Positions 1-64,000 of a DNA stretch of 64,000 bases are shown here, in pieces. The stretch is from Segatella copri (GTDB taxonomy: Bacteria > Bacteroidota > Bacteroidia > Bacteroidales > Bacteroidaceae), in assembly GCF_026015625.1 (NCBI RefSeq), contig NZ_JAPDVG010000001.1:1550001-1614000 (forward strand), written 5' to 3'. Position 1 is the stretch's first letter, and each line of letters opens with the position of its first letter. The notes under the pieces are model-generated. The model did not search any database and was not told where the DNA came from. It saw only the letters and a program-made list of their open reading frames with translations. A program made the position numbers and the translations under genes.

Positions 1-1
1 A

Positions 2-1132
2 GGACTATACATACATATCCCCTTTTGTGAAAGCCGGTGCATCTACTGCGGTTTTTACAGTACCACCTCCCTCAAGTTAAGGGATGATTACACTGATGCT
101 CTCTGCCGGGAGATGCAGATGCGCCCGGCAAAAGCCGCTCTCGGAAGCAATGAAACTATCGAAACCATCTATCTGGGCGGTGGAACCCCGAGTCAGCTCA
201 ACGGCTCCCAACTCAACCAGATTTTCTCTGCTATCAGAAAAAACTATACGCTGGCAGAGAATATGGAGATCACGATGGAATGCAATCCGGACGATGTAAC
301 CGGCGATTTCTGTGAAACGCTGAAGAAACTCCCCGTCAACAGAATCAGCATGGGAGCGCAGACCTTCAGCAATGAGCGCTTACACTTTCTGCATCGCCGT
401 CATAACGCCAGAGAGGTAGAAGAAGCCGTCGACCGACTCCGCAACATCGGCATCCGCAATATCAGTATCGACCTGATGTTCGGATTCCCCGAAGAATCTC
501 TTTCCCAATGGATGAGCGATATCAGGCACGCCATACAGCTGGATGTGGAACACATATCTGCCTATAGTCTGATGTACGAAGAGGGAACTCCCCTCTACCA
601 TATGCTGAAACAGGGAAAGATTAGCGAAATAGATGAAGAAACCAGTCGCAAGATGTATGAAACCCTGATAGACCAGCTTACTGGAGCAGGCTACGAACAT
701 TATGAAATCAGCAATTTTGCCCGTCCGGGGTTCCGTTCACGCCACAACAGCAGTTACTGGCACGAGGTACCATATATCGGAATAGGAGCAGCCGCCCACT
801 CCTACAATAGGAAGCAGCGCAGCTGGAATATCGAAAATATCCAGACTTATATTCGAAGTATCGGCGATGGCATTCTGCCTTCTGAGAGTGAACAGCTAGA
901 TATTTCCACCCGATACAACGATCTGATAACAACCGCCTTGCGAACAAGCGACGGAATAAACCTCATGAAGATGGAGCAGGAATTCGGAAAAGAACTGGCA
1001 GACAGACTGCTCCAGGAAGCCCAGTCGCATATCACCCGGGGGCTGATGAAAATAAAGAACGGCAGGCTCTCCCTCACTCGGGAAGGCCTTTACATATCGG
1101 ATGATGTGATGAGTGATTTCATGATTATATAA
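2..1132 (+). CDS. hemW: HemW-type radical SAM protein, 5' end cut off by the window edge
   Basis: The frame is open from base 2, so the gene starts upstream of the window and about the last 376 codons are visible. The first residues seen include IPFCESRCIYCGFY, the C-x3-C-x2-C motif that binds the radical-SAM [4Fe-4S] cluster, with Cys at visible residues 9, 13 and 16. GGGTPS and EMTMECNPDD-like segments, then YEISNFARPG and a C-terminal winged-helix-like part, follow the order seen in the coproporphyrinogen oxidase-like HemW family. In that family the protein acts as a cytoplasmic haem chaperone and is often misannotated as HemN. The YxIxNFA segment is typical of HemW. Haem trafficking is inferred from the family. 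The next gene is convergent and a terminator lies between them. Confidence 0.9.
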   Translation, partial: GLYIHIPFCESRCIYCGFYSTTSLKLRDDYTDALCREMQMRPAKAALGSNETIETIYLGGGTPSQLNGSQLNQIFSAIRKNYTLAENMEITMECNPDDVTGDFCETLKKLPVNRISMGAQTFSNERLHFLHRRHNAREVEEAVDRLRNIGIRNISIDLMFGFPEESLSQWMSDIRHAIQLDVEHISAYSLMYEEGTPLYHMLKQGKISEIDEETSRKMYETLIDQLTGAGYEHYEISNFARPGFRSRHNSSYWHEVPYIGIGAAAHSYNRKQRSWNIENIQTYIRSIGDGILPSESEQLDISTRYNDLITTALRTSDGINLMKMEQEFGKELADRLLQEAQSHITRGLMKIKNGRLSLTREGLYISDDVMSDFMII

Positions 1133-1151
1133 TGGTTTCAACAAACAAAAA

Positions 1152-1176
1152 AGCCTTGGAATCTAATTCCAAGGCT
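1152..1176 (-). terminator. Intrinsic terminator overlapping the end of the 1163-1534 gene
   Basis: AGCCTTGGAA and TTCCAAGGCT form a perfect 10-bp stem around a 5-base loop. On the minus strand the stem is followed by a run of six T. The stop codon of the minus-strand gene (1163-1165) lies in the loop, so the last codons of that gene form one arm. Confidence 0.8.
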
Positions 1177-1534
1177 CTAATTTCTTTAAACCATTTTTCT
1201 TGTATACTTCATAATAAAAAGCTTTAATGCTCTTGACCACTTGTATGGTAGATTTCTTTTTCTGCAACATAGGCTTAACCAGCTGCATCACAGCAAAACA
1301 AACTACCACAATAAGCAATACTACTGCCCAAGAGAGAATCTCACTCTGAATATCCAAAATTGGCTGGAGGCCAATGCCCAAAGCCACAGGCAGGATAAAA
1401 CAGACCCAATCTATCGGGCTGTCAAGCTTGGTTGATTCGAAATATTCATCGCGTAGTGCTTTTGGAGCATTCAAGATTAATCTTTTCTGGTGCTTATTCC
1501 AGTAATCTTCAAATTCTTTTTCCATGCAATCCAT
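1163..1534 (-). CDS. Small two-helix membrane protein of unknown function
   Basis: This 123-residue protein has a basic and acidic N-terminal part of about 38 residues. Two hydrophobic stretches follow (about 40-59 and 66-86), separated by a short turn, and then a Lys-rich tail. No signal peptide or known motif is visible. The layout suggests an inner-membrane hairpin with both ends on the same side. The start at 1534 is an ATG; another ATG three codons in is equally possible. A TATCTTTG box at 1605-1612 lies upstream, and the gene appears to be transcribed alone. I do not recognise the family. Confidence 0.6.
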   Translation of the reverse strand: MDCMEKEFEDYWNKHQKRLILNAPKALRDEYFESTKLDSPIDWVCFILPVALGIGLQPILDIQSEILSWAVVLLIVVVCFAVMQLVKPMLQKKKSTIQVVKSIKAFYYEVYKKNGLKKLEPWN

Positions 1535-1604
1535 TTACTGTTTTGTCTTAAAACTAGACGGTTAAAACTTCAATACTTATACTTTTCTTTATACTTTTCG
1601 GCTA

Positions 1605-1612
1605 CAAAGATA
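1605..1612 (-). promoter_or_regulatory. Bacteroidota -7 promoter box for the 1163-1534 gene
   Basis: On the minus strand this reads TATCTTTG, matching TAnnTTTG. It lies about 70 bp before the start codon. No clear TTTG -33 box was seen. Confidence 0.5.
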
Positions 1613-1796
1613 AGAATAATTATTCATTTCTCCAAAATTACAACATACTACTTTGAATATTTAACGTATATTAATTCTAATGGTCAAAACAAGAACTTCA
1701 CTGCATCACTTGACAATAGCCTGCTTGTATATAGACAGGAAAAGGCAACACCCAACGACGGGCATTGCCTTTCTTGTATAATAACAAAGAGGAATT

Positions 1797-3143
1797 TTAT
1801 CTCTCATTAAGTGGCTTATACTCCAGTTCGCCAAGAATATTCTTATATGCAGGACGGATAATACGACGGCCTTCGAAATTGAGTTCTTCAATACGATGGG
1901 CTGTCCAACCCACGATACGTGCCATGGCGAAAATAGGTGTATAGATTTCCTGTGGCAAACCAATCATTTCATAGATAAAGCCACTGTAGAAATCAAGATT
2001 TGCACACGCTGGCTTGCTGCCTCCACGGTGTTCCTGCAGACATTTGATACCTTCCTGCTCTATCAACTTCAGGAAATTATACTCGTCTTCTCTACCCTTT
2101 TCCTTGGCAAGTTCACCTGCCAGGCGCTTCAGTTCAACGGCACGTGGGTCACTCAAAGTATAGACCGCATGACCGATACCATAAATGAGACCTGTCTTGT
2201 CATAAGCCTCCTTGTTAAGCATTCGCTTAAGGTAAGTATCAAGTTCTGTTACATTACCCCAATCCTTGATAGCTTCTTTCAAGTGGTGGAACATATTGAT
2301 AACCTTGATATTGGCACCACCATGCAAAGGACCCTTTAAACTACCGATACCTGCAGCAATAGAACTGTAAGTATCTGTACGGGTAGAAGATGTTACACGT
2401 ACAGTAAAGGTAGAGTTGTTACCACCACCATGTTCTGCCTGGATAATCAGGAGCAGGTCGAGCATACGGGCATCCAGTTCGGAATAGTTCTCATGCTTCA
2501 TCATATAAAGAAAGTTCTCAGCAATAGAGAGATTCTCACGAGGATGACGAATATGCAGACTTCTACCCTGAACAGAGTGACGGTAGATGTTGTATGCATA
2601 AGCGATGATGGTTGGGAACTTGGCAATCAACTCTATGCTCTGGCGCATCAGATTGTCACGGCTGATGTCATCCGGATTCGGATCGAAGGTGTACATTTCA
2701 AGCACACAACGGGCCAGGATGTTCATGATGTTGCTGCCTTCCAGCTCGATGATATGGGTAATCGTACGATGATCAAGCGGCATATTATCGTTCAGGAGTT
2801 CTCTGAAAGCATCCAATTCCTCCTTATCAGGCAACTGGCCCGAGAGCAGCAGGAAGGCTACTTCCTCGAATCCGAAACGCTTCTCCTTCAAGAGAGGAGT
2901 TACCAGGTCATCAAGTTCATAACCACGATAATAAAGTTTACCCTCTGTAGGGGTCAACTTACCTTCTGCATCGCGCTCATAACCCACTACATTACCGATA
3001 TTGGTCAGTCCGACCAACACACCAGAGCCATCCTCATTACGAAGTCCACGCTTCACATTGAACTTCTTGAATGCATCCTTATCAATCTTGCATGAGTTTT
3101 TTACCTCATCGCTTAATTTATATATTAAATATTCTTTATTCAT
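1797..3143 (-). CDS. gltA: Citrate synthase
   Basis: The enzyme condenses acetyl-CoA and oxaloacetate to citrate. The family's three catalytic regions are visible: GPLHGGANIKV (first His), YGIGHAVYTLSDPR (second His) and ANLDFYSGFIYEMIG (Asp). I chose the start MNKEYLIYK at 3143. The frame stays open to 3194, but that would overlap the stop of the upstream aconitase gene (3178). The 448-residue protein has the extended N-terminus usual for Bacteroidota. It lies 34 bp downstream of acn and probably shares its promoter. The two enzymes form the oxaloacetate-to-isocitrate arm. Isocitrate dehydrogenase is not found beside them. Confidence 0.93.
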   Translation of the reverse strand: MNKEYLIYKLSDEVKNSCKIDKDAFKKFNVKRGLRNEDGSGVLVGLTNIGNVVGYERDAEGKLTPTEGKLYYRGYELDDLVTPLLKEKRFGFEEVAFLLLSGQLPDKEELDAFRELLNDNMPLDHRTITHIIELEGSNIMNILARCVLEMYTFDPNPDDISRDNLMRQSIELIAKFPTIIAYAYNIYRHSVQGRSLHIRHPRENLSIAENFLYMMKHENYSELDARMLDLLLIIQAEHGGGNNSTFTVRVTSSTRTDTYSSIAAGIGSLKGPLHGGANIKVINMFHHLKEAIKDWGNVTELDTYLKRMLNKEAYDKTGLIYGIGHAVYTLSDPRAVELKRLAGELAKEKGREDEYNFLKLIEQEGIKCLQEHRGGSKPACANLDFYSGFIYEMIGLPQEIYTPIFAMARIVGWTAHRIEELNFEGRRIIRPAYKNILGELEYKPLNER

Positions 3144-3177
3144 AACCGTTACTTTTTTAGCTGCATGGCTACAACTA

Positions 3178-5445
3178 TTATTTCTTTGCTGCAAAGTTCA
3201 ATGCAGAACCAGCCTTAAACCATGCAATCTGTGTATCATTATAAGTATGCTCAACCTCGAAACTATCCTCAGAACCATCCTTGTGCTTCAGGGTGACGGT
3301 GAGTTTAGAACCTTGAGCAAACTCCTTCAAACCTGTCAAAGAGATGCGGTCGTCCTCCTGCACCTTATTATAATCATCCTTGTTGCAGAATGTGAGGGCA
3401 AGCATACCCTGCTTCTTCAGGTTGGTTTCGTGGATGCGGGCGAAACTCTTGGCGAGAATCACCTTCACGTTGAGGAAACGAGGCTCCATAGCTGCATGCT
3501 CACGGGAAGAACCTTCACCATAGTTATCCTCTGCCACCACGATGCTGCTGATGCCTTTTGCCTTGTAAGCCTTGGCAGCGGTAGAAACCTCGACATAAGC
3601 ACCATCCAACTGGTTCTTCACCTTATTGCTCTCACCGTTAAAGGCATTAACGGCACCCATTAAAAGGTTGTCGGAGATGTTCTGCAAATGTCCACGGAAC
3701 TTCAGCCAAGGACCCGCCATAGAGATGTGGTCGGTGGTACATTTGCCCTCGGTTTTGATAAGAAGCGGCATATCTGTCAGGTCTTTTCCATCCCATGGAG
3801 CAAACGGAGCAAGTTTCTGGAGTCGGTTGCTGTCAGGCGAAATGACTACCTCTACATTGGCATTTTCTTCGCTTGGAGCAATGAATCCCTTATCCTCTAC
3901 GGCAAACCCCTTAGGTGGGAAGGTGAAACCTGTAGGCGCATCGAGCATCACGCTGTTGCCCTCCTTATCCAGCAAGGTATCTGTAGCCGGATTGAAGTCG
4001 AGACGGCCCGCAATGGTGAGAGCCACGGTGAGCTCTGGACTGCCGATGAAGGCAAACGTATTAGGGTTACCATCAGCACGGCGGCGGAAGTTTCGGTTGA
4101 AAGAGGTAACAATGGCATTCTTGCGCAAATTATCATCGGTATGACGCTTCCACTGTCCGATGCAAGGACCGCAGGCATTGGTCATGATGAGGGCTCCAAT
4201 CTTCTTGAAATCATCAAGGATGCCATCACGCTCGGCTGTATAGCGAATCTGCTCTGAACCCGGGTTGATGATAAGCTGTCCCTTTACCTCAATACCTTTC
4301 TCATAAGCCTGACGGGCAATGCTGGCAGCACGGGCCAAGTCCTGATAAGAAGAGTTGGTACAGCTACCTACCAATCCTACTTCTACTACCATCGGATAAT
4401 CGTTGGCAGGACCTTTTGCCTTCATGTGAGAGATTGGTGTGGCTGCATCTGGAGTGAACGGACCGTTAAGATGAGGTTCAACCTTAGAAAGGTCGATTTC
4501 AACAATCTGGTCGTAGAAAGCAGACGGATCTGCCAACACCTCATCATCAGCACGGAGTTCGGCTGCATTCATCTGTGCGAGAGATGCAATTTCTTCACGG
4601 CCTGTCTTGCGGAGATACTCGCTGGCATTCTGGTCGAATGGGAAGATAGAGCATGTGGCACCCAATTCGGCTCCCATGTTACAGATGGTAGCCTTGCCAG
4701 TGGTAGAGATACTGTCCAATCCCTCGCCGAAGTATTCGAGGATGGCGTTGGTTCCGCCCTTTACGGTAAGAATGCCGAGGATTTCGAGAATCACATCCTT
4801 AGGAGTGGCCCAGCCAGAGAGTTTGCCTGTAAGATGCACACCGATGAGGCGTGGCATCTTGAGTTCCCAAGGCTGACCGGTCAACACATCTACGGCATCA
4901 GCACCACCTACACCTACTGCCACCATGCCGAGACCGCCGGCATTAGGAGTATGAGAATCGGTACCCACCATCATACCTCCAGGGAATGCATAGTTTTCGA
5001 GCACTACCTGATGGATGATTCCGGCACCTGGTCCCCAGAATCCGATATGGTATTTCTGAGAAACAGACTTCAGGAAGTCGTAAACCTCCTTATTGGTCTT
5101 GCAAGCCTCAGGAAGATCTTGTGTTGCGCCCACATCGGCACGAATCAAGTGATCACAATGTACGGAAGCAGGTACGGCCACCTTGTCCTTACCCGCATTC
5201 ATGAACTGCAAGAGTGCCATTTGCGCAGTCGCATCCTGCATCGCCACGCGATTAGGACGGAAGTCAACATATTCTATACCTCTTTTATATGGTCGCAACT
5301 GTGTAGGGTCGAAAAGATGCGCAAAGAGCACCTTCTCGGCATAAGTAAGAGGTCGTTTCACCGTAGCCTTAGCCTGGGCTACACTTTCCGAATACGAAGC
5401 GTAAAAGCTTCTCAGCATTTCAATGTCCAATATCATCTTGTTCAC
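3178..5445 (-). CDS. acnA: Aconitate hydratase, mitochondrial-like type
   Basis: This 755-residue aconitase interconverts citrate and isocitrate with a [4Fe-4S] cluster. The signature [19 protein letters not shown] is present. The cluster ligands are the Cys in [10 protein letters not shown] and the two in [11 protein letters not shown]. The C-terminal swivel domain contains [15 protein letters not shown]. Length and motif spelling resemble the mitochondrial-type aconitases of Bacteroidota rather than AcnB. A TATTTTTG box lies 42 bp upstream. The next gene in the same direction is gltA, 34 bp away. Confidence 0.95.
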
Positions 5446-5486
5446 AATTTTAATTAATTATACACTCTTTCGAGCAATTCTGTTTG

Positions 5487-5494
5487 CAAAAATA
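5487..5494 (-). promoter_or_regulatory. -7 box for the acn-gltA operon
   Basis: The minus strand reads TATTTTTG. It lies 42 bp before the acn start, in the 321-bp gap shared with the divergent trmD promoter. No exact TTTG is found 20 bp upstream. The rest of the gap is AT-rich and shows nothing else. Confidence 0.5.
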
Positions 5495-5726
5495 CAACTT
5501 TTTCTACAAATAGTAGCATGTTTTATCGAAAATTTATCATTTTGATATGATTTTTCTGTTTTTTGATAATTTTGTTGCATATTTATACGTTAATCACTCT
5601 CTTTCTCCGGAAAAGCAGGATTATGATATGAAAAGACAAGAATGGCTACAGAAAGGCAGGAAAACAGAGAAAAAAGAAAGGAAAGTGAAGAAAAGAGGAG
5701 TTAAAATGAAAGAAAAAGCAAAAATT

Positions 5727-5758
5727 TTTGGTACTCTCCGCATTATTTATTATTTTTG
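5727..5758 (+). promoter_or_regulatory. trmD promoter, TTTG-N20-TATTTTTG
   Basis: A -33 TTTG (5727-5730) and a -7 TATTTTTG (5751-5758) are exactly 20 bp apart, a perfect match to the Bacteroidota promoter. The trmD ATG begins only 9 bases after the -7 box, so the transcript should have almost no leader. Confidence 0.75.
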
Positions 5759-5766
5759 CAGATGTT

Positions 5767-6441
5767 ATGAGAATAGACATTATTACAGTATTACCAGAGA
5801 TGCTGGAGGGATTCTTCAATGAGTCCATTCTGGCACGTGCGCAGAAGAAGGGTCTAGCGGAGATTCATCTGCACAACCTGCGTGACTACACATTAGATAA
5901 ATGGAAGCGTGTGGACGACTATCCATACGGCGGAAGTGCCGGCATGGTGATGCAATGTGAACCAATAGACCGCTGCATTGCTGCACTGAAGGCAGAGCGC
6001 GAGTATGATGACGTGATTTATGTTTCGCCAGATGGTGAAACTTTCAACCAGAAGATAGCCAACGAAATGTCGATGCAGGGTAACCTCATCATCCTCTGCG
6101 GTCACTACAAGGGTATTGACCAGCGTGTGCGCGACCATCTCATTACCCGCGAAATCAGTGTAGGTGATTATGTGCTAACGGGTGGCGAACTTGCCGCAGC
6201 CATCATCTCAGATGCCGTCATCCGACTGGTTCCGGGTGTTATCAGCGACGAACAGAGTGCACTTTCCGACTGTTTCCAGGACGACATTCTTGCCGCCCCT
6301 ATCTACACCCGTCCTGCCGACTACAAGGGATGGAAGGTTCCGGAGATTCTGCTCAGTGGCAACGAAGCCAAGATTCGCCAGTGGGAATTCGACCAGGCCA
6401 TGGAAAGAACCAAGCGCCTGCGCCCTGACCTGCTGAAATAA
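5767..6441 (+). CDS. trmD: tRNA (guanine37-N1)-methyltransferase
   Basis: TrmD methylates G37 of tRNAs with S-adenosylmethionine and guards the reading frame. The 224-residue protein begins [12 protein letters not shown]. It carries the trefoil-knot SPOUT signatures GGSAGMVM near the N-terminus, [12 protein letters not shown], and [13 protein letters not shown] with PGV(I). The frame is open 39 bases further upstream, but those codons contain the -7 promoter box, so the ATG at 5767 is the only sensible start. It is divergent from acn and followed by a long perfect inverted repeat. Confidence 0.95.
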
Positions 6442-6472
6442 GAAGAAATCATTGCTGATTACTATCATACCC

Positions 6473-6524
6473 AGAACGGTGATTTTTAGGCACGGTGTAA
6501 TCCGTTCCTAAAAATCACCGTTCT
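6473..6524. repeat. 18-bp perfect inverted repeat after trmD
   Basis: The arms AGAACGGTGATTTTTAGG (6473-6490) and CCTAAAAATCACCGTTCT (6507-6524) are exact complements. Inside the 16-base loop, ACGG and CCGT can pair again. There is no T run on either side, so this is not a textbook terminator. It may be a processed hairpin or a small palindromic element between convergent genes. The 62 bases from here to 6586 hold two copies of TACACCTTATT. Confidence 0.7.
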
Positions 6525-6586
6525 ACTCATTCTCAAGCCATATACTAAAACTCTACACCTTATTTATCAACTACACCTTATTAATA

Positions 6587-7438
6587 TTATTCTTTTTCTA
6601 CGCATTTTTCGCAGAAAGCCTCACCCAGCATGAAACCTTCTTCGTAGAGGCGTTCCAGTTTATCGGTATCCTTCTCTATTCTGCCAACTTCCAACGGACG
6701 GATTGGACGGATACAGGTAATCTTACCCGCAGCCTCCAGATCATCTACAAGCTGGATCTGTTCGTTATAAGCCCGATGACGGTGACTCAGAGCCACACGC
6801 AGGCGAGGATAGTTCTTATATAAATAAGGTATCTTATGGTCTTTGCCCATATCACGCCATCCTTTGTTGCGAGTCAGGACAACCACATTGTGTTGCCACC
6901 CCATGTCAATGGCGTGCTGTACCGGAATACTGTCCGCAATACCACCATCCAACATCGGAATGCCATCCACTTCCACAATCTTGCTCACATATGGCAAACT
7001 GCTGGAAGCACGCACAACATCCAGTGCACGCTGCCTGTCATGATTCTCGGAAAGATACATAGCCTTGCCCGTAAGACAATTGGTAGTAACCATCTCGAAA
7101 CCATCGGCATACTTAAAATAGGTATCAAAATCGAAAGGCAAGAGCTGGTTCGGAAACTTATCGTAGAGCAATTTGCGGTCGAAGATACACCCCTGAGTCA
7201 CCAGATGGCGAATACCGATATACTGGTATCGGGCCAGATAATCGATGTTAGAGATACGGGCACGCCGAGGTTGGCGGCTCATATACGACATGCCATTACA
7301 TGCCCCAGCCGATACAGCCACCGTATAAGGGAAATGAACATCATGCTTCATGAAGGCATCCAGTACCCCACTAGTGAAGACCCCTCGCATGCCTCCTCCC
7401 TCAAGAACCAAACCTGTTGTTTTCAAATTCAATTTCAT
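6587..7438 (-). CDS. Patatin-like phospholipase family protein
   Basis: The 283-residue protein has the patatin oxyanion motif GLVLEGGGMRGVF near the N-terminus. The nucleophile elbow reads AVSAGACNG, with Ser in the G/A-x-S-x-G position. The catalytic Asp lies in MLDGGIADSIPV. This is the compact bacterial class related to YjjU and RssA-type lipases, likely cytoplasmic because no signal peptide is seen. I chose MKLNLKTTG at 7438. An upstream in-frame start at 7498 would add 20 residues without family resemblance. The substrate is not predictable. The gene is divergent from pepP. Confidence 0.85.
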   Translation of the reverse strand: MKLNLKTTGLVLEGGGMRGVFTSGVLDAFMKHDVHFPYTVAVSAGACNGMSYMSRQPRRARISNIDYLARYQYIGIRHLVTQGCIFDRKLLYDKFPNQLLPFDFDTYFKYADGFEMVTTNCLTGKAMYLSENHDRQRALDVVRASSSLPYVSKIVEVDGIPMLDGGIADSIPVQHAIDMGWQHNVVVLTRNKGWRDMGKDHKIPYLYKNYPRLRVALSHRHRAYNEQIQLVDDLEAAGKITCIRPIRPLEVGRIEKDTDKLERLYEEGFMLGEAFCEKCVEKE

Positions 7439-7578
7439 AACACACTCTCTGCTTTTAAAATTCTGAAAATAATTATATTTTGCTCGCAGCATAGACAATT
7501 TTCTTACATTTTGTCTATCAAAAAGCCGTTTTTATATTAATTATTTATAAATTTACGCATTTTATTCAATTTTGCTTG

Positions 7579-7586
7579 CAAAGATA
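7579..7586 (-). promoter_or_regulatory. -7 box for the patatin gene
   Basis: The minus strand reads TATCTTTG. It faces away from the pepP promoter 24 bp to the right. The leader to the patatin start is about 135 bases and AT-rich. Confidence 0.5.
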
Positions 7587-7609
7587 CGTATTTTTTGGGA
7601 AATAATTGC

Positions 7610-7617
7610 TAACTTTG
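7610..7617 (+). promoter_or_regulatory. -7 box for pepP
   Basis: TAACTTTG matches TAnnTTTG and lies 29 bp before the pepP ATG. The only TTTG nearby (7594-7597) is 12 bp upstream, closer than the usual 20, so the -33 box is uncertain. Confidence 0.5.
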
Positions 7618-7646
7618 CAAGCAAAATAATGTAAAATACTAAAAAT

Positions 7647-9053
7647 ATGTTCAGCAAAGAGACTTACATCAGCCGCAGACAGGAGTTGAAGAAGCTTGTG
7701 AAAAGCGGCGTAATTATACTTTTCGGAAATAACAATTCACCATGTAATTTCCCTAATAACGGATATTACCCTTTCCGTCAGGACTCGACATTCCTCTATT
7801 ATTTCGGATTGCAGCGCGACGGTCTGGTAGGTGTGATAGATATAGACAACGATATTGAAACCCTGATTGGTGACGACATCGACCTCGTAGACATCGTATG
7901 GTACGGAAGCGTTGACAGTGTTCATGATCTTGCAGCACAGGTAGGCGTTCACAACTCAGCACCTATGAAAACACTCAAGACTATCTGCAACGACGCCATG
8001 TCGAAGAAGCGCAAGATTCATTTTCTGCCACCTTACCGCTACGACATCAAGCTGCAGGTATTCGACCTTCTGGGCATCCATCCTAACCAGCAGAAAGAAG
8101 AGGCCAGCATGGACCTCATCAAGGCTGTTGTGAAGATGCGTTCAACTAAGACCCAGGAAGAAATCGAGGAATTGGAGCGTGCTGCTGTCATCGGATACAA
8201 GATGCATACCACAGCGATGAAGCTCGTACGTCCGGGTGTGACAGAAAAATATGTTGCAGGTCAGGTAAGCGGCATTGCCCACTCTTACGGAGCCATGGTC
8301 AGTTTCCCAACCATCTTCAGTCAGCACGGTGAAATTCAGCATGGTTATCCATCTATGAATGTACTGGAAGAAGGCAGACTGGCACTCTGTGATGCAGGTG
8401 CAGAAACTATGAACAACTACTGTTCAGACAACACCCGCACCATGCCGGTGAGCGGAAAGTTCAGCCAGCGCCAGTTGGAAATCTACTCTATTGTAGAAGA
8501 ATGCCACGACCATGCACTGGATGTAGCCAAGCCAGGCGTAAAATGGGCAGACGTACACTTCTCTGTTTGCCGCCTGCTCTTCGACCGCATGAAGGAGCTC
8601 GGACTTGCAAAGGGTGATACAGAAGAGGCTGTAAAGGCTGGAGCACACGCCATGTTCCTGCCTCATGGTTTGGGCCACATGATGGGAATGGATGTTCACG
8701 ACATGGAGAACCTCGACCAGATTAACGTTGGTTTCGACGAAGAGGTACGCCCTAATCTGGAGCAATTCGGTACCAACTGCCTGCGTATGGGTCGCCGTCT
8801 GCAGGAAGGTTTCGTGGTAACCGACGAGCCGGGAGTTTACTTCATCCCTGCCCTCATCGACGACTGGAAGGCATCCGGTCACTGTGCAGAATTCCTCAAC
8901 TTCGACAAGATTGAGACCTATAAAGATTTCGGTGGTATCCGAATTGAGGACGATGTACTCATCACCAAAGATAGTTGCAGATTCCTGGGCAAAGACCGCA
9001 TACCTTATCATCCAAAAGATGTTGAGGAGTTCATGGCAGCCAACAAGGAATAA
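7647..9053 (+). CDS. pepP: Xaa-Pro aminopeptidase (M24 family)
   Basis: This 468-residue enzyme removes N-terminal residues that precede proline. The N-terminal creatinase-like domain (about 1-170) is followed by the pita-bread domain. The metal ligands appear in order: Asp in LCDAGAE, Asp in SDNTRTMP, His in LPHGLGHMMG, Glu in VTDEPGVYF and Glu in GGIRIEDD. No signal peptide is present, so it is cytoplasmic. It has its own -7 box and is followed 83 bp later by a secreted peptidase in the same direction, suggesting a shared role in peptide use. Confidence 0.93.
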   Translation: MFSKETYISRRQELKKLVKSGVIILFGNNNSPCNFPNNGYYPFRQDSTFLYYFGLQRDGLVGVIDIDNDIETLIGDDIDLVDIVWYGSVDSVHDLAAQVGVHNSAPMKTLKTICNDAMSKKRKIHFLPPYRYDIKLQVFDLLGIHPNQQKEEASMDLIKAVVKMRSTKTQEEIEELERAAVIGYKMHTTAMKLVRPGVTEKYVAGQVSGIAHSYGAMVSFPTIFSQHGEIQHGYPSMNVLEEGRLALCDAGAETMNNYCSDNTRTMPVSGKFSQRQLEIYSIVEECHDHALDVAKPGVKWADVHFSVCRLLFDRMKELGLAKGDTEEAVKAGAHAMFLPHGLGHMMGMDVHDMENLDQINVGFDEEVRPNLEQFGTNCLRMGRRLQEGFVVTDEPGVYFIPALIDDWKASGHCAEFLNFDKIETYKDFGGIRIEDDVLITKDSCRFLGKDRIPYHPKDVEEFMAANKE

Positions 9054-9136
9054 AATTCCTGAAAGAGAAATCATTTCAGAAAAAGGAATCAGAGAGAAGA
9101 TATAACAAGAACATTAATATAAAGAGAAAAGAATTC

Positions 9137-10348
9137 ATGAAGAAAACTATGATTGTTGCAGCCTTGATGGCTTTGGTAGCCACAGGAGCAAATGCGAAGA
9201 AAGCTGCAGACTCTGCAGAAGTAGCAAAGAACAAACCTGTATTTACTGTAGTAAAGCAGAATCCTATCACTAGCATCAAGGACCAGAACCGCAGTGGTAC
9301 GTGCTGGGCTTACTCTACCCTCAGCTACTTCGAGAGCGAAATCTTGAAGAAGACAGGCAAGACCTACGACCTCAGCGAAATGTTCGTAGCCAACAAGACT
9401 TATATGGACCGCGCCACAGTGGCTGTAAGAATGCACGGCGACGTGAGCTTCTCTGAGGGTGGTAGCGCCTACGATGTACTCTATGCTTTGCAGCACTATG
9501 GTATTGTACCTGAGTCTGCCATGCCTGCACCAGGTTCATTGACAGGTGACTCTTTGGCTAACTTCGGTGAGTTCTTCAATGTAATGACTCCATACGTAGA
9601 GGCAGTAGCAAAGAGCACAGCTAAGAAGCTTTCTCCAGCCTGGAAGAGCGGTCTTCAGGGCATCATCGACTCTTACATCGGTAAGGCTCCTGAGAAGTTT
9701 ACATACGAGGGCAAGCAGTATACTCCACAGAGCTTCTGCCAGAGTCTCGGTTTGAATCTTGATGATTATGTAACCATTACCAGCTACACCCACCACCCAA
9801 TGTGGAGCAAGTTTGCTGTTGAGGTACAGGATAACTGGCGCTGGCCTTTGAGTTACAACGTTCCTATGGAAGACATCTGCAAGATCATCGACAACGCTGT
9901 AAACAACGGTTACACAGTAGCTTGGGGCGGTGACGTAACAGAAGACGGTTTCACTCGCAAGGGTCTCGGTATCGCTTACGACGTAAAGAAGGTTCGCTCT
10001 ATGGCCGGTACAGATGCTGACCATTGGTTCAAGCTCTCTAAGGACGAGAAGAAGGAGAAGTTTGATTCTCTCGGCGTAAATGCTCCTGAGATTGTTCCTA
10101 CACAGGCTATGCGTCAGGAAGCATTCGACAATTGGGAGACAACTGATGACCACGGTATGCACATCTACGGTATCGCTAAGGATCAGAACGGCAAGGAGTA
10201 CTACATGGTTAAGAACTCTTGGGGCGAGTATGGTGACTACAAGGGAACCTGGTACATGACCAAGGCTTTCGTAGCTTACAAGACTATGGACTTCATGGTT
10301 AACAAGAACGCCCTTCCTAAGGACATCCGCAAGAAGCTCGGAATCTAG
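9137..10348 (+). CDS. Secreted C1-family (bleomycin-hydrolase-like) cysteine peptidase
   Basis: A signal peptide (MKKTMIVAALMALVATGANA) is followed by a C1B-type papain fold. NRSGTCWAYSTLSYFESE carries the catalytic Cys, DDHGMHIYGI the His and MVKNSWGEYG the Asn. The 403 residues and the order match the aminopeptidase C/bleomycin hydrolase group. Export makes a role in periplasmic or surface peptide breakdown more likely than the cytosolic role of PepC; this is inference. The start fits the signal sequence. A strong terminator follows. Confidence 0.9.
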   Translation: MKKTMIVAALMALVATGANAKKAADSAEVAKNKPVFTVVKQNPITSIKDQNRSGTCWAYSTLSYFESEILKKTGKTYDLSEMFVANKTYMDRATVAVRMHGDVSFSEGGSAYDVLYALQHYGIVPESAMPAPGSLTGDSLANFGEFFNVMTPYVEAVAKSTAKKLSPAWKSGLQGIIDSYIGKAPEKFTYEGKQYTPQSFCQSLGLNLDDYVTITSYTHHPMWSKFAVEVQDNWRWPLSYNVPMEDICKIIDNAVNNGYTVAWGGDVTEDGFTRKGLGIAYDVKKVRSMAGTDADHWFKLSKDEKKEKFDSLGVNAPEIVPTQAMRQEAFDNWETTDDHGMHIYGIAKDQNGKEYYMVKNSWGEYGDYKGTWYMTKAFVAYKTMDFMVNKNALPKDIRKKLGI

Positions 10349-10422
10349 GAGAGTTTTAATAGTTAAAAGTTTATAGTCTATAGGTTTTCTATGGACATTC
10401 TCCTAAACAAAAATATTCAAGG

Positions 10423-10454
10423 GGCAGCAAACCGATGAGTTTGCTGCCTTTTTT
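10423..10454 (+). terminator. Intrinsic terminator of the C1 peptidase gene
   Basis: GGCAGCAAAC and GTTTGCTGCC form a 10-bp perfect stem with loop CGATGA, followed by six T. Confidence 0.9.
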
Positions 10455-10574
10455 GTTGCCAAGAAAATCTCTTATTTACTTATTTTGGGTTGCCAACAAG
10501 TCTTATTTTTACTTATTTCTAGGTAATTTAGTAAATTTCCTCCCTAAACATTTCCTTTTGTCATTTTATTTTCG

Positions 10575-10582
10575 TAACTTTG
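10575..10582 (+). promoter_or_regulatory. -7 box for recJ
   Basis: TAACTTTG lies 25 bp before the recJ ATG. A TTTG at 10557-10560 is 14 bp upstream, shorter than the usual spacing. The remainder of the gap after the terminator is AT-rich and holds nothing else visible. Confidence 0.5.
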
Positions 10583-10607
10583 GGGGCAGAAATAAAAAAT
10601 AATTAAA

Positions 10608-12329
10608 ATGCATTTTAAATGGAATTACGAATCACCAACACCTGAACAGCAAAAAGCAGCTGAAGAATTAGGCGCCAAGCTAAATATGAGCCCAGTTCTT
10701 GCCCATTTGCTCATCAAGCGCGAGATTACGACAGAGTCTGCAGCCAAACGGTTTTTCCGTCCACAACTCTCAGATCTCATCAATCCATTCCTGATGAAAG
10801 ACATGGATATTGCCGTAGACCGCCTGAACGATGCTATGGGTAGAAAGGAACGTATCCTTGTTTACGGAGACTATGACGTAGACGGATGCACCGCCGTTGC
10901 CCTGGTGTACAAATTCTTGCAGCAATTCTATTCAAACATCGACTACTACATTCCCGACCGCTACGACGAAGGTTACGGAGTGAGTAAGAAAGGAATAGAT
11001 TTTGCTCATCAGACTGGTGTAAAACTGATTATTATTCTAGACTGCGGAATCAAGGCTATTCAGGAGATAGAATATGCCAAAAGTCTAGGAATAGACTTCA
11101 TTATCTGCGACCATCACGTTCCTGACGATGTGATGCCACCTGCTGTGGCCATACTCAATCCGAAGCGTCCTGACGATCCATTCCCATTCAAGCATCTCTG
11201 CGGATGCGGTGTAGGATTCAAGTTTATGCAGGCTTTTGCCAAGAACAACAACATTCCGTTCTCCAGGCTCATTCCTCTGCTCGACTTCTGCGCCGTGAGT
11301 ATTGCTGCCGACATTGTGCCGGTGGTAGATGAGAACAGAATACTCGCCTTCCATGGTCTTAAGTTGCTGAATACCAATCCAAGTATCGGTCTGAAATCCA
11401 TCATCGACATCTGCGGACTGAACGGACGCGAGCTCTCTATGAGCGATATTGTGTTCAAGATTGGTCCCCGTATCAATGCTTCAGGCAGAATGGAGAACGG
11501 CAAGCTGAGCGTAGATCTGCTGGTAGAAAGAGACTATTCCTCAGCCCTGCGCATGGCCAGACACATCAATGAGTACAATGAGCAGCGCAAAGACATAGAC
11601 AAGCAGATGACTGAAGAAGCCAACGGCATCGTATCGCGTTTGGAAAGCATGAAACACAATTCCAGCATCGTGCTCTATGATGAAGGCTGGAAAAAGGGAG
11701 TCATTGGCATTGTTGCTTCCCGACTCACCGAAATCTACTTCCGCCCTACCATTGTTCTGACCCGGGATGGTGATATGGCTACAGGTTCAGCACGTAGCGT
11801 AACGGGATTTGACATCTACTCAGCCATCAAGAGTTGTCGCGACCTCCTGCTCAATTTCGGTGGTCATACCTATGCTGCCGGACTTACCTTGAAGTGGGAT
11901 AAGGTTAGAGAGTTCAGAGACAGGTTCCAGCATTATGTAGAAGAGCATATTTCGCCTCAACAGACAGAACCGATGCTCAACATAGATGCTGAAATTGACT
12001 TTAAAGACATTACCAAGCATCTGCAGGCCGACTTGAAACGCTTCTCTCCTTTCGGTCCATGTAACCAGAAACCTATTTTCTGCACCAACCGGGTATATGA
12101 TTATGGTACCAGCAAGGTGGTGGGCAGAGAACAGGAACACATCAAGTTGGAACTGGTAGACTCAAAATCGAGCACGGTCTTAAACGGCATCGCTTTCGGT
12201 CAGAGTGCAGCTGCCCGCTACATCAAGAGTAAGCGAAGTTTCGACATAGCCTTCACCATAGAAGAGAATATTTTTAAGAAAAACCAAGTTCAACTTCAGA
12301 TAGAAGACATCCGTCCAAACGAAGGATGA
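10608..12329 (+). CDS. recJ: Single-stranded-DNA-specific exonuclease RecJ
   Basis: RecJ degrades single-stranded DNA 5' to 3' in recombination and mismatch repair. The DHH phosphoesterase motifs are in order: VYGDYDVDGCTA, IILDCGIKA, ICDHHVPDD (the DHH motif) and a DHHA1-type region with INASGRMENG. The OB-like C-terminal part ends near residue 573, the normal length. The gene has its own -7 box. The recQ gene follows 115 bp later in the same direction, giving a recombination pair. The gap holds a CGGATTTG/CAAATCCG hairpin (12377-12397) without a T run. Confidence 0.95.
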   Translation: MHFKWNYESPTPEQQKAAEELGAKLNMSPVLAHLLIKREITTESAAKRFFRPQLSDLINPFLMKDMDIAVDRLNDAMGRKERILVYGDYDVDGCTAVALVYKFLQQFYSNIDYYIPDRYDEGYGVSKKGIDFAHQTGVKLIIILDCGIKAIQEIEYAKSLGIDFIICDHHVPDDVMPPAVAILNPKRPDDPFPFKHLCGCGVGFKFMQAFAKNNNIPFSRLIPLLDFCAVSIAADIVPVVDENRILAFHGLKLLNTNPSIGLKSIIDICGLNGRELSMSDIVFKIGPRINASGRMENGKLSVDLLVERDYSSALRMARHINEYNEQRKDIDKQMTEEANGIVSRLESMKHNSSIVLYDEGWKKGVIGIVASRLTEIYFRPTIVLTRDGDMATGSARSVTGFDIYSAIKSCRDLLLNFGGHTYAAGLTLKWDKVREFRDRFQHYVEEHISPQQTEPMLNIDAEIDFKDITKHLQADLKRFSPFGPCNQKPIFCTNRVYDYGTSKVVGREQEHIKLELVDSKSSTVLNGIAFGQSAAARYIKSKRSFDIAFTIEENIFKKNQVQLQIEDIRPNEG

Positions 12330-12444
12330 GGTACTTAGCCCTATGCATGGATTAGGCACTGATTACTCGGATTACACGGATTTGTAGAGCAAATCCGCCA
12401 GGACGCAAAAGCATCGAAATCTGCAAGGGCAAAAGTTTCAAAAA

Positions 12445-14358
12445 ATGGCAGATAAATATCAAGAAATACTACGTACATATTGGGGGTATCCTGACTTTCG
12501 CGGCATACAACGAGACATCATCGAGAGTATAGCCCGAGGTGAGGATACCCTCGGTCTTATGCCTACAGGTGGCGGTAAATCCATCACCTTCCAGGTTCCG
12601 GCCCTTGCCCAAAAGGGCGTCTGCATTGTGGTAACTCCACTCATTGCACTGATGAAGGATCAGGTACAGCATCTCAAGGCCCGCAACATCCTGGCTGAAG
12701 CCATCTACACAGGATTGTCGCGCCAAGAGATTCTCCGAATATTGGAAAATTGTATTTTCGGTGAAATCAAGTTTCTGTATGTTTCACCAGAACGTCTTTC
12801 TTCAGAATTGTTCCAAACTAAATTGCGCCACATTCCGGTGAGTTTCATCACGGTAGATGAAGCTCACTGCATCAGCCAGTGGGGTTACGATTTCCGCCCG
12901 TCTTATCTCGAAATTGCAAAAATAAGAGATATGAAGCCCGGTGTACCAGTCCTTGCTCTTACGGCTACGGCCACTCCCGATGTAGTAGAAGATATCCAGA
13001 ACCAGCTTCACTTCAAGAAGCAAAACGTATTTAAAATGAGTTTTGCCCGCAAGAATCTTGCCTATGTGGTGCGCACCACCAACGACAAGTTGACCGAAAT
13101 GGTTCATATCCTACAGTGTACCCAAGGCTCAGCAATCATTTATGCGAGAAGCCGAAAACGAACCAAGGAGATGGCAGAACTTCTGAACAAACAAGGTATT
13201 TCTGCTACATTTTACCATGCCGGACTGGATTCCGACGTGAAGGATATCCGACAGAAAAACTGGCAAAATGACGAGATAAGGGTAATGGTAGCAACCAATG
13301 CTTTCGGCATGGGAATAGACAAGTCAGATGTGAGAATGGTAATTCATATAGATTGTCCAGACTCACTGGAAGCCTATTTTCAAGAGGCGGGACGAGGCGG
13401 AAGAGACGGCGAAAAGGCTTATGCTGTGCTGCTCTACAACCAGAGCGATGAAAACAAACTCATGAAACGCATAGACGAAACTTTCCCAGACAAAGAATTC
13501 ATTAAAGACGTTTACGAGCATCTTGCTTACTTTTTCCAGGTGGCAGTTGGAAGCGGAATGGGACAGACTTTCATGTTCGAGATAGAGAAGTTCTGCTTCA
13601 CCTACAAGTACTTCCCTACTCGCGTAGACTCGGCTCTGCGCATTCTGGAGCGCTCAGGCTATATCCACTACGAGGACAATCCTGACGGAAAAGCAAGAAT
13701 CAGATTTAACATCAGCCGAAATGATCTCTATCTGCTAGAGAATGTTTCGGAGAAGGAAGAGTCTGTTATTACGGGGCTTCTGCGTAATTACGGCGGTCTG
13801 TTTACCGACTATGTTTACATTGATGAGTCGCTGATAGAGCGTGTAAGCGAACTAAACCGTCAGCAGGTATACATGATTCTGAAAAATCTGAGTGCCCGCC
13901 ACATCATCGACTTCATTCCCCGCCGCAAGACACCTTATATCAGCTACACGCGTCCTAGGGAAGATGGTTTCAGAGTTATCATCCCTGAGGAGGTATGGGA
14001 AGTACGCAAGAAACAGTTTACTGCCCACATCAAGAGCATTATCAGTTATGCAAAGAACGACAGCATCTGCCGTTCGCGCCAGCTTCTGAGTTATTTTGGC
14101 GAAAAAACGAAAATGAAGGACGACTGCGGGATATGTGATGTCTGCATAGACCACAAAATACCCCAGAAGCAAACTATTATATCAGAAATTCTAGACTTGC
14201 TGAAAGACGGAAAGCCACATGACATTACAGAACTAAACCAACTGAAATATGATTCAGAAGATATGGCTGCAGTTCTTGAAGAAATGGTTGTGGAGAATAT
14301 GATGAATGTTGAGGAAGATGAAATCCGGCTTGAACCGAAACCGGAAATGAAGCCCTAA
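12445..14358 (+). CDS. recQ: ATP-dependent DNA helicase RecQ
   Basis: RecQ is a 3'-5' superfamily 2 helicase acting with RecJ at gaps and forks. Visible motifs are Walker A LMPTGGGKS, DEAH box VDEAHCISQWGYDFRP, LTATATP, AFGMGIDKSDVR and QEAGRGGRDG. The C-terminal half has a winged-helix region and Cys residues in DDCGICDVC, but the classical four-Cys zinc site between helicase and winged helix is not obvious here. The length of 637 residues is normal. It is probably co-transcribed with recJ and is followed by a terminator-like hairpin. Confidence 0.93.
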   Translation: MADKYQEILRTYWGYPDFRGIQRDIIESIARGEDTLGLMPTGGGKSITFQVPALAQKGVCIVVTPLIALMKDQVQHLKARNILAEAIYTGLSRQEILRILENCIFGEIKFLYVSPERLSSELFQTKLRHIPVSFITVDEAHCISQWGYDFRPSYLEIAKIRDMKPGVPVLALTATATPDVVEDIQNQLHFKKQNVFKMSFARKNLAYVVRTTNDKLTEMVHILQCTQGSAIIYARSRKRTKEMAELLNKQGISATFYHAGLDSDVKDIRQKNWQNDEIRVMVATNAFGMGIDKSDVRMVIHIDCPDSLEAYFQEAGRGGRDGEKAYAVLLYNQSDENKLMKRIDETFPDKEFIKDVYEHLAYFFQVAVGSGMGQTFMFEIEKFCFTYKYFPTRVDSALRILERSGYIHYEDNPDGKARIRFNISRNDLYLLENVSEKEESVITGLLRNYGGLFTDYVYIDESLIERVSELNRQQVYMILKNLSARHIIDFIPRRKTPYISYTRPREDGFRVIIPEEVWEVRKKQFTAHIKSIISYAKNDSICRSRQLLSYFGEKTKMKDDCGICDVCIDHKIPQKQTIISEILDLLKDGKPHDITELNQLKYDSEDMAAVLEEMVVENMMNVEEDEIRLEPKPEMKP

Positions 14359-14368
14359 TATCTTATAA

Positions 14369-14427
14369 GTCCTGAAGGAGTAAAAGCTTTTCAGAAGAGA
14401 GATGCTTTTGCCTTTTCAGGGCTTTTT
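14369..14427 (+). terminator. Imperfect terminator after recQ
   Basis: AGTCCTGAA with TAAAAGC pairs with GCTTTT and TTCAGGGC across an internal bulge, followed by TTTTT. The stem is long but interrupted. Confidence 0.5.
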
Positions 14428-14485
14428 GTATATGCCAGCATTGGGATTTCGCATACGCCAGCAGCGAGATTTGTATATGCCAGCA
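14428..14485. repeat. Three copies of a 22-23-nt repeat between recQ and ilvC
   Basis: GTATATGCCAGCA (14428), GCATACGCCAGCA (14451) and GTATATGCCAGCA (14473) recur with spacings of 23 and 22 bases. The bases between them are partly alike (a shared GATTT). The repeat lies between two terminators of convergent genes. Confidence 0.75.
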
Positions 14486-14507
14486 ACTTATACCCCCATA
14501 TAAACAG

Positions 14508-14544
14508 AAAAAAGGGAACGACACCTCTCGGGCCATTCCCTTTT
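14508..14544 (-). terminator. Intrinsic terminator of ilvC
   Basis: AAAAGGGAA (14510-14518) and TTCCCTTTT (14536-14544) form the stem. On the minus strand the stem runs into a T-rich stretch 3' of ilvC. Confidence 0.7.
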
Positions 14545-14567
14545 CAACATTATGTACGAGAAAAAAA

Positions 14568-15611
14568 TTAGTTATTCTCAGGGCGAAGTTTACGAACTGT
14601 AACACCAGCCTGCCACATTTCCTTGTTGCGCATAGCCTCGAGTTCAGCGTTCAACTTCTCGCGGTAATCAGCCTGAGAGTTCTTGTCGATAGAAATCTGA
14701 GCCTCGTTACCAGTCTTTACAGAGTAGTACAACCACTCCATTACAGGCTTGATAGCCTCACGGAAACGAGGAGCCCAGTCAAGAGCACCACGCTGAGCTG
14801 TTGTTGAACAGTTAGCATACATCCAATCCATACCCTTAGCACCGAAGAGAGGGCCAAGGCTCTGTGTGAGCTCCTCAACAGTCTCGTTGAAAGCCTCAGA
14901 TGGAGAGTGACCATTCTCGCGGAGCACGTCATACTGTGCCTCCAACAATCCCTCAATTGCACCCATCAATGAGCCACGCTCACCTGTGAGGTCAGAAGTA
15001 GCCTCACGCTGGAATGTTGTCTTGAACAAATAACCGGCACCGATACCGATACCGAAGGCAATAGTCTTCTCCTCTGCCTTGCCAGATGCATCCTGGTATA
15101 CAGCGTAAGAGCAGTTCAAACCACGACCCTCGCAGAACATAGTGCGGAGAGAAGTACCAGAACCCTTAGGAGCAACCATGATTACATCAATATCCTTTGG
15201 TGGAACAACGCCTGTGCGGTCGCTCCAGTTGATAGCGAAACCATGTGAATAATACAAAGTCTTACCTGCTGTGAGGTGTGGCTTAATCTTTGGCCAGCAT
15301 GCAATCTGACCGGCATCAGAAAGCAACATACAGATGATAGTACCCTTTTCAGCAGCTTCCTCGATAGAGAACAATGTCTTACCAGGAACCCAACCATCCT
15401 TCAGACACTTCTCGTAGGTCTTACCCTGACGCTGTCCGACGATGACGTTGAAACCATTATCGCGAAGGTTACAAGCCTGACCAGGACCCTGGATACCATA
15501 ACCGATAACTGCGATTGTTTCGTTCTTCAATACTTCACGTGCTTTCTCCAATGAAAATTCATGACTGGTGACAACAGTTTCCATTACGCCACCGAAATTC
15601 ATTTCTGCCAT
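14568..15611 (-). CDS. ilvC: Ketol-acid reductoisomerase
   Basis: IlvC converts acetolactate to dihydroxyisovalerate in valine, leucine and isoleucine synthesis, using NADPH and Mg2+. The Rossmann motif is VIGYGIQGPGQAC, followed by VGQRQGKTYEKC. The C-terminal knotted domain carries LTGERGSLMGAIEG and the acidic metal ligands around EALLEAQYD-like residues. I chose MAEMNFGG at 15611, giving 347 residues. An in-frame ATG at 15641 would start inside a leader hairpin. The gene ends the ilv cluster but has its own strong promoter and a structured leader. Confidence 0.94.
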   Translation of the reverse strand: MAEMNFGGVMETVVTSHEFSLEKAREVLKNETIAVIGYGIQGPGQACNLRDNGFNVIVGQRQGKTYEKCLKDGWVPGKTLFSIEEAAEKGTIICMLLSDAGQIACWPKIKPHLTAGKTLYYSHGFAINWSDRTGVVPPKDIDVIMVAPKGSGTSLRTMFCEGRGLNCSYAVYQDASGKAEEKTIAFGIGIGAGYLFKTTFQREATSDLTGERGSLMGAIEGLLEAQYDVLRENGHSPSEAFNETVEELTQSLGPLFGAKGMDWMYANCSTTAQRGALDWAPRFREAIKPVMEWLYYSVKTGNEAQISIDKNSQADYREKLNAELEAMRNKEMWQAGVTVRKLRPENN

Positions 15612-15768
15612 AATTTTTATTTTTTTTGTGCGGCTTGCCATTTGTGGAGCCGCGGGTTATACTTGTCCATACGGATGCGAGCTGTATTCTTATCCAAAGA
15701 GAGCCTGTTTGATCCGTCCACCCCCTATCCAAGAAGGCGGCTCTGGGTTTATTTTTATTTTCTGAGTG
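15612..15768 (-). promoter_or_regulatory. Structured leader of ilvC with a 17-codon upstream reading frame
   Basis: The leader is GC-rich compared with its surroundings. AGAGCC and GGCTCT can close a large first stem, and GCGGCT/AGCCGC a second just before the coding region. A short frame, MDKYNPRLHKWQAAQKK, overlaps the second stem and ends 20 bases before the ilvC start. It has only one branched-chain residue (Leu), so classical attenuation by Leu, Ile or Val codons is not supported. I do not recognise a known riboswitch. Confidence 0.4.
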
Positions 15769-15800
15769 CAAAGGTAAGCAAATAAAATGAAACTACCAAA
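15769..15800 (-). promoter_or_regulatory. ilvC promoter, TTTG-N20-TACCTTTG
   Basis: On the minus strand a TTTG (15797-15800) and TACCTTTG (15769-15776) are exactly 20 bp apart. It separates ilvC from the thioesterase gene upstream. Confidence 0.75.
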
Positions 15801-15808
15801 TTTTTCTT

Positions 15809-16612
15809 TCAATTTTTAATAAATTTAGCCTTACTTCTTACAACTTCCACCTCATTTACGTCATTTTTGCCGGTTTTTGTTATCTTTATGCAGTATTCTT
15901 GCATTTTTTCTGCCTCACTTGTTTCTTCCAAATAGAAATGAAGTTGGTCTCCCTGGTGACTTTCTGCTACGTAAGCTATCTCAAATCTTTGCAAAAAGTG
16001 ATTTTTGTAATAATCCAGATCAAAGAGGTCGAGGATATGTTCGATGTATTTTACCGAGTTGATGTGTCCGTTAACATCTACATCATGATAATAGGTGTCA
16101 ATGGTTCTCACCAGCTTGGCATCCTTGCCCATTTTCACTCTCGAACTTGCCTGGATAGGACAAGGTTTTTCCGAATCAATATATTCTTTGATAAGCCCGT
16201 CGTGAATTTCAAAAATATCAACAGGCTGTCGGGTCTCCGTATCAATCATTGCCCACACGCTCTTGCCGTAACCGTAAACCTTGGCTTCTTCTGATGATGA
16301 TGTCTTGCCGCAGATTTTGAAATCTCGGGATGTGAAATATTTCATGGCACTCTCGCACCAGGTTTCTACCACAAAGCGGTCGTAAGACTTCGGCATCTCT
16401 GTCATCTCAATGGCCAGTCGGCTGAGAACCCATGTCTTGTGTCGGGGCATGAGGTAGTTCATACCGAACCCGCGGTCGTTGCTGTGAAAATCGGCAGCAT
16501 TGAGCAGATGATTTCCGAGATGCCCCATAAAGAGGTGGCTGCTGAAATCGCAGTGGAAAGGCTCAGATAGGAATTCGTAACGCCCTACCTTATCTAATAT
16601 TTTCTGTTCCAT
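15809..16612 (-). CDS. Acyl-ACP thioesterase
   Basis: This 267-residue protein resembles the FatA/FatB-type double-hotdog thioesterases that release fatty acids from acyl carrier protein. The first hotdog contains GMNYLMPRHKTWVLSRLAIEM. The second contains DVDVNGHINSVKYIEH, matching the family's D-x-N-x-H-x-N-x-x-Y catalytic pattern (Asp, Asn, His). It is cytoplasmic. It sits between ilvN and ilvC in the branched-chain amino-acid cluster, a setting that hints at a link to branched-chain fatty acids; that link is inference. Its stop is 33 bp before the ilvC -7 box. Confidence 0.88.
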   Translation of the reverse strand: MEQKILDKVGRYEFLSEPFHCDFSSHLFMGHLGNHLLNAADFHSNDRGFGMNYLMPRHKTWVLSRLAIEMTEMPKSYDRFVVETWCESAMKYFTSRDFKICGKTSSSEEAKVYGYGKSVWAMIDTETRQPVDIFEIHDGLIKEYIDSEKPCPIQASSRVKMGKDAKLVRTIDTYYHDVDVNGHINSVKYIEHILDLFDLDYYKNHFLQRFEIAYVAESHQGDQLHFYLEETSEAEKMQEYCIKITKTGKNDVNEVEVVRSKAKFIKN

Positions 16613-16728
16613 AATATCTGTCTCGTCCTTTTATCTTGTTTTTTGTCTTGTTGTTTTAAACCGAAAAAGCCCTCTGCTCCACTAGTTTGAAGCCAGGGGA
16701 ACAAAGGGCATCAAAATATGAAAGAAAT

Positions 16729-17274
16729 CTAATCTTCTGAATTCTGCTTGAGATAATCAGAGATGGGTTCGTCAAAACTTCTCGTAACAGCGATTCTGCC
16801 GCTTCGGGTATACTGAAGGAGGCAGTTGTAGCTGTTGAGCTGCTGGAAGAGATCGGCGATGTCTTCGGTAAGTCCTGCCAGGAGCACGGTGCTGTAAGTA
16901 GGATTCACCTCCATCATGCGGGCATCATGCTTGCGGATGGTGCGCGAAACCTCTGGATTTTCGAGCAATACCGGAGTGGAAATCTTGAAGAGAGCCACTT
17001 CATGGATGAAGATCTGGTCGTCAGAGTAGTAATCGCTCTTCACCACGTCAATCTTCTTCTCTATTGCCTTGTTGATTTTCTCAATCTGCTCTTCATCACT
17101 CCAAACCGTAATGGTATACTTGTGTATATTCTTGATACTACTGGCCGAAACATTCAAGCTCTCGATATTTACCTGTCTGCGAGTAAACACGGCAGTAATC
17201 TGATTCAGGATACCGGCAATGTTTTCTGAGTAAACAAGCAATGTATATAATTTCTTTTCGTTGTTATTCTCCAT
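16729..17274 (-). CDS. ilvN: Acetolactate synthase small (regulatory) subunit
   Basis: The 181-residue subunit binds end products and activates the catalytic subunit. An N-terminal ACT domain begins LYTLLVYSENIAGILNQITAVFTRRQVNIESLNV. A second ACT-like domain follows from about residue 85. It lies 104 bp downstream of ilvB and 116 bp upstream of the thioesterase gene, all in one direction. The gap to ilvB contains the motif TATATATAATAAGGTGT on the minus strand, which recurs elsewhere in this window. Confidence 0.92.
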   Translation of the reverse strand: MENNNEKKLYTLLVYSENIAGILNQITAVFTRRQVNIESLNVSASSIKNIHKYTITVWSDEEQIEKINKAIEKKIDVVKSDYYSDDQIFIHEVALFKISTPVLLENPEVSRTIRKHDARMMEVNPTYSTVLLAGLTEDIADLFQQLNSYNCLLQYTRSGRIAVTRSFDEPISDYLKQNSED

Positions 17275-17378
17275 TTTTCCAAATTTTAAAATAATCGGTT
17301 ACTTTTCGGAGTTTTTCCTTTTCGGAGGATGCTCCCTCATGAAGGAATTTACACCTTATTATATATAGCCGAAAGCTT

Positions 17379-19094
17379 TTAATAATTCAACTCGAGTTGC
17401 ATCTCATCTACACTCTTGCCCGGCAGCGTCATCGGAACGATGTCTTCATTCTCCTTGATGGCGCACTCCAACAGGTAAGGACCCTTGGTGCTGATCATCT
17501 TCTCCACCTTAGCCTGAAGGTCCTTGCGGTCTATTACCACATCGTATGGTATGCCGTAGGCCTTGGCAATCTCTGCATAATGAGGATTCATCATGTGGGT
17601 GAAGGAGTGACGGCCGCCGAACATCAGGTCTTGCCACTGGCGAACGTTGCCCAGATAGTTGTTGTTCAGCAGAATCATCTTTACCGGTGCCTGCTGCTCC
17701 ATGATGGTGCCTAGTTCCTGGATGTTCATCTGGAAACCGCCGTCGCCAAAGAAACAGCAGATGGTGCGGTCGGGAGCTCCGAAGGTGGCACCGATGGCTG
17801 CCGGAAGGCCGAAGCCCATGGTTCCGAAGCCACCACTGGTTACGATGCTCAGCTTCTTGGTAAACTTGAAGTAGCGGCTACTGATCATCTGGTTCTGACC
17901 TACGTCGTTTACGAGAACTGCTTCATTATGAGTAGCTTCCGTTACCACGTTGGTCACCTCGCCCATAAGCAGCGGTCCCTCTGTAGGGTGGATATCCTTC
18001 TCTATTACCTTCTCCTGTTCCTGCTGGCGGTATTCCTCGAAGGAATCTCTCCACTCGCGGTGAACATTCTTGTTCAGCAGACGGGTAATGGCTGGCAGAC
18101 TCTGCTTGCAGTCGCCCACCACAGCCACATCGGTCTTGATAACCTTATCAATCTCAGCCTTGTCAATGTCCAGGTGGATAATCTTTGCCTGAGGAGCATA
18201 CTTAGAAGGCACGCCTGTGATACGGTCGCTGAAACGCATACCGATGGCGATGAGCACATCACACTCCTGGGTCTTCATGTTGGTAGCATAAGAACCGTGC
18301 ATGCCGAGCATACCCATGTTGAGCGGGTGGTTGCTAGGCAGGGCAGAAAGGCCGAGCAGGGTTCTGCCGGCAGGGATATCTGCCTTCTCGAGGAATTCGA
18401 TGAGTTCATTATGTGCACCGCCAAGCTCTACTCCATGCCCCACGAGGGCGAATGGTTTCTTGGCATTGTTGATGAGTTCGGCAGCTTCAGCCACCGCCTT
18501 TTCATCTATCGTAGGATAAGGGTTGTAAGATGTAACCTTCTCACATTTCACTGGTTCCCACTCGCATGTAGCCACCTGCGCATTCTTTGTAAAGTCGAGC
18601 ACCACAGGTCCCGGACGTCCGCTGCGGGCGATGTAGAAAGCACGGCTCACAGCCCATGCCACATCCTCGGCACGGCGTATCTGGTAAGACCACTTGGAGA
18701 TTGGCTGGGTAACACCCACGAGGTCTACCTCCTGGAAAGCATCGGTACCCAGGGCACCTACGCCTACCTGTCCGGCGATGACTACGATTGGTGTAGAATC
18801 CATCATGGCATCAGCGATGCCGGTCAATGTATTAGTAGCTCCAGGACCACTAGTGACAAGAGCGACGCCCACTTCGCCGCTGACTCGGGCATAACCCTGT
18901 GCAGCGTGAGCAGCAGCCTGCTCGTGACGTACCAAGATGTGGTCAAACATCTTCTTTTCACCTCTCGTGTAACCGTACAGTGCATCAAACACTGGCATGA
19001 TGCTGCCGCCCGGATATCCGAAGATGGTTTTAACATCCTCGTTTTTCAGGGAGCGCATCAGTGCTTCGGCTCCTGTTATTACTTCTTTTGCCAT
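17379..19094 (-). CDS. ilvB: Acetolactate synthase large (catalytic) subunit
   Basis: This thiamine-diphosphate enzyme makes acetolactate or acetohydroxybutyrate from pyruvate. The catalytic Glu lies in VRHEQAAAHAAQGYAR near residue 57. The thiamine-diphosphate motif begins FFGDGGFQMNIQEL and ends with NNNYLGNVRQWQ. FAD-domain sequences such as GMLGMHGSYATN lie in the middle. The 571 residues are normal. The gene lies 83 bp after ilvD and before ilvN, the usual arrangement. Confidence 0.95.
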   Translation of the reverse strand: MAKEVITGAEALMRSLKNEDVKTIFGYPGGSIMPVFDALYGYTRGEKKMFDHILVRHEQAAAHAAQGYARVSGEVGVALVTSGPGATNTLTGIADAMMDSTPIVVIAGQVGVGALGTDAFQEVDLVGVTQPISKWSYQIRRAEDVAWAVSRAFYIARSGRPGPVVLDFTKNAQVATCEWEPVKCEKVTSYNPYPTIDEKAVAEAAELINNAKKPFALVGHGVELGGAHNELIEFLEKADIPAGRTLLGLSALPSNHPLNMGMLGMHGSYATNMKTQECDVLIAIGMRFSDRITGVPSKYAPQAKIIHLDIDKAEIDKVIKTDVAVVGDCKQSLPAITRLLNKNVHREWRDSFEEYRQQEQEKVIEKDIHPTEGPLLMGEVTNVVTEATHNEAVLVNDVGQNQMISSRYFKFTKKLSIVTSGGFGTMGFGLPAAIGATFGAPDRTICCFFGDGGFQMNIQELGTIMEQQAPVKMILLNNNYLGNVRQWQDLMFGGRHSFTHMMNPHYAEIAKAYGIPYDVVIDRKDLQAKVEKMISTKGPYLLECAIKENEDIVPMTLPGKSVDEMQLELNY

Positions 19095-19177
19095 TTATAT
19101 GTTATTATTCTGAATAATTCAAAAACTTTTCTTTTCTCAAAGACTCTAAAAACTGTCTTTTCAAAGACTCTCGAAGA

Positions 19178-20980
19178 CTAGTCGATGATTCTCACACCGC
19201 CCTTATCTGCCGAACTTACGCTCTGGGCATAAGCGCGCAGTGCCTTGCTAACCACGCGGTTGCGCTTCAGCGGCTGCTGTGGACGTGCTGCGAGTTCCTC
19301 GTCAGAGAGCTTCACATTGATGGAGCGGCTAGGGATATCAATGACGATGATATCGCCATCCTTAATCTTGCCGATGTTGCCACCTGCTGCAGCCTCAGGA
19401 CTGATGTGACCGATGCTCAAGCCTGATGTACCGCCTGAGAAGCGGCCGTCGGTGATGAGGGCACATTCCTTGCCCAGGTGACGGCTCTTGATGTAAGAGG
19501 TTGGGTAGAGCATCTCCTGCATGCCAGGGCCACCCTTCGGACCCTCGTGGGTGATGACTACGCAGTCGCCTGAGTTAACCTTTCCGCCGAGGATGCCTTC
19601 GCATGCATCTTCCTGAGAATCAAAGCATACGGCCGGACCCTCAAAATGCCAGAGCACTGGGTCTACGCCGGCTGTCTTTACTACGCAACCGTTCTGGGCG
19701 ATGTTGCCGAAGAGCACTGCCAGTCCGCCATCCTTGGTGTAGGCATGCTCGAGGTCGCGGATACAACCCTCGGCGCGGTCGGTGTCGAGACTCTCCCACT
19801 GAGCATCCTGACTACCCATCTGGGTAGAGAACTTTCTGCCCGGTGCTGAATGGTAGATTCTGTCAGCCTCGGCATCAATCTCTGTGCCGGTAATGTCGTA
19901 TTTCTTCATCTGCTCATCGAGTGTTTTGCCGTCAACACGCTTTACGGCGCCGTTGATCAGACCGCCCTTGTTCAGCTCGTTCAGGATACCGAGGATACCA
20001 CCTGCGCGGTTACACTCCTGTACACTGTATTTCTGGGTGTTAGGGCTCAACTTACAGAGGCAAGGCACCTTGCGGCTCAACTGGTCGATGTCTTCCATCT
20101 TGAAGTCTGCGCCAGCTTCCTGAGCTACTGCCAGCAAGTGGAGCACGGTGTTGGTGCTTCCGCCCATGGCGATGTCCAGGGTCATGGCGTTGAGGAATGC
20201 GTCACGGGTAGCTATATTGCGTGGCAATACGCTCTCGTCGCCGTCCTCATAATATGCATAAGCGTTCTTAACTATCTGGCGTGCAGCATCTTTGAAGAGC
20301 TGGATGCGGTTCTTGTGGGTAGCAAGAATGGTTCCGTTGCCTGGCAAACTCAGACCGATGGCCTCGGTGAGTGAGTTCATTGAGTTGGCGGTAAACATAC
20401 CTGAGCAGCTACCGCAACCTGGGCAGGCGCACTGCTCAATCTGCGTCATCTCCTCGTCAGAAACGCTTGTATCAGCACCCTTAATCATAGCTGTAATCAA
20501 GTCGGCGTTCTCACCCTTCCAGCGTCCGGCTTCCATAGGTCCACCTGAGCAGAACACGGTAGGAATGTTCAGTCGCATAGATGCCATGAGCATACCTGGG
20601 GTTACCTTGTCGCAGTTTGAGATGCAGATCATGGCGTCGGCCTTGTGAGCATTGACCATGTATTCTACAGAGTCGGCAATGATATCACGGCTTGGGAGGG
20701 AATAGAGCATTCCGTCGTGTCCCATTGCGATACCGTCGTCAACGGCGATGGTATTGAATTCGGCTGCGTAGCACCCCATAGCTTCGATTTCCTTCTTGAC
20801 GATCTGACCGATTTCATGAAGATGGGTATGACCTGGCACAAACTGAGTAAAGCTGTTCACGATAGCAATGATTGGTTTACCAAACTGCTCGTGTTTCATA
20901 CCTGCAGCTACCCAGAGTGCTCGGGCACCTGCCATTCTTCTGCCTTCAGTGCAGACGCTGCTTCTTAATGGATGTTTCAT
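19178..20980 (-). CDS. ilvD: Dihydroxy-acid dehydratase
   Basis: IlvD is an Fe-S dehydratase giving 2-keto acids of valine and isoleucine. Cluster and signature residues are in [15 protein letters not shown] and [26 protein letters not shown] and GHISPEAA occur in the C-terminal half. The 600 residues are normal. It is the first gene of the ilv cluster. A TATCTTTG box and a short leader with a GGGCTC hairpin precede it. The start MKHPLRS is the only one fitting that leader. Confidence 0.95.
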
Positions 20981-21012
20981 ATCTTTTTTTTCTTTTATTT
21001 CCTTGCTTAAAA

Positions 21013-21028
21013 GGGCTCTTTCGAGCCC
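21013..21028 (-). promoter_or_regulatory. Hairpin in the ilvD leader
   Basis: On the minus strand GGGCTC-GAAA-GAGCCC forms a tight GNRA-loop hairpin followed by TTTT, starting 33 bases before ilvD. It looks like a weak terminator or a stabilising hairpin. No leader peptide with Leu, Ile or Val codons was found in the short transcript. Confidence 0.5.
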
Positions 21029-21047
21029 ATTTGTTATAATTTGACTG

Positions 21048-21055
21048 CAAAGATA
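21048..21055 (-). promoter_or_regulatory. -7 box for the ilv operon
   Basis: The minus strand reads TATCTTTG, with GTTG about 20 bp upstream as a near match to the -33 box. The 235 bases further upstream to the OmpA terminator are AT-rich and show nothing else. Confidence 0.55.
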
Positions 21056-21290
21056 CAGAGAATTTATGTAATAGCCAACTAATTTCGTATAAAATTTCAG
21101 AAAACTTCGTTTTTTTGTTAGAAAAACAAATAAAATGCTTACAATTTATCACGATAGATACTCATTTCTGCTGATTTTGTGCAAAAAAACAAGAAAGAGC
21201 TTATTAACCACACTGAACTCTTATCTTATTAAGATTACCTGACGAAAAAGTATAAAGCGAGGCGGCCAGACATGTAAGAAAGGTAAGAAG

Positions 21291-21324
21291 AAAAAAAATC
21301 CTCCTAAACCGAAGTTTAGGAGGA
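21291..21324 (-). terminator. Intrinsic terminator of the OmpA-family gene
   Basis: TCCTCCTAAAC and GTTTAGGAGGA form a perfect 11-bp stem with a 4-base loop, followed on the minus strand by eight T. A second small hairpin, TGGTC-ACAA-GACCA (21327-21340), lies between it and the stop codon. Confidence 0.92.
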
Positions 21325-21363
21325 CCTGGTCACAAGACCAAATATCTGAAACTACTTATTTAT

Positions 21364-22509
21364 TTATTCAGCTGCATTGTTATCATTGAATGTAGCAACA
21401 CGGTTGAACTCAACCTGCTTGAAGAGCTTGTCAGTAGCACCCATACCCTTAGCCTGAAGACGATTTGCGCTAATCTTGTAAGTCTTAACGAGAATGTTCT
21501 TTACAGCATTGGCACGAGCCTCAGAAAGTTTCTGGTTAAGTTCCTTAGAACCCTCTGGAGATGCATAACCCTTAATTTCAACCTTAGCATTTGGATGATT
21601 CTTCATATACTGAGCAATCATCTCGATGTTTGGCATCTGGCTACGCTCTACTTTTGACTTACCTACAGTAAACAATACTGTTGGCTGCAAATTGGTAGCA
21701 GTAGCTGGCTTTACATACTTAGGAGCCTTCTGGCACTCATTGAGCGCATTCTGGAGATCCTTGATCTGCTTGTCCTTAGCTGCGAGTTCAGAATCCTTGC
21801 TATTCAAGTCGTTGCGGAGGTTGTTGATCTGACCATTCAAACCATCAATCTCGTTCTGGTCGCGTGGAGTTACGATAGTGAAGTTGTGAGAGTTGTTAGA
21901 ACCCTTGAACTTGTAGTTAACACCCACCTTAACCTGGAAAGCAGACTTGTTAACATCAAACTGGCAACCATTGCAAGCACTCTTGTTGTCGTGAAGGAAC
22001 CAATTCATAGATGGCTCTACATATACCTGCCAAGCCTTGTTTGCGCCAAGGTTGAATGCGAAGTCAACACCTGCGTTAGCTGTGAGGGCATTGAGGTTGC
22101 CATTATGAAGGTTGAAAGAGTGGTAACCGCCGATGCCTGCCAATGGGATGATTTCGAATTTACGTGGCTCACCCTTGTAACCCAAGAAGAGGTTTGTTGC
22201 ATTGATAGTACCGATGAACTTACCGCTTGCACCACGAACCAAAGTCTTATGTGTAAAAGGCAGGTTGCGGTTACGAGCATAGAGGTCAGCCTCTACAGCA
22301 GCACCCCAAACTGGAGTAAACCACTTTCCGAGACGTACACCTACTGAAGGATTTACGTTCTTGAACCATGCATTGTGAGTAGTCTTTGTAGCAGCTCCTA
22401 CGTTTACACCAAGATACCAATTGTCTAAGAACTTGCTCTCCTGTGTAGTCTGAGCAGATGCAGATACTGCCATTACGGCAGCAGCAAACATTAATACTAA
22501 CTTTTTCAT
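21364..22509 (-). CDS. OmpA-family outer-membrane protein
   Basis: The protein has a signal peptide (MKKLVLMFAAAVMAVSASAQ) and an N-terminal beta-barrel-like region of about 200 residues. A coiled linker follows (DGLNGQINNLRNDLNSKDSELAAKDKQIK, split by heptads). The C-terminal OmpA domain carries IKGYASPEGSKELNQKLSEARANAVKNIL, the peptidoglycan-binding helix, and KGMGATDKLF. It should anchor the outer membrane to the cell wall and is likely abundant. The gene stands alone with a strong terminator. The upstream region (22510-22600) is AT-rich with no clear promoter box. Confidence 0.9.
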   Translation of the reverse strand: MKKLVLMFAAAVMAVSASAQTTQESKFLDNWYLGVNVGAATKTTHNAWFKNVNPSVGVRLGKWFTPVWGAAVEADLYARNRNLPFTHKTLVRGASGKFIGTINATNLFLGYKGEPRKFEIIPLAGIGGYHSFNLHNGNLNALTANAGVDFAFNLGANKAWQVYVEPSMNWFLHDNKSACNGCQFDVNKSAFQVKVGVNYKFKGSNNSHNFTIVTPRDQNEIDGLNGQINNLRNDLNSKDSELAAKDKQIKDLQNALNECQKAPKYVKPATATNLQPTVLFTVGKSKVERSQMPNIEMIAQYMKNHPNAKVEIKGYASPEGSKELNQKLSEARANAVKNILVKTYKISANRLQAKGMGATDKLFKQVEFNRVATFNDNNAAE

Positions 22510-22747
22510 TTTCTCTCTAAAATTTGATTTTATATAAATTACTTAAAACTTCATTTTCAGGGTGCAAAATAATAAAAAAATTTATTAACTACCAAATTTT
22601 TGGCCATATTTTATGCTGTAAAACATAAAAAATGGAGAAAAAGAACATTTTAATATCCTATTTCTCCATTCTATTTTACTAAAAATAAATAATCTGAGCC
22701 ATTATTGGTTCTATCCGTTTCTATCAGAAAACATCTTCTGAAGAAAG

Positions 22748-25342
22748 CTAAAGTTCGAAAACCTGAGCGCTTCTGCCTGCGATGGTTACCTGCTTGTTGC
22801 CCAAGCCAGAAACCGAGAGTTTCAGCGTGCGAGGCAAGGCATTCACCACTTTAAGCCAGGTTTTGCCCGATTTAGAATCCTTCACCACACTGGTGCCCAC
22901 ATATTTCTTCAGTGCATCCGGCAGACTGAGCACGGATGAGATGTAGAGGTCACCGGCATGCTGACCGAACATCTTCTGCATCTTGTAGCTCTCGCTCGCG
23001 CGTACATTATTATTATCAAAGTAAATCATGTCCGGCTGCCAGTTGCTGTATCCGTCCTTACACAAGAGAGGAGCATAGGATGTCATTTCTACCACATCGC
23101 CGTTGCGCTCCACATTGCAGAGGTGGATGCCCTCAGCCAGCGCATTGTCTACCGCATTGGCACCGCGAGATGCATATTCGCCCAGATAAACCTTAGGAGC
23201 CTTGCGGTCGTAATGATCGTAATAATCCTGATGGTTCAGGAACCAGCCCGGCTGCTCGTAATAATGCTCGTCTACGGCATCAATCCAGCGCTTGTTTTCG
23301 CGGGCAATCTTCCAACCCTCAATATAATCGGAAGACGGGAAGTGGAACGGACCTACGGTACCCACCACCTCTATCTGAGGATATTTCTGCTTCACTGCCT
23401 TGCAGATCATCAGATAGCGCTGCTCGAAATCGGTAGAGATGAGGTCTTCGTTGCCGATGCCTATCATCTTGAGGTTGAACGGAGCCGGATGACCCGCATC
23501 GGCTCTCATCTTAGCCCACTTAGAGGTGGCAGGGTCGCCATTCGCCCATTCTACCAGGTCTAGCACGTCCTGAATATACTGCGGCATCTCGCTCATCGGG
23601 ATTCCGCCCTGCTGACCAGCCACTCCGCGCTCATCTGCCACAGAGTTCTGACAAGGAACACCTGCCGCCAATACAGGCAGCGGCTCGGCTCCCATATCCT
23701 CGCACCACTGGAAATACTCATAGAAACCCAGCTGGCGGGTCTGATGGTATCCCCAGATGTTGTAGGCTGGCTTGCGATCTTTCTGCGGACCCACGCTCTC
23801 CTTCCAGTGGTAAATGTTCTTGAGCCCCTGACCATGGAGCATGCAGCCGCCCGGGAAGCGCACGAAGCGAGGCTTCAGGTCGGCAATGGCTTCGGCAAGG
23901 TCTTTACGCAGTCCATGACCCTTGTAAGTATCTTGTGGCTTGAGACTTACCAAATCTACCGCCACTTTCTGCTCGCCCTTAGGCAAGATGGCGAACCGGA
24001 TGTTCTTGCCCAGTTTGCCCTCCTTGGTGGTGGCTTCACTGGCGAGTTCGCCCTCATATTTATCGGTCACGATGAGCTGCGCCTTATATTCCTTCCAGTC
24101 TGCGCCCTGCACCTTGATCTTGGTCTGGCATCCAGGCAATCCCTCCTGGTTTACGAGCGCCAGGGTGAGGTCTTTCTTCTTGGCATCAATGCAGCGGGCG
24201 TGCAGGCTCACCTCGTAAATGGCTGGCTGATGCTTACCCTCCTTGCCCTCAACGGCAGCTCCGCGACGTATGGCGATGCCGTCCCAACCTATATTATAAA
24301 TAGGTGTAGCGCCCAGAACGGCATAATGGGCATTGTTCTGGCTCACCCCGTTTTCGGTGGCGATGCCCTCTTTCTCTACCCCCACCCATGCCGTGGTGGC
24401 ATTCCACTGGTGGCGGTGGTCTTCCTTGTTATACTCAAAGTCACCGTTCTGCAACATTTCTGCAGAGAGTCCTCCGTCGGCAGCGCGGCTGATGTCTTCG
24501 AAGAAGATACCCATCAGCTTGTTGGAGATGCGGTGGGATTTCTGTGGATTGATGCTGAGGTTGGCAGGGATTTCCGAATCTTTCGGCAGGTCGATGTGAT
24601 TGTCCTTGGCATAAGCTGCGAGGTCGGCATCGGTCTTCGGTATCGGCTGGGCGTTGAGTTTTGCCTCTTCAGAGAGGGCGTGGAACCAGGAACGGATGTA
24701 GTTGAGATGTACGGCCGGCACCTCGAAATCGCAGCCCTGGAAGAGTTTTCCGCCTATGGTTGCGGTGTCGCGCTGCCAGAGTATCTCATCAGCTGAAGCC
24801 TCCAGAGTATCTTCCTTGAAGGTACGGAAATCGTTGCTTGCCTGTACGTATCGTTTGCCTTTGGATGTCTTGAGATAGATGTCGAAGTTGCCGTCATCCA
24901 TCTGATAGGCAGCCACATCCTTCACGCCCTTTTCGCGGATGATGGGATAATCCTGCGGGCGCCAGGTGATGAGGTCTTCTGAATAGGCTACGGCAAACTG
25001 CGGTGCATGCTGGTTCACGCTCCAGAGTGCGCGCCATGTGCCGTCGTTGGCTTTTACCACGAAGGGGTTATACATCTTCTTTTCAGCTCCCCACGGACCG
25101 TAGTCGCTGGCGCAGAGCTGTCCTACATCCACCCAACGCTCATCGTCGGTGAAATAAGCCAGATGCAAGCCCTGGTTGGGTGCTGGCGAATAGATGAATA
25201 TCTGGCAGATGGAGTCCTTGCCCTGTATGGTGTATGCAGGAGCATCCTTGTCTATTTGCATCTGCTGCCTGCTGACAGCCTGACTGGCACTGGCAGCTGC
25301 CACGAGCAGCGCTGATGTAAATATGTACTTTAGTTTTATCAT
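22748..25342 (-). CDS. GH51 alpha-L-arabinofuranosidase with an N-terminal propeller-like region
   Basis: A signal peptide (about 1-22) is followed by a 230-residue region resembling a GH43/GH32-type beta-propeller, with LHLAYFTDDERWVDVG and AVAYSEDLITWRPQDYP. The GH51 catalytic part follows from about residue 275 (MGIFFEDISRAADGGLSAEMLQNGDFEY). The acid/base Glu is in MIGIGNEDL and the nucleophile Glu in VYLGEYASRG. A C-terminal beta-sandwich ends the 864 residues. The enzyme should remove arabinose side chains from plant glycans in the periplasm. No SusC/SusD neighbours are present, so it is not in a typical polysaccharide locus here. Whether the propeller part is catalytic is unclear. Confidence 0.85.
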   Translation of the reverse strand: MIKLKYIFTSALLVAAASASQAVSRQQMQIDKDAPAYTIQGKDSICQIFIYSPAPNQGLHLAYFTDDERWVDVGQLCASDYGPWGAEKKMYNPFVVKANDGTWRALWSVNQHAPQFAVAYSEDLITWRPQDYPIIREKGVKDVAAYQMDDGNFDIYLKTSKGKRYVQASNDFRTFKEDTLEASADEILWQRDTATIGGKLFQGCDFEVPAVHLNYIRSWFHALSEEAKLNAQPIPKTDADLAAYAKDNHIDLPKDSEIPANLSINPQKSHRISNKLMGIFFEDISRAADGGLSAEMLQNGDFEYNKEDHRHQWNATTAWVGVEKEGIATENGVSQNNAHYAVLGATPIYNIGWDGIAIRRGAAVEGKEGKHQPAIYEVSLHARCIDAKKKDLTLALVNQEGLPGCQTKIKVQGADWKEYKAQLIVTDKYEGELASEATTKEGKLGKNIRFAILPKGEQKVAVDLVSLKPQDTYKGHGLRKDLAEAIADLKPRFVRFPGGCMLHGQGLKNIYHWKESVGPQKDRKPAYNIWGYHQTRQLGFYEYFQWCEDMGAEPLPVLAAGVPCQNSVADERGVAGQQGGIPMSEMPQYIQDVLDLVEWANGDPATSKWAKMRADAGHPAPFNLKMIGIGNEDLISTDFEQRYLMICKAVKQKYPQIEVVGTVGPFHFPSSDYIEGWKIARENKRWIDAVDEHYYEQPGWFLNHQDYYDHYDRKAPKVYLGEYASRGANAVDNALAEGIHLCNVERNGDVVEMTSYAPLLCKDGYSNWQPDMIYFDNNNVRASESYKMQKMFGQHAGDLYISSVLSLPDALKKYVGTSVVKDSKSGKTWLKVVNALPRTLKLSVSGLGNKQVTIAGRSAQVFEL

Positions 25343-25511
25343 GTTTCTATATTTTTAGATTAATATTGTTTGTTCATTTTACACTATTTCTCTCGGCTTG
25401 ATAAAAAGGCAGAGTGCATCACTGCACCCTGCCCCACAAATTAGAGAGTTATAAAAAATCAAGTATGCAGTGACTTAAGCACTGCTTCTTTCTGAAATAA
25501 TTATCTTCTTT

Positions 25512-26390
25512 CTAGCTGTAATATTCCTTCTTGCCGGCAGCCAGCGTATTCTTCATCAGTGAACAGATGGTCATCGGACCAACGCCTCCCGGAACAGGAG
25601 TGATGAAAGAGCACTTCTCTGCCACCTCGTCGAATTTCACATCACCGTTCAGTCGGAAACCACTTTTCTTCGTAGCATCAGGCACGCGGGTGGTACCCAC
25701 ATCAATGACTACGGCTCCCGGCTTCACCATATCGGCTGTCACGAAATCAGGACGGCCTATGGCTGCGATGATGATATCTGCCTCCTGACACTCTTTCTTC
25801 AAATTCTTGGAATGGGAGTGGCATACGGTGACGGTAGCATCGCCATACTGCTTCTGCATCATCAGCTGAGCCATTGGCTTGCCTACGATGTTGCTGCGGC
25901 CCAGAATGACGCATTTCTTGCCACTGGTTTCAATATTGTAATGCTGCAGCAGGGTGAGGATACCGAGCGGAGTGGCAGAGATGAAACAAGGCATGCCGAG
26001 CGACATTCTGCCCACGTTTACTGGGTGGAATCCGTCTACATCCTTGCGGTAATCTATTGCCATGGTTACCTTCTGCTCATCGATGTGCTTAGGCAGAGGA
26101 AGCTGAACGATGAATCCGTCAACATCATCATCCTGGTTCAGCTTGTCTACACACTGCAGGAGCTCTTCTTCGGTAACATCCTCCTCATAACGGATGAGGG
26201 TCGACTTGAATCCACACTTCTCGCAGGCCAGCACCTTGTTCTTCACATAGGTTTCGCTGCCTCCGTCGTGCCCTACGAGCACGGCTACCAGGTGTGGCTG
26301 CTTGCCACCGTCGGCAACAATCTGTGCCACCTCCTGGGCTATCTGTTCCTTGATGGCGGCTGCCGTCGCCTTTCCGTCGATTAACGTCAT
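25512..26390 (-). CDS. folD: Methylenetetrahydrofolate dehydrogenase/cyclohydrolase
   Basis: FolD interconverts methylene-, methenyl- and formyl-tetrahydrofolate for purine and formyl-Met synthesis. Signatures are [17 protein letters not shown] with the catalytic Lys, [25 protein letters not shown], the NADP-binding [12 protein letters not shown], and [11 protein letters not shown]. The 292 residues are normal. It follows ffh by 116 bp in the same direction. The gap contains short repeats of TTTATAATTTATA and GGCATTCTTGC. Confidence 0.94.
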
Positions 26391-26506
26391 TCTTTCTTTA
26401 GTTTATAATTTATAATTTATAGTTTATAGGGCATTCTTGCTTTATGGGCATTCTTGCCTATCGCAAGTTTGCTATACGGCAAAGCCGCTATAAACTATTA
26501 ACTGAT

Positions 26507-27859
26507 TTACATTCCCGGCATCTTAGGCATGCCTGGCATACCCTTCATGCGGCTCATCATCTGCGCCATTTTGTTGCCGGTCATCATCTGCATCATCTTG
26601 CGGGTCTGGTCAAACTGCTTGATGAGTTTGTTCACCTCCTGAATGTTGGTGCCCGAACCCTTAGCGATGCGCTGGCGGCGTGATGTGTTGAGGATGGCTG
26701 GGTTGGTGCGCTCCTTAGGAGTCATACTCTGGATAATGGCCTCTACGCCCTTGAATGCATCCTCTGGGATATCTACGTCGCGGATGGCCTTGCCCACGCC
26801 CGGAATCATCGCTGCCAGATCCTTGATGTTACCCATCTTCTTAATCTGCTGGATCTGGTTGTAGAAATCGTTGAAGTCGAACTGGTTCTTTCTGATCTTC
26901 TTCTCCAGTTTCTTGGCCTCTTCCAGGTCGAACTGCTCCTGTGCGCGCTCTACGAGGGATACCACGTCACCCATGCCGAGGATTCGGTCTGCCATACGAG
27001 CTGGGTGGAACACGTCAATGGCGTCCATCTTCTCGCCGGTACCTATAAACTTGATTGGCTTGGTTACCACGGTACGGATACTGAGGGCAGCACCACCACG
27101 GGTATCACCATCGAGCTTGGTGAGAACAACGCCGTTGAAGTCGAGACGATCATTAAATTCCTTGGCTGTGTTTACGGCATCCTGACCGGTCATGGAGTCA
27201 ACCACGAAAAGGGTTTCGTCTGGACGGAGATGATTCTTGAGATTGCTGATCTCGTTCATCATCTGCTCATCAATGGCGAGACGTCCGGCTGTATCGACGA
27301 TTACCACATCGTTGCCGTTGGTCTTAGCCTGCTGGATAGCATGGTCGGCGATACTGAGCACATCCTTGTTCTCTGGCTCGCTGTATACCGGAACCCCCAC
27401 CTGCTCACCCACTACATGGAGCTGCTGGATAGCTGCCGGACGGTAAACGTCGCAGGCCACGAGCAATGGCTTCTTGCCTTTCTTGGTCTTGAGCATGTTG
27501 GCAAGCTTGCCACTGAAGGTAGTCTTACCCGAACCCTGCAGACCGCTCATGAGGATGACGGCCGGATGACTTTCGAGCTTCAATGGGGCTTCTTCGCCGC
27601 CCATGAGTTCTTCCAGTTCATCGTGCACCAACTTGATCATCAACTGTCCCGGCTTTACGGCAGTAAGTACATTCATGCCGAGTGCTTTCTCCTTCACCTT
27701 GTTGGTGAATTCCTTAGCCACTTTATAGTTTACGTCGGCGTCGAGGAGTGCACGGCGCACATCCTTCATGGTTTCCGCCACGTTGATTTCTGTAATTTTT
27801 CCCTCGCCCTTCAAGATTTTGAACGAGCGTTCCAGTCTATCACTTAAATTTTCAAACAT
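26507..27859 (-). CDS. ffh: Signal recognition particle protein Ffh
   Basis: Ffh binds 4.5S RNA and signal sequences for co-translational targeting. The N domain is followed by the GTPase motifs [15 protein letters not shown] (G1), VDTAGRL (G3) and TKLDGD (G4). The C-terminal Met-rich M domain ends in repeated Met-Pro-Gly-Met-type sequence from about residue 415. The 450 residues are normal. A TATCTTTG box lies 26 bp upstream, so the leader is short. Confidence 0.96.
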
Positions 27860-27884
27860 TTTTCTTTCTTTATATTTTTGGCTA

Positions 27885-27892
27885 CAAAGATA
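27885..27892 (-). promoter_or_regulatory. -7 box for ffh
   Basis: The minus strand reads TATCTTTG, 26 bp before the ffh start. No exact TTTG is found 20 bp upstream. Confidence 0.5.
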
Positions 27893-28001
27893 CGACTTTT
27901 TTTCGAGAAAGCCAACTTGTTTATGCTTTTTTTTATCCCGTCGGCTAAAATAGCTGTCGCTCTGCCTTTCCCGAGTTCATTTCTTCAGTTTTCTCTTGTG
28001 C

Positions 28002-28661
28002 TTATTTTTCAGGATTCTCCTTCTTTTTCGATTTTGATTCAGCATCAGAAGTTGCTTTTTTCTCTTCTGTAGCCATTTCAGAAGGAGGATCTTTCTTAAA
28101 AGCCGAGACATCATACGGATTAGTCAATTCATACTTTTTCCCCGTTGCTTTTTCATAAGCAGCTACCACAGGATCCTTATGTTCCATTTTTTCAAATACC
28201 TTTTTAGCCTGTTGCAGATGCTTCTTATCACGTTTACCCTGTTTATCCATCCAGCCGAAAGCATCAAAACCAATGCCAGCAGATGAAGTTGGTAAAGAGT
28301 TTATCTTCTCCTGAATATCCTCTTCCATGTTTTTGATGCCTTCCTGATTCTTGCCCCAAACTGTCACTTCGCCTAATTGTTTGGCATCCGGCAAGAGAAA
28401 CAGAGTATCCGGCAGTTCCTTGTACCGGATAGTTGCCTTCATAAAACCAGGTTTCGATACGGTTGCTGAATCAAACTGATAGCGCATCGTCCAATAGCCC
28501 CGATAATCTGTTCTTGCCCAATGATTGTTATTGGTATGAATAAGTGCTTCACGAATAGGCACATGATTTTCTGCCGATGCGATGACACACGTTTTCTGCG
28601 CATAGGCTACCTGCCCTAACATGGCAAGCAATACTGTTAAAATCAATATGATACGCTTCAT
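28002..28661 (-). CDS. Exported carboxypeptidase-regulatory-like domain protein
   Basis: A signal peptide (MKRIILILTVLLAMLGQVAYA) is followed by a short beta-sandwich region resembling the CarboxypepD-reg-like fold. It contains VPIREALIHTNNNHWARTDYRGYWTM and ATIRYKELPDTLFLLPDAKQLGEVTVWG, the pattern seen at the N-terminus of SusC-type and other Bacteroidota envelope proteins. The rest is helical with a Lys/Glu/Ser-rich tail. The 219-residue protein lacks a barrel, so it is a stand-alone periplasmic or surface protein of unknown role. It is transcribed in the same direction as ffh but 142 bp before it. Confidence 0.7.
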   Translation of the reverse strand: MKRIILILTVLLAMLGQVAYAQKTCVIASAENHVPIREALIHTNNNHWARTDYRGYWTMRYQFDSATVSKPGFMKATIRYKELPDTLFLLPDAKQLGEVTVWGKNQEGIKNMEEDIQEKINSLPTSSAGIGFDAFGWMDKQGKRDKKHLQQAKKVFEKMEHKDPVVAAYEKATGKKYELTNPYDVSAFKKDPPSEMATEEKKATSDAESKSKKKENPEK

Positions 28662-28837
28662 GCTTTTTCTCTGATTTATATCTTTTCTTTGTACCAGACA
28701 AATTACTTCTTCTTATTAATATGAATCTGATACAAAAGTAATGATTAAATCTGATACTTCATTAAATTCCCCAAGAAGTTTAAGTTCATTTAAAGAGTAA
28801 TGTAAAAAAATTAAGCGTCTATAACAGTTGGTCTATT

Positions 28838-28877
28838 TATATAGTATCATTCAAAGGTATATAGTATCATTCAAAGG
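28838..28877. repeat. Perfect 20-bp tandem duplication
   Basis: TATATAGTATCATTCAAAGG occurs twice, directly adjacent. It lies in the 495-bp gap between the 28002-28661 gene and gltD, ahead of a 22-nt repeat array. The first part of the gap (28662-28837) is AT-rich and shows nothing else. Confidence 0.85.
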
Positions 28878-28917
28878 AAAGATATGGTGTTTTCAACACT
28901 AAGAAATATTTTTATAA

Positions 28918-29087
28918 GTAAAAGCATATAGCCTTTAGAGTTCTTGCATATAGTCTTTTTAGTCAAAACACATAGTTTCCCAAGTCAAAACACATAGCTT
29001 CCCAGATATTACCACTAGGCTCAGCAGCTCTGCCGAGCCTAGTCAGCAGGTCTGCCGACTGCAGTCAGCACATCTGCCGAGCCTAGT
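28918..29087. repeat. Array of seven 22-nt units in two classes downstream of gltD
   Basis: Four units of one class start at 28918, 28940, 28962 and 28984, each exactly 22 nt with a shared CATAT/CATAG core. After 16 bases, three units of a second class start at 29022, 29044 and 29066, again 22 nt, of the type CAGCAnnTCTGCCGA. CTAGGCTC at 29014-29021 and GAGCCTAG (29035-29042 and 29079-29086) can pair, so the second class can fold into hairpins. No T run follows and no reading frame fits the period. Confidence 0.8.
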
Positions 29088-29156
29088 GACAAATCCCAGT
29101 AAAAGCAATTCCGTTACTGCAGAAATAATTCACTTAATTCTATTGAGTTCATTTCA

Positions 29157-30629
29157 TTATTCTACTATTCCACGTTGCTCGATTCTCTTAGCCTCTTCAA
29201 GAAGCTTGATGGCATCTACATACTGAGCGATGCCCTGAGCCACCTCCTTGGCAGCCTTCATTGCCAGGACTACAGTCTGCGGACGGTGTACCACATCACC
29301 TCCGGCAAACACACCGCGACGGGTGGTCATACCGAACGGACGTTCAACAACTTTTACATATCCCTTCTCATCCACCTCGATTCCAGCAGTGGTAGAAACG
29401 ATACGGTTGGCAGGTCTTGAACCGATGGCGAGATAGATTCTGTCGAATTTTTCTACCCTTTCACCCTCAGGAGTGTTCAGCACACAGCTTCCCAGACGGC
29501 CGTTTTTGCCCTTCAGAAAGGCCTCGACGGTAGTTTTCCACTCAAATTTCACGCCTTCCTTCACAGCATCTTCATATTCGCTCTGGATGGCAGGCATCTC
29601 TTCCTGGGTTTTACGGTACAGCACGGTAACGTCGGCACCCAGTCGGATAGCGGTACGGGCAGCATCCATGGCCACGTTTCCGCCGCCAATGACACCCACC
29701 TTCTCGCCGTCGCGCAGCGGAACCATGTCGCGGGTCAAAGCGCCTTCGTTATAGGCATTCACGTTATGCAGAAAGTATGTACTCTGGCTCACACCGTGGA
29801 GCTTTGAGCCCGGTGTAGAGTCCATGTTCTGAGGCACGCTGGTACCTGTGCCCATAAAGATGGCGTCGTAGCCTGCACGGAACAGACTGTCGATGGTTAC
29901 ATTATTCTCGCCCACCATGCAGTTGGTGATAAACTGCACGCCGAGGGCAGCAATCTTAGCCACCTCATCGCGTACTACCGACTTAGGCAAGCGATACTCA
30001 GGAATACCGTACATCAACACGCCTCCCGGCTCAGCCTGGCCCTCGAAAATGGTGACGTTGAACCCCTGACGCGCCAGATCGCCGGCTACGGTCAAACCCG
30101 CTGGACCCGAACCGATGACAGCCACACGGCCACGTGTTTTCTGTGGCAACATCTCACGCGAAAGGTTCATCTTGGTATCAAAATCGGCAATAAACTGCTC
30201 CAGTTTGCCGATCTGTACCGGTTTTCCTTTCTTTCCGAGCACGCAGTTGCCCTGACACTGTTTCTCATGAGGGCATACACGGCCACAGATGGCCGGCAGG
30301 TTGCTCTTGGCATTGATGATGCTCATCGCCGCACCCATGTTACCCATAGAGAGTTCGTGTACGAAATCAGGAATGTCGTTACCAATCGGGCATCCCTTCT
30401 TGCACTGCGGAATCTTGCAGTGGAGGCAGCGTTTAGCCTCCTCAATGGCCTCGCGGGTAGAAAAACCCTCGTTCACTACCTGGAAGGCAGCAGCATCCGC
30501 CTGCTGTTCTGTTGTATCAGCCTGCTTAGCATCATCATTCTGCTTAGCTGCTGTTTCTGTTGTATTCTGCTCAGGGACCTGCGCCTCAGCAGCATTCTTC
30601 ATATTCTTTGTTTCTTTCTGTTCGCTCAT
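29157..30629 (-). CDS. gltD: Glutamate synthase small-chain-type NADPH oxidoreductase
   Basis: The 490-residue flavoprotein feeds NADPH electrons into glutamate synthase or a partner. After a Gln/Thr/Ala-rich N-terminal extension of about 45 residues come the Fe-S cysteines in RCLHCKIPQCKKGCPIG and CGRVCPHEKQCQGNC. The FAD fold reads AVIGSGPAGLTVAGDLA and the NADP fold VIGGGNVAMDAARTA. No large subunit (gltB) is next to it. The family also includes NfnB- and SudA-like subunits, so the exact partner is uncertain. The transcript leader carries three 14-bp repeats. The N-terminal low-complexity extension is unusual. Confidence 0.85.
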   Translation of the reverse strand: MSEQKETKNMKNAAEAQVPEQNTTETAAKQNDDAKQADTTEQQADAAAFQVVNEGFSTREAIEEAKRCLHCKIPQCKKGCPIGNDIPDFVHELSMGNMGAAMSIINAKSNLPAICGRVCPHEKQCQGNCVLGKKGKPVQIGKLEQFIADFDTKMNLSREMLPQKTRGRVAVIGSGPAGLTVAGDLARQGFNVTIFEGQAEPGGVLMYGIPEYRLPKSVVRDEVAKIAALGVQFITNCMVGENNVTIDSLFRAGYDAIFMGTGTSVPQNMDSTPGSKLHGVSQSTYFLHNVNAYNEGALTRDMVPLRDGEKVGVIGGGNVAMDAARTAIRLGADVTVLYRKTQEEMPAIQSEYEDAVKEGVKFEWKTTVEAFLKGKNGRLGSCVLNTPEGERVEKFDRIYLAIGSRPANRIVSTTAGIEVDEKGYVKVVERPFGMTTRRGVFAGGDVVHRPQTVVLAMKAAKEVAQGIAQYVDAIKLLEEAKRIEQRGIVE

Positions 30630-30651
30630 AATAGAACTGCTCTCTTTTTAC

Positions 30652-30706
30652 TGATTCTACAATCTGTTTATTGATTCTACAATCTTTTTTACTGATTCTA
30701 CAATCT
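30652..30706 (-). repeat. Three 14-bp direct repeats in the gltD leader
   Basis: TGATTCTACAATCT occurs at 30652, 30672 and 30693, with 20-21-bp spacing. The repeats begin 23 bp before the gltD start and end 20 bp from the -7 box. They may be operator sites or slippage products. Confidence 0.75.
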
Positions 30707-30725
30707 ATCCTTTGATTTGTGGGTG

Positions 30726-30733
30726 CAAAGGTA
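30726..30733 (-). promoter_or_regulatory. -7 box for gltD
   Basis: The minus strand reads TACCTTTG, a TAnnTTTG match. The implied leader is about 90 bases and holds the three repeats. Confidence 0.5.
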
Positions 30734-31062
30734 CAAATAATATTTCAGAAATCGCCCCTATCTCCTTACATATTTTCATTTTGCCCCCTTTTTTCCTTAT
30801 TATCCACCTGCTGGCGCCTTACCGGGGACGCACACCTGCCTAATCACTAATCTTTAATCATTAATCACTAACCGCGGGTGGTCATTAAGGTCATTGGTCA
30901 TTAAGGTCATTAAGCTTTTCCGCTTCCGGCAACACATAAAAAAAGACCCTACATTCACATGCAAGGCCTTTAAACAACTTAAATGTTCTGCATTCACATG
31001 CAAAACACCAACAACTGGAGGGGGAACATAATAATAAGGGCTCCCCCATTAAATCAACATTT
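30734..31062. other. Non-coding gap between gltD and the prephenate dehydrogenase gene
   Basis: The gap carries short direct repeats only: GGTCATTAAGGTCATT-type units (30888-30912), CATTCACATGCAA twice (30952 and 30991), and a GGGGGA/TCCCCC stem (31020-31047) that could be a weak terminator for the aromatic operon. A 63-codon frame here is made of these repeats and is not believable. Confidence 0.5.
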
Positions 31063-31860
31063 TTATTTTTCTTTAATCTCAATATCTTCCTTCACATGAT
31101 TACGTATCTTGGTAAGGAAGAGTTTCATACGCTTCGCATCCTTGTGGTCGATGATGTCGATGAGCTCAGCAAGCTCCTCTCTGATCTGCGCCACCTGGCC
31201 CGATGTGTATGGGTTGAAGAGGATTTCCTGCAGCAGGTAATCATCTTCGTTGAGCACGCCCTTGGCTATCTGCATGTGGCGCTTGAAGGTGGTGCCCGGA
31301 GCATCCTGGTGCTTCATCACTGCTGCAAAGGCAAAGGTGCTCACGAAAGGAATACTCAGCGAGTAGGCCACCGTCTGGTCGTGCTCATCAAATGTATACT
31401 CATGCAGACTCAACCCCAACTTCTGGTAGAGGTCCTTGAAGAATATCTTGCCCATGTAGTCACCCTCCTTGATGATGACTGCATTCTCCTCTGAAAGCTG
31501 GTTCAGATTGGCAAAGGTCGGGCCGAACATAGGGTGCGTGCTCACGAAGCGGAAACCGCTCTTCTCGTAAAAATCCTGCAGTCCGGTCTTTACCGAAGCT
31601 ATGTCGCTGATAATGCAGTCGTGAGAGAGATGTGGCAACACCTCTTCGAAGGCTGGCAGCGTATATTTTACCGTCACCGCATTGATAACCAGTTCGGGGC
31701 GGAACATCTCTATTTCTTCCATCTTGGTGAAGCGGTAACAGTTGTAGGTGAAGCGCAGTCGCTTGGCATCCTTCTCGTAAACCGCCACCTCGTGGTCGAA
31801 ACTGAGCAGGTCGATGAAGAAACTTCCCATCTTACCTGCTCCCATAATTAATATTCTCAT
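31063..31860 (-). CDS. tyrA: Prephenate dehydrogenase
   Basis: The enzyme oxidatively decarboxylates prephenate towards tyrosine. A Rossmann motif MRILIMGAGKMGSFF opens the 265-residue protein. SDIASVKTGLQDFYEK and VSTHPMFGPTFANL match the family's NAD-binding and substrate regions (the His in STHPMFGP is characteristic). The C-terminal all-helical dimerisation domain follows. No chorismate mutase or ACT domain is attached. It is the last gene of the aromatic operon and begins 12 bp after the stop of the DAHP synthase gene. Confidence 0.9.
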   Translation of the reverse strand: MRILIMGAGKMGSFFIDLLSFDHEVAVYEKDAKRLRFTYNCYRFTKMEEIEMFRPELVINAVTVKYTLPAFEEVLPHLSHDCIISDIASVKTGLQDFYEKSGFRFVSTHPMFGPTFANLNQLSEENAVIIKEGDYMGKIFFKDLYQKLGLSLHEYTFDEHDQTVAYSLSIPFVSTFAFAAVMKHQDAPGTTFKRHMQIAKGVLNEDDYLLQEILFNPYTSGQVAQIREELAELIDIIDHKDAKRMKLFLTKIRNHVKEDIEIKEK

Positions 31861-31872
31861 AGCCAGTATCCT

Positions 31873-32940
31873 TTACTTCTGGTTTAGGATTTCCAACTGC
31901 TGGCGGACACTCTCCTCATGGATGTGCTCGAAAATCTGAGCGGCAAACTCAGGGCTCATGCCGCAGAGGGCTGCCTGGGCTCCACGCTTGTCGAGAATCT
32001 CGTTGTAACGGCTGGTCTGAACGATGGTCATGTTGTGCTCCTTCTTGTAGGTACCAATCTCGCGACAAACGCGCATACGCTTAGCCAGGAGATCCATCAG
32101 CTGGTTGTCGCACTCGTCAATCTGACCGCGCAGCTGGTGCAGACCCTCTGTAGAATAATGCTCATCGCGCACTACGAGGAGGCTGAGGATGTAATCCAGC
32201 ACCTCTGGGGTAACCTGCTGCTTGGCATCGCTCCATGCATCGTCTGGGCTGCAGTGGCTCTCAACGATGAGTCCGTCGAAACCTAAGTCCATTGCCTGCT
32301 GGCAGAGAGGGGCGATGAGGTCGCGTCGGCCGCCGATGTGGCTAGGGTCGCAGATGATTGGCAACTGTGGTATGCGGCGGTGTAACTCAATAGGAATCTG
32401 CCACATAGGGAGGTTGCGGTAAATCTTCTTGTCGAAGCTTGAGAATCCGCGGTGGATGGCACCGAGCTTCTTGATGCCTGCCTGGTTGATGCGCTGCAGG
32501 GCACCGATCCAGAGCTCGAGGTCTGGGTTTACCGGGTTCTTAACGAGCACAGGCACGTCTACGCCCTGAAGACTGTCAGCAAGTGCCTGCATGGCGAATG
32601 GGTTGGCAGAAGTACGTGCGCCGACCCAGAGAATGTCGATTCCATATTTCAGTGCGAGCTCTACATGCTCTGGGGTAGCCACCTCAGTAGCTGTCAGCAT
32701 GCCTGTTTCTTCCTTCACCTGCTTCATCCAAGGCAAGGCTGTTTCACCGTTACCCTCGAAGCCTCCCGGTTTGGTGCGTGGCTTCCACACACCTGCGCGG
32801 AACATGTGGCAACCTTTGGCAGCCAACTGCTTAGCGGTAGTCATAACCTGCTCTTCTGTCTCTGCCGAGCAAGGGCCGGCAATGACGCAAGGGCGTTCCT
32901 GATCACTAGGAAAATTCAATGGTTCTAATTCTAATTCCAT
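31873..32940 (-). CDS. Bifunctional DAHP synthase/chorismate mutase
   Basis: The first 255 residues are a class I-beta DAHP synthase: VIAGPCSAETEEQV, MFRAGVWKPRTKPGGFEGNG, LWVGARTSANPFAMQ and PIICDPSHIGGRRDLI. The last 95 residues are a chorismate mutase helix bundle (LHQLRGQIDECDNQLMDLLAKRMRVCREIGTYKKEHN, with the Arg and Lys of the active site). The enzyme thus covers the first step of the shikimate pathway and the branch point to prephenate. The order is DAHP synthase then mutase, the arrangement known in Bacteroidota. It lies 27 bp after the aminotransferase gene. Confidence 0.93.
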   Translation of the reverse strand: MELELEPLNFPSDQERPCVIAGPCSAETEEQVMTTAKQLAAKGCHMFRAGVWKPRTKPGGFEGNGETALPWMKQVKEETGMLTATEVATPEHVELALKYGIDILWVGARTSANPFAMQALADSLQGVDVPVLVKNPVNPDLELWIGALQRINQAGIKKLGAIHRGFSSFDKKIYRNLPMWQIPIELHRRIPQLPIICDPSHIGGRRDLIAPLCQQAMDLGFDGLIVESHCSPDDAWSDAKQQVTPEVLDYILSLLVVRDEHYSTEGLHQLRGQIDECDNQLMDLLAKRMRVCREIGTYKKEHNMTIVQTSRYNEILDKRGAQAALCGMSPEFAAQIFEHIHEESVRQQLEILNQK

Positions 32941-32967
32941 AGTCGTATATTATTATTTTTTACTTTT

Positions 32968-34137
32968 TTACTTTTCAAAAACCTTCTTGATTCGCTCCAG
33001 GGCCTCTTTCATCTTCTCATCCTTGGCACAGAGGCTGATACGGATGTAACGCTTGCCGTTGGTTCCGAAGATGAAGCCTGGGGTGAGGAAGACGCGAGCC
33101 TCATGCAGAATCTTCTCTGTCAGGTCTTCTACATCAGCATATTTCTCAGGTATCTTGCCCCAAAGGAACATGCCTACCTGGTTAGGGTCAAACTGGCAGT
33201 CGAGCACCTTCATGATCTCCTCAGCAATGTCGCGGCGGCGGCGGTAGTTCTGGATGTTGTTCTCGCGGTGCCATTCATCCGTGTTGTTCAGCATCGCTTC
33301 GGCAGCTGCCAGCTGTATGCCTCGGAAACTTCCGTTGTCGATGTTACTCTTCACCTTCAGAATCCATGAGATGAAAGTCTTGTTGCTCGAAATCATCGCC
33401 ACACGCCAGCCTGGCATGTTGTGGCTCTTGCTCAGAGAATTGAACTCGATGCAGCAGTCCTTAGCTCCCGGCACCTGCATGATGCTCATTGGGTGCTCGT
33501 TGAGGATGAGCGAATATGGGTTGTCGTTCACCACCACGATGTTGTGCTTCTGGGCGAATGCCACCAGCTTTTCGTAGGTTTCGCGCTTCGCCACACCGCC
33601 TGTCGGCATGTTAGGATAGTTGGTCCACATCAGTTTTACGTGGCTCAGGTCCATCTTCTCCAGGGCGTCGAAATCGGGCTGCCATCCGTTATCCTCTCTC
33701 AGATCGTAGTAGGTAATCTTGGTACCCAGAATCTTGTTGATGGCGGTGTAGGTAGGGTATCCCGGGTTCGGGATGAGCACCTCGTCGCCAGGGTTGCAGA
33801 AGGCGAGCGTTACGTGCAGGATGCCTTCCTTGCTACCTATGAGGGGCTGGATTTCTGTAGCCCAGTCGAGGTCTACATCATACCAGCGCTTATAGAAACC
33901 AGCCATTGCTTTGCGCAACTCTGGTATGCCCACCGTAGGCTGATATCCGTGTGCGTTGGGATTGTTGGCTACCTCGCAGAGCTTGTCAATGGTCTGCTTA
34001 GAAGGCGGCATGTCTGGACTTCCGATGGCCAGACTGATGATGTCTTTGCCCTCGGCATTAAGCTTAGCCACTTCCTTCAGTTTTCGGCTGAAGTAGTATT
34101 CCTGTATTTCCGTTACTCTATTGGCTGGTTGTATCAT
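32968..34137 (-). CDS. Class I/II pyridoxal-phosphate aminotransferase, probably aromatic
   Basis: The 389-residue enzyme has the fold-type I pattern: LAIGSPDMPPS, the PLP contact in WTNYPNMPTGG, VVNDNPYSLIL, the Schiff-base Lys in FNSLSKSHNMPGWRVAM, and the C-terminal Arg in RYIRISLC. Its position between pheA and the DAHP synthase/mutase gene suggests it makes phenylalanine and tyrosine from their keto acids, or transaminates prephenate. The sequence alone cannot separate these, and aspartate and diaminopimelate aminotransferases look similar. Confidence 0.85.
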   Translation of the reverse strand: MIQPANRVTEIQEYYFSRKLKEVAKLNAEGKDIISLAIGSPDMPPSKQTIDKLCEVANNPNAHGYQPTVGIPELRKAMAGFYKRWYDVDLDWATEIQPLIGSKEGILHVTLAFCNPGDEVLIPNPGYPTYTAINKILGTKITYYDLREDNGWQPDFDALEKMDLSHVKLMWTNYPNMPTGGVAKRETYEKLVAFAQKHNIVVVNDNPYSLILNEHPMSIMQVPGAKDCCIEFNSLSKSHNMPGWRVAMISSNKTFISWILKVKSNIDNGSFRGIQLAAAEAMLNNTDEWHRENNIQNYRRRRDIAEEIMKVLDCQFDPNQVGMFLWGKIPEKYADVEDLTEKILHEARVFLTPGFIFGTNGKRYIRISLCAKDEKMKEALERIKKVFEK

Positions 34138-34173
34138 AATTCTTATTTTTAACTATTAACTGTTAACTATCAA

Positions 34174-35007
34174 CTATTCCTTCTCCTCATATTCTCCCAA
34201 CACCTTTATTTTCTTCACGAGCGGCGTAATGGCGTCGATGCTCTGGCGGTATCGGGTCAGGTTGTCGAAGGTGAGGTCTACGTAGAAGAGGTATTCCCAC
34301 TCATGTCCGATGTTTGGCAGCGACTGAATCTTGGTGAGATTGATGTCGTAGAAACTCAGGATGGTGAGCACCTTGGAGAGCGATCCCTTATCGTGAGCCA
34401 GACTGAAGACGATGCTCGCCTTGTTGGCCTTTTCGATGGGACGGAGCAGGGCTGCCTTCTGGGGATTGCAGACCACGAGAAACCGGGTGTAGTTGTGCGG
34501 ATTGTCGTGGATGTCTTCCTGCAGCACCTTCATGCCGTACATGTGGGCAGCGTAAGAAGAGCAGATGGCTGCCCATCCCCTTACCTTGTGCTGGGCGATG
34601 TAGGCTGCCGAGCCTGCGGTATCTTCTGCCTCCACCGCCTTGAGGTCGGGATGGTTGGCTAGGAACTTGCCGCACTGCATGAGGGCTACCGGATGGGAGT
34701 GAACCTCCTGCAGGGTGCTCCAGTCGTCTTCTGGCAGACAGCAGATGCTGTGCTCTATATGGAGCTTGTGTTCGCCTACCACGGTGGTTCCGCTCTGCCG
34801 GAGCAGTTCGTAATTGTGGAGCAGGCTGCCCGCAATGGTGTTTTCAATGGCGCAGATGCCTACTACAGTAGGGTCGCGCTTGATGTTTTCGAACACCTCT
34901 TCGAAGGTAGCACAACAGATGATTTCAATCTGTTCGCCCTCGAAATACTGGTGGGCGGTAATGTCGTGGAAAGATCCCAGCTCTCCTTGAATTGCTATTC
35001 TCTTCAT
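34174..35007 (-). CDS. pheA: Prephenate dehydratase
   Basis: PheA converts prephenate to phenylpyruvate. The catalytic domain runs from MKRIAIQGELGSFHDITA through CAIENTIAGSLLHNYELL and AEDTAGSAAYIA to HNYTRFLVV. The C-terminal ACT domain (about 195-275) has SIVFSLAHDKGSLSKVL and IQSLPNIGHEWEYLFYVD, the Phe-binding GALV/ESRP-like region in variant form. I chose the start at 35007. The open frame continues 15 codons upstream into the terminator hairpin. It is the first gene of the aromatic operon and sits directly behind the leader peptide and terminator. Confidence 0.92.
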   Translation of the reverse strand: MKRIAIQGELGSFHDITAHQYFEGEQIEIICCATFEEVFENIKRDPTVVGICAIENTIAGSLLHNYELLRQSGTTVVGEHKLHIEHSICCLPEDDWSTLQEVHSHPVALMQCGKFLANHPDLKAVEAEDTAGSAAYIAQHKVRGWAAICSSYAAHMYGMKVLQEDIHDNPHNYTRFLVVCNPQKAALLRPIEKANKASIVFSLAHDKGSLSKVLTILSFYDINLTKIQSLPNIGHEWEYLFYVDLTFDNLTRYRQSIDAITPLVKKIKVLGEYEEKE

Positions 35008-35033
35008 GTTTCTTTTATCTTGTCTAATGTTAC

Positions 35034-35070
35034 GAAAAACGGTCCTACTCAATAAGAGCGGGACCGTTTC
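35034..35070 (-). terminator. Attenuator terminator in front of pheA
   Basis: On the minus strand AAACGGTCC...GGACCGTTT forms a 9-bp stem (arms 35061-35069 and 35037-35045) with an inner CTC/GAG pair, followed by TTTTT. It lies between the leader peptide stop and the pheA start, the position expected for a transcription attenuator. Confidence 0.8.
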
Positions 35071-35105
35071 GATGATTTCAAGAATCTAATATCCTAAGTT
35101 GAAAT

Positions 35106-35183
35106 TTACACGCAACTTCCCGCTTTACAATTATTTGCAAAGTAAAAGTAATAGCTAAAAAAGAATGCGTTAAACTTCTTCAT
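35106..35183 (-). CDS. Phe/Tyr-rich leader peptide of the aromatic operon
   Basis: A 25-codon frame begins ATG-AAG-AAG. Residues 4-15 read FNAFFFSYYFYF, nine aromatics of twelve. In total there are six Phe and three Tyr codons. The frame ends 36 bases before the terminator hairpin and about 100 bases before pheA. The transcript starts near 35300, so the frame is inside the leader RNA. Ribosome stalling at Phe or Tyr codons when charged tRNA is scarce would be expected to prevent the terminator from forming. This is inferred from position and composition and matches the logic of the enteric pheA leader; the peptide itself is not homologous. No strong Shine-Dalgarno is seen, as usual here. Confidence 0.8.
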   Translation of the reverse strand: MKKFNAFFFSYYFYFANNCKAGSCV

Positions 35184-35305
35184 TGTCTTTACATTTTATA
35201 TGTTACTCACTTTTGTTCTTTCCGAGCCCGTTTCTCCTTTATTATATAAGGAGCAGGTAGTGCTCAGATTTCGAGTCTCGACTTGCAAAAATCTCAACTC
35301 GACTG

Positions 35306-35337
35306 CAAAAGTAACATTTTTCTTTGATATTGCCAAA
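35306..35337 (-). promoter_or_regulatory. Promoter of the aromatic operon, TTTG-N20-TACTTTTG
   Basis: On the minus strand TTTG (35334-35337) and TACTTTTG (35306-35313) are exactly 20 bp apart. The implied leader is about 290 bases and also holds a CTCCTTTAT/AAAGGAG-type hairpin (about 35234-35253) upstream of the leader peptide. Confidence 0.75.
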
Positions 35338-35500
35338 CAATTTGATATATTTTTCTTCATTTTCCTTATATTTTATGCTAAAAAACATATTTTCGCCCAA
35401 TTTTTATCATCAGGATACGGAAAAATGCAGAAAAATGTACTCAAAAGCTAGGCGCTAGGGAGAGACGCAACGCCGGAATCCGTGAGGCAAGCCCCTTCCT

Positions 35501-35782
35501 TTATCTGCAATGTTCTCTGCCTTCAGCCTTGAATTCTCCTGTCAGCTCCCCTACTTTCTCCGGGTTCAGCTCCAGGTAGCGCTTCATGTCCTTTCCGGCA
35601 CCATCCTTGTCGCCCATCTGCATCAGCAGATTGCCGCGCTTCAGGAGGTTCTCGCTCAGAGAGGCTTTTACAGACGAGTGTTCCGCAGAATCCTTCTGTT
35701 CTGCCAATTCTTTCTCCTGCTCTACAATCTGCTGCGTCAGCGTAGCAAGCAACAGAACAGGGTTTATCTGGTTCAAATCCAT
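35501..35782 (-). CDS. Small helical TPR-like protein of unknown function
   Basis: The 93-residue protein is predicted largely helical. Its first part is acidic and Gln-rich (LTQQIVEQEKELAEQK). The second part, LLKRGNLLMQMGDKDGAGKDMKRYLELNPEKV, resembles a single tetratricopeptide repeat. There is no signal peptide or membrane segment. It is read in the same direction as pyrD, 113 bp after it, with two hairpins between. I do not recognise a function. Confidence 0.6.
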   Translation of the reverse strand: MDLNQINPVLLLATLTQQIVEQEKELAEQKDSAEHSSVKASLSENLLKRGNLLMQMGDKDGAGKDMKRYLELNPEKVGELTGEFKAEGREHCR

Positions 35783-35836
35783 AACCTTATATTTTTACGA
35801 AAAGTTATTCTATTGTATATCAATGAGTTAACACAC

Positions 35837-35892
35837 TTGACGCCCTAAAACAGGGCGTCAAAGTATGAGCCACACCTTATTAAATAAGGTGT
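35837..35892 (-). terminator. Two adjacent hairpins after pyrD
   Basis: TTGACGCCCT/AGGGCGTCAA (35837-35861) is a perfect 10-bp stem with loop AAAAC. ACACCTTAT/ATAAGGTGT (35872-35892) is a perfect 9-bp stem with loop TAA. Neither is followed by a strong T run, so termination is likely but not certain. Confidence 0.5.
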
Positions 35893-35895
35893 CAT

Positions 35896-36804
35896 TTACT
35901 TGATGGCCCCGATAATCTCAGTCACACTCTTGCATCCGTGAGCATCAAGCCACTCATTGATTCCATCCTTCACCTTCTTCGTAACCGCAGGATCTATGAA
36001 GTTGGCTGTACCAATCTCAATGGCTGTAGCACCGCACATCAGGAACTCAATGGCATCCTTGGCAGAAGAAATGCCACCCAGACCAACAACCGGAATGTTT
36101 ACGGCATGAGCCACATCCCAAACCATGCGCAGGGCAACAGGCTTAACGCAAGGACCGCTCAAACCACCCGTACGGATGCTCAAGAGAGGCTGGCGCTTCT
36201 CAATATCCACCGCCATACCCATCAGCGTGTTGATGAGCGAAACAGAATCGGCACCCTCAGCTTCCACGGCACGGGCGATGTCGGCAATGCTGGTAACATT
36301 AGGCGAAAGCTTCACGATGAGGGTCTTCTTATAAACCTTTCTCACCGCCTTCACCACGCTGGCTGCCCCCTCGCAGGTTACACCGAAGGCCATACCGCCA
36401 TCCTTCACGTTAGGACAGGAGATATTCAGCTCTATAGCCGGAATCTTATCCAGCTCGTTGATGCGCGCCGCACACTCGGCATAACTCTCAGGCGAATGTC
36501 CGCTCACGTTGACAATCATATTGGTATCAATGTCCTTGATCTGAGGATAAATGTGAGAGCAGAAATACTCCACACCCTTGTTCTGCAAACCTACGCAGTT
36601 GAGCATGCCCTGAGGCGTTTCAGCCATACGCGGATAGTCGTTTCCCTCGCGCGGTTCCAGGGTAGTGCCCTTCACGATAATACCGCCAATCTCCTCCAGA
36701 GGAACGAAATCGGCAAATTCCAATCCGTAGCCGAAAGTACCCGATGCAGTCATCACAGGGTTCTTCAACTCCAAATCCTTTATCTTTACACTTAAATCAG
36801 CCAT
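35896..36804 (-). CDS. pyrD: Dihydroorotate dehydrogenase B, catalytic subunit
   Basis: The 302-residue class 1B enzyme oxidises dihydroorotate in pyrimidine synthesis with FMN. Visible are [41 protein letters not shown] with the catalytic Cys, KLSPNVT, and [26 protein letters not shown] for phosphate binding. It works with PyrK, encoded just upstream. The 142-bp gap to pyrK is a low-complexity repeat. Confidence 0.95.
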
Positions 36805-36848
36805 AATCTTCTGTTTTTACTTAAAAATGTTTTACAAACAAAGACAAG

Positions 36849-36947
36849 AGAATTCTTCGTTCTTCACTCTTCGTTCTTCGTTTCCAACGAATTCTTCACT
36901 CTTCGCTTCCAAACGAATTCTTCACTCTTCGTTCTTCACTCTTCACT
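36849..36947. repeat. GAATTCTTC/ACTCTTCG low-complexity repeat between pyrK and pyrD
   Basis: Irregular repeats of GAATTCTTC, GTTCTTC and ACTCTTCG fill the gap. One 20-base unit (AACGAATTCTTCACTCTTCG) appears twice in slightly different form. It is pyrimidine-rich on the plus strand. It is probably a slippage product and separates two subunits of one enzyme. Confidence 0.75.
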
Positions 36948-37723
36948 TAAATTTCCCAAGTAAGTTTCTTGATGTTGATGACAGGTCCATCCTTGCAGAC
37001 GCACTGGTTACCCTCGGTAGTTTTCTCTACGCAGCAGAGGCAGGCACCCACACCGCACGCCATCTTGTTCTCGAGAGAAACCTCACACTCCACGCCAGCC
37101 TTCTTGGCAAAGCGAGCCACGCTCACCATCATCGGCTTAGGACCGCAGGTAGAAATCATGTCAAACTTCTCATTCTCCAAAACAGAGTGGTTGGTAACGA
37201 AACCTACCTCGCCAGCCGAGCCATCCTCGGTAGTGATGCACACCTTACCAATCTTGGCAAACTCATCCAGTTCGAGCAGATCCGTAGCCTTGCGTGCACC
37301 CAGCAGGAAGGTAACTTCAGCCCCGAAATCCTTGATGAGTTTTCCGAAATAGAGGAGCGGAGCCACACCTACACCACCACCTACGAGCAGATATTTCTGG
37401 CTCTTCACGGTAGGCATGGTGAAGCCGTTGCCGAGAGGCAGCATACAGTTGAGCACGTCGCCCTCCTTGAGCTGTCCGAGCTGACGGGTACCGTCGCCCA
37501 CCATTGCTACGAGCAGCCAGAGCTGATTATTTTCACGATCCACGAAATTGATGGAGATAGGACGGCGAAGCATGGTAGTAGGCGAATGGTCTACTCTTAC
37601 TTCTACGAATTGGCCAGGCAAGATTTCAGGCAAAGGTTTCTCATCGGTAAGCTTAATCAAAACGTGCTTATCGCTAAGCGCCTCTACAGAAACCACCTTG
37701 AGGTCGAGAACATATTTTTTCAT
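36947..37723 (-). CDS. pyrK: Dihydroorotate dehydrogenase B, electron-transfer subunit
   Basis: PyrK carries electrons from PyrD to NAD with FAD and a [2Fe-2S] cluster. The 258-residue protein has the FAD-binding LRRPISINF region, the NAD motif LVGGGVGVAPLLYFG, and the cluster Cys residues in CGVGACLCCVEKTTEG and CVCKDGPV. It is first in the pyrK-pyrD operon. A TACCTTTG box lies 99 bp upstream. Confidence 0.93.
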   Translation of the reverse strand: MKKYVLDLKVVSVEALSDKHVLIKLTDEKPLPEILPGQFVEVRVDHSPTTMLRRPISINFVDRENNQLWLLVAMVGDGTRQLGQLKEGDVLNCMLPLGNGFTMPTVKSQKYLLVGGGVGVAPLLYFGKLIKDFGAEVTFLLGARKATDLLELDEFAKIGKVCITTEDGSAGEVGFVTNHSVLENEKFDMISTCGPKPMMVSVARFAKKAGVECEVSLENKMACGVGACLCCVEKTTEGNQCVCKDGPVINIKKLTWEI

Positions 37724-37821
37724 CTTATTGCTAATTTTTAATATGCTTATTATATAATGTACGTATATTATAAAATAGGTACGCGTAGCTTCCGGTTACG
37801 CCCACCTACGTTTCTACGATG

Positions 37822-37829
37822 CAAAGGTA
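37822..37829 (-). promoter_or_regulatory. -7 box for pyrK-pyrD
   Basis: The minus strand reads TACCTTTG. The leader of about 90 bases contains GC-rich sequence (37785-37810) capable of a small hairpin, GTAG...CTAC. Confidence 0.5.
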
Positions 37830-37920
37830 CATCAAAAATCCGAATTGACGAAAAGAAAAGAGATATTTTTTCTTTATCGCCGCTCCTATGTGTTTGTTTT
37901 AGGGTTCTCCAATCCCTACT

Positions 37921-38466
37921 TTATTTCTTAGGAACGAAGGTTTCCCAGGTCTGATCATCGTAGAAAATACGGATTTCGGTAATCTTTCTTTGCGGTTTGT
38001 CTACATATTTTACCGCCGCTTGGGCGATATTTTTAGGTGTACGATTTACACCCTGCATTTGAGGCTGGTCAAAGAGCGAGGGAGAAGTAGGGGAGGCTGT
38101 GGCTCCTTCGGCTCCAAAATCGAGCATAGGCTCGGCAGAGGCGGCTCCAGAAGGCTGACTGCCCTGCTTCATCCCCTCAGCACCACCGGCTGCTCCATCC
38201 GTAATGCTCTGATACATGTCTGCAGCACCCTCTTCGCTGCCACCCTGGGAAGCCTGGTTCTGATACATAGGAGGAGTACCGTAGAGTACCCAATAAACGT
38301 TTACCTGGGGAAAACTCTTATGGATGCCATCCACAATGCTAAGCGATGGATTAGTCTTCCCGTTGAAAATATTGCTCAGCGTAGCGGTCGAGATTCCGAT
38401 CATCTGAGCGAAGTTTTGCTGAGTGAGGTGCTGGTCCTCCATCAGCTGTCTGATTCTATCTTTCAT
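37921..38466 (-). CDS. XRE-family transcriptional regulator with a disordered middle
   Basis: The 181-residue protein has an N-terminal helix-turn-helix (about 4-60; LTQQNFAQMIGISTATLSNI, then FNGKTNPSL) typical of Cro/CI-type repressors. Residues 70-145 are a low-complexity Gly/Ala/Ser/Gln/Met linker. The conserved-looking C-terminal piece ends KITEIRIFYDDQTWETFVP. It is read alone. The 1,021-bp gap upstream has repeated TTTATAAAT motifs that could be its own binding sites. The target genes are unknown. Confidence 0.8.
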   Translation of the reverse strand: MKDRIRQLMEDQHLTQQNFAQMIGISTATLSNIFNGKTNPSLSIVDGIHKSFPQVNVYWVLYGTPPMYQNQASQGGSEEGAADMYQSITDGAAGGAEGMKQGSQPSGAASAEPMLDFGAEGATASPTSPSLFDQPQMQGVNRTPKNIAQAAVKYVDKPQRKITEIRIFYDDQTWETFVPKK

Positions 38467-38569
38467 GCTCTAAAATTTTTAGCGTTCATTTTTCTACTGA
38501 TACGATGTTTTATTTCCGAACAAGCCACTTTTGGACCCTTTTTCGGTTGATTTTACAAAGATAAAGCAA

Positions 38570-39060
38570 AAATTTAGAATAACCAAACATTTCTGAATAA
38601 ATTTAGATTTTTAAACTTTAGGTTTCTGTTTATAAATTTGAATTCTACTCACTCCTGTGTTCGGTTTTTAGGTTTAGTTTTATAAATATAAACCTATCAA
38701 TCAAAATATATGACGAATCTTTTCTTTATAAATTTAGGCTAAATCACTGGTTATTCATACCATAAACCACCTAAATAAAGGCATATAGAGCGATTTATGC
38801 AATATTTACCCCACACCTATGTAAAAATCTATGGTTTATAGAACAACTAAAGCACATAACTAACTGAGTTTCCGCTACTTATAAATTCAAAATATAGCAT
38901 GAATATTTATTCATTCATAACCATAAACACCCTGTTTTATCTTTATTTTTATAAATATAAAATATGAATTCGGGTATTTAGTTTTCTTGCATTTACGTTT
39001 ATAAATCAAAATCACCCGTTTCGATTTATGAATTTAAAAATATAAACTTAGAAAACATAA
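38570..39060. promoter_or_regulatory. AT-rich region with repeated TTTATAAAT motifs upstream of the XRE gene
   Basis: TTATAAAT or TTTATAAAT with A/T-rich flanks occurs near 38630, 38690, 38726, 38879, 38950 and 38999, with a variant TTTATGAATTTA at 39025. Spacings are irregular (about 35-150 bp). This may be an operator cluster. No DnaA boxes were found. The remainder of the gap (39061-39420) has short frames only and no convincing gene. Confidence 0.45.
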
Positions 39061-39420
39061 ACCTTAACAAATGCAAACGACCGATTTCAGGCAACAGGAA
39101 ATGGCAAATTTTTCCATTTCTAGCGTATTCCAGCCCATCGGCAAGGAAACGGGCAAATTCGCGAGTAATGAAGAGGGTTAATTTATGTAAGTTACTGATA
39201 ACCAATAAAGTTAAGTCTATTTTCAGGCGAAACAGAAAAATGGGCATCTAGCTCGAAAAATCGCTTAAATCCCCCATTTTTGCCCAAAAATCGCCCAAAA
39301 TGAGCCCAGATAAACGCTCCAAAAAGAGCTGAAAATCCCCTATTTGGGGCAAATTTATAATGCTAAACGCTAGTTGGCTGCTTTCTGGAAACAGGCGGCA
39401 AAGAAGGCCGAAAACAAAAA

Positions 39421-39458
39421 CGAGCTCCTGCCGAGAGAAAACTCTCAGCAGGAGCTCG
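39421..39458 (-). terminator. Intrinsic terminator of holA
   Basis: CGAGCTCCTG (39421-39430) pairs perfectly with CAGGAGCTCG (39449-39458), and GAGAG/CTCTC extends the stem inside. On the minus strand it runs into TTTTTGTTTT. Confidence 0.92.
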
Positions 39459-39487
39459 CCTACTCTCCCCCACCTCGCTCTTCAGCA

Positions 39488-40516
39488 TCAGTGAAGGATA
39501 AAAAAGATGAGTTCTTTCATCAGTTCACCCACCGGAGTGGATGGATTATCCAGTCCTTTTATCTTCGCATCCACCTCCTTAAACTTCTCAATAATCGCCA
39601 TCACTTTCACGCCCGTATAGTTCCTCATTCCTGTAATATATTCGCGCGCCGCCCAAGCTCCGCGCAAATCCAGGAATTTTGCGAGCTCATTTTCGTTCTG
39701 CCTGTTGGGTGCATAATAAGCAATCATCAGGTTTTGGAAATAAGTAAAGAGCATCGGGAGAAGCGTGAAGAGAGAACCACTCTTCGGATTGCTGTCAAAA
39801 TAATTTATTATCTGATTTGCCTTGAACACATCGCGGCTGACGATGGCACTTCTCAGCTCGAAGGCATTGAAGTCTTTGCTCACCCCTATTTCTCGCTCCA
39901 CAATCTCCGGAGTAACACGCCGGTCGTTCTCAGGAAGAGAAATGAGCAGTTTGTCGAGCTCGGAAGTGAGTCGGTGCAAATCTGCTCCCACATGATCTGC
40001 CACCATCTGGGTAGCCTTGGGTTCTATGGTTGCCTTGCGGGTCTTGAGATATGTCTCGATGAAGCCCGGCAGATTTCGGTCGTAGAGCTTCTTGCTTTCA
40101 AAAACCACACCCGCCTTGGCAGCGAGGGCAGAAAACTTTTTACGACTGTCGAGCTTGCCGTTTTTATGACAGAAAACAAGGATGGTTGTTTTTACCGGAT
40201 TTTCGAGGTACTTCTCGAGCGCTTCCAAATTCCGCAAATTCTGAGCCTCTTTCACAACCACCACTCTATACTCCGCCATCATCGGGTAGCCCTTGCACAA
40301 ATCTGCCACTTGCGCCCCCGTAACATCAGCTCCGAAAACCACCGTCTGATTGAAGTCACGCTCCTCGGGCTGGAGCACATTTTCTGAAATGTAGTCGCAG
40401 ATCTTATCTATATAAAAAGGTTCCTCGCCCATCAGAACATAGACGGGAGAATACTTCCGAGCCTTCAAATCTTTCATGATTGACTCGTAACTTATTGCAC
40501 TTTTCTTTTCTACCAT
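39488..40516 (-). CDS. holA: DNA polymerase III delta subunit
   Basis: HolA is the clamp-loader subunit that opens the sliding clamp. The 342-residue protein starts MVEKKSAISYE, has the degenerate P-loop region YVLMGEEPFYIDKICDYI and the delta-family pattern TTILVFCHKNGKLDSRKK, LTSELDKLLISL and FELRSAIVSRDVFKANQI. I chose the start at 40516. The frame stays open to 40567, but that lies near promoter-like sequence and adds no family match. The gene faces away from the next one at 40772. Confidence 0.9.
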   Translation of the reverse strand: MVEKKSAISYESIMKDLKARKYSPVYVLMGEEPFYIDKICDYISENVLQPEERDFNQTVVFGADVTGAQVADLCKGYPMMAEYRVVVVKEAQNLRNLEALEKYLENPVKTTILVFCHKNGKLDSRKKFSALAAKAGVVFESKKLYDRNLPGFIETYLKTRKATIEPKATQMVADHVGADLHRLTSELDKLLISLPENDRRVTPEIVEREIGVSKDFNAFELRSAIVSRDVFKANQIINYFDSNPKSGSLFTLLPMLFTYFQNLMIAYYAPNRQNENELAKFLDLRGAWAAREYITGMRNYTGVKVMAIIEKFKEVDAKIKGLDNPSTPVGELMKELIFFILH

Positions 40517-40630
40517 TGGATTATTTTTTGTAACTTTGCACCCAGCAAACTCCGGGGGTGCGGACAAGCATTTGCTCCGCCTCCAGGTTCGCAGTTTTCT
40601 GAGGTGCAGTTTTCAGCTGCACTTCGACTG

Positions 40631-40638
40631 CAAAGTTA
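40631..40638 (-). promoter_or_regulatory. -7 box for holA, near a plus-strand -7 box
   Basis: The minus strand reads TAACTTTG 115 bp before holA. A plus-strand TAACTTTG at 40531-40538 could serve the divergent gene at 40772. The region between contains GCGGA/TCCGC and GCAGTTTTC/GAAAACTGC-like inverted sequences. Confidence 0.45.
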
Positions 40639-40771
40639 CAAAAAATAAATTGAACTGCCTATATAAAAGAGGTAGTTTTTGAAAATGAGGTATGGTTAAA
40701 AGAAGAAAAGAAACCATATCGAAAACAGAAAAGAAAGAAATATAACCATATATATAATAAGGTACAGAAAA

Positions 40772-41230
40772 ATGATTCGCTTAAATTTGCCATCTTTCGA
40801 CATCAAGGTTTCGGGCTCAAAACAGCATCCCCAGATACTGGATGTGCTGCGCCGGAAGTTCATCACGCTCACTCCCGAAGAGTGGGTGCGCCAGCATTTC
40901 GTTCATTTTCTCATCGAGCACAAGGGGTATCCTGCCTCTCTGCTCGCCAACGAAATCCAGCTGAAATGTGGCGACAAGGTGCTGCGCGCCGACAGTGTGC
41001 TCTACTCCCGTGAGCTGCAGCCCCGCATGATCATCGAGTACAAAGCCCCTCACATCCCCATCACACAGAAAGTGTTCGACCAGATTTCGGTCTACAATCT
41101 CCTGCTCCATGTCGACTTCCTGGTGGTGAGCAACGGGCTGGAGCATTACATCTGCAAGATGGATTATGAAAGTAAAAAATATGTATTTTTAGAGACTATT
41201 CCCGATTATTCCGATTTATTGACATTATGA
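40772..41230 (+). CDS. HsdR N-terminal-like domain protein
   Basis: This 152-residue protein resembles the HSDR_N_2 domain, the nuclease-like N-terminal part of type I restriction R subunits, standing alone. The PD-(D/E)xK-like residues are the Asp in KVLRADSVLYS and Glu-x-Lys in MIIEYKAPHIPI. Motor domains and Hsd partners are absent. From memory, similar stand-alone genes occur beside holA in other Bacteroidota, which suggests a conserved cellular role rather than restriction. That role is unknown. The leader contains ATATATAATAAGGTACAG just before the ATG. Confidence 0.75.
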   Translation: MIRLNLPSFDIKVSGSKQHPQILDVLRRKFITLTPEEWVRQHFVHFLIEHKGYPASLLANEIQLKCGDKVLRADSVLYSRELQPRMIIEYKAPHIPITQKVFDQISVYNLLLHVDFLVVSNGLEHYICKMDYESKKYVFLETIPDYSDLLTL

Positions 41231-41279
41231 GAGCATCGGGGCCAGTCCGGAAGTTTTTAAACAGAGTTTCCCCAGCCTT

Positions 41280-41335
41280 CAAAATTTGCGAATTTCCGCC
41301 CAACCGGCCATCCGTTTTAGAATTCGCGAATTTTG
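41280..41335. repeat. 15-bp inverted repeat after the HsdR-like gene
   Basis: CAAAATTTGCGAATT (41280-41294) and AATTCGCGAATTTTG (41321-41335) are complementary with one mismatch. The right arm contains the palindrome AATTCGCGAATT. Confidence 0.7.
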
Positions 41336-41358
41336 GAGGCCTTTTTCTGCCTCCTTTT
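41335..41358 (+). terminator. Probable terminator of the HsdR-like gene
   Basis: GGAGGC (41335-41340) and GCCTCC (41349-41354) form a GC-rich stem followed by TTTT. It directly adjoins the 26-bp tandem repeats. Confidence 0.6.
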
Positions 41359-41451
41359 CCTCTCCCTTTTTGAGTACTCCTTTTCCTCCCCCTTTTTGAG
41401 CACTCCTTTTCTACTCCCTTTTTGAGCACTCCTTTTCCTCCCATCCCCTTT
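41353..41451. repeat. 26-bp tandem repeat, about 3.7 copies
   Basis: Units starting at 41353, 41379 and 41405 are each 26 bp and share CCTTTT...CCCTTTTTGAG-ACT; a partial fourth starts at 41431. The strand is almost purely pyrimidine except GAG. The repeat ends 118 bp before ugd. Confidence 0.88.
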
Positions 41452-41568
41452 CTCGCGTTATTTTTTAATAAAAAACCCATTTTCATTTTGTAGTCTCCTC
41501 CTTTTGCATTATCTTTGCATCTAATATATATATATTAAGGTATAGACTGCCTAAAAGAACAGAAAGAA

Positions 41569-42822
41569 ATGGAGAATAAAAAGATAAAAATCGCCGTAGC
41601 CGGAACAGGATATGTAGGCCTGAGCATCGCTACCCTGCTGAGCCAGCATCATGAGGTGGTGGCCGTAGACGTGATACCCGAAAAGGTAGAGCTCATCAAC
41701 TCGCGCCGCTCGCCTATCCAGGACGAATACATAGAGAAATATCTGGCTGAAAAGGAACTCAACCTCAAAGCCACAACCGATGGAGAAGAAGCCTATAAGG
41801 ATGCCGACTTCGTAGTGATTGCCACACCAACCAACTATGATCCGGTGAAAAACTACTTCGATACCTCGCACGTAGAAGAAGTCATCCGCCTGGTAATGCA
41901 GGTGAATCCCGATGCCATCATGGTCATCAAGAGCACCATCCCGGTAGGCTACACCGAAAGCATCCGCCAGAAGACGGGCAGCAAGAACATCATCTTCGCT
42001 CCTGAATTCCTGCGCGAGAGCAAGGCACTCTACGACAACCTCTACCCGAGCCGCATCATCGTGGGCAGACCGAATGATGACGAGCGACTGGACCAGGCAG
42101 CCCACACCTTTGCAGAACTGCTGAAAGAGGGAGCCATCAAGCAAGACATAGAAACCCTGTTCATGGGACTTACCGAGGCAGAGGCGGTGAAACTCTTCGC
42201 CAACACCTACCTCGCCCTGCGCGTGAGCTACTTCAACGAGCTGGATACCTACGCCGAAATGAAGGGCCTCGACACCAAGGCGATTATCGACGGAGTGGGT
42301 CTGGACCCTCGCATCGGCACCTTCTACAACAACCCTTCCTTCGGATACGGCGGCTACTGTCTGCCGAAAGATACCAAGCAGCTGCTCGCCAACTATGCCG
42401 ATGTGCCTGAGAACCTGATTCAGGCGATTGTGGAGAGCAACCGCACCCGCAAGGATTTCATCGCCGACCGCGTGCTGAACATGGCTGGCTACTACGATTA
42501 TGCCAACCAGAACAACTTCAGCGAGGAGGAAGAGAAGCCTTGCACCATCGGCGTATACCGCCTCACGATGAAGAGCAACAGCGACAACTTCCGCCAGAGC
42601 AGCATACAGGGTGTGATGAAGCGCATCAAGGCAAAGGGCGCACAGGTTATCATCTACGAACCTACGCTGAAAGACGGAACCACCTTCTTCGGAAGCCGCA
42701 TCGTAAACAACCTGGATGCCTTCAAGCAGCAGAGTCAGGCCATCATCGCCAACCGGTATGACAAATGCCTGGATGATGTGGAAGAGAAGGTTTACACCCG
42801 CGATATTTTCAGAAGAGACTGA
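41569..42822 (+). CDS. ugd: UDP-glucose/nucleotide-sugar 6-dehydrogenase
   Basis: The 417-residue enzyme oxidises a UDP-sugar twice with NAD, giving a uronic acid for capsule or envelope glycans. The N-terminal Rossmann motif is [26 protein letters not shown] and [21 protein letters not shown] follow. The catalytic Cys is in [18 protein letters not shown]-glucose is the likely substrate from the compact size, but GDP-mannose or UDP-ManNAc dehydrogenases have similar motifs. The leader holds ATATATTAAGGTATAG. No glycan cluster is next to it. Confidence 0.88.
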
Positions 42823-42917
42823 TCTGAACTGAAAGTTAATAGTTAAAAGTTAACAGTTAAAAGCGGAAGACGGAATATAGGAAACAATAATATTTATAAT
42901 AAAGAGAAAAATAAGAA

Positions 42918-43385
42918 ATGGCAAAATTAGTAATCAATTCCTATGAGGAATTTGCATCTCACCTCGGTGAGAAGTTAGGAGAATCAGACTGGTTGCAGAT
43001 TGACCAGGACCGTATCAACAAGTTCGCAGACGCTACACTCGACCCACAGTGGATCCACGTAGACGTAGAGCGCGCCAAGGTAGAGAGCCCTTACCACAGC
43101 ACCATTGCTCACGGTTACCTCACCCTCTCAGTACTCCCATACCTCTGGCAGCAGATTATCGAGGTAAACAACCTCAAGATGCTCGTAAACTACGGCATGG
43201 ACAAGATGAAGTTCGGTCAGCCAGTCATCACCGGTTCACGCGTGCGCCTGGTAGCCACTCTCCACGACATCCAGAACATCCGTGGCATCTGCAAGACCAG
43301 CATCAAGTTTGACATCGAAATAGAAGGTCAGCGCAAGCCAGCCCTCTCAGGCATCGCTTCTTTCCTCTACTATTTCAACAACTAA
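42918..43385 (+). CDS. MaoC-like (R)-specific enoyl hydratase
   Basis: The 155-residue hotdog protein carries the hydratase-2 motif: FADATLDPQWIHVDVERA with the catalytic Asp and His, then YHSTIAHGYLTLSVLPYL. It should hydrate trans-2-enoyl thioesters and is cytoplasmic. The natural substrate is unknown. The stop is 3 bp before the next gene, so the two are co-transcribed. The upstream gap (42823-42917) contains a GTTAATAGTTAAAAG-type low-complexity repeat. Confidence 0.85.
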   Translation: MAKLVINSYEEFASHLGEKLGESDWLQIDQDRINKFADATLDPQWIHVDVERAKVESPYHSTIAHGYLTLSVLPYLWQQIIEVNNLKMLVNYGMDKMKFGQPVITGSRVRLVATLHDIQNIRGICKTSIKFDIEIEGQRKPALSGIASFLYYFNN

Positions 43386-43388
43386 AAG

Positions 43389-44240
43389 ATGGCAGCAGGT
43401 AAATGGATTGGTGGTGTGCTCGGTTTCATCACAGCCGGTCCGCTGGGAGCCCTGGCAGGCTATGCCCTCGGTTCCCTCTTTGAGCACGGACTGGATGCGG
43501 TAAACCGCGACGGCGACCACCATTACAACAACGCCTACGATGCCTACAGCGGCCAGCAGCACAACGGCCGTCAGGGCTTCGGCAACCAGGGCTACAGCCG
43601 CCAGCAGAGCTATGAAGGAGAGCGAAACTCCTTCATGTTTTCGCTGCTGGTGCTCAGCTCCTACATCATCAATGCAGATGGCAAGATCATGCATTCCGAG
43701 ATGGAGCTGGTGCGCCGCTTCCTGCGTCAGAATTTCGGCGAGGCAGCCAAGCAGCAGGGCGAGGAAATCCTCCTCAAACTCTTCGAACAGCAGAAACAGA
43801 TGGGCATGCAGCAGTACCGTTCGGTGATACAGGACAGCTGTCATCAGATACGTGCCAACATGATGTATGAGCAGCGCCTGCAGTTGCTCAATTTCCTCGT
43901 CATGATAGCCCAGGCCGATGGAGTTGTGAATTCTCAGGAGATTCAGGCACTCAAGGAGATGGCCATCCACATGGGTCTTTCTGCCGAGGATGTAGACCAG
44001 ATGCTGAACCTGGAGAGCGGGGCTTCTTCAGCAGGCAGCCTGGATGATGCCTACCGTGTTCTGGGTATCAGTCCGGATGCATCAAACGATGAGGTGAAGG
44101 CCGCTTACCGCAAGATGGCGCTCAAGCATCATCCTGACAAGGTAGCAGCCCTAGGCGAAGATGTGCGCCGTGCAGCCGAGAAGAAATTCCAGGAAATCAA
44201 CGACGCCAAAGACCGCATTTACAAGGCTAGAGGACTCTAA
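43389..44240 (+). CDS. DnaJ-domain protein with TerB-like domain (DjlA-like)
   Basis: A Gly-rich hydrophobic N-terminus (GGVLGFITAGPLGALAGYALG) could insert in the membrane. A Gln/Tyr/Gly-rich linker follows, then a TerB-like helical domain (about 80-190; SSYIINADGKIMHSEMELV, IAQADGVVNSQE). The C-terminal J domain (218-283) has the HPD motif in ALKHHPDKVAAL. This is the DjlA architecture, a DnaK co-chaperone at the membrane. The 283 residues are normal. It is directly coupled to the MaoC-like gene. Confidence 0.88.
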   Translation: MAAGKWIGGVLGFITAGPLGALAGYALGSLFEHGLDAVNRDGDHHYNNAYDAYSGQQHNGRQGFGNQGYSRQQSYEGERNSFMFSLLVLSSYIINADGKIMHSEMELVRRFLRQNFGEAAKQQGEEILLKLFEQQKQMGMQQYRSVIQDSCHQIRANMMYEQRLQLLNFLVMIAQADGVVNSQEIQALKEMAIHMGLSAEDVDQMLNLESGASSAGSLDDAYRVLGISPDASNDEVKAAYRKMALKHHPDKVAALGEDVRRAAEKKFQEINDAKDRIYKARGL

Positions 44241-44357
44241 CTGAACTTTCGCATGTGGTTCAAGTACGGGCTGAAGGCCCAAAAGCTCCTAGCCCAGGGC
44301 ATCGCCCTGGGTATGATGGCAATCAGCAAGACGCCCTGTAAGGGCAAAAGCTTTATG
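44241..44357 (+). repeat. Dispersed three-hairpin element, copy A
   Basis: The copy begins with the head CTGAACTTTCGCATGTGG, directly after the djlA-like stop. The body has GGGCTGAAGGCCC, then AAGCTCCTAG, the hairpin CCCAGGGC-ATC-GCCCTGGG (44293-44311), and GCCCTGTAAGGGC followed by AAAAGCTTT. Related copies are at 44374, 55961, 58754 and 62491. No reading frame is conserved. Confidence 0.88.
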
Positions 44358-44373
44358 TTTTGTCTGGAGTTTT

Positions 44374-44466
44374 AAAGCTTTTGCCCTTACAGGGCGACGG
44401 GTTTGCGTTCATTATTACCCAGGGCGATGCCCTGGGCTAGGAGCTTCTGCCCTTTCAGGGCGTATT
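44374..44466 (-). repeat. Dispersed three-hairpin element, copy A' in inverted orientation
   Basis: Read on the minus strand it matches copy B at 55961 closely: ACGCCCTGAAAGGGC, AGAAGCTCCTAGCCCAGGG, ATCGCCCTGGG and GCCCTGTAAGGGCAAAAGC. With copy A it forms a large imperfect palindrome of about 200 bp between convergent genes. Confidence 0.88.
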
Positions 44467-44490
44467 GGGTAATTTAAACCGTACAGGTCG

Positions 44491-44529
44491 AAAAAAATAA
44501 AGGCTCGCCAAGCAATTTTGGCGAGCCTT
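44491..44529 (-). terminator. Intrinsic terminator of the zinc-ribbon gene
   Basis: AAGGCTCGCCAA and TTGGCGAGCCTT form a perfect 12-bp stem; on the minus strand it runs into TTATTTTTTT. Confidence 0.93.
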
Positions 44530-44540
44530 CATTGTATCTT

Positions 44541-45368
44541 TTAATCTTCACCCTCAGTCTTTCTTCTGCGGATAGCGCGCTTGCGCTTTGGCTTCTCCTC
44601 TGTCTTAGGAGACTCAATCTTAACACCAGCCAATTCTGGGTCGATGAGGATACGGCCGCAATACTCACAAGGGATAATCTTCTTGTGCATCTTGATATCG
44701 AGCTGGCGCTGAGGTGGAATCTTGTTGAAGCAACCGCCACATGCATCACGCTGCACGTAAACGATACCCAAACCGTTGCGGGCACCATTACGGATGCGCT
44801 TGAAGCTCTGGAGCAAACGTGGCTCAATCTTCTTCTCGAGTTCGAATGCCTTCTCCTTCAAATTCTCCTCTTCCTCACGGGTTTCAGCCATGATTGACTC
44901 GAGCTCAGAACGCTTCATTACCAAGCCCTTCTCGCGGTCAGCCTTCTGGTCCTCAGCCTTGTGAAGGTCGTACAGGCGCTCGTTGATTGTCTGCTGCGCC
45001 TCGCGGATCTTCTTGCTGCAAAGTTCGATTTCCAGCTCCTGGAACTCGATTTCCTTGCTCAAAGTATCATACTCGCGGTTGTTGCTAACCATTTCGAGCT
45101 GCTTCTTATAACGCTCCACGCTAGCCTGAGCCTCCTCAATCTCGTGCTGCTTCTGATCAATGGCGCGGTCAAACTGCTCAATATCGGTCTGGATTTTCTC
45201 GATACGGGTGGTAAGACCAGCAATATCGTCTTCCAAATCCTGAACTTCGAGAGGCAACTCACCTCTCAACGCACGCTTTTCATCAATTGCAGACAAGGTG
45301 GTCTGAAGCTGATAGAGAGCCTTCAACTTCTCTTCCACTGTCAAATCTGTAGGATCTTTCTTTGCCAT
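44541..45368 (-). CDS. Coiled-coil protein with C4-type zinc ribbon (COG1579-like)
   Basis: Residues 10-200 are a long helical hairpin coiled coil rich in Glu, Lys and Gln. The zinc ribbon follows with CGGCFNKIPPQ and IPCEYCGRILIDPE, two Cys pairs. A basic tail (KPKRKRAIRRRKTE) ends the 275 residues. The family is widespread and its role is not settled; nucleic-acid binding is suggested by the ribbon and tail. The gene is next to nif3 in the same direction, a pairing also seen in other genomes from memory. A strong terminator follows. Confidence 0.85.
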   Translation of the reverse strand: MAKKDPTDLTVEEKLKALYQLQTTLSAIDEKRALRGELPLEVQDLEDDIAGLTTRIEKIQTDIEQFDRAIDQKQHEIEEAQASVERYKKQLEMVSNNREYDTLSKEIEFQELEIELCSKKIREAQQTINERLYDLHKAEDQKADREKGLVMKRSELESIMAETREEEENLKEKAFELEKKIEPRLLQSFKRIRNGARNGLGIVYVQRDACGGCFNKIPPQRQLDIKMHKKIIPCEYCGRILIDPELAGVKIESPKTEEKPKRKRAIRRRKTEGED

Positions 45369-45382
45369 AACTTTATTTTTTT

Positions 45383-45416
45383 TAATGTTGAATGTTAAAT
45401 GTTGAATGTTGAATGA
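45383..45416. repeat. TTGAATG-type 7-mer repeat between nif3 and the zinc-ribbon gene
   Basis: AATGTTGAATGTTAAATG and further TTGAATG units fill the leader of the zinc-ribbon gene, with period 7. Confidence 0.8.
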
Positions 45417-45434
45417 GGCTTGCGCCCTTCCAAC

Positions 45435-46226
45435 CTATAAATACAATATCGGATTCGTATTTATCTCCGAGATGCAGCATTTGGCATCAGGGAAATTCTC
45501 CTGGATGATACTGCGGAAGATTTCGCCCGTAAACTGCTCACTCTGATAGTGGCCGATAACGCAGATCTGAATCTCCTGCTCGTGGCCGAAATACTCGTGA
45601 TAGCTCATCTCGCCCGTGATGAAGGCATCGGCACCTGCCTTGATGGCTGCGTCGAGCAAGAAAGCACCTGCTCCACCGCAGAGCGCCACCTTCCTGATAG
45701 GACGGCGAAGCAACTGGTTGCACTGCACGCACTCCACGCCAAACCGCTCCTTGAGCATCAGCACCAAGTCGTCGGCTGCCAGGTCCTCAGCCACCTCTCC
45801 GATGACGCCCTCGCCGCCCTTCACGCCGTCCACTTCCTTCTCGCCTGCAAAGAACTGCACGTTTCGCAGTCCCAGTTTCTCGGCAATCTTGAAGTTCACG
45901 CCGCCCGCAGCCGCATCCATGTTGGTATGCATCGCCACGATGGTAATATCATTCTTAATCGCCTTGCGCACGGTACGCTGCACGTAGTTCTCGTCCGAGA
46001 TTCTCGCCAGTTTGCGGAATATCAGCGGATGATGACTCACGATGAGGTTACATCCCTTCTGGATGGCCTCGTCTACCACGGCTTCAGTAACGTCAAGACA
46101 CAACAATGCCCCTGACATTTCTACCGCCTCTGTCAATCCAACTTGCAGGCCGGCATTATCATATCCTTCCTGCAAGGGCAGAGGCGCGTAATGTTCAAGG
46201 GCATCAACTACCTGTTTTATTTTCAC
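45435..46226 (-). CDS. Nif3-like dinuclear metal protein, GTG start
   Basis: The 263-residue protein has the Nif3 metal-binding pattern: DNAGLQVG, NLIVSHHPLIF, AMHTNMDAA and TGEMSYHEYFGHEQ, which bind two metal ions in a hexameric toroid. The start is best placed at the GTG at 46226, giving VKIKQVVDALE as in relatives. A longer frame with a TTG at 46259 is excluded because that codon is part of the TAACTTTG promoter box. The biochemical role of the family is disputed (GTP cyclohydrolase type 2 has been proposed). Confidence 0.85.
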   Translation of the reverse strand: MKIKQVVDALEHYAPLPLQEGYDNAGLQVGLTEAVEMSGALLCLDVTEAVVDEAIQKGCNLIVSHHPLIFRKLARISDENYVQRTVRKAIKNDITIVAMHTNMDAAAGGVNFKIAEKLGLRNVQFFAGEKEVDGVKGGEGVIGEVAEDLAADDLVLMLKERFGVECVQCNQLLRRPIRKVALCGGAGAFLLDAAIKAGADAFITGEMSYHEYFGHEQEIQICVIGHYQSEQFTGEIFRSIIQENFPDAKCCISEINTNPILYL

Positions 46227-46256
46227 GCTCCTATTCAATATTTTATTTTTAGACTG

Positions 46257-46264
46257 CAAAGTTA
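46257..46264 (-). promoter_or_regulatory. -7 box for nif3
   Basis: The minus strand reads TAACTTTG, 30 bp before the GTG start. It fixes the start choice for nif3. Confidence 0.55.
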
Positions 46265-46380
46265 CTCATTTTTCCCCGATTTTATCTCCATACAGCCCTC
46301 TGTTTAAACTTTTTTAATACAAAGTTTCGCTTTTGCGCAAAATATTTCACAAAAACAGCCGATAGTTGTAGATTTTTTAT

Positions 46381-46388
46381 TAATTTTG
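46381..46388 (+). promoter_or_regulatory. -7 box for aguA
   Basis: TAATTTTG matches TAnnTTTG. The implied leader of about 105 bases includes CTTCAT...ATGAAG and ACGG/CCGT arms that could form a stem (46397-46447). The remaining gap shows nothing else. Confidence 0.45.
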
Positions 46389-46501
46389 CAAGCATACTTC
46401 ATAAAAGCAGAACGGAGCCCGTCCCCAAGGAAAGGTTCCCGATGAAGAACAGAGTATAATAAATTGGTATAGAACATCGTATCATAAAAATAGTATAGCT
46501 T

Positions 46502-47647
46502 ATGCATCAATCTACATTACCCTGCGATTTCGCACTCCCTGCCGAATGGGAGCCACAGAGCGCCATCATGCTCACCTGGCCACATGCCGGCACCGACTGG
46601 AAGCCGTATCTGCCTGAAATTACAGATACTTATCTCGAACTGGCAGATATCATCACGCGCTACGAGCAGCTGCTTGTGGCTACACCCGATGTGCCTGCCA
46701 CCCGATACCAGCTCAAGAAAAAGCTCTCTGCCGAACAGATGAGCCGCGTGCTGCTCTACGAGGTAGAAAGCAATGATACCTGGGTGCGCGACCACGGACC
46801 CCTCACGATGGTGCTGCGCAAAAAGCAGAACACCTGGATGGTGCCTTACCGCATACTCGACTTCAAGTTCAACGGCTGGGGCGAAAAGTTCAGATGGGAG
46901 AAGGATAATGCCATCACCCTGCAACTATACTATCAGGCAGCCTTCAATGCCGATATAGAGAACCACCAGGGATTCGTGCTCGAAGGAGGCAGCATCGAGA
47001 GTGACGGAAAGGGTACACTCTTCACCACCTCGCAGTGCCTGCTGGCGCCTCACCGCAACCAGCCGCTCGACCACGACAGCATCGACCATCTGCTGCAGAC
47101 TTTCTTCCAGCTCAAGCGAGTCGTCTGGCTGGATCACGGCAATCTGATAGGCGATGATACCGACGGCCACATCGACACCATCGTGAGAGTGGCTCCGCAC
47201 GACACCTTATTATATGTAGGCTGCGATAATCCGGAAGATGAGCAGTATGAAGACTTCCAAGCGCTGGAGAAGCAGCTCAAGGGCCTCTTCACCTGGGAGG
47301 GATACCCTTACCGCTTGCTCAAACTGCCGATGCCCGACCCTATCTATGATGAGGGCGACTGCCTCACCACCAACCCGGAGAGCGAGGGCGACCGCCTGCC
47401 TGCCACCTATGCCAACTTCCTGATACTCAACAAGGCGGTGATTTATCCAACCTATAATCAGCCGGAAAAGGACGAGGAGGCACGCAAGCAGATTCAGCTC
47501 GCCTTCCCCGACCGCGAAATCATCGGTGTAGATTCGCAGACCATCATCCGCCAGCATGGCAGTATCCACTGCATCACCATGCAGTTGCCCGAGGGAGCCC
47601 TCAGAGACTCAAAATTCAACACTCAACACTCAACATTCAACATTTAA
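46502..47647 (+). CDS. aguA: Agmatine deiminase
   Basis: The enzyme converts agmatine to N-carbamoylputrescine and ammonia. The pentein-fold signatures are present: NDTWVRDHGPLTM, DFKFNGWGEKF, FVLEGGSIESDGKGTL, LDHGNLIGDDTDGHIDTIVR, and the catalytic Cys in RQHGSIHCITMQLPEG. The last 13 residues (DSKFNTQHSTFNI) are coded by an intergenic-type repeat of CAACACT/CAACATT units and look like an accidental extension. aguB begins 29 bp later, completing the two-step route to putrescine. Confidence 0.93.
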   Translation: MHQSTLPCDFALPAEWEPQSAIMLTWPHAGTDWKPYLPEITDTYLELADIITRYEQLLVATPDVPATRYQLKKKLSAEQMSRVLLYEVESNDTWVRDHGPLTMVLRKKQNTWMVPYRILDFKFNGWGEKFRWEKDNAITLQLYYQAAFNADIENHQGFVLEGGSIESDGKGTLFTTSQCLLAPHRNQPLDHDSIDHLLQTFFQLKRVVWLDHGNLIGDDTDGHIDTIVRVAPHDTLLYVGCDNPEDEQYEDFQALEKQLKGLFTWEGYPYRLLKLPMPDPIYDEGDCLTTNPESEGDRLPATYANFLILNKAVIYPTYNQPEKDEEARKQIQLAFPDREIIGVDSQTIIRQHGSIHCITMQLPEGALRDSKFNTQHSTFNI

Positions 47648-47671
47648 CATTAAACATTTAACATTAAAAGT
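47613..47671. repeat. 7-8-mer repeat overlapping the 3' end of aguA
   Basis: Units of CAACACT, CAACATT, TAACATT and AAACATT follow each other through the last codons of aguA and its stop codon to just before aguB. Confidence 0.85.
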
Positions 47672-47676
47672 AAAAA

Positions 47677-48552
47677 ATGAAAGTCGGTTTATTACAACTT
47701 CATAATACGGCAGATATCGCCAACAACAAGCAGCGCCTGGCAGAAGGCATCATCGACCTCGCCCATCGCGGCGCAGAGCTCATCGTGCTTCAGGAGCTTC
47801 ATAACTCCCTCTATTTCTGTCAGGTAGAGGATGTTGACCTCTTCGACCTCGCAGAGCCTATTCCGGGCCCTTCAACCGATTTCTACGGCAAGCTTGCCAA
47901 GGATCTCGGCGTTGTCATCGTCACCTCCCTCTTCGAGCGCCGCGCTCCGGGGCTCTACCACAATACGGCGGTAGTGATGGAGAAGGATGGAAGCATTGCC
48001 GGAAAATACCGCAAGATGCACATCCCCGACGATCCTGCCTACTACGAGAAGTTCTATTTCACTCCGGGCGACCTCGGTTTCCACCCTATCCAGACCTCTG
48101 TAGGCAAACTCGGCGTGCTGGTTTGCTGGGACCAGTGGTATCCCGAAGCAGCCCGTCTGATGGCGCTGCAGGGAGCCGAAATGCTCATCTATCCTACCGC
48201 CATCGGCTACGCTACCTATGATACCGAGGAGGAGCAGCAGCGCCAGCGCGAGGCGTGGACTACCGTGATGCGGGGCCATGCCGTAGCCAACGGATTGCCA
48301 GTCATCGCCGTAAACCGCGTAGGTTTCGAGCCCGATCCAAGCGGTCAGACCGAGGGCATCCAGTTCTGGGGCAGCAGTTTCGTAGCCGGTCCTCAGGGCG
48401 AGCTCTACTACCGTGCCAGCGATCAGGAAGAAGAGAGCCTGGTGGTAGATATCGACCTGAAGCACAGCGAGAATGTGCGCCGCTGGTGGCCATTCCTCCG
48501 CGACCGCCGCATCGAGAACTACGGAGATATTACCAAGCGATTTATCGATTAA
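47677..48552 (+). CDS. aguB: N-carbamoylputrescine amidase
   Basis: The 291-residue nitrilase-superfamily enzyme hydrolyses N-carbamoylputrescine to putrescine, CO2 and ammonia. The catalytic triad is visible: Glu in IVLQELHNSLYF, Lys in GKYRKMHIPDDPAYYEKFYFTPG (spaced by short segments) and Cys in VLVCWDQWYPEAAR. The NSLYFCQ and EKFYFTPGD segments are typical of the amidase. It directly follows aguA, which supports the assignment. Confidence 0.93.
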   Translation: MKVGLLQLHNTADIANNKQRLAEGIIDLAHRGAELIVLQELHNSLYFCQVEDVDLFDLAEPIPGPSTDFYGKLAKDLGVVIVTSLFERRAPGLYHNTAVVMEKDGSIAGKYRKMHIPDDPAYYEKFYFTPGDLGFHPIQTSVGKLGVLVCWDQWYPEAARLMALQGAEMLIYPTAIGYATYDTEEEQQRQREAWTTVMRGHAVANGLPVIAVNRVGFEPDPSGQTEGIQFWGSSFVAGPQGELYYRASDQEEESLVVDIDLKHSENVRRWWPFLRDRRIENYGDITKRFID

Positions 48553-48631
48553 CCCATTTTTGCCGGAAATTCCGAGAGAATATCGGGATTCCGGCATATA
48601 TATATATATAAGGTATAGATTTTCAGGATAA

Positions 48632-49540
48632 ATGGAGAATTTGGAAGTGATGGTGATACTTTTCATCATCGTGATTTTAGGTTACGTCGCCTGCAAGTTA
48701 GGATATATGGGCGACAAGTTTGACAAGAAGTTATCCAGCATGGTGGTAGATATCACCTGCCCCCTGCTGGTGCTCTCGTCAGTAATGGGCGATGAGCTGC
48801 CCGACCGCACGCTCATTCTTCCCCTCCTGGGCGTAGGTTTTCTTACCTACATCCTTTTGCTGGTATTCGGTTTCTGGGTGCCGCGTCTCATCACGCGCAA
48901 TCATGATGACCAGGGCATGATAGGTTTTGCGCTGATGTTTGCCAACGTAGGTTTCATCGGCTACCCTATTGTTTCAAGCATATTCGGTCCGAAGGCCATT
49001 TTTTATGCCGCGCTGCTCAACATGCCGAACACCTTTTTTATTTTTACGGCAGGTGTCATGCTCATCAAGGGCGAGTACAGCATCAAGCTGTTCAATCCTA
49101 AGGTGCTGTTTTCTCCGGCTCTTCTGGGTGCCTTTGTTGCCGCCCTCCTGGTAGCTTTCGGGGTACATACGCCTGATATCATTGCGCGTCCGGTAACGAT
49201 GGTGGGCAACATTACGGTTCCTGCAGCCCTGATGATTATCGGTTCCTCGATGGCCAAGTTGCCGGTGAAGGAGATTATCGGCAGTCCGAAGGTATACCTC
49301 TCCTCGTTCTTGCGTCTTGTGGTAGTACCTCTGAGTATTTATTTCCTGTTCAAGGTATGTGGTGTAAGCGATCAGGTCAACGACATCAATACGGTTGTCA
49401 TTGCGATGCCCGTAGCGAGTTTCGGCACGATGTTCTGTCTGAAATACGGCCGCAATCCTTCTCTCATCACCGAGATGACGTTCATCACCACGGTTGGCAG
49501 CATCATCACCATCCCGCTCATCACCCTCCTCTTTTCGTAA
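48632..49540 (+). CDS. AEC-family (auxin efflux carrier-like) transporter
   Basis: The 302-residue protein has about ten hydrophobic segments. It shows the family pattern of two five-helix halves: LVLSSVMGDELP then FALMFANVGFIGYPIVSSIFG, and TVVIAMPVASFGTMFCLKYG. AEC carriers move organic anions such as malate; the substrate here is unknown. It lies 79 bp after aguB in the same direction with its own ATATAAGGTATAG leader motif, so a role with putrescine is not supported. The next gene is convergent. Confidence 0.85.
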   Translation: MENLEVMVILFIIVILGYVACKLGYMGDKFDKKLSSMVVDITCPLLVLSSVMGDELPDRTLILPLLGVGFLTYILLLVFGFWVPRLITRNHDDQGMIGFALMFANVGFIGYPIVSSIFGPKAIFYAALLNMPNTFFIFTAGVMLIKGEYSIKLFNPKVLFSPALLGAFVAALLVAFGVHTPDIIARPVTMVGNITVPAALMIIGSSMAKLPVKEIIGSPKVYLSSFLRLVVVPLSIYFLFKVCGVSDQVNDINTVVIAMPVASFGTMFCLKYGRNPSLITEMTFITTVGSIITIPLITLLFS

Positions 49541-49591
49541 TGCAGGAAGGGTGAAACGCCTGGCGTACTTACGTATCTTACTGCAAAAAAA

Positions 49592-49625
49592 AATCCCCTG
49601 ATGCCACAGAGAGCACCAGGGGATT
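49592..49625 (-). terminator. Intrinsic terminator of the C10 peptidase gene
   Basis: AATCCCCTG (49592-49600) pairs with CAGGGGATT (49617-49625), with extra GC/GC pairs inside. On the minus strand it runs into nine T. It also lies 3' of the AEC gene and may serve both. Confidence 0.9.
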
Positions 49626-49646
49626 CTTATCTTTTAATTGTAATAA

Positions 49647-49683
49647 TCAACACTCAACATTCAACACTCAACATTCAACATTA
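49647..49683. repeat. CAACACT/CAACATT 7-mer repeat
   Basis: TCAACACTCAACATT-type units, the same family as after aguA, sit between the terminator and the stop codon of the C10 peptidase gene. Confidence 0.8.
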
Positions 49684-52137
49684 CTTAACGCTGATCTTCT
49701 TTCCATTCTGGATATAGATACCCCTAGATGGAACATTTTGTATTCTGCGGCCGTTCAGGTCATAAATCGCCTTATTGCCAGTCTCCTTATCCAATGTTAC
49801 TGAATGGATGCCGGTAGGCTCCAGGTCCTCTACCACATTATCGAAGTATACTATCCAGTTCTGGGTATACTGATGAGCCTCATACTTTGCCTTGCTGCCC
49901 GGATAGAGATGCAGCGTGCGATACAACCGACTGCTCTTGTTGGCAAATACACACCAGCTTATCCAGTAAGGAGCCTCCTTATGACGCATATATACATCCG
50001 TCAATTCGAAGCAGGAATTGAATGTATTGCGGCCGAACTCCTCTATCGTCTCAGGCAAATCAATTTCCTTCAGATTGGTAGACATGAAGGCGTTGAAGCC
50101 TAACTCCCTGACACCGGCTGGCATCTTGAAATGCTCCAGATAAGTGTTGCCATCAAATGCATAATCAGGAACCATATCAGCCTTGTAGCCATCATAAGCC
50201 ACCACCTTGGCACCGCTCAAGTCGATGCTCTTGAAATAATGACTTGCCAGCTCATCAAAGTCGCGCTTGTCAATCTCGCCGTTCACCTTGATATTTCTGT
50301 ATACAAAATAGTCAGGATTTCCGTTGGCAAGTGCTTGCTTCAGCGTTCCAGCCCCCATCAGGTTGATTGTAGTATCCTTTTCCTGATAGTTGCGATAAGT
50401 CTTAACCTCAAGGGTATAAACCGGTTCAATACCTCTGAAAGAATTCGGCTGGTCAGTACCCAAATTGATATCATTAACCAGTTCGCCATTCAATTCAACG
50501 CAACAGTTCGCAATGCCTGCATCTAACGTCAGATAATAACAGTAATAGGCACCGATAACAGGTTTGCCATTATAGAAATTGGTGGAAGGATTATACCACG
50601 TTTCTGCTTGCTTAATCGTTGCACCTTCTCCCACTTTCGTTCTGATTTCATATGTACGAGGCACATATCCGGTTGCCGGCAGACGCAATCTCTCGAAGTT
50701 CGAATCATACAGCTCTATATATTCCGAAGAGCCTTTTTCCTTTGCCACAATAGCCAGATAATCACCCGGTTCTGCATCCACTGTACTCACAAAATTGAAA
50801 GACGGAGACGAATAATAATAACCAGGGTCTAAATCATCAACAGTCAGAGGGATGGATGTTACGATTTTCCGCATCTCGCCCTTCGCATTCATCAGCGCTA
50901 CGTCTACTTCTCCGGTAAACGGCTGGTCTCCCGTATTACCGATTGGCGCACAGAAGATGCCAACCTTCTGCCCCTTCTTCACATCGGTGATATTCATATT
51001 CAGTATATGAAACCTACCTACATTTGTCATGAATCCCATGCCAGAGATTTTCTCCGTACCATCAGAAGGTTCCATGCCGAATACTGCCGATTGACCTACA
51101 TTATACTTATCGCCCTCTGGTTTTCCGTTGCTTTCCGGATTCAGGGCTCCTATCTGGTAGAAACCGTCACAATAGCCTCCCCAGCCCCAGTTTACGCTGA
51201 AGCTTTCGTCCTTGTATCCATCAATTACGAAGGCATGACCGCCTCTAGCTGGGTCAGAAGCAGCATAGAGCACAGGGCGGTTGGCATCAATCTCCTCGCG
51301 CAGTCTGCCGTTCCATGCCTCAGCACCCACATCTTCTATTGCCATCAGATGCGAAAGTTTGCTGTAGCCGTAGTACTTCTGCAGGGCGGTTACCAGGTTG
51401 CCGATATACGCACCGCTTCCGTCCTTATTATACTGCATCTCCACTGCCACACCGAGGTCTGCCATCAGTCTTGCTACGCCGTCGAAAGCGGCATCGTTGG
51501 TGCCGTCATATATAGCAGGCATGCTTGCCCAGTCGTAGGTATGCTCGAAATTGGCAGTCAGGGTCTTGCCGTTCCAGGTATAGGAATGGCTTCCGGTACC
51601 CTTGGCAGGATAGCCGTGGTGCTTCATCACGATGGCTCCAGCCGTTGCCACACAGCCTGTTACATAGTTGTTTGGCGTATACTTATTGAATGGAGCCATC
51701 TGGTTCCATTCTGCGGTATTGAGCAGTTTTTCGCCTGTAAAACCGGCTCTTGTAGCAGTCTGGTTCGCTACATAATTGTCGCCCAGCGCCGCAATCTGCC
51801 GCTCATAGCTCTTCAGCAGATCCTTCAGTCCGTCAGGCAGATTTTCTGCATCAAATGATCCCGTTGAGGTATAGCCCAAGACTGGTGTTACGGCATCATC
51901 ACCAGCGATAATGACGAATCCGCCGGCATCGTTGTTAAATACATAGTAAGCATCCGATGGCGATGCAGTAGTAGCCGTGCGGCTCTTCGCCTTCGCCTTC
52001 TGCGGCATCTGCTTTCCCCAGAAACTGTAGGCCTGTTGCTGAGCCTGCCATTGTGTGATTCGCTTGGCTTGCAGAGGAGAGTATCCCAGCGCCAGCAACA
52101 ATACCAATAGAAATTGAATGTGTAATAGTCGCTTCAT
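49681..52137 (-). CDS. Secreted C10 (streptopain-type) cysteine peptidase with BspA-like repeats
   Basis: A signal peptide (about 1-24) is followed by a pro-region (AYYVFNNDAGGFVIIAGDD, about 63-120). The peptidase domain has catalytic Cys162 in YVTGCVATA and His301 in RGGHAFVIDGY, with VNWGWGGYCDGFY after it. A beta-rich middle follows. Leucine-rich BspA-type sequence comes later (KEIDLPETIEEFGRNTF, LYRTLHLYPGSKAKYEA). The end GNKAIYDLNGRRIQNVPSRG is a common Prevotella C-terminal module. The 818-residue protein should be a surface or secreted protease. A TATCTTTG box lies upstream. Confidence 0.9.
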   Translation of the reverse strand: MKRLLHIQFLLVLLLALGYSPLQAKRITQWQAQQQAYSFWGKQMPQKAKAKSRTATTASPSDAYYVFNNDAGGFVIIAGDDAVTPVLGYTSTGSFDAENLPDGLKDLLKSYERQIAALGDNYVANQTATRAGFTGEKLLNTAEWNQMAPFNKYTPNNYVTGCVATAGAIVMKHHGYPAKGTGSHSYTWNGKTLTANFEHTYDWASMPAIYDGTNDAAFDGVARLMADLGVAVEMQYNKDGSGAYIGNLVTALQKYYGYSKLSHLMAIEDVGAEAWNGRLREEIDANRPVLYAASDPARGGHAFVIDGYKDESFSVNWGWGGYCDGFYQIGALNPESNGKPEGDKYNVGQSAVFGMEPSDGTEKISGMGFMTNVGRFHILNMNITDVKKGQKVGIFCAPIGNTGDQPFTGEVDVALMNAKGEMRKIVTSIPLTVDDLDPGYYYSSPSFNFVSTVDAEPGDYLAIVAKEKGSSEYIELYDSNFERLRLPATGYVPRTYEIRTKVGEGATIKQAETWYNPSTNFYNGKPVIGAYYCYYLTLDAGIANCCVELNGELVNDINLGTDQPNSFRGIEPVYTLEVKTYRNYQEKDTTINLMGAGTLKQALANGNPDYFVYRNIKVNGEIDKRDFDELASHYFKSIDLSGAKVVAYDGYKADMVPDYAFDGNTYLEHFKMPAGVRELGFNAFMSTNLKEIDLPETIEEFGRNTFNSCFELTDVYMRHKEAPYWISWCVFANKSSRLYRTLHLYPGSKAKYEAHQYTQNWIVYFDNVVEDLEPTGIHSVTLDKETGNKAIYDLNGRRIQNVPSRGIYIQNGKKISVK

Positions 52138-52202
52138 AAGTTCTTATCTTTTTTAAGGGTTATTATATAAGTATAGTTCTTAGAAAATTCTTTGTTCTTT
52201 TG

Positions 52203-52210
52203 CAAAGATA
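52203..52210 (-). promoter_or_regulatory. -7 box for the C10 peptidase gene
   Basis: The minus strand reads TATCTTTG, 65 bp before the start codon. Confidence 0.5.
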
Positions 52211-52347
52211 ATGTTTTTTTTAATACCACGCAAGTTTTATGCCCTCTTTTTTTGCCCCGTTCTCCACTTTTTTACGCAATGACACCTTTTTTACGCATTG
52301 AACGATAAAAAAATCTCCATTTTTTCGTTATTCCCCGATTTTTGCCT

Positions 52348-52355
52348 TATCTTTG
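52348..52355 (+). promoter_or_regulatory. -7 box for the outer-membrane barrel gene
   Basis: TATCTTTG lies 55 bp before the ATG at 52411. It is divergent from the C10 promoter 138 bp to the left. Confidence 0.5.
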
Positions 52356-52410
52356 CAAATAGATTTGGCACAAAGAAATCCTTTTTACCAATAATATAAA
52401 TTAGAAGAAA

Positions 52411-54180
52411 ATGAAGATAAACAACAGTACGAAGAAAAGCCTGCTCATCATCGCACTCGCGATGGCCAGCACTACTTACCAGACACAGGCCGCCCCGATA
52501 GAACATATCGGCGACAGATACATCATGCATATTCCAGAAATGGAACTCACAGGCGAAGAATCACTCCTCGATGTGCTCATGATGTGCCCGGAAGTCATCT
52601 CGCTCGACGGCAACAACATCATCGGCGGAGATCCATTCGCCAACCTCTACGGCAAGTTCGTCATCCGTATCGACAACCAGGAATACGGACTCGATTACGC
52701 CACCTTCCTCCACCATTTCAAGGCTCGGGAGATAGAAACCATCAAGGTGTGCCAGAACGCCGAAGTGATGAAGGGATGCAGCAGTCTGAAGAAAGTCATC
52801 GACATCACACTGCGAAAGAAGGAGAACGGAACCACCGGCAGATGGGGACTCTTCGGTGATACCTACGGCGGCGCAAAAGGCATCGTCAGCGTCATCAGCC
52901 AGCAGGATAAACTCCGTGTGCTCAGTCATGTAGAAGGCAACTTCCAGCGCACCTCCAGCAGCGATAAGGATGCCTACCAGGGCATCTCAAGCACCACCAT
53001 GAACCACTACTCCCACGAGGGTGCCAAGCTCAATCTGCTCTGGACGCCTACGGCGAAGGATGTGCTCGAAATAGATGCGATGCAGACCTATACCCGCAAC
53101 CATTTCACCCACACCCCAGCCGATTACGTGCGCGCCTATCATCTGCAGGCTGACTATACCCGCACGCTCGCCGACAACGGCTCCAGCATCCTCTTTACCC
53201 TCGGTGCCGAGCATATCAGCGACAACGGCCGCACGCTGGAAGAAACCCAGACTGCGCCCTATCAGAACCACTCTACCTACCCCTTCATGGTGGTAGAATA
53301 CGCCACTCCGGTCGTCACCTCCAATCTCTGGATTACGGCAGGTTTCGAGGGCGGTCTCTCCATCGAGAAGAACTGCATCGCCGGTTACACCAACCATTCC
53401 AACTATCAGGATTTCTACGCCCAGCTGGATTACAACATCGGCAAGTGGGGATTCATGGCAGGCGACCGCTTCCGCATCATCAACTTCCGTCCTAAGCAGA
53501 TTGCGCCGGAAGAGCACTGGAAGCATACCACGCGCAACCATATCTACTCGGCGAGTGCCTATTACAGCTTCACGCCGGGTCATACCCTGCAGGCCACCTA
53601 CTGCCGCCGCATCTTCAATCCCGAGTTTGGCGATTTCGTTACCGCGGGCGATATGGAGGGCGCCTGGCAGCCGGTTTATACCGCCGATATCGTCAACAGC
53701 ATGGCGAATGTGGTAGAGCTCAAGCATACCTACAGCCGTCCTGCCTTCGTGCTCAGCACCTCGGTGAAGAACATCCACCAGCACCTGTTCAGTGCCACTC
53801 ACGACAATACGCTCGGCATCGGCTCCACCGCCTTCTGGCATAAGGGCATCCTTCGCCTCACAGCCGGAGTCAACTACTTCTGGCAGCGCAGCGAAACCCC
53901 TTCAGAGGAGGCTCAGCAGCGCAATGCAGAGTATAATCATTTTGCCGTATTCAAGTTGGCACCGCAGCTCACAATGGCCGATGGCTGGCGCTTTACGGGC
54001 AATCTCATCTGGTGTACCCGCCGCCGCAGCGATGCCTACACCCCGGCTAATCTCTATGCCGAGGTAGGGGTGTACAAGAATCTGGGCAAGCACTGGACGC
54101 TCGAAGGCCGCTTCCACGATATGGCGAGCCAGCACTTCGGCAACCGCGCTGCCACCATCGGCTGCACGTATTATTTTTAA
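52411..54180 (+). CDS. Outer-membrane beta-barrel protein with a plug-like N-terminus
   Basis: A signal peptide (about 1-28) is followed by a region resembling a TonB-receptor plug: ESLLDVLMMCPEVISLDGNNIIG, VIRIDNQEY and REIETIKVCQNAEVMKGCSSLKKVIDITL. The remainder shows alternating beta strands typical of a barrel and ends in aromatic CTYYF, an outer-membrane assembly signal. At 589 residues it is shorter than most TonB-dependent transporters and lacks an obvious TonB box. It may be a reduced receptor of the kind annotated as outer membrane beta-barrel family protein. The ligand is unknown. The NigD-like gene follows 105 bp later. Confidence 0.7.
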   Translation: MKINNSTKKSLLIIALAMASTTYQTQAAPIEHIGDRYIMHIPEMELTGEESLLDVLMMCPEVISLDGNNIIGGDPFANLYGKFVIRIDNQEYGLDYATFLHHFKAREIETIKVCQNAEVMKGCSSLKKVIDITLRKKENGTTGRWGLFGDTYGGAKGIVSVISQQDKLRVLSHVEGNFQRTSSSDKDAYQGISSTTMNHYSHEGAKLNLLWTPTAKDVLEIDAMQTYTRNHFTHTPADYVRAYHLQADYTRTLADNGSSILFTLGAEHISDNGRTLEETQTAPYQNHSTYPFMVVEYATPVVTSNLWITAGFEGGLSIEKNCIAGYTNHSNYQDFYAQLDYNIGKWGFMAGDRFRIINFRPKQIAPEEHWKHTTRNHIYSASAYYSFTPGHTLQATYCRRIFNPEFGDFVTAGDMEGAWQPVYTADIVNSMANVVELKHTYSRPAFVLSTSVKNIHQHLFSATHDNTLGIGSTAFWHKGILRLTAGVNYFWQRSETPSEEAQQRNAEYNHFAVFKLAPQLTMADGWRFTGNLIWCTRRRSDAYTPANLYAEVGVYKNLGKHWTLEGRFHDMASQHFGNRAATIGCTYYF

Positions 54181-54285
54181 TTGAGCTTTTAACAATCTTT
54201 TTCTAAATCAGAAGCAAGATTTCTGTTCCTTTCTTATTTTATTATCAGAAAGAAGAAAATTTTAAAAAAGAAAGGAACATTATAT

Positions 54286-55038
54286 ATGAGAAAAATTGAT
54301 TTCAAGAAGATCGGGCTGGCAGCGATGATGCTCCTGTCGGCCCTCACATTCCAGTCGTGCGATAACGATAACGATACCGATTGGGACCGCGTTTTCCCTA
54401 ACGCACTGGTAACCGTGAAGAAGAGTGGTGATGCCTGCTATCTGCAGCTCGACGACAACACCACGCTGCTCGCCAAGAACCTGAAACCTACCATCTTTGA
54501 CGGTAAGGAGGTTCGCGCCCTGGTCAACTACACGCAGACCTCGGAGAAGAGCGAGAAGTATAACCAGGTGATTCACGTCAACTGGATAGACAGCATCCTG
54601 ACCAAGAAGCCAGTTCCATCGCTCGGTTCTGATACCGAGAACCGCGAGAAGTATGGCGACGACATGGTCGACATCGTGCGCGACTGGGTAACGGTGGCAG
54701 AAGATGGCTATCTCACCCTCCGTTTCCGTGCTCTCTGGGGCGGTCAGAAGGTGCATTACATCAACCTCGTTACGGGTGTGAATCCAGAGAATCCTTACGA
54801 GGTAGAGCTGCGCCACAATGTTAATGGCGACCCTCAGAACTACTGGCGAGATGCCCTCGTAGCGTTCAACCTGAACGGAGTCGTGCCTGATACCGAAGGC
54901 AAGACGGTGAAGCTCACCATCCGCTGGCGTTCCAGCAAGGGCTACAAGAAGGTAGCTTTCGACTACTGTTCGCGCAAGCCTATCAGCAGCCCGAAGATGC
55001 TCGAAGGATACAGCCAGGCAGGAAGAGATATCCGATAA
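54286..55038 (+). CDS. NigD-like lipoprotein
   Basis: The 250-residue protein has a lipoprotein signal (LLSALTFQSC, lipobox Cys at about 24) followed by acidic DNDNDTDWD. The beta-rich body resembles the NigD-like family (from Prevotella nigrescin loci): NALVTVKKSGDACYLQLDD, LVNYT, WGGQKVHYINLV and FDYCSRKP. The family is widespread in Bacteroidota and its function is unknown; a link to bacteriocins is not implied here. It may be co-transcribed with the barrel gene before it. Confidence 0.8.
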   Translation: MRKIDFKKIGLAAMMLLSALTFQSCDNDNDTDWDRVFPNALVTVKKSGDACYLQLDDNTTLLAKNLKPTIFDGKEVRALVNYTQTSEKSEKYNQVIHVNWIDSILTKKPVPSLGSDTENREKYGDDMVDIVRDWVTVAEDGYLTLRFRALWGGQKVHYINLVTGVNPENPYEVELRHNVNGDPQNYWRDALVAFNLNGVVPDTEGKTVKLTIRWRSSKGYKKVAFDYCSRKPISSPKMLEGYSQAGRDIR

Positions 55039-55061
55039 ACGAAGAAAAAGCAGATAAAAGC

Positions 55062-55098
55062 AAAAGCCCCGATGCATGATGCATCGGGGCTTTTTTTT
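55062..55098. terminator. Bidirectional terminator between the NigD-like gene and the smalltalk gene
   Basis: AAAAGCCCCGATGCA (55062-55076) and TGCATCGGGGCTTTT (55080-55094) are perfect complements around TGA. Eight T follow on the plus strand and four on the minus strand. TTTTTAC-type low-complexity sequence lies between it and the smalltalk stop. Confidence 0.93.
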
Positions 55099-55126
55099 AC
55101 CTTTTTACTTTTTTACCTTTTTACCT

Positions 55127-55225
55127 TTAAAAGCTGCTGCAGCTTGTTACACCGAGGGTGGTAGCGATGGCTGTAAGGAAGGAGATTGCAATCTGCAAAA
55201 TTGTTTTCCAGGTACTTGCTTTCAT
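55127..55225 (-). CDS. Smalltalk peptide
   Basis: A 32-residue peptide starts MKASTWKTILQI, has a hydrophobic helix (ISFLTAIATTLGV) and ends TSCSSF. This matches the smalltalk family of Bacteroidota: Trp-Lys near the start, then the ATTLG(V/T)TSC end. The Cys near the end of a hydrophobic helix resembles a lipobox. In many relatives this gene lies between an HU gene and an N-acetylmuramoyl-alanine amidase gene. Here HU is present just upstream, but no amidase follows. The function is unknown. Confidence 0.8.
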   Translation of the reverse strand: MKASTWKTILQIAISFLTAIATTLGVTSCSSF

Positions 55226-55235
55226 AATGTCTAAT

Positions 55236-55268
55236 TTTTAATGTTGAATGTTGAATGTTGAATGTTGA
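55236..55268. repeat. TTGAATG 7-mer repeat between HU and the smalltalk gene
   Basis: AATGTTGAATGTTGAATG and one further unit, period 7. Confidence 0.85.
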
Positions 55269-55299
55269 CTTGGTTGGGGGTTGCCCTCAGGCGAGGGCT

Positions 55300-55857
55300 T
55301 TATTCAAGCCCGTCGCCGCCTTCCTGAGAGCCGCCGCCTGGCTGCGTACCGCCGCCGGTAGTTCCGGAGCCGCCCTGGCTGGTGTCGCCGCCTTGTTCAG
55401 TGCCGCCCGAGGTACCACCAGAGGTGCCACCCTCGTCGGTGCCGGTATAGCCGCCGTACTCCTGAATCTTGCACTTCTTGCGCAGCTCAGAGTTGCTCCA
55501 GCTTTTTGTGTTTCTCACAATCAGGTGTACACCCTCTACGCTGGCAGCCGTTACCTTCTCCTTGGTATCCTCCGCCTTCGAAGTCATACCGATGGAGAAC
55601 AGACCGAGATCAGAGAGACGCACACTCTTACCGTCGAGAATCAACTCCTGCAGATGGTCGAGTGCATCCATCAGCACACCGTGGATAGTACCTCGGGAGT
55701 AAGGCGAACCGTGGTCGGAGATATGGGATACGAATCCCTCGAAATCCACCTCGCGGTCGGTTACCGCAGTGGCATACCACTTTTTCTTACCTGCGTTCTC
55801 GCCGCTCTGTGGTGTACGCTGCAACTTACGATACTTCAATGTTCCTTTCTGTTCCAT
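55300..55857 (-). CDS. HU-family DNA-binding protein with Gly-rich tail
   Basis: Residues 1-125 form the Bacteroidota-type HU/IHF-like fold: MEQKGTLKYRKLQRTPQSG, SRGTIHGVLMDALDHLQELIL, and GKSVRLSDLGLFSIGM. A linker precedes a tail (about 140-185) of repeated Gly-Gly-Thr/Ser/Gln units such as GGTSGGTSGGTEQGG. The GC-rich DNA coding the tail is unlike its neighbours. The smalltalk gene follows 74 bp later. A full TTTG-N20-TACCTTTG promoter lies 230 bp upstream, so the leader includes repeat copy B and a 7-mer repeat. Confidence 0.85.
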   Translation of the reverse strand: MEQKGTLKYRKLQRTPQSGENAGKKKWYATAVTDREVDFEGFVSHISDHGSPYSRGTIHGVLMDALDHLQELILDGKSVRLSDLGLFSIGMTSKAEDTKEKVTAASVEGVHLIVRNTKSWSNSELRKKCKIQEYGGYTGTDEGGTSGGTSGGTEQGGDTSQGGSGTTGGGTQPGGGSQEGGDGLE

Positions 55858-55882
55858 GATCTTAAATTATTAAAGGGTTAAT

Positions 55883-55936
55883 ATTAATGTTGAATGCTTC
55901 TTTTTAATGTTGAATGTTGAATGTTGAATGTTGACT
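55883..55936. repeat. TTGAATG 7-mer repeat in the HU leader
   Basis: TTAATGTTGAATGCTTC, then further AATGTTGAATG units; same family as the other 7-mer repeats. Confidence 0.8.
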
Positions 55937-55960
55937 TGGTGGGGTGCGCAAGTTTTTGCC

Positions 55961-56056
55961 CACACGCCCTGAAAGGGCAGAAGCTCCTAGCCCAGGGCAT
56001 CGCCCTGGGTAATTACGGACGCCCCCTGTCGCCCTGTAAGGGCAAAAGCTTTAAAA
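55961..56056 (+). repeat. Dispersed three-hairpin element, copy B
   Basis: It has ACGCCCTGAAAGGGC, AGAAGCTCCTAG, CCCAGGGC-ATC-GCCCTGGG and GCCCTGTAAGGGC with AAAAGCTTT. The head CTGAACTTTCGC is missing. It lies in the leader of the HU transcript. Confidence 0.88.
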
Positions 56057-56086
56057 TTTGTGATTGCCTTTCTTCGAACGACGATG

Positions 56087-56118
56087 CAAAGGTACGGCAA
56101 TTTTCTGATACTACCAAA
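56087..56118 (-). promoter_or_regulatory. HU promoter, TTTG-N20-TACCTTTG
   Basis: On the minus strand TTTG (56115-56118) and TACCTTTG (56087-56094) are exactly 20 bp apart. Confidence 0.75.
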
Positions 56119-56307
56119 TTTCACCCTGCAGAGTTATGTTAAACGAATTTAACACTTCGGGCGTATCCGGTTAATCTTGCCAACTCATAATTTATCGTGC
56201 GAGAAAACTATGTGATGTAAAAAGTTTCTCTATGCTTTCTCATCCCGAAAACAGCAGGAAGCAAGAAATCCATCATCACCCACCGAACCCATTTCCACCA
56301 CCAAAGT

Positions 56308-56508
56308 GTGACAGTTGTGACAGTTGTGACAGTTGTGACAGTTTTCAGCGCCTACCCCCACCTCCCTCTCTTTAGAGGTAACTTATAATATATATAAATA
56401 TATATATATTATAAGTTAAATATAATAATAACAATTTGAAAGCAGCCCGAGTTCATATACCCCTCCCCTGAAAACTGTCACAACTGTCACAACTGTCACA
56501 ACTGTAAC
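56308..56508. repeat. Nested inverted repeats: 41-bp outer arms of 9-mers around an 18-bp AT palindrome
   Basis: The left arm (56308-56348) and right arm (56468-56508) are complementary at 40 of 41 positions. Each is built from four copies of a 9-mer, TGACAGTTG on the left and its complement on the right. Inside, TAACTTATAATATATATA (56379-56396) pairs perfectly with 56401-56418 around AATA. No gene is inside. It lies between the divergent HU and AAA ATPase genes. Confidence 0.9.
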
Positions 56509-56665
56509 GCCTCTCTTCTTCTTCTCCCTTCATCCTATTTTGTAAAGAAAAGAGAAATCATCCTACCCCCCTGGAGGTTATTAGGGAGATTCGCTCATGC
56601 CCATAGGGGGTGCTGCTGAGTAGTTACTTCATTTTTCATCCTTTAAAATCAGTTAAAAAATAGGT

Positions 56666-56781
56666 GTTCCCCATAAAATGTGCAAAAACATGATAGGATT
56701 CCCTCATAAAATGTGTATATTTGCAGCGTTATTCCCTCATAAAATGTGGGGTAATAGATGATTATTCCCTCATAAAATGTG
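56666..56781 (+). repeat. Iterated 18-bp repeats with 33-bp period around the ATPase promoter
   Basis: ATTCCCTCATAAAATGTG occurs exactly at 56698, 56731 and 56764, 33 bp apart. A variant GTTCCCCATAAAATGTG occurs at 56666. A TATATTTG -7 box (56716-56723) lies between the first and second exact copies. The last copy ends 17 bp before the ATPase start. The pattern looks like operators or iterons. Confidence 0.9.
56716..56723 (+). promoter_or_regulatory. -7 box for the DUF4143 ATPase gene
   Basis: TATATTTG matches TAnnTTTG. It lies inside the 18-bp repeat array, so a protein bound to the repeats could block it. Confidence 0.5.
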
Positions 56782-56798
56782 ATTTTAAGCTACGGATT

Positions 56799-58106
56799 AT
56801 GGAAAGATTAGCTATCAATGAACTTCTGAAATGGAAGAATAAACAATATCGTAAACCTCTTATTATAGAGGGCGCCAGACAGGTGGGAAAGACTTGGCTG
56901 GTGAAGGAGTTTGCCCGCCAGAATTACAAGCAGCTGGCATATGTGAACTTTGAAGAGATGAAGATCCTGCAGAATCTATTTGAACAGGATTTCAGTATTC
57001 CTAGAATTCTTACAGCTATTGGGGCTGCAACGAATGTAACCTGCACAGAGGGCGAAACGCTGATATTCCTGGATGAGATTCAGGCTGCCCCTCATGCTGT
57101 TACTTCTCTCAAATATTTTGCAGAGAATGCGCCGGGCTATCATGTCATAGCTGCAGGTTCTCTTCTGGGTATCGAACTGCATCAGGGGGAATCTTTTCCT
57201 GTGGGTAAGGTGGATTTTCTCTCTCTGTATCCAATGAACTTTATCGAGTTCGTGATGGCTATGGGGGAGAAGAATCTGGCGCAGCTGCTTCAGACGAAGG
57301 ATTGGAATATGATAACGATGTTTGCTCCCAAGTTTCAGGAACTCTTGAAGTATTATTACTACGTGGGAGGCATGCCTGAAGCCGTATTGAGCTTTAGCCA
57401 GAATCGTGACTGGAAAGAGGTGAGAACCATACAGAAGGACATTCTGAACAGTTATCAGAGAGATATGTCGAAGCATGCTCCATCGGAGATTATTCCCCGT
57501 ATTACTGATTTGTGGAAATCCTTGCCCGCCCAGTTGAGCAAGGAAAACAGGAAGTTTATCTATGGAGTGGTGCGCGAGGGGGCAAGAGCCCGGGAGTATG
57601 AGTTGGCCTTGCAGTGGCTGCTGGATGCCGGACTGATATATAAGGTATATAATGTGAAGGCTCCCCGACTGCCGCTTGCCAGTTATGAAGACCGGGCGGC
57701 CTTCAAGATCTTTGTCCTGGATGTCGGGCTTCTAGGTGCGATGTCTAATCTCAAGGCTGCGACAATAGTGGCTGGCAACAGTATTTTTACAGAGTTTAAA
57801 GGGGCATTGACGGAACAGTATGTTTTGCAGCAGCTAATTCTCAGGTATGAACCGTATTATTATGCCAAGACCAACAGTACTCAGGAGATTGATTTTCTGC
57901 TCCAGGATGAGGAGGATGAGATTGTTCCGCTGGAGGTGAAAGCCGAGACGAATGTCAAGGCAAAGAGCCTGCGCCAGTTTGTTGCAGACAACCAGTCAAA
58001 GAAGGCCTATCGCATCTCCATGAATGATTATCTGCAGGAAGATTGGGTTACTAACGTACCGCTCTATGCGGTAAATGGTCTCGAATTTTATTCGATACAA
58101 AATTAA
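56799..58106 (+). CDS. AAA ATPase with DUF4143 C-terminal domain
   Basis: The 435-residue protein has an AAA_14-type ATPase domain with Walker A GARQVGKT (25-32) and Walker B TLIFLDEIQ. GSLLGIELH and SFPVGKVDFLSLYPMNFIEFV are characteristic of this family. The DUF4143 part follows: YPM-type middle, YYYVGGMPEAV, and a nuclease-like end EIDFLLQDEEDEIVPLEVKAE resembling a PD-(D/E)xK core. I chose MERLAINELL at 56799; the earlier open frame runs through the 18-bp repeats. Function is unknown and often thought to be defence- or mobile-element-related. Confidence 0.88.
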   Translation: MERLAINELLKWKNKQYRKPLIIEGARQVGKTWLVKEFARQNYKQLAYVNFEEMKILQNLFEQDFSIPRILTAIGAATNVTCTEGETLIFLDEIQAAPHAVTSLKYFAENAPGYHVIAAGSLLGIELHQGESFPVGKVDFLSLYPMNFIEFVMAMGEKNLAQLLQTKDWNMITMFAPKFQELLKYYYYVGGMPEAVLSFSQNRDWKEVRTIQKDILNSYQRDMSKHAPSEIIPRITDLWKSLPAQLSKENRKFIYGVVREGARAREYELALQWLLDAGLIYKVYNVKAPRLPLASYEDRAAFKIFVLDVGLLGAMSNLKAATIVAGNSIFTEFKGALTEQYVLQQLILRYEPYYYAKTNSTQEIDFLLQDEEDEIVPLEVKAETNVKAKSLRQFVADNQSKKAYRISMNDYLQEDWVTNVPLYAVNGLEFYSIQN

Positions 58107-58180
58107 TCTTTCTCACGAAAACACAAAAGAAATCCCCCAAAAACTTGCAGAAAAGAGAAATATTTCTTATTTTTGCAGCA
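58098..58180 (+). repeat. Portable promoter repeat, copy 1
   Basis: An 83-bp segment repeated at 60617 and partly at 62273. It contains CTTG (58144-58147), 20 bp, and TATTTTTG (58168-58175), a Bacteroidota promoter. Its first 9 bases are the end of the ATPase gene. It faces the gene at 58277. Confidence 0.85.
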
Positions 58181-58216
58181 GATTTAAAATATAAAAAGAT
58201 GGGAATATATAAGTAT

Positions 58217-58234
58217 CTGAACTTTCGCATGTGG
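58217..58234 (+). repeat. Isolated head of the dispersed element
   Basis: CTGAACTTTCGCATGTGG is identical to the head of copy A (44241) and one base from that of copy D (62491). Here the body is absent; it appears on the other side of the gene, at 58754. Confidence 0.7.
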
Positions 58235-58276
58235 GGAACTTAACTCCAAAACATTTAAACTAGAGGAGGGAAAATT

Positions 58277-58744
58277 ATGAAAACAATAAAAGGTATTTGC
58301 ATAAAGAAGCGCAACTTCGACAAATTCAAGAAAGTGGCCGATCTTATATATTTCGATGGACCATTGTTGTCACACTACGTTACCAACAAGGGTGACAACT
58401 ATCTCTTCTATTGGATAGACCAAGATGATACAAACAATCGTTGGATGTTCATCAGAACCGATTACGACAATATACAAAAGTACACGAATAAAAAGCAAAC
58501 ATTGCGTAACGTATTAAGTTCGCCATTAGACGACATAGTATATACTGTCGATATTGATGAAGAAGGCAATCATCACAACTTCCAGACCCACTCCATAGAA
58601 GATCTTCCAGAGGATTATCTCCCTACCGAAGATTCTTATTATGAATTTGAGCCAGAAGATGTGAACAAAGAGAACTTATCCATAGCAGAAATGAGCGGCA
58701 AGAAACTCGACTGGTTCCGCAAGGTCTGTGCAGCGGTACTTTAG
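58277..58744 (+). CDS. Unknown protein with a Shine-Dalgarno site
   Basis: This 155-residue protein is acidic and soluble, with no signal peptide and no motif I recognise. The first half is mixed alpha/beta (YFDGPLLSHYVTNKGDNYLFYWIDQDD). The end is acidic and then basic (SIAEMSGKKLDWFRKVC). GAGGAGGG lies 7 bases before the ATG, a strong Shine-Dalgarno, unusual in this window and a possible sign of transfer. Its last 57 bases are duplicated at 59163, after the nucleotidyltransferase gene. It sits between the split halves of a dispersed element. Confidence 0.65.
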   Translation: MKTIKGICIKKRNFDKFKKVADLIYFDGPLLSHYVTNKGDNYLFYWIDQDDTNNRWMFIRTDYDNIQKYTNKKQTLRNVLSSPLDDIVYTVDIDEEGNHHNFQTHSIEDLPEDYLPTEDSYYEFEPEDVNKENLSIAEMSGKKLDWFRKVCAAVL

Positions 58745-58753
58745 ATACCTTGC

Positions 58754-58849
58754 CCCACACGGGCTGAAGGCCCAGAAGCTCCTAGCCCAGGGTAACACCC
58801 TGGGTATAAGCGCAATCCGCCTTGCGCCCTGTAAGGGCAAAAGCCTTTA
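58754..58849 (+). repeat. Dispersed three-hairpin element, copy C (body)
   Basis: It reads GGGCTGAAGGCCCAGAAGC, then CTCCTAG, CCCAGGGT-AAC-ACCCTGGG and GCCCTGTAAGGGC with AAAAGCC. The central stem differs from copies A and B by a compensating C-G to T-A change. It runs into the MNT gene leader. Confidence 0.88.
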
Positions 58850-58866
58850 AAAAAAGGATATTAAGA

Positions 58867-59178
58867 ATGAAAACAAGAGAAGAATACATAACCCTCATCA
58901 CATCTCATGCCGAAAAACTGCAAAACACCTTCGGCATCACCTCCCTGCGCCTCTTTGGTTCTGTAGCAAGAAACCAGCACCATGATGGCAGCGATGTGGA
59001 TATCTATGTAGAAATGCCCCCTAAGTTTTTTCTAGTAGTCCGCCTGAAGGTATACTTGGAAGAACTTTTAGACAGCCCTGTAGATATTATCCGGAAGCAC
59101 CAACACCTCAATCCCTTCCTACTCAAGGAAGTTGAGAGAGATGGGATTGAAGTGATAGCAAACAGAAATGAGCGGTAA
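58867..59178 (+). CDS. MNT-type minimal nucleotidyltransferase, without its HEPN partner
   Basis: The 103-residue protein has the polymerase-beta-like motif FGSVARNQHHDGSDVD (30-45), with Gly-Ser and the two metal-binding Asp. DIIRKHQHL and LLKEVERDGIEVIA complete the fold. In MNT-HEPN toxin-antitoxin pairs this protein AMPylates and silences the HEPN toxin. No HEPN gene is next to it; instead a duplicated tail of the 58277 gene follows. I chose MKTREEYI; the longer frame starts in the repeat. A deleted copy lies at 62624. Confidence 0.82.
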   Translation: MKTREEYITLITSHAEKLQNTFGITSLRLFGSVARNQHHDGSDVDIYVEMPPKFFLVVRLKVYLEELLDSPVDIIRKHQHLNPFLLKEVERDGIEVIANRNER

Positions 59179-59221
59179 GAAACTCGACAGGTTCCGCAAG
59201 GTCTGCGCATCGGTACACTTT
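59163..59221 (+). repeat. Duplicate of the 3' end of the 58277 gene
   Basis: About 57 bases match 58686-58742 with few differences and would code EMSGKKLDRFRKVCA. The first 14 bases overlap the end of the MNT gene, whose stop codon lies inside the copy. Confidence 0.8.
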
Positions 59222-59672
59222 ATTCCTCCTCGTCTCTACGCCTCCTATGCCACTTGTAGTCATTGTACAATACCCACAAACCGCCTCCCCCAAAGAAGAG
59301 ACAGCCCACTATTCCCACTACCTGACAATATGTTTCAGATGGAATTTTTCTTGATACTTTTGGATGAAGAAACATATTGATGCCACCACACACAAAAATC
59401 AGACACAACAGGTAAAACTTAATTTTAATCGATATTTTCTTCCTATAAAAAAGAAAACAAACCAAAGAAAGACCTACCATTAACACTAAAATTAATGAAG
59501 ACATTCTCCCGAAAGTAAATTCTTCATGCCTCAATAACCTAAGGCATAGCGTAAATATGGAAGCAGTAACCAATACAAGACCAACTGCATAACCTATCCA
59601 AATCACTTTTCGATTATCTTTAGAATCGAAAAGTGAACCCACGCTCTTCCAATATTTATCCATATCTTTCAT
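59220..59672 (-). CDS. Four-helix membrane protein of unknown function
   Basis: The 150-residue protein has four hydrophobic segments (roughly VIWIGYAVGLVLVTASIFTL, SSLILVLMVGLSLVCFLFY, FYLLCLIFVCGGINMFL and VVGIVGCLFFGGGGLWVLY) joined by short charged loops, and a basic-acidic tail RRRRDEEE. The ATG at 59672 is preferred over an upstream TTG. It lies 27 bp after vsr in the same direction and may share its transcript. No function is recognised. Confidence 0.6.
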   Translation of the reverse strand: MKDMDKYWKSVGSLFDSKDNRKVIWIGYAVGLVLVTASIFTLCLRLLRHEEFTFGRMSSLILVLMVGLSLVCFLFYRKKISIKIKFYLLCLIFVCGGINMFLHPKVSRKIPSETYCQVVGIVGCLFFGGGGLWVLYNDYKWHRRRRDEEE

Positions 59673-59699
59673 AAACCTTATTCCCAATAATAGTAGTTA

Positions 59700-60206
59700 C
59701 TAATCACGACGCCTTGGTTCCGGCTCCGCCACCATTTCCGGCTCTTCTTCCGGCAATTCATATCTTCTGATATGATGATCTTCCAGATAGATATGGTTCA
59801 GCGTAAAGGCGAGCGACTCCAGCGTTTTCTCCCTTACCGCCGGCTTCAGTTCACATTCCCATATCACGATGGTATGCCATCCCATTTCAGCCAGCCGGTG
59901 CAGCACCTCATGGTCCCTCTCCCGGTTCCTCCTGATCTTCTCCATCCAGAACCCGGTGTTCGATTTCGGCACCACATAATACTTGCACCCCTCGTGTCCG
60001 TGCCAGAAGCATCCGTTCACCAGAATACAGGTGCGATATTTCCTCAGCACGATGTCCGGCTTGCCCGGCAACCGCGGGTGATTGAGCCGATACCTGAATC
60101 CCCTACTCCACAGAAATTTCCTGACAAGAATCTCCGGTTTGGTATCCCTGCCCCTTATTGCCGCCATATTGTTGTGGCGCTGTTCTATGGTCAAACGATC
60201 CGACAT
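59700..60206 (-). CDS. vsr: Very-short-patch repair endonuclease
   Basis: Vsr nicks T:G mismatches left by deamination of 5-methylcytosine. The 168-residue protein shows the family pattern: RHNNMAAIRGRDTKPE, FRYRLNHPRLPGKPDIVL with the catalytic Asp, ILVNGCFWHGHEGCKYYVVPKS with zinc-binding Cys and His, and WHTIVIWECEL. The C-terminal tail is acidic and then basic. Vsr genes usually accompany a cytosine methyltransferase, but none is seen in the window. Its neighbours are accessory genes, so it probably arrived with a defence locus. Confidence 0.9.
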   Translation of the reverse strand: MSDRLTIEQRHNNMAAIRGRDTKPEILVRKFLWSRGFRYRLNHPRLPGKPDIVLRKYRTCILVNGCFWHGHEGCKYYVVPKSNTGFWMEKIRRNRERDHEVLHRLAEMGWHTIVIWECELKPAVREKTLESLAFTLNHIYLEDHHIRRYELPEEEPEMVAEPEPRRRD

Positions 60207-60287
60207 ACTCTTTATTTACAAAGACTTCTTTTAACGTAACTTAGAAACAAAAACGAGGTCACTCTTACCAATAACCTCGTTCAAATA

Positions 60288-60560
60288 TTAGTTGAGTTTT
60301 AAAATATCCTCCTTGGCAAGCCCTGTATATCTTGCGATTTTATCAATAGGCTCGTTTTCCATCAGCATATTCTTAGCTACTTCAATTTTAGCCTCTATGA
60401 TAGCTCCTTTATAAGCTGCAATATGGTCACGCATCACCTTGATTGCATCATCATATTTCTCTTGATCTTCCTTGCAGAGTGCAGTAATGTCCTCTATCGC
60501 AGCAAGTTTCTGGAAGAGTTCATTTTCTGCCAAAGAAGGTATTTTGTCCAATATACTCAT
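60288..60560 (-). pseudogene. C-terminal fragment of a Rpn-type PD-(D/E)xK transposase-like protein
   Basis: The 90 residues (MSILDKIPSLAENELFQKLAAI, then CKEDQEKYDDAIKVMRD, and EPIDKIARYTGLAKEDI) resemble the end of the Rpn/TIGR01784 family often labelled PD-(D/E)xK nuclease family transposase. The nuclease domain that should come first is absent. The ATG at 60560 gives an intact small frame, but it is likely a remnant. Confidence 0.6.
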
Positions 60561-60616
60561 ATTATTTAATTCTATTAGAAGAAACAATTCTTATATCAAT
60601 TAACACCATTCATTGG

Positions 60617-60700
60617 CAAAATTAATCTTTTCTCATGAAAACACAAAAGAAAAAGCCCAAAAACTTGCAGAAAAGAGAAATATTGCTTATTTTTGCAGCA
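60617..60700 (+). repeat. Portable promoter repeat, copy 2
   Basis: It matches 58098-58180 with few changes. CTTG (60664-60667), 20 bp and TATTTTTG (60688-60695) form a promoter 22 bp before the start of the broken DUF1016 gene. Confidence 0.85.
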
Positions 60701-60717
60701 AATAAAAAGAAAGAACG

Positions 60718-61095
60718 ATGGCAAAGGAAAATATAAGCTTAAATGTTCCGCAAGCTGCGGACGATTTCAAGATGCTTTTTCCCATTCCTTGGGATCATCA
60801 TCGCCGTATCATCGATAAATGTAAGGGCGATATGGACAAAGCCCTGTTCTTCGTAAGAAAGACTTGGGAGAACAATTGGGGACGTGACGCTCTTCTCAAC
60901 TGGTTGATACCGACCTTTATGAGCGTGACGGCAAAGCCATCACAAACTTCCAATCCACGCTCCCTGCTGTGCAGAGTGACTTAGCGCAACAGATAACAAA
61001 AGACCCTTATCAGATCATACAAGGAACCGATGGGAATATCAGAATATCAACTATCCAAACTCTTTCCGAAAGACTTTAAGTCTTCTATGCCGACT
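60718..61095 (+). pseudogene. Broken DUF1016 (YhcG-like) gene, plus strand
   Basis: The start codes MAKENISLNVPQAADDF, then FPIPWDHHRRIIDKCKGDMDKALFF and a LLNW segment. Near 60906 a one-base deletion shifts the frame; the sequel DTDLYERDGKAITNFQSTLP and ITKDPY reads in another frame. Near 61030 the text jumps to the family's C-terminus (MGISEYQLSKLFPKDFKSSMPT) in a third frame. The PD-(D/E)xK nuclease core expected between them is missing. The gene is dead. Confidence 0.82.
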
Positions 61096-61166
61096 AAAAG
61101 GTTCGACCACTTTAAAGCGGATTTGCAATCCGCAGCCGTAGGCTTTTCATATTGATATCTTACGTA

Positions 61167-61970
61167 TCAATCCTTAGTCTCCTTTATATCAGAAAGCGTT
61201 GCTTCAATATCTTCGATTGTAGGCAACTGGCTTTGTATGTTTTCAGGCATGAGCTTAGACAACTGATATTCGGAGATGCCTATTGTTACATTTTGGGTAA
61301 GTCCTTGCTCCAATTCTCGCTCCCGATACTCACCGTCAAGTGTGAGGAAATCGAAATTATAAGGGTCTTTCAATGTTTGTGCTGCTAATTCGCTTTGAGA
61401 ATCCGCCAGCAGCTTGTTAAAGTTATTCACAGCCTTTCCCTGTCGCTCATACAGATTAGTGTCAAGGAAATTAAGCAGAACAGCACGACTCCAACCATTT
61501 TCTACGGTCTTATTCAGATAGAACACAGCACGGTTAACATCCTTACATTGCGATATGATATACAGATGATGCCCCCAAGGAACGGAGAAGAATACGTCCT
61601 CGTTTATTTGGGCAACAGGTTGTTGCCCATGTCCTTTTTGTAATTGTGCAACAACTTGTTGCACAATTATATTTCCTTGATTATAAAAGAGATACTATTG
61701 CCTAATGTATTGTAGATTCCTGTATGAAAGCCCTTTCATATCTGGAAACTCCGCCATAAGTTCACGGCTCAATTCTTTGAGCCAGCCATCGCCCCAAGAT
61801 GCAGATTTCTGCTTTTCACAGATGTCTGCACCCATACGCCAATAAAGGCGGAGCAATTCTGTGTTAACCTTGATTGCCGCCTTAACCTGTGCATGGCGTA
61901 TATCTTTCTTCAACTGCGAAACCCAACTTTTGAACTCGCTGTTTCCTGCCAATGTCATATTTCCTGCCAT
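61167..61970 (-). pseudogene. Broken DUF1016 (YhcG-like) gene, minus strand
   Basis: The N-terminal part (61695-61970; FKSWVSQLKKDIRHAQVKAA, LRLYWRMGADICEKQKSASWG) ends at a TAG at 61695-61697. The same frame continues YLFYNQGN and then NEDVFFSVPWGHHLYIISQCK, FLDTNLYERQGKAV, and TLKDPYNFDFLTL. The TAG replaces what is probably a Trp codon (RQWYLFYN). After REREL the text jumps to GISEYQLSKLMPENIQSQLP, so the nuclease core is deleted as in the plus-strand copy. It is convergent with that copy. Confidence 0.82.
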
Positions 61971-62012
61971 ATTCTATGTCTTTTTTAATGATCGATTTGA
62001 GCATTTCCGTAT

Positions 62013-62177
62013 TCACTTTGGCAAATCCATATTATTGATTTCGTCAAGTCTTTTCTGGTCAAGCACGCCCGAATCCCAAAGTTCATTCAGAGATTCATCC
62101 ATTTTCTTTGAATAATAAGAATACAACAATTCCTTCAATTCTTCCAAACCTTGCTGAGAATCATCTACTTGAAACAT
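62013..62177 (-). CDS. Possible 54-residue acidic protein
   Basis: A frame from ATG at 62177 codes an acidic helical peptide (LEELKELLYSYYSKKMDESL, then NELWDSGVLDQKRLDEIN). It ends 43 bp before the broken DUF1016 gene in the same direction. The composition looks protein-like, and its size suggests an antitoxin-like partner, but I do not recognise it. It could be another remnant. Confidence 0.4.
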   Translation of the reverse strand: MFQVDDSQQGLEELKELLYSYYSKKMDESLNELWDSGVLDQKRLDEINNMDLPK

Positions 62178-62272
62178 TTGCAAGAGGTGTACTTGTTACT
62201 ATTCAATACCGTTGCTGCCATAACCTTTACATTAAAACGTTCTACATTTTTCTGCAAATTTACATTTTTCCT

Positions 62273-62336
62273 TTGAAAACACAAAAGAAAAAGCCCAAAA
62301 ACTTGCAGAAAAGAGAAATATTTCATATATTTACAG
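62273..62336 (+). repeat. Portable promoter repeat, copy 3, decayed
   Basis: It matches copies 1 and 2 through CTTGCAGAAAAGAGAAATAT, but the -7 box has become TATATTTA, losing the final G. It runs into a 58-bp tandem repeat. Confidence 0.8.
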
Positions 62337-62456
62337 AAGAAAAGCTGCACTCGGCAATTTGAAAGCAGCTTTCATTGCGCTCGTTTGCATTTTCTTTGCA
62401 GAAGAAAAGCTGCACTCGGCAATTTGAAAGCAGCTTTCATTGTGCTCGTTTGCATT
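62334..62456. repeat. 58-bp direct repeat, two copies
   Basis: Copies at 62334-62391 and 62399-62456 differ by one base. Each contains AAAGCTGC and GCAGCTTT, which can form a hairpin. CAATTTGAAAGCAGC from this unit also occurs near 56431. Confidence 0.88.
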
Positions 62457-62490
62457 ACAAACATTTTAAATTATATAATTATGTTAGGAA

Positions 62491-62607
62491 CTGAACTTCC
62501 GCATGTGGTTCAGGCACGGGCTGAAGGCCCAGAAGCTCCTAGCCCAGGGTAACACCCTGGGTATAAGCGTAATCCACCTTGCGCTCTGTAAGGGCAAAAG
62601 CCTTTTT
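62491..62607 (+). repeat. Dispersed three-hairpin element, copy D
   Basis: It has the complete head CTGAACTTCCGCATGTGG and the body GGGCTGAAGGCCC, CCCAGGGT-AAC-ACCCTGGG, and GCTCTGTAAGGGC with AAAAGCC. Together with the following MNT remnant it is a copy of the 58754-59178 segment. Confidence 0.88.
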
Positions 62608-62623
62608 AAAAAGGATATTAAGA

Positions 62624-62741
62624 ATGAAAACAAGGGAAGGCAAGAAAACAGCACCACGATGGCAGCGATGTAGATATCTATGTGGAAATGCCCCCTAAGT
62701 TTTTCCTGATAGTCCGTCTGAAAGCATACCTTGAAGCCCTT
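62624..62741 (+). pseudogene. Deleted copy of the MNT nucleotidyltransferase gene
   Basis: After ATGAAAACAAGGGAA the sequence jumps to AAAACAGCACCACGATGGC, matching the intact gene (58867) about 100 bases further on. The Asp-x-Asp part and VEMPPKFFL follow, and similarity ends near 62741. The Gly-Ser nucleotide-binding motif is lost. Confidence 0.82.
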
Positions 62742-62867
62742 CTATGTAAGGGCGGAAGTTTTGAGAAAAAGCCTAAAAATTTGCAGAAAAATATACCTAA
62801 TCTTACTTTATATCATACATTTATCAAAATAATCGAATTAATACTTGGTCATTTCACCGAAAAGTTG

Positions 62868-62875
62868 TACTTTTG
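62868..62875 (+). promoter_or_regulatory. -7 box for mcrB
   Basis: TACTTTTG lies 24 bp before the mcrB ATG. CTTG at 62844-62847 is 20 bp upstream, a near match to the -33 box. Confidence 0.6.
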
Positions 62876-62899
62876 CCTAAATTTCAATAAAGAAACAAC

Positions 62900-64000
62900 A
62901 TGGAAGATTACGATAAACTTATGGTTGGCGACCAATCAACAGACGGGCGCATTATAATTGCTGATAAAGACAGACTTTGCTATCTGGTAAAATCAGGGAG
63001 CAAAGGCAGTTTTAGTATTCGTACCATATCCAAGCAATTGCTGGGAGAATTTATAGACTACTATAGAAAGAATCCCAACAAAAAGGCTGAGGATGCCAGA
63101 GTAGAACTCAAAGAACTGTCTGACATTGATAAATATGAATATGGCTACAACGCTACGTTGACAGCAATGGCTAAGATGGTTCTTGACCCAAAGAACGAAC
63201 TCGTCAGAAAAGGGAATCCAGCAGAATCTTCTCGTGCAGAAAACCATTTGCTTAAGACTACAGGCCTTCAGCAGATTTACTATGGTGCTCCTGGCACAGG
63301 TAAATCAAAGACCATCAAGGACTTGACTTTCGGAGAGAGCGTGATTCGTACTACATTTCATCCCGACTCAGATTACGCCTCTTTTGTAGGTACTTATAAA
63401 CCTATTACAGAAGAAGTTGATCTCCGAGATTGCTATGGCAAAAAGGTCATCGACGACGATACAAAGGAAGTCGTAAAGGAAGAAAGAATTGCCTACAAGT
63501 TCATTCCTCAGGCTTTTCTCGAAGCCTATGTTGAAGCGTGGAAGAAACTAGGCTCCAGCAAAAAGCAATTTCTCATTATCGAGGAAATAAACCGAGGCAA
63601 TTGTGCCCAAATCTTTGGTGATCTGTTCCAATTGCTCGACCGCAACGAATATGGTTTTTCTGATTATCCTATCGTTGCAGATAAGGATATGCAGAAGTAT
63701 CTCGAAAAGGAATTTGAAGGATGGGAGATTACGAATAAAGACGAAATCAACCAGCTCTATGGCGAAGCCAATATGGTAAACCTCATCATGAAGGGAGAGC
63801 GCCTTGTTCTGCCTTCAAACCTCTATATTTGGGCTACAATGAACACCAGCGACCAGAGTCTCTTCCCTATCGACTCTGCCTTTAAACGCCGCTGGGATTG
63901 GAAGTATGTACCTATTCGCGAAGGTCGTGACAAAGAAACCAATGCTCATCTCAACTGGTACATCAACACGGGAGATAAGCAGTACAAATGGTGGTCATTT
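62900..64000 (+). CDS. mcrB: McrB-like AAA+ restriction subunit, 3' end beyond the window
   Basis: The first 367 codons are visible. An N-terminal region of about 120 residues, probably DNA-binding, precedes the AAA+ domain. Walker A is GAPGTGKS (129-136). Walker B and the next helix read FLIIEEINRGNCAQIFGDLF. The McrB signature is present as WATMNTSDQSLFPIDSAFKRRWDW. McrB is a GTP-driven motor that, with the nuclease McrC, cuts modified foreign DNA. A downstream mcrC is expected but lies outside. It has its own promoter and is the only clearly intact large defence gene in this region. Confidence 0.9.
   Translation, partial: MEDYDKLMVGDQSTDGRIIIADKDRLCYLVKSGSKGSFSIRTISKQLLGEFIDYYRKNPNKKAEDARVELKELSDIDKYEYGYNATLTAMAKMVLDPKNELVRKGNPAESSRAENHLLKTTGLQQIYYGAPGTGKSKTIKDLTFGESVIRTTFHPDSDYASFVGTYKPITEEVDLRDCYGKKVIDDDTKEVVKEERIAYKFIPQAFLEAYVEAWKKLGSSKKQFLIIEEINRGNCAQIFGDLFQLLDRNEYGFSDYPIVADKDMQKYLEKEFEGWEITNKDEINQLYGEANMVNLIMKGERLVLPSNLYIWATMNTSDQSLFPIDSAFKRRWDWKYVPIREGRDKETNAHLNWYINTGDKQYKWWSF

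Follow-up and report, generated by a model that had tools for sequence, protein, structure and literature searches.

In enteric bacteria, control of pheA through an attenuating Phe leader is textbook knowledge, and the pheL layout, represented in Rfam by Phe_leader (RF01859), consists of a Phe-rich leader, mutually exclusive hairpins and a terminator before pheA. Single leaders with codons for more than one amino acid are also familiar, as in the E. coli pheST leader (pheM) and the multivalent ilv and thr leaders, which serve other genes than those considered here; none of them is known to interleave Phe and Tyr codons ahead of an operon shared by the two amino acids. Amino-acid control in the Bacteroidota, a dominant gut phylum, has to our knowledge been little studied. 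We found no published account of a Phe/Tyr leader in Bacteroidia; older comparative surveys may mention one. Vitreschak et al. 2004, and Lopatovskaya et al. 2010 on attenuation in bacteria, may include candidate attenuators of Bacteroidetes, so that a phe leader may already have been predicted computationally in that phylum.

The Bacteroid-trp RNA (RF01692) is a cis-regulatory element of Bacteroidetes (Weinberg et al. 2010, PMC2864571), from the same phylum as the element described here but associated with different genes; its name suggests a link to trp. In Flavobacterium psychrophilum and other Flavobacteriaceae a 5’ element before pheA has been reported, with no Rfam match and unassigned, in a study that also finds strong indications that amino-acid operons of F. 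psychrophilum are preceded by leader-peptide attenuators (PMC9723704); its section on the element includes neither a leader sequence nor codon content or structure, and does not follow the element outside Flavobacteriaceae. The F. psychrophilum element is probably of the same family as the one reported here. Short frames reminiscent of leader peptides have been noted in B. thetaiotaomicron (PMC7366714).

The subject of this work is the DNA upstream of pheA in Segatella copri, within a stretch of 64,000 nucleotides hereafter called the window. Judged from comparison of sequences, it very probably encodes a ribosome-mediated transcription attenuator that would sense charged tRNA-Phe and tRNA-Tyr on behalf of pheA–aminotransferase–DAHP synthase/mutase–tyrA. 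Enteric pheL differs from this element in RNA sequence and promoter type; the element has alternating Phe and Tyr codons and would control an aminotransferase, a DAHP synthase/mutase and tyrA in addition to pheA.

Leader, operon and promoter in the window

All features of the locus lie on the minus strand. The genes are pheA, encoding prephenate dehydratase (34174..35007, ATG at 35007; PF00800, E 5.6e-53), a class I/II aminotransferase gene (32968..34137; PF00155, E 2.2e-61), a gene for DAHP synthase fused to chorismate mutase type II (31873..32940; PF00793 and PF01817) and tyrA, encoding prephenate dehydrogenase (31063..31860; PF02153, E 1.4e-12). An earlier note took these four to form an operon; their order is identical in 75 of 75 relative loci with more than 3.3 kb of downstream sequence. 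Between the promoter and pheA lies a predicted leader frame of 25 codons, MKKFNAFFFSYYFYFANNCKAGSCV, with an ATG start, a TAA stop and a conserved aromatic core (35106..35183), which ends 98 nt from pheA and is followed by an intrinsic terminator. Its six Phe and three Tyr all fall within codons 4–15, exactly as had been read before, making it a short frame rich in codons for the amino acids that the operon produces. The leader's value of eight Phe or Tyr in ten residues is reached by one of the 1026 ATG frames of 10–50 codons in the window, and by one of 24915 frames in 30 random 64-kb sequences of intergenic dinucleotide composition.

A promoter, TTTG-N20-TACTTTTG, was read from the sequence at 35306..35337, upstream of the leader and where the earlier note had placed it, and is assigned to the Bacteroidota -33/-7 type. 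For comparison, a PheA search of genome contigs gave 304 loci, of which the best 80 carry the titles of Prevotella, Segatella and kin (one just ‘bacterium’). Among 80 leaders, from 79 of these best 80 loci together with the window, the promoter motif TANNTTTG stands 5’ of the leader in 77, with TTG or TTTG 17–23 nt before it in 72; the corresponding frequencies per locus in shuffled controls were 7.3% and 0.6%. The stretch between promoter and leader (window 35184-35300) is longer in the window and L003 than in L001 and L002, and may contain extra hairpins.

The terminator hairpin with its U run (35035..35069; -19.4 kcal/mol) is formed by the arms AAACGGTCC and GGACCGTTT, which make nine pairs, one mismatch and then four inner pairs, and 8 of its 13 pairs are changed on both sides among relatives. 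The earlier note had described a 9-bp stem with five T. The nine-pair hairpin is present, but if AAA/TTT is counted in the stem just two of the five T remain after it; a 7-bp outer stem leaves four or five. A simple terminator scan gave no match at this hairpin, unlike folding and a custom script, both of which detected it. The promoter motif, leader frame and terminator hairpin that the earlier note described are all present in the sequence.

Alternative RNA helices and their compensatory changes

All four regions that are usual in a ribosome-mediated attenuator can be recognised in the RNA. Region 1 (CUUUGCAA, 35135..35142) begins at base 3 of codon 14, ends at base 1 of codon 17 and pairs with region 2 (UUGUAAAGCGGGA, codons 18–22, 35118..35130), with 99.3% of alignment cells paired. 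Region 2 can instead partner region 3 (UCCCGCU, 35057..35063), its complement within the 5’ arm of the terminator, and region 3 pairs with region 4 when the terminator forms. Adjoining region 2, a small hairpin AAGUUG...CAACUU (35096..35118; 96.0% of cells paired) lies over the leader stop, and three of its five pairs are changed on both sides (for example in L021 and L027).

Pairing was assessed in alignment A2, which holds 70 of 81 sequences (the best 80 of 304 loci and the window). The near copies L005, L046 and L053 were omitted, as were eight loci in which the stop or region 2 differs or anchoring failed; six of these (L025, L043, L047, L057, L059 and L069) still have 9–11 exact 2:3 pairs, and the other two (L075 and L078) carry a matched GUGAAGUGG/CCCACUUCAC change, CG-to-UA, in the 2:3 helix. 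Given no structure, RNAalifold recovered the 1:2 helix, between codons 14–17 and codons 18–21, and the 3:4 helix from the 70 sequences. Column pair 23-28 of the 1:2 helix (AU 45, GC 18, GU 3, UA 1 and unpaired 3 of 70) covaries even though it joins a first codon base to a wobble base. All 79 anchored sequences have, within the terminator's 5’ arm, an exact complement of 6–13 nt to region 2 (consensus GUGAAGCGGGA); the 2:3 helix in the window, of 7 exact pairs, is shorter than in most relatives.

The antiterminator form, comprising the 2:3 helix and the small hairpin, has 93.1% of cells paired in A2 against 33–48% when slid by 1–3 columns, with 16 double-change cells against 4.4 in shuffles. 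For the terminator form, 93.5% of cells are paired and 121 double-change cells compare with 36.9 in shuffles. Two of the ten summary measures for A2 are not clearly above shuffles: the antiterminator form has 13 further pair types where shuffles have 11.4 (55 of 500 shuffles reach the value), and the terminator form has 9 pairs with a double change where shuffles have 7.6 (31 of 500). The predicted pause, antiterminator and terminator helices are mutually exclusive and each shows compensatory changes, so that the alternative fold which the earlier note had proposed to look for was found.

Folding of the window RNA with region 1 hidden and the 3’ end placed after region 3 gave the antiterminator as the best fold (-19.9 kcal/mol), and with only the part past the leader stop free the terminator formed. 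In the full-length RNA the terminator is more stable than the antiterminator by about 9 kcal/mol, and any switching must therefore be kinetic. The placement of the parts follows the attenuator layout: an intrinsic terminator lies between the leader and the first gene, a ribosome stalled at the control codons would lie over region 1, and the leader stop is just behind region 2, so that a ribosome of usual footprint finishing there would cover region 2.

Conservation, distribution and codon content

Every one of the 80 loci of Prevotella kin, which are the best 80 of 304, has an aromatic leader before pheA; the upstream sequence in the leader search was only 207 nt for L037 and 232 nt for L066. 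It lies within 400 nt of pheA in 79 of these best 80 loci, with that of L075 at -461. By PheA, the closest named relatives in this set include strains of Segatella copri. The nearest genome compared, G001, has 52% of the window's words in common and an identical leader peptide. In 80 leaders (79 of the best 80 of 304 loci and the window) the core ends in Y-F-Y-F, with Tyr, Phe, Tyr and Phe at the four positions in 79, 78, 80 and 80 leaders respectively, and Ala follows the core in 76.

Beyond this group, a protein-word search found pheA in only 61 of 149 genomes of the order, and the phylum was for that reason searched by PF00800 instead. G001 was not counted among the 61 and G007 and G048, whose matches lacked the N-terminus, were left out, giving 58 further same-order loci, of which 50 have a leader by a 450-nt rule; L292 has one at -499, and L262, with 15 nt upstream, was not readable. 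Loci from other orders of Bacteroidia have a leader in 29 of 33 cases, and G161, the 34th same-class genome of other orders, has none. Of the readable further Bacteroidia loci, 80 of 90 thus carry a leader and 10 of 90 do not, which together with the Prevotella kin answers the question raised by the earlier note of whether the Phe/Tyr frame is kept in relatives. Among 104 genomes with pheA from other classes of the phylum, 36 loci were read and no leader was found by a laxer rule within 450 nt upstream, nor in a wider reading of 1400 nt for 29 loci and 700 nt for 7. Two other amino acids were touched on: short His-rich frames (for example MNTNTHHHHHLVLRHIG) occur near hisG in six of eight Bacteroidia genomes (L332-L336 and L338), which suggests candidate His attenuators too, and a crude rule found no Thr/Ile leaders near homoserine dehydrogenase in 10 loci.

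In the wider sample a terminator was found by a strict rule behind 84 of 91 leader units, and four of the seven strict misses (L301, L302, L310 and L331) show by eye a more A/T-rich hairpin with a T run. The complement to the terminator arm has a mean length of 6.9 nt, compared with 4.2 for shuffled sequences, with 59 of 84 units beating 95% of their shuffles for the 2:3 complement. In 10 of 91 loci, all from other species (L242, L245, L248, L279, L280, L286, L287, L295, L296 and L311), pheA is preceded by two consecutive aromatic leaders that each have a terminator of their own; the window has a single unit. In L242, L245, L248, L280 and L296 the 2:3 complement of both units beats 95% of shuffles, and the units of L242, L245 and L248 differ in sequence, being of CGGGA and GGUGGGA types. 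A Trp codon occurs in or beside the aromatic run of L260, L267, L279, L280, L289, L290, L293 and L294.

The 36 genomes of the nearest genus were searched with a covariance model, under stricter filters and with E below 1e-8 taken as strong. One strong element each was found in 28 genomes, other matches being weak (E above 1e-4), and in 27 of the 28 pheA lies within about 60 nt of it. All eight genomes without a strong element, some of them incomplete, lack pheA; G316 gave a weak match only (0.0026). The exception among the 28, G335, has an element and no PheA match. There, a leader MLNYVYASFYYFYLYFTNTCEAEVCVP, in which one core Phe reads Leu, and a terminator precede an aminotransferase gene and the start of a DAHP synthase gene (L231:1330-1760, minus strand). 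From its sequence G335 has apparently lost all but the start of pheA yet kept leader and terminator, an arrangement that fits a device serving the whole operon. Ten places with weaker matches were read, of which eight have no leader by the rule, G019 has a leader before tyrA and G014 has two leaders. The two in G014 (L357:1012-1203, minus strand) are Tyr-rich, MTNHSRTYYYYYFGKWPCGKTMV and MNDNIHTYRFFYYYYYVYYE, and stand before an aminotransferase gene; no PheA was found in this genome by the word search.

The earlier note had proposed a mixed Phe and Tyr sensor. The same attenuator sensing Phe only, with Tyr codons that are incidental or forced by RNA pairing, is very unlikely given the way in which Tyr codons are kept and distributed. 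At codon -1, TAC is invariant in 80 of 80 leaders (79 of the best 80 of 304 loci and the window); RNA pairing could fix it there, and both codons -1 and 0 (TAC TTT) are the less telling for lying within the region 1 helix, since their strict conservation may come from pairing alone. Tyr at codon -3, before the last Phe, lies outside region 1 and is nevertheless present in 79 of the same 80 leaders with a varied third base (TAT 51, TAC 28), which argues for selection on codon meaning. Enteric pheL leaders are Phe-only. Of the four leaders at lone pheA genes, three (L249, L254 and L283) are Phe-only and the fourth, L275, has one Tyr at codon 2, with no leader at three further lone-pheA loci. Against this, all 75 leaders of loci with other aromatic genes, counted anywhere in the retrieved sequence within about 5 kb of pheA and on either strand, contain Tyr; nine such loci have no leader by the rule. 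The contrast (Fisher 5e-5, kinship uncorrected) rests on four lone-pheA loci, which lie in four families. L249 was scored on its second, terminator-linked frame; its upstream frame has one Tyr and no terminator, and counting both frames leaves two of four loci Phe-only.

A search for tyrA and DAHP synthase in the seven genomes with a lone pheA showed that in six of them the separated tyrA-containing genes have a leader of their own, holding Tyr and Phe: MNNTFGYYAFYYYFFYNN in G019, MIKNISVFAYFYYYFYFSKK in G029, MKNLMSTFAYFYYYFYFNIK in G143, the pair MMTTYTFSYFYYWFRTP and MVNFEFYYGFYYYLD in G100, MAPVHTYYAWSFFFFYFQNKRGHAV in G039 and MATQLFVYSYYFYFSWTS in G109. These split-off leaders are located upstream of tyrA, aminotransferase or DAHP synthase genes (L360, L362, L363, L373, L374 and L375). 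In G244, the seventh, no leader was found before the separated tyrA genes. Tyr-containing leaders at separated tyrA genes and mainly Phe codons at lone pheA indicate that Tyr codons go with the tyrA genes, and the split genomes in this way support the mixed sensor.

Proposed mechanism and significance

In the proposed mechanism, RNA polymerase would start at about 35300 and a ribosome would translate the leader. A shortage of Phe or Tyr would stall the ribosome in the alternating Tyr/Phe codons 11–15, where it would cover region 1, leaving region 2 to pair with region 3; the terminator would be blocked and the four genes transcribed. With Phe and Tyr plentiful, the ribosome at the stop would cover region 2, or would depart and allow the 1:2 helix to re-form. 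Region 2 being unavailable, region 3 would pair with region 4 and transcription would end before pheA. The start site, the stalling, the switching and the amount of control are what we infer from sequence. Phe/Tyr attenuation, as first read in the earlier note, gains support from the conserved frame and from a predicted antiterminator with compensatory changes.

Leader peptides can have other roles, and a trans-acting one has been reported for peTrpL of Sinorhizobium (PMC7298713). It is highly improbable that the leader peptide described here acts in trans, or that it aids re-initiation at pheA while the terminator plays an accessory part. At the peptide level CEAGSCV, at the C-terminus, shows good conservation, as such a role would lead one to expect, but the same stretch is region 2 and the small hairpin in the RNA, and in L043, L047, L057, L059, L069, L075 and L078 the frame ends early while the 2:3 complement is kept. 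The 98 nt from leader stop to pheA is also far for simple re-initiation. It is scarcely credible that sensing lies outside the short frame, in a ligand-binding riboswitch, a T-box or an attenuator that depends on a protein: the leader region folds unusually well (z = -4.49), but no Rfam family reached its gathering score in the whole 64-kb window, T-box and riboswitch aptamers included, the four matches to the leader at E up to 10 are weak and far below gathering, the sole riboswitch among them is SAM_alpha (E 7.3) on the opposite strand, and what is conserved is an aromatic-codon frame and pairing, region 2 itself being codons 18–22. The described leader families fared no better in the same scan, in which Phe_leader was below gathering in the window and absent from the matches to the leader at E up to 10, and Bacteroid-trp was not matched to the element at gathering score.

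The principle of attenuation is textbook; the Bacteroidia Phe/Tyr element is, on comparison of sequences, well supported as an instance of it. There is a good likelihood that the locus belongs to a family of Phe/Tyr attenuators that spans the Bacteroidia and is probably ancestral, that has had its codons retuned to the genes that follow (mixed, Phe-only or separate Tyr-containing), and that has survived loss of pheA and been doubled in some lineages. Ribosome-mediated attenuation for Phe and Tyr appears to be in use across much of a class, through an element without an Rfam match. The split operons, the genome that lost pheA and the tandem copies are natural experiments for codon specificity and for how the switch gains in range, and in gut commensals the element could be put to use as a part that responds to amino acids.
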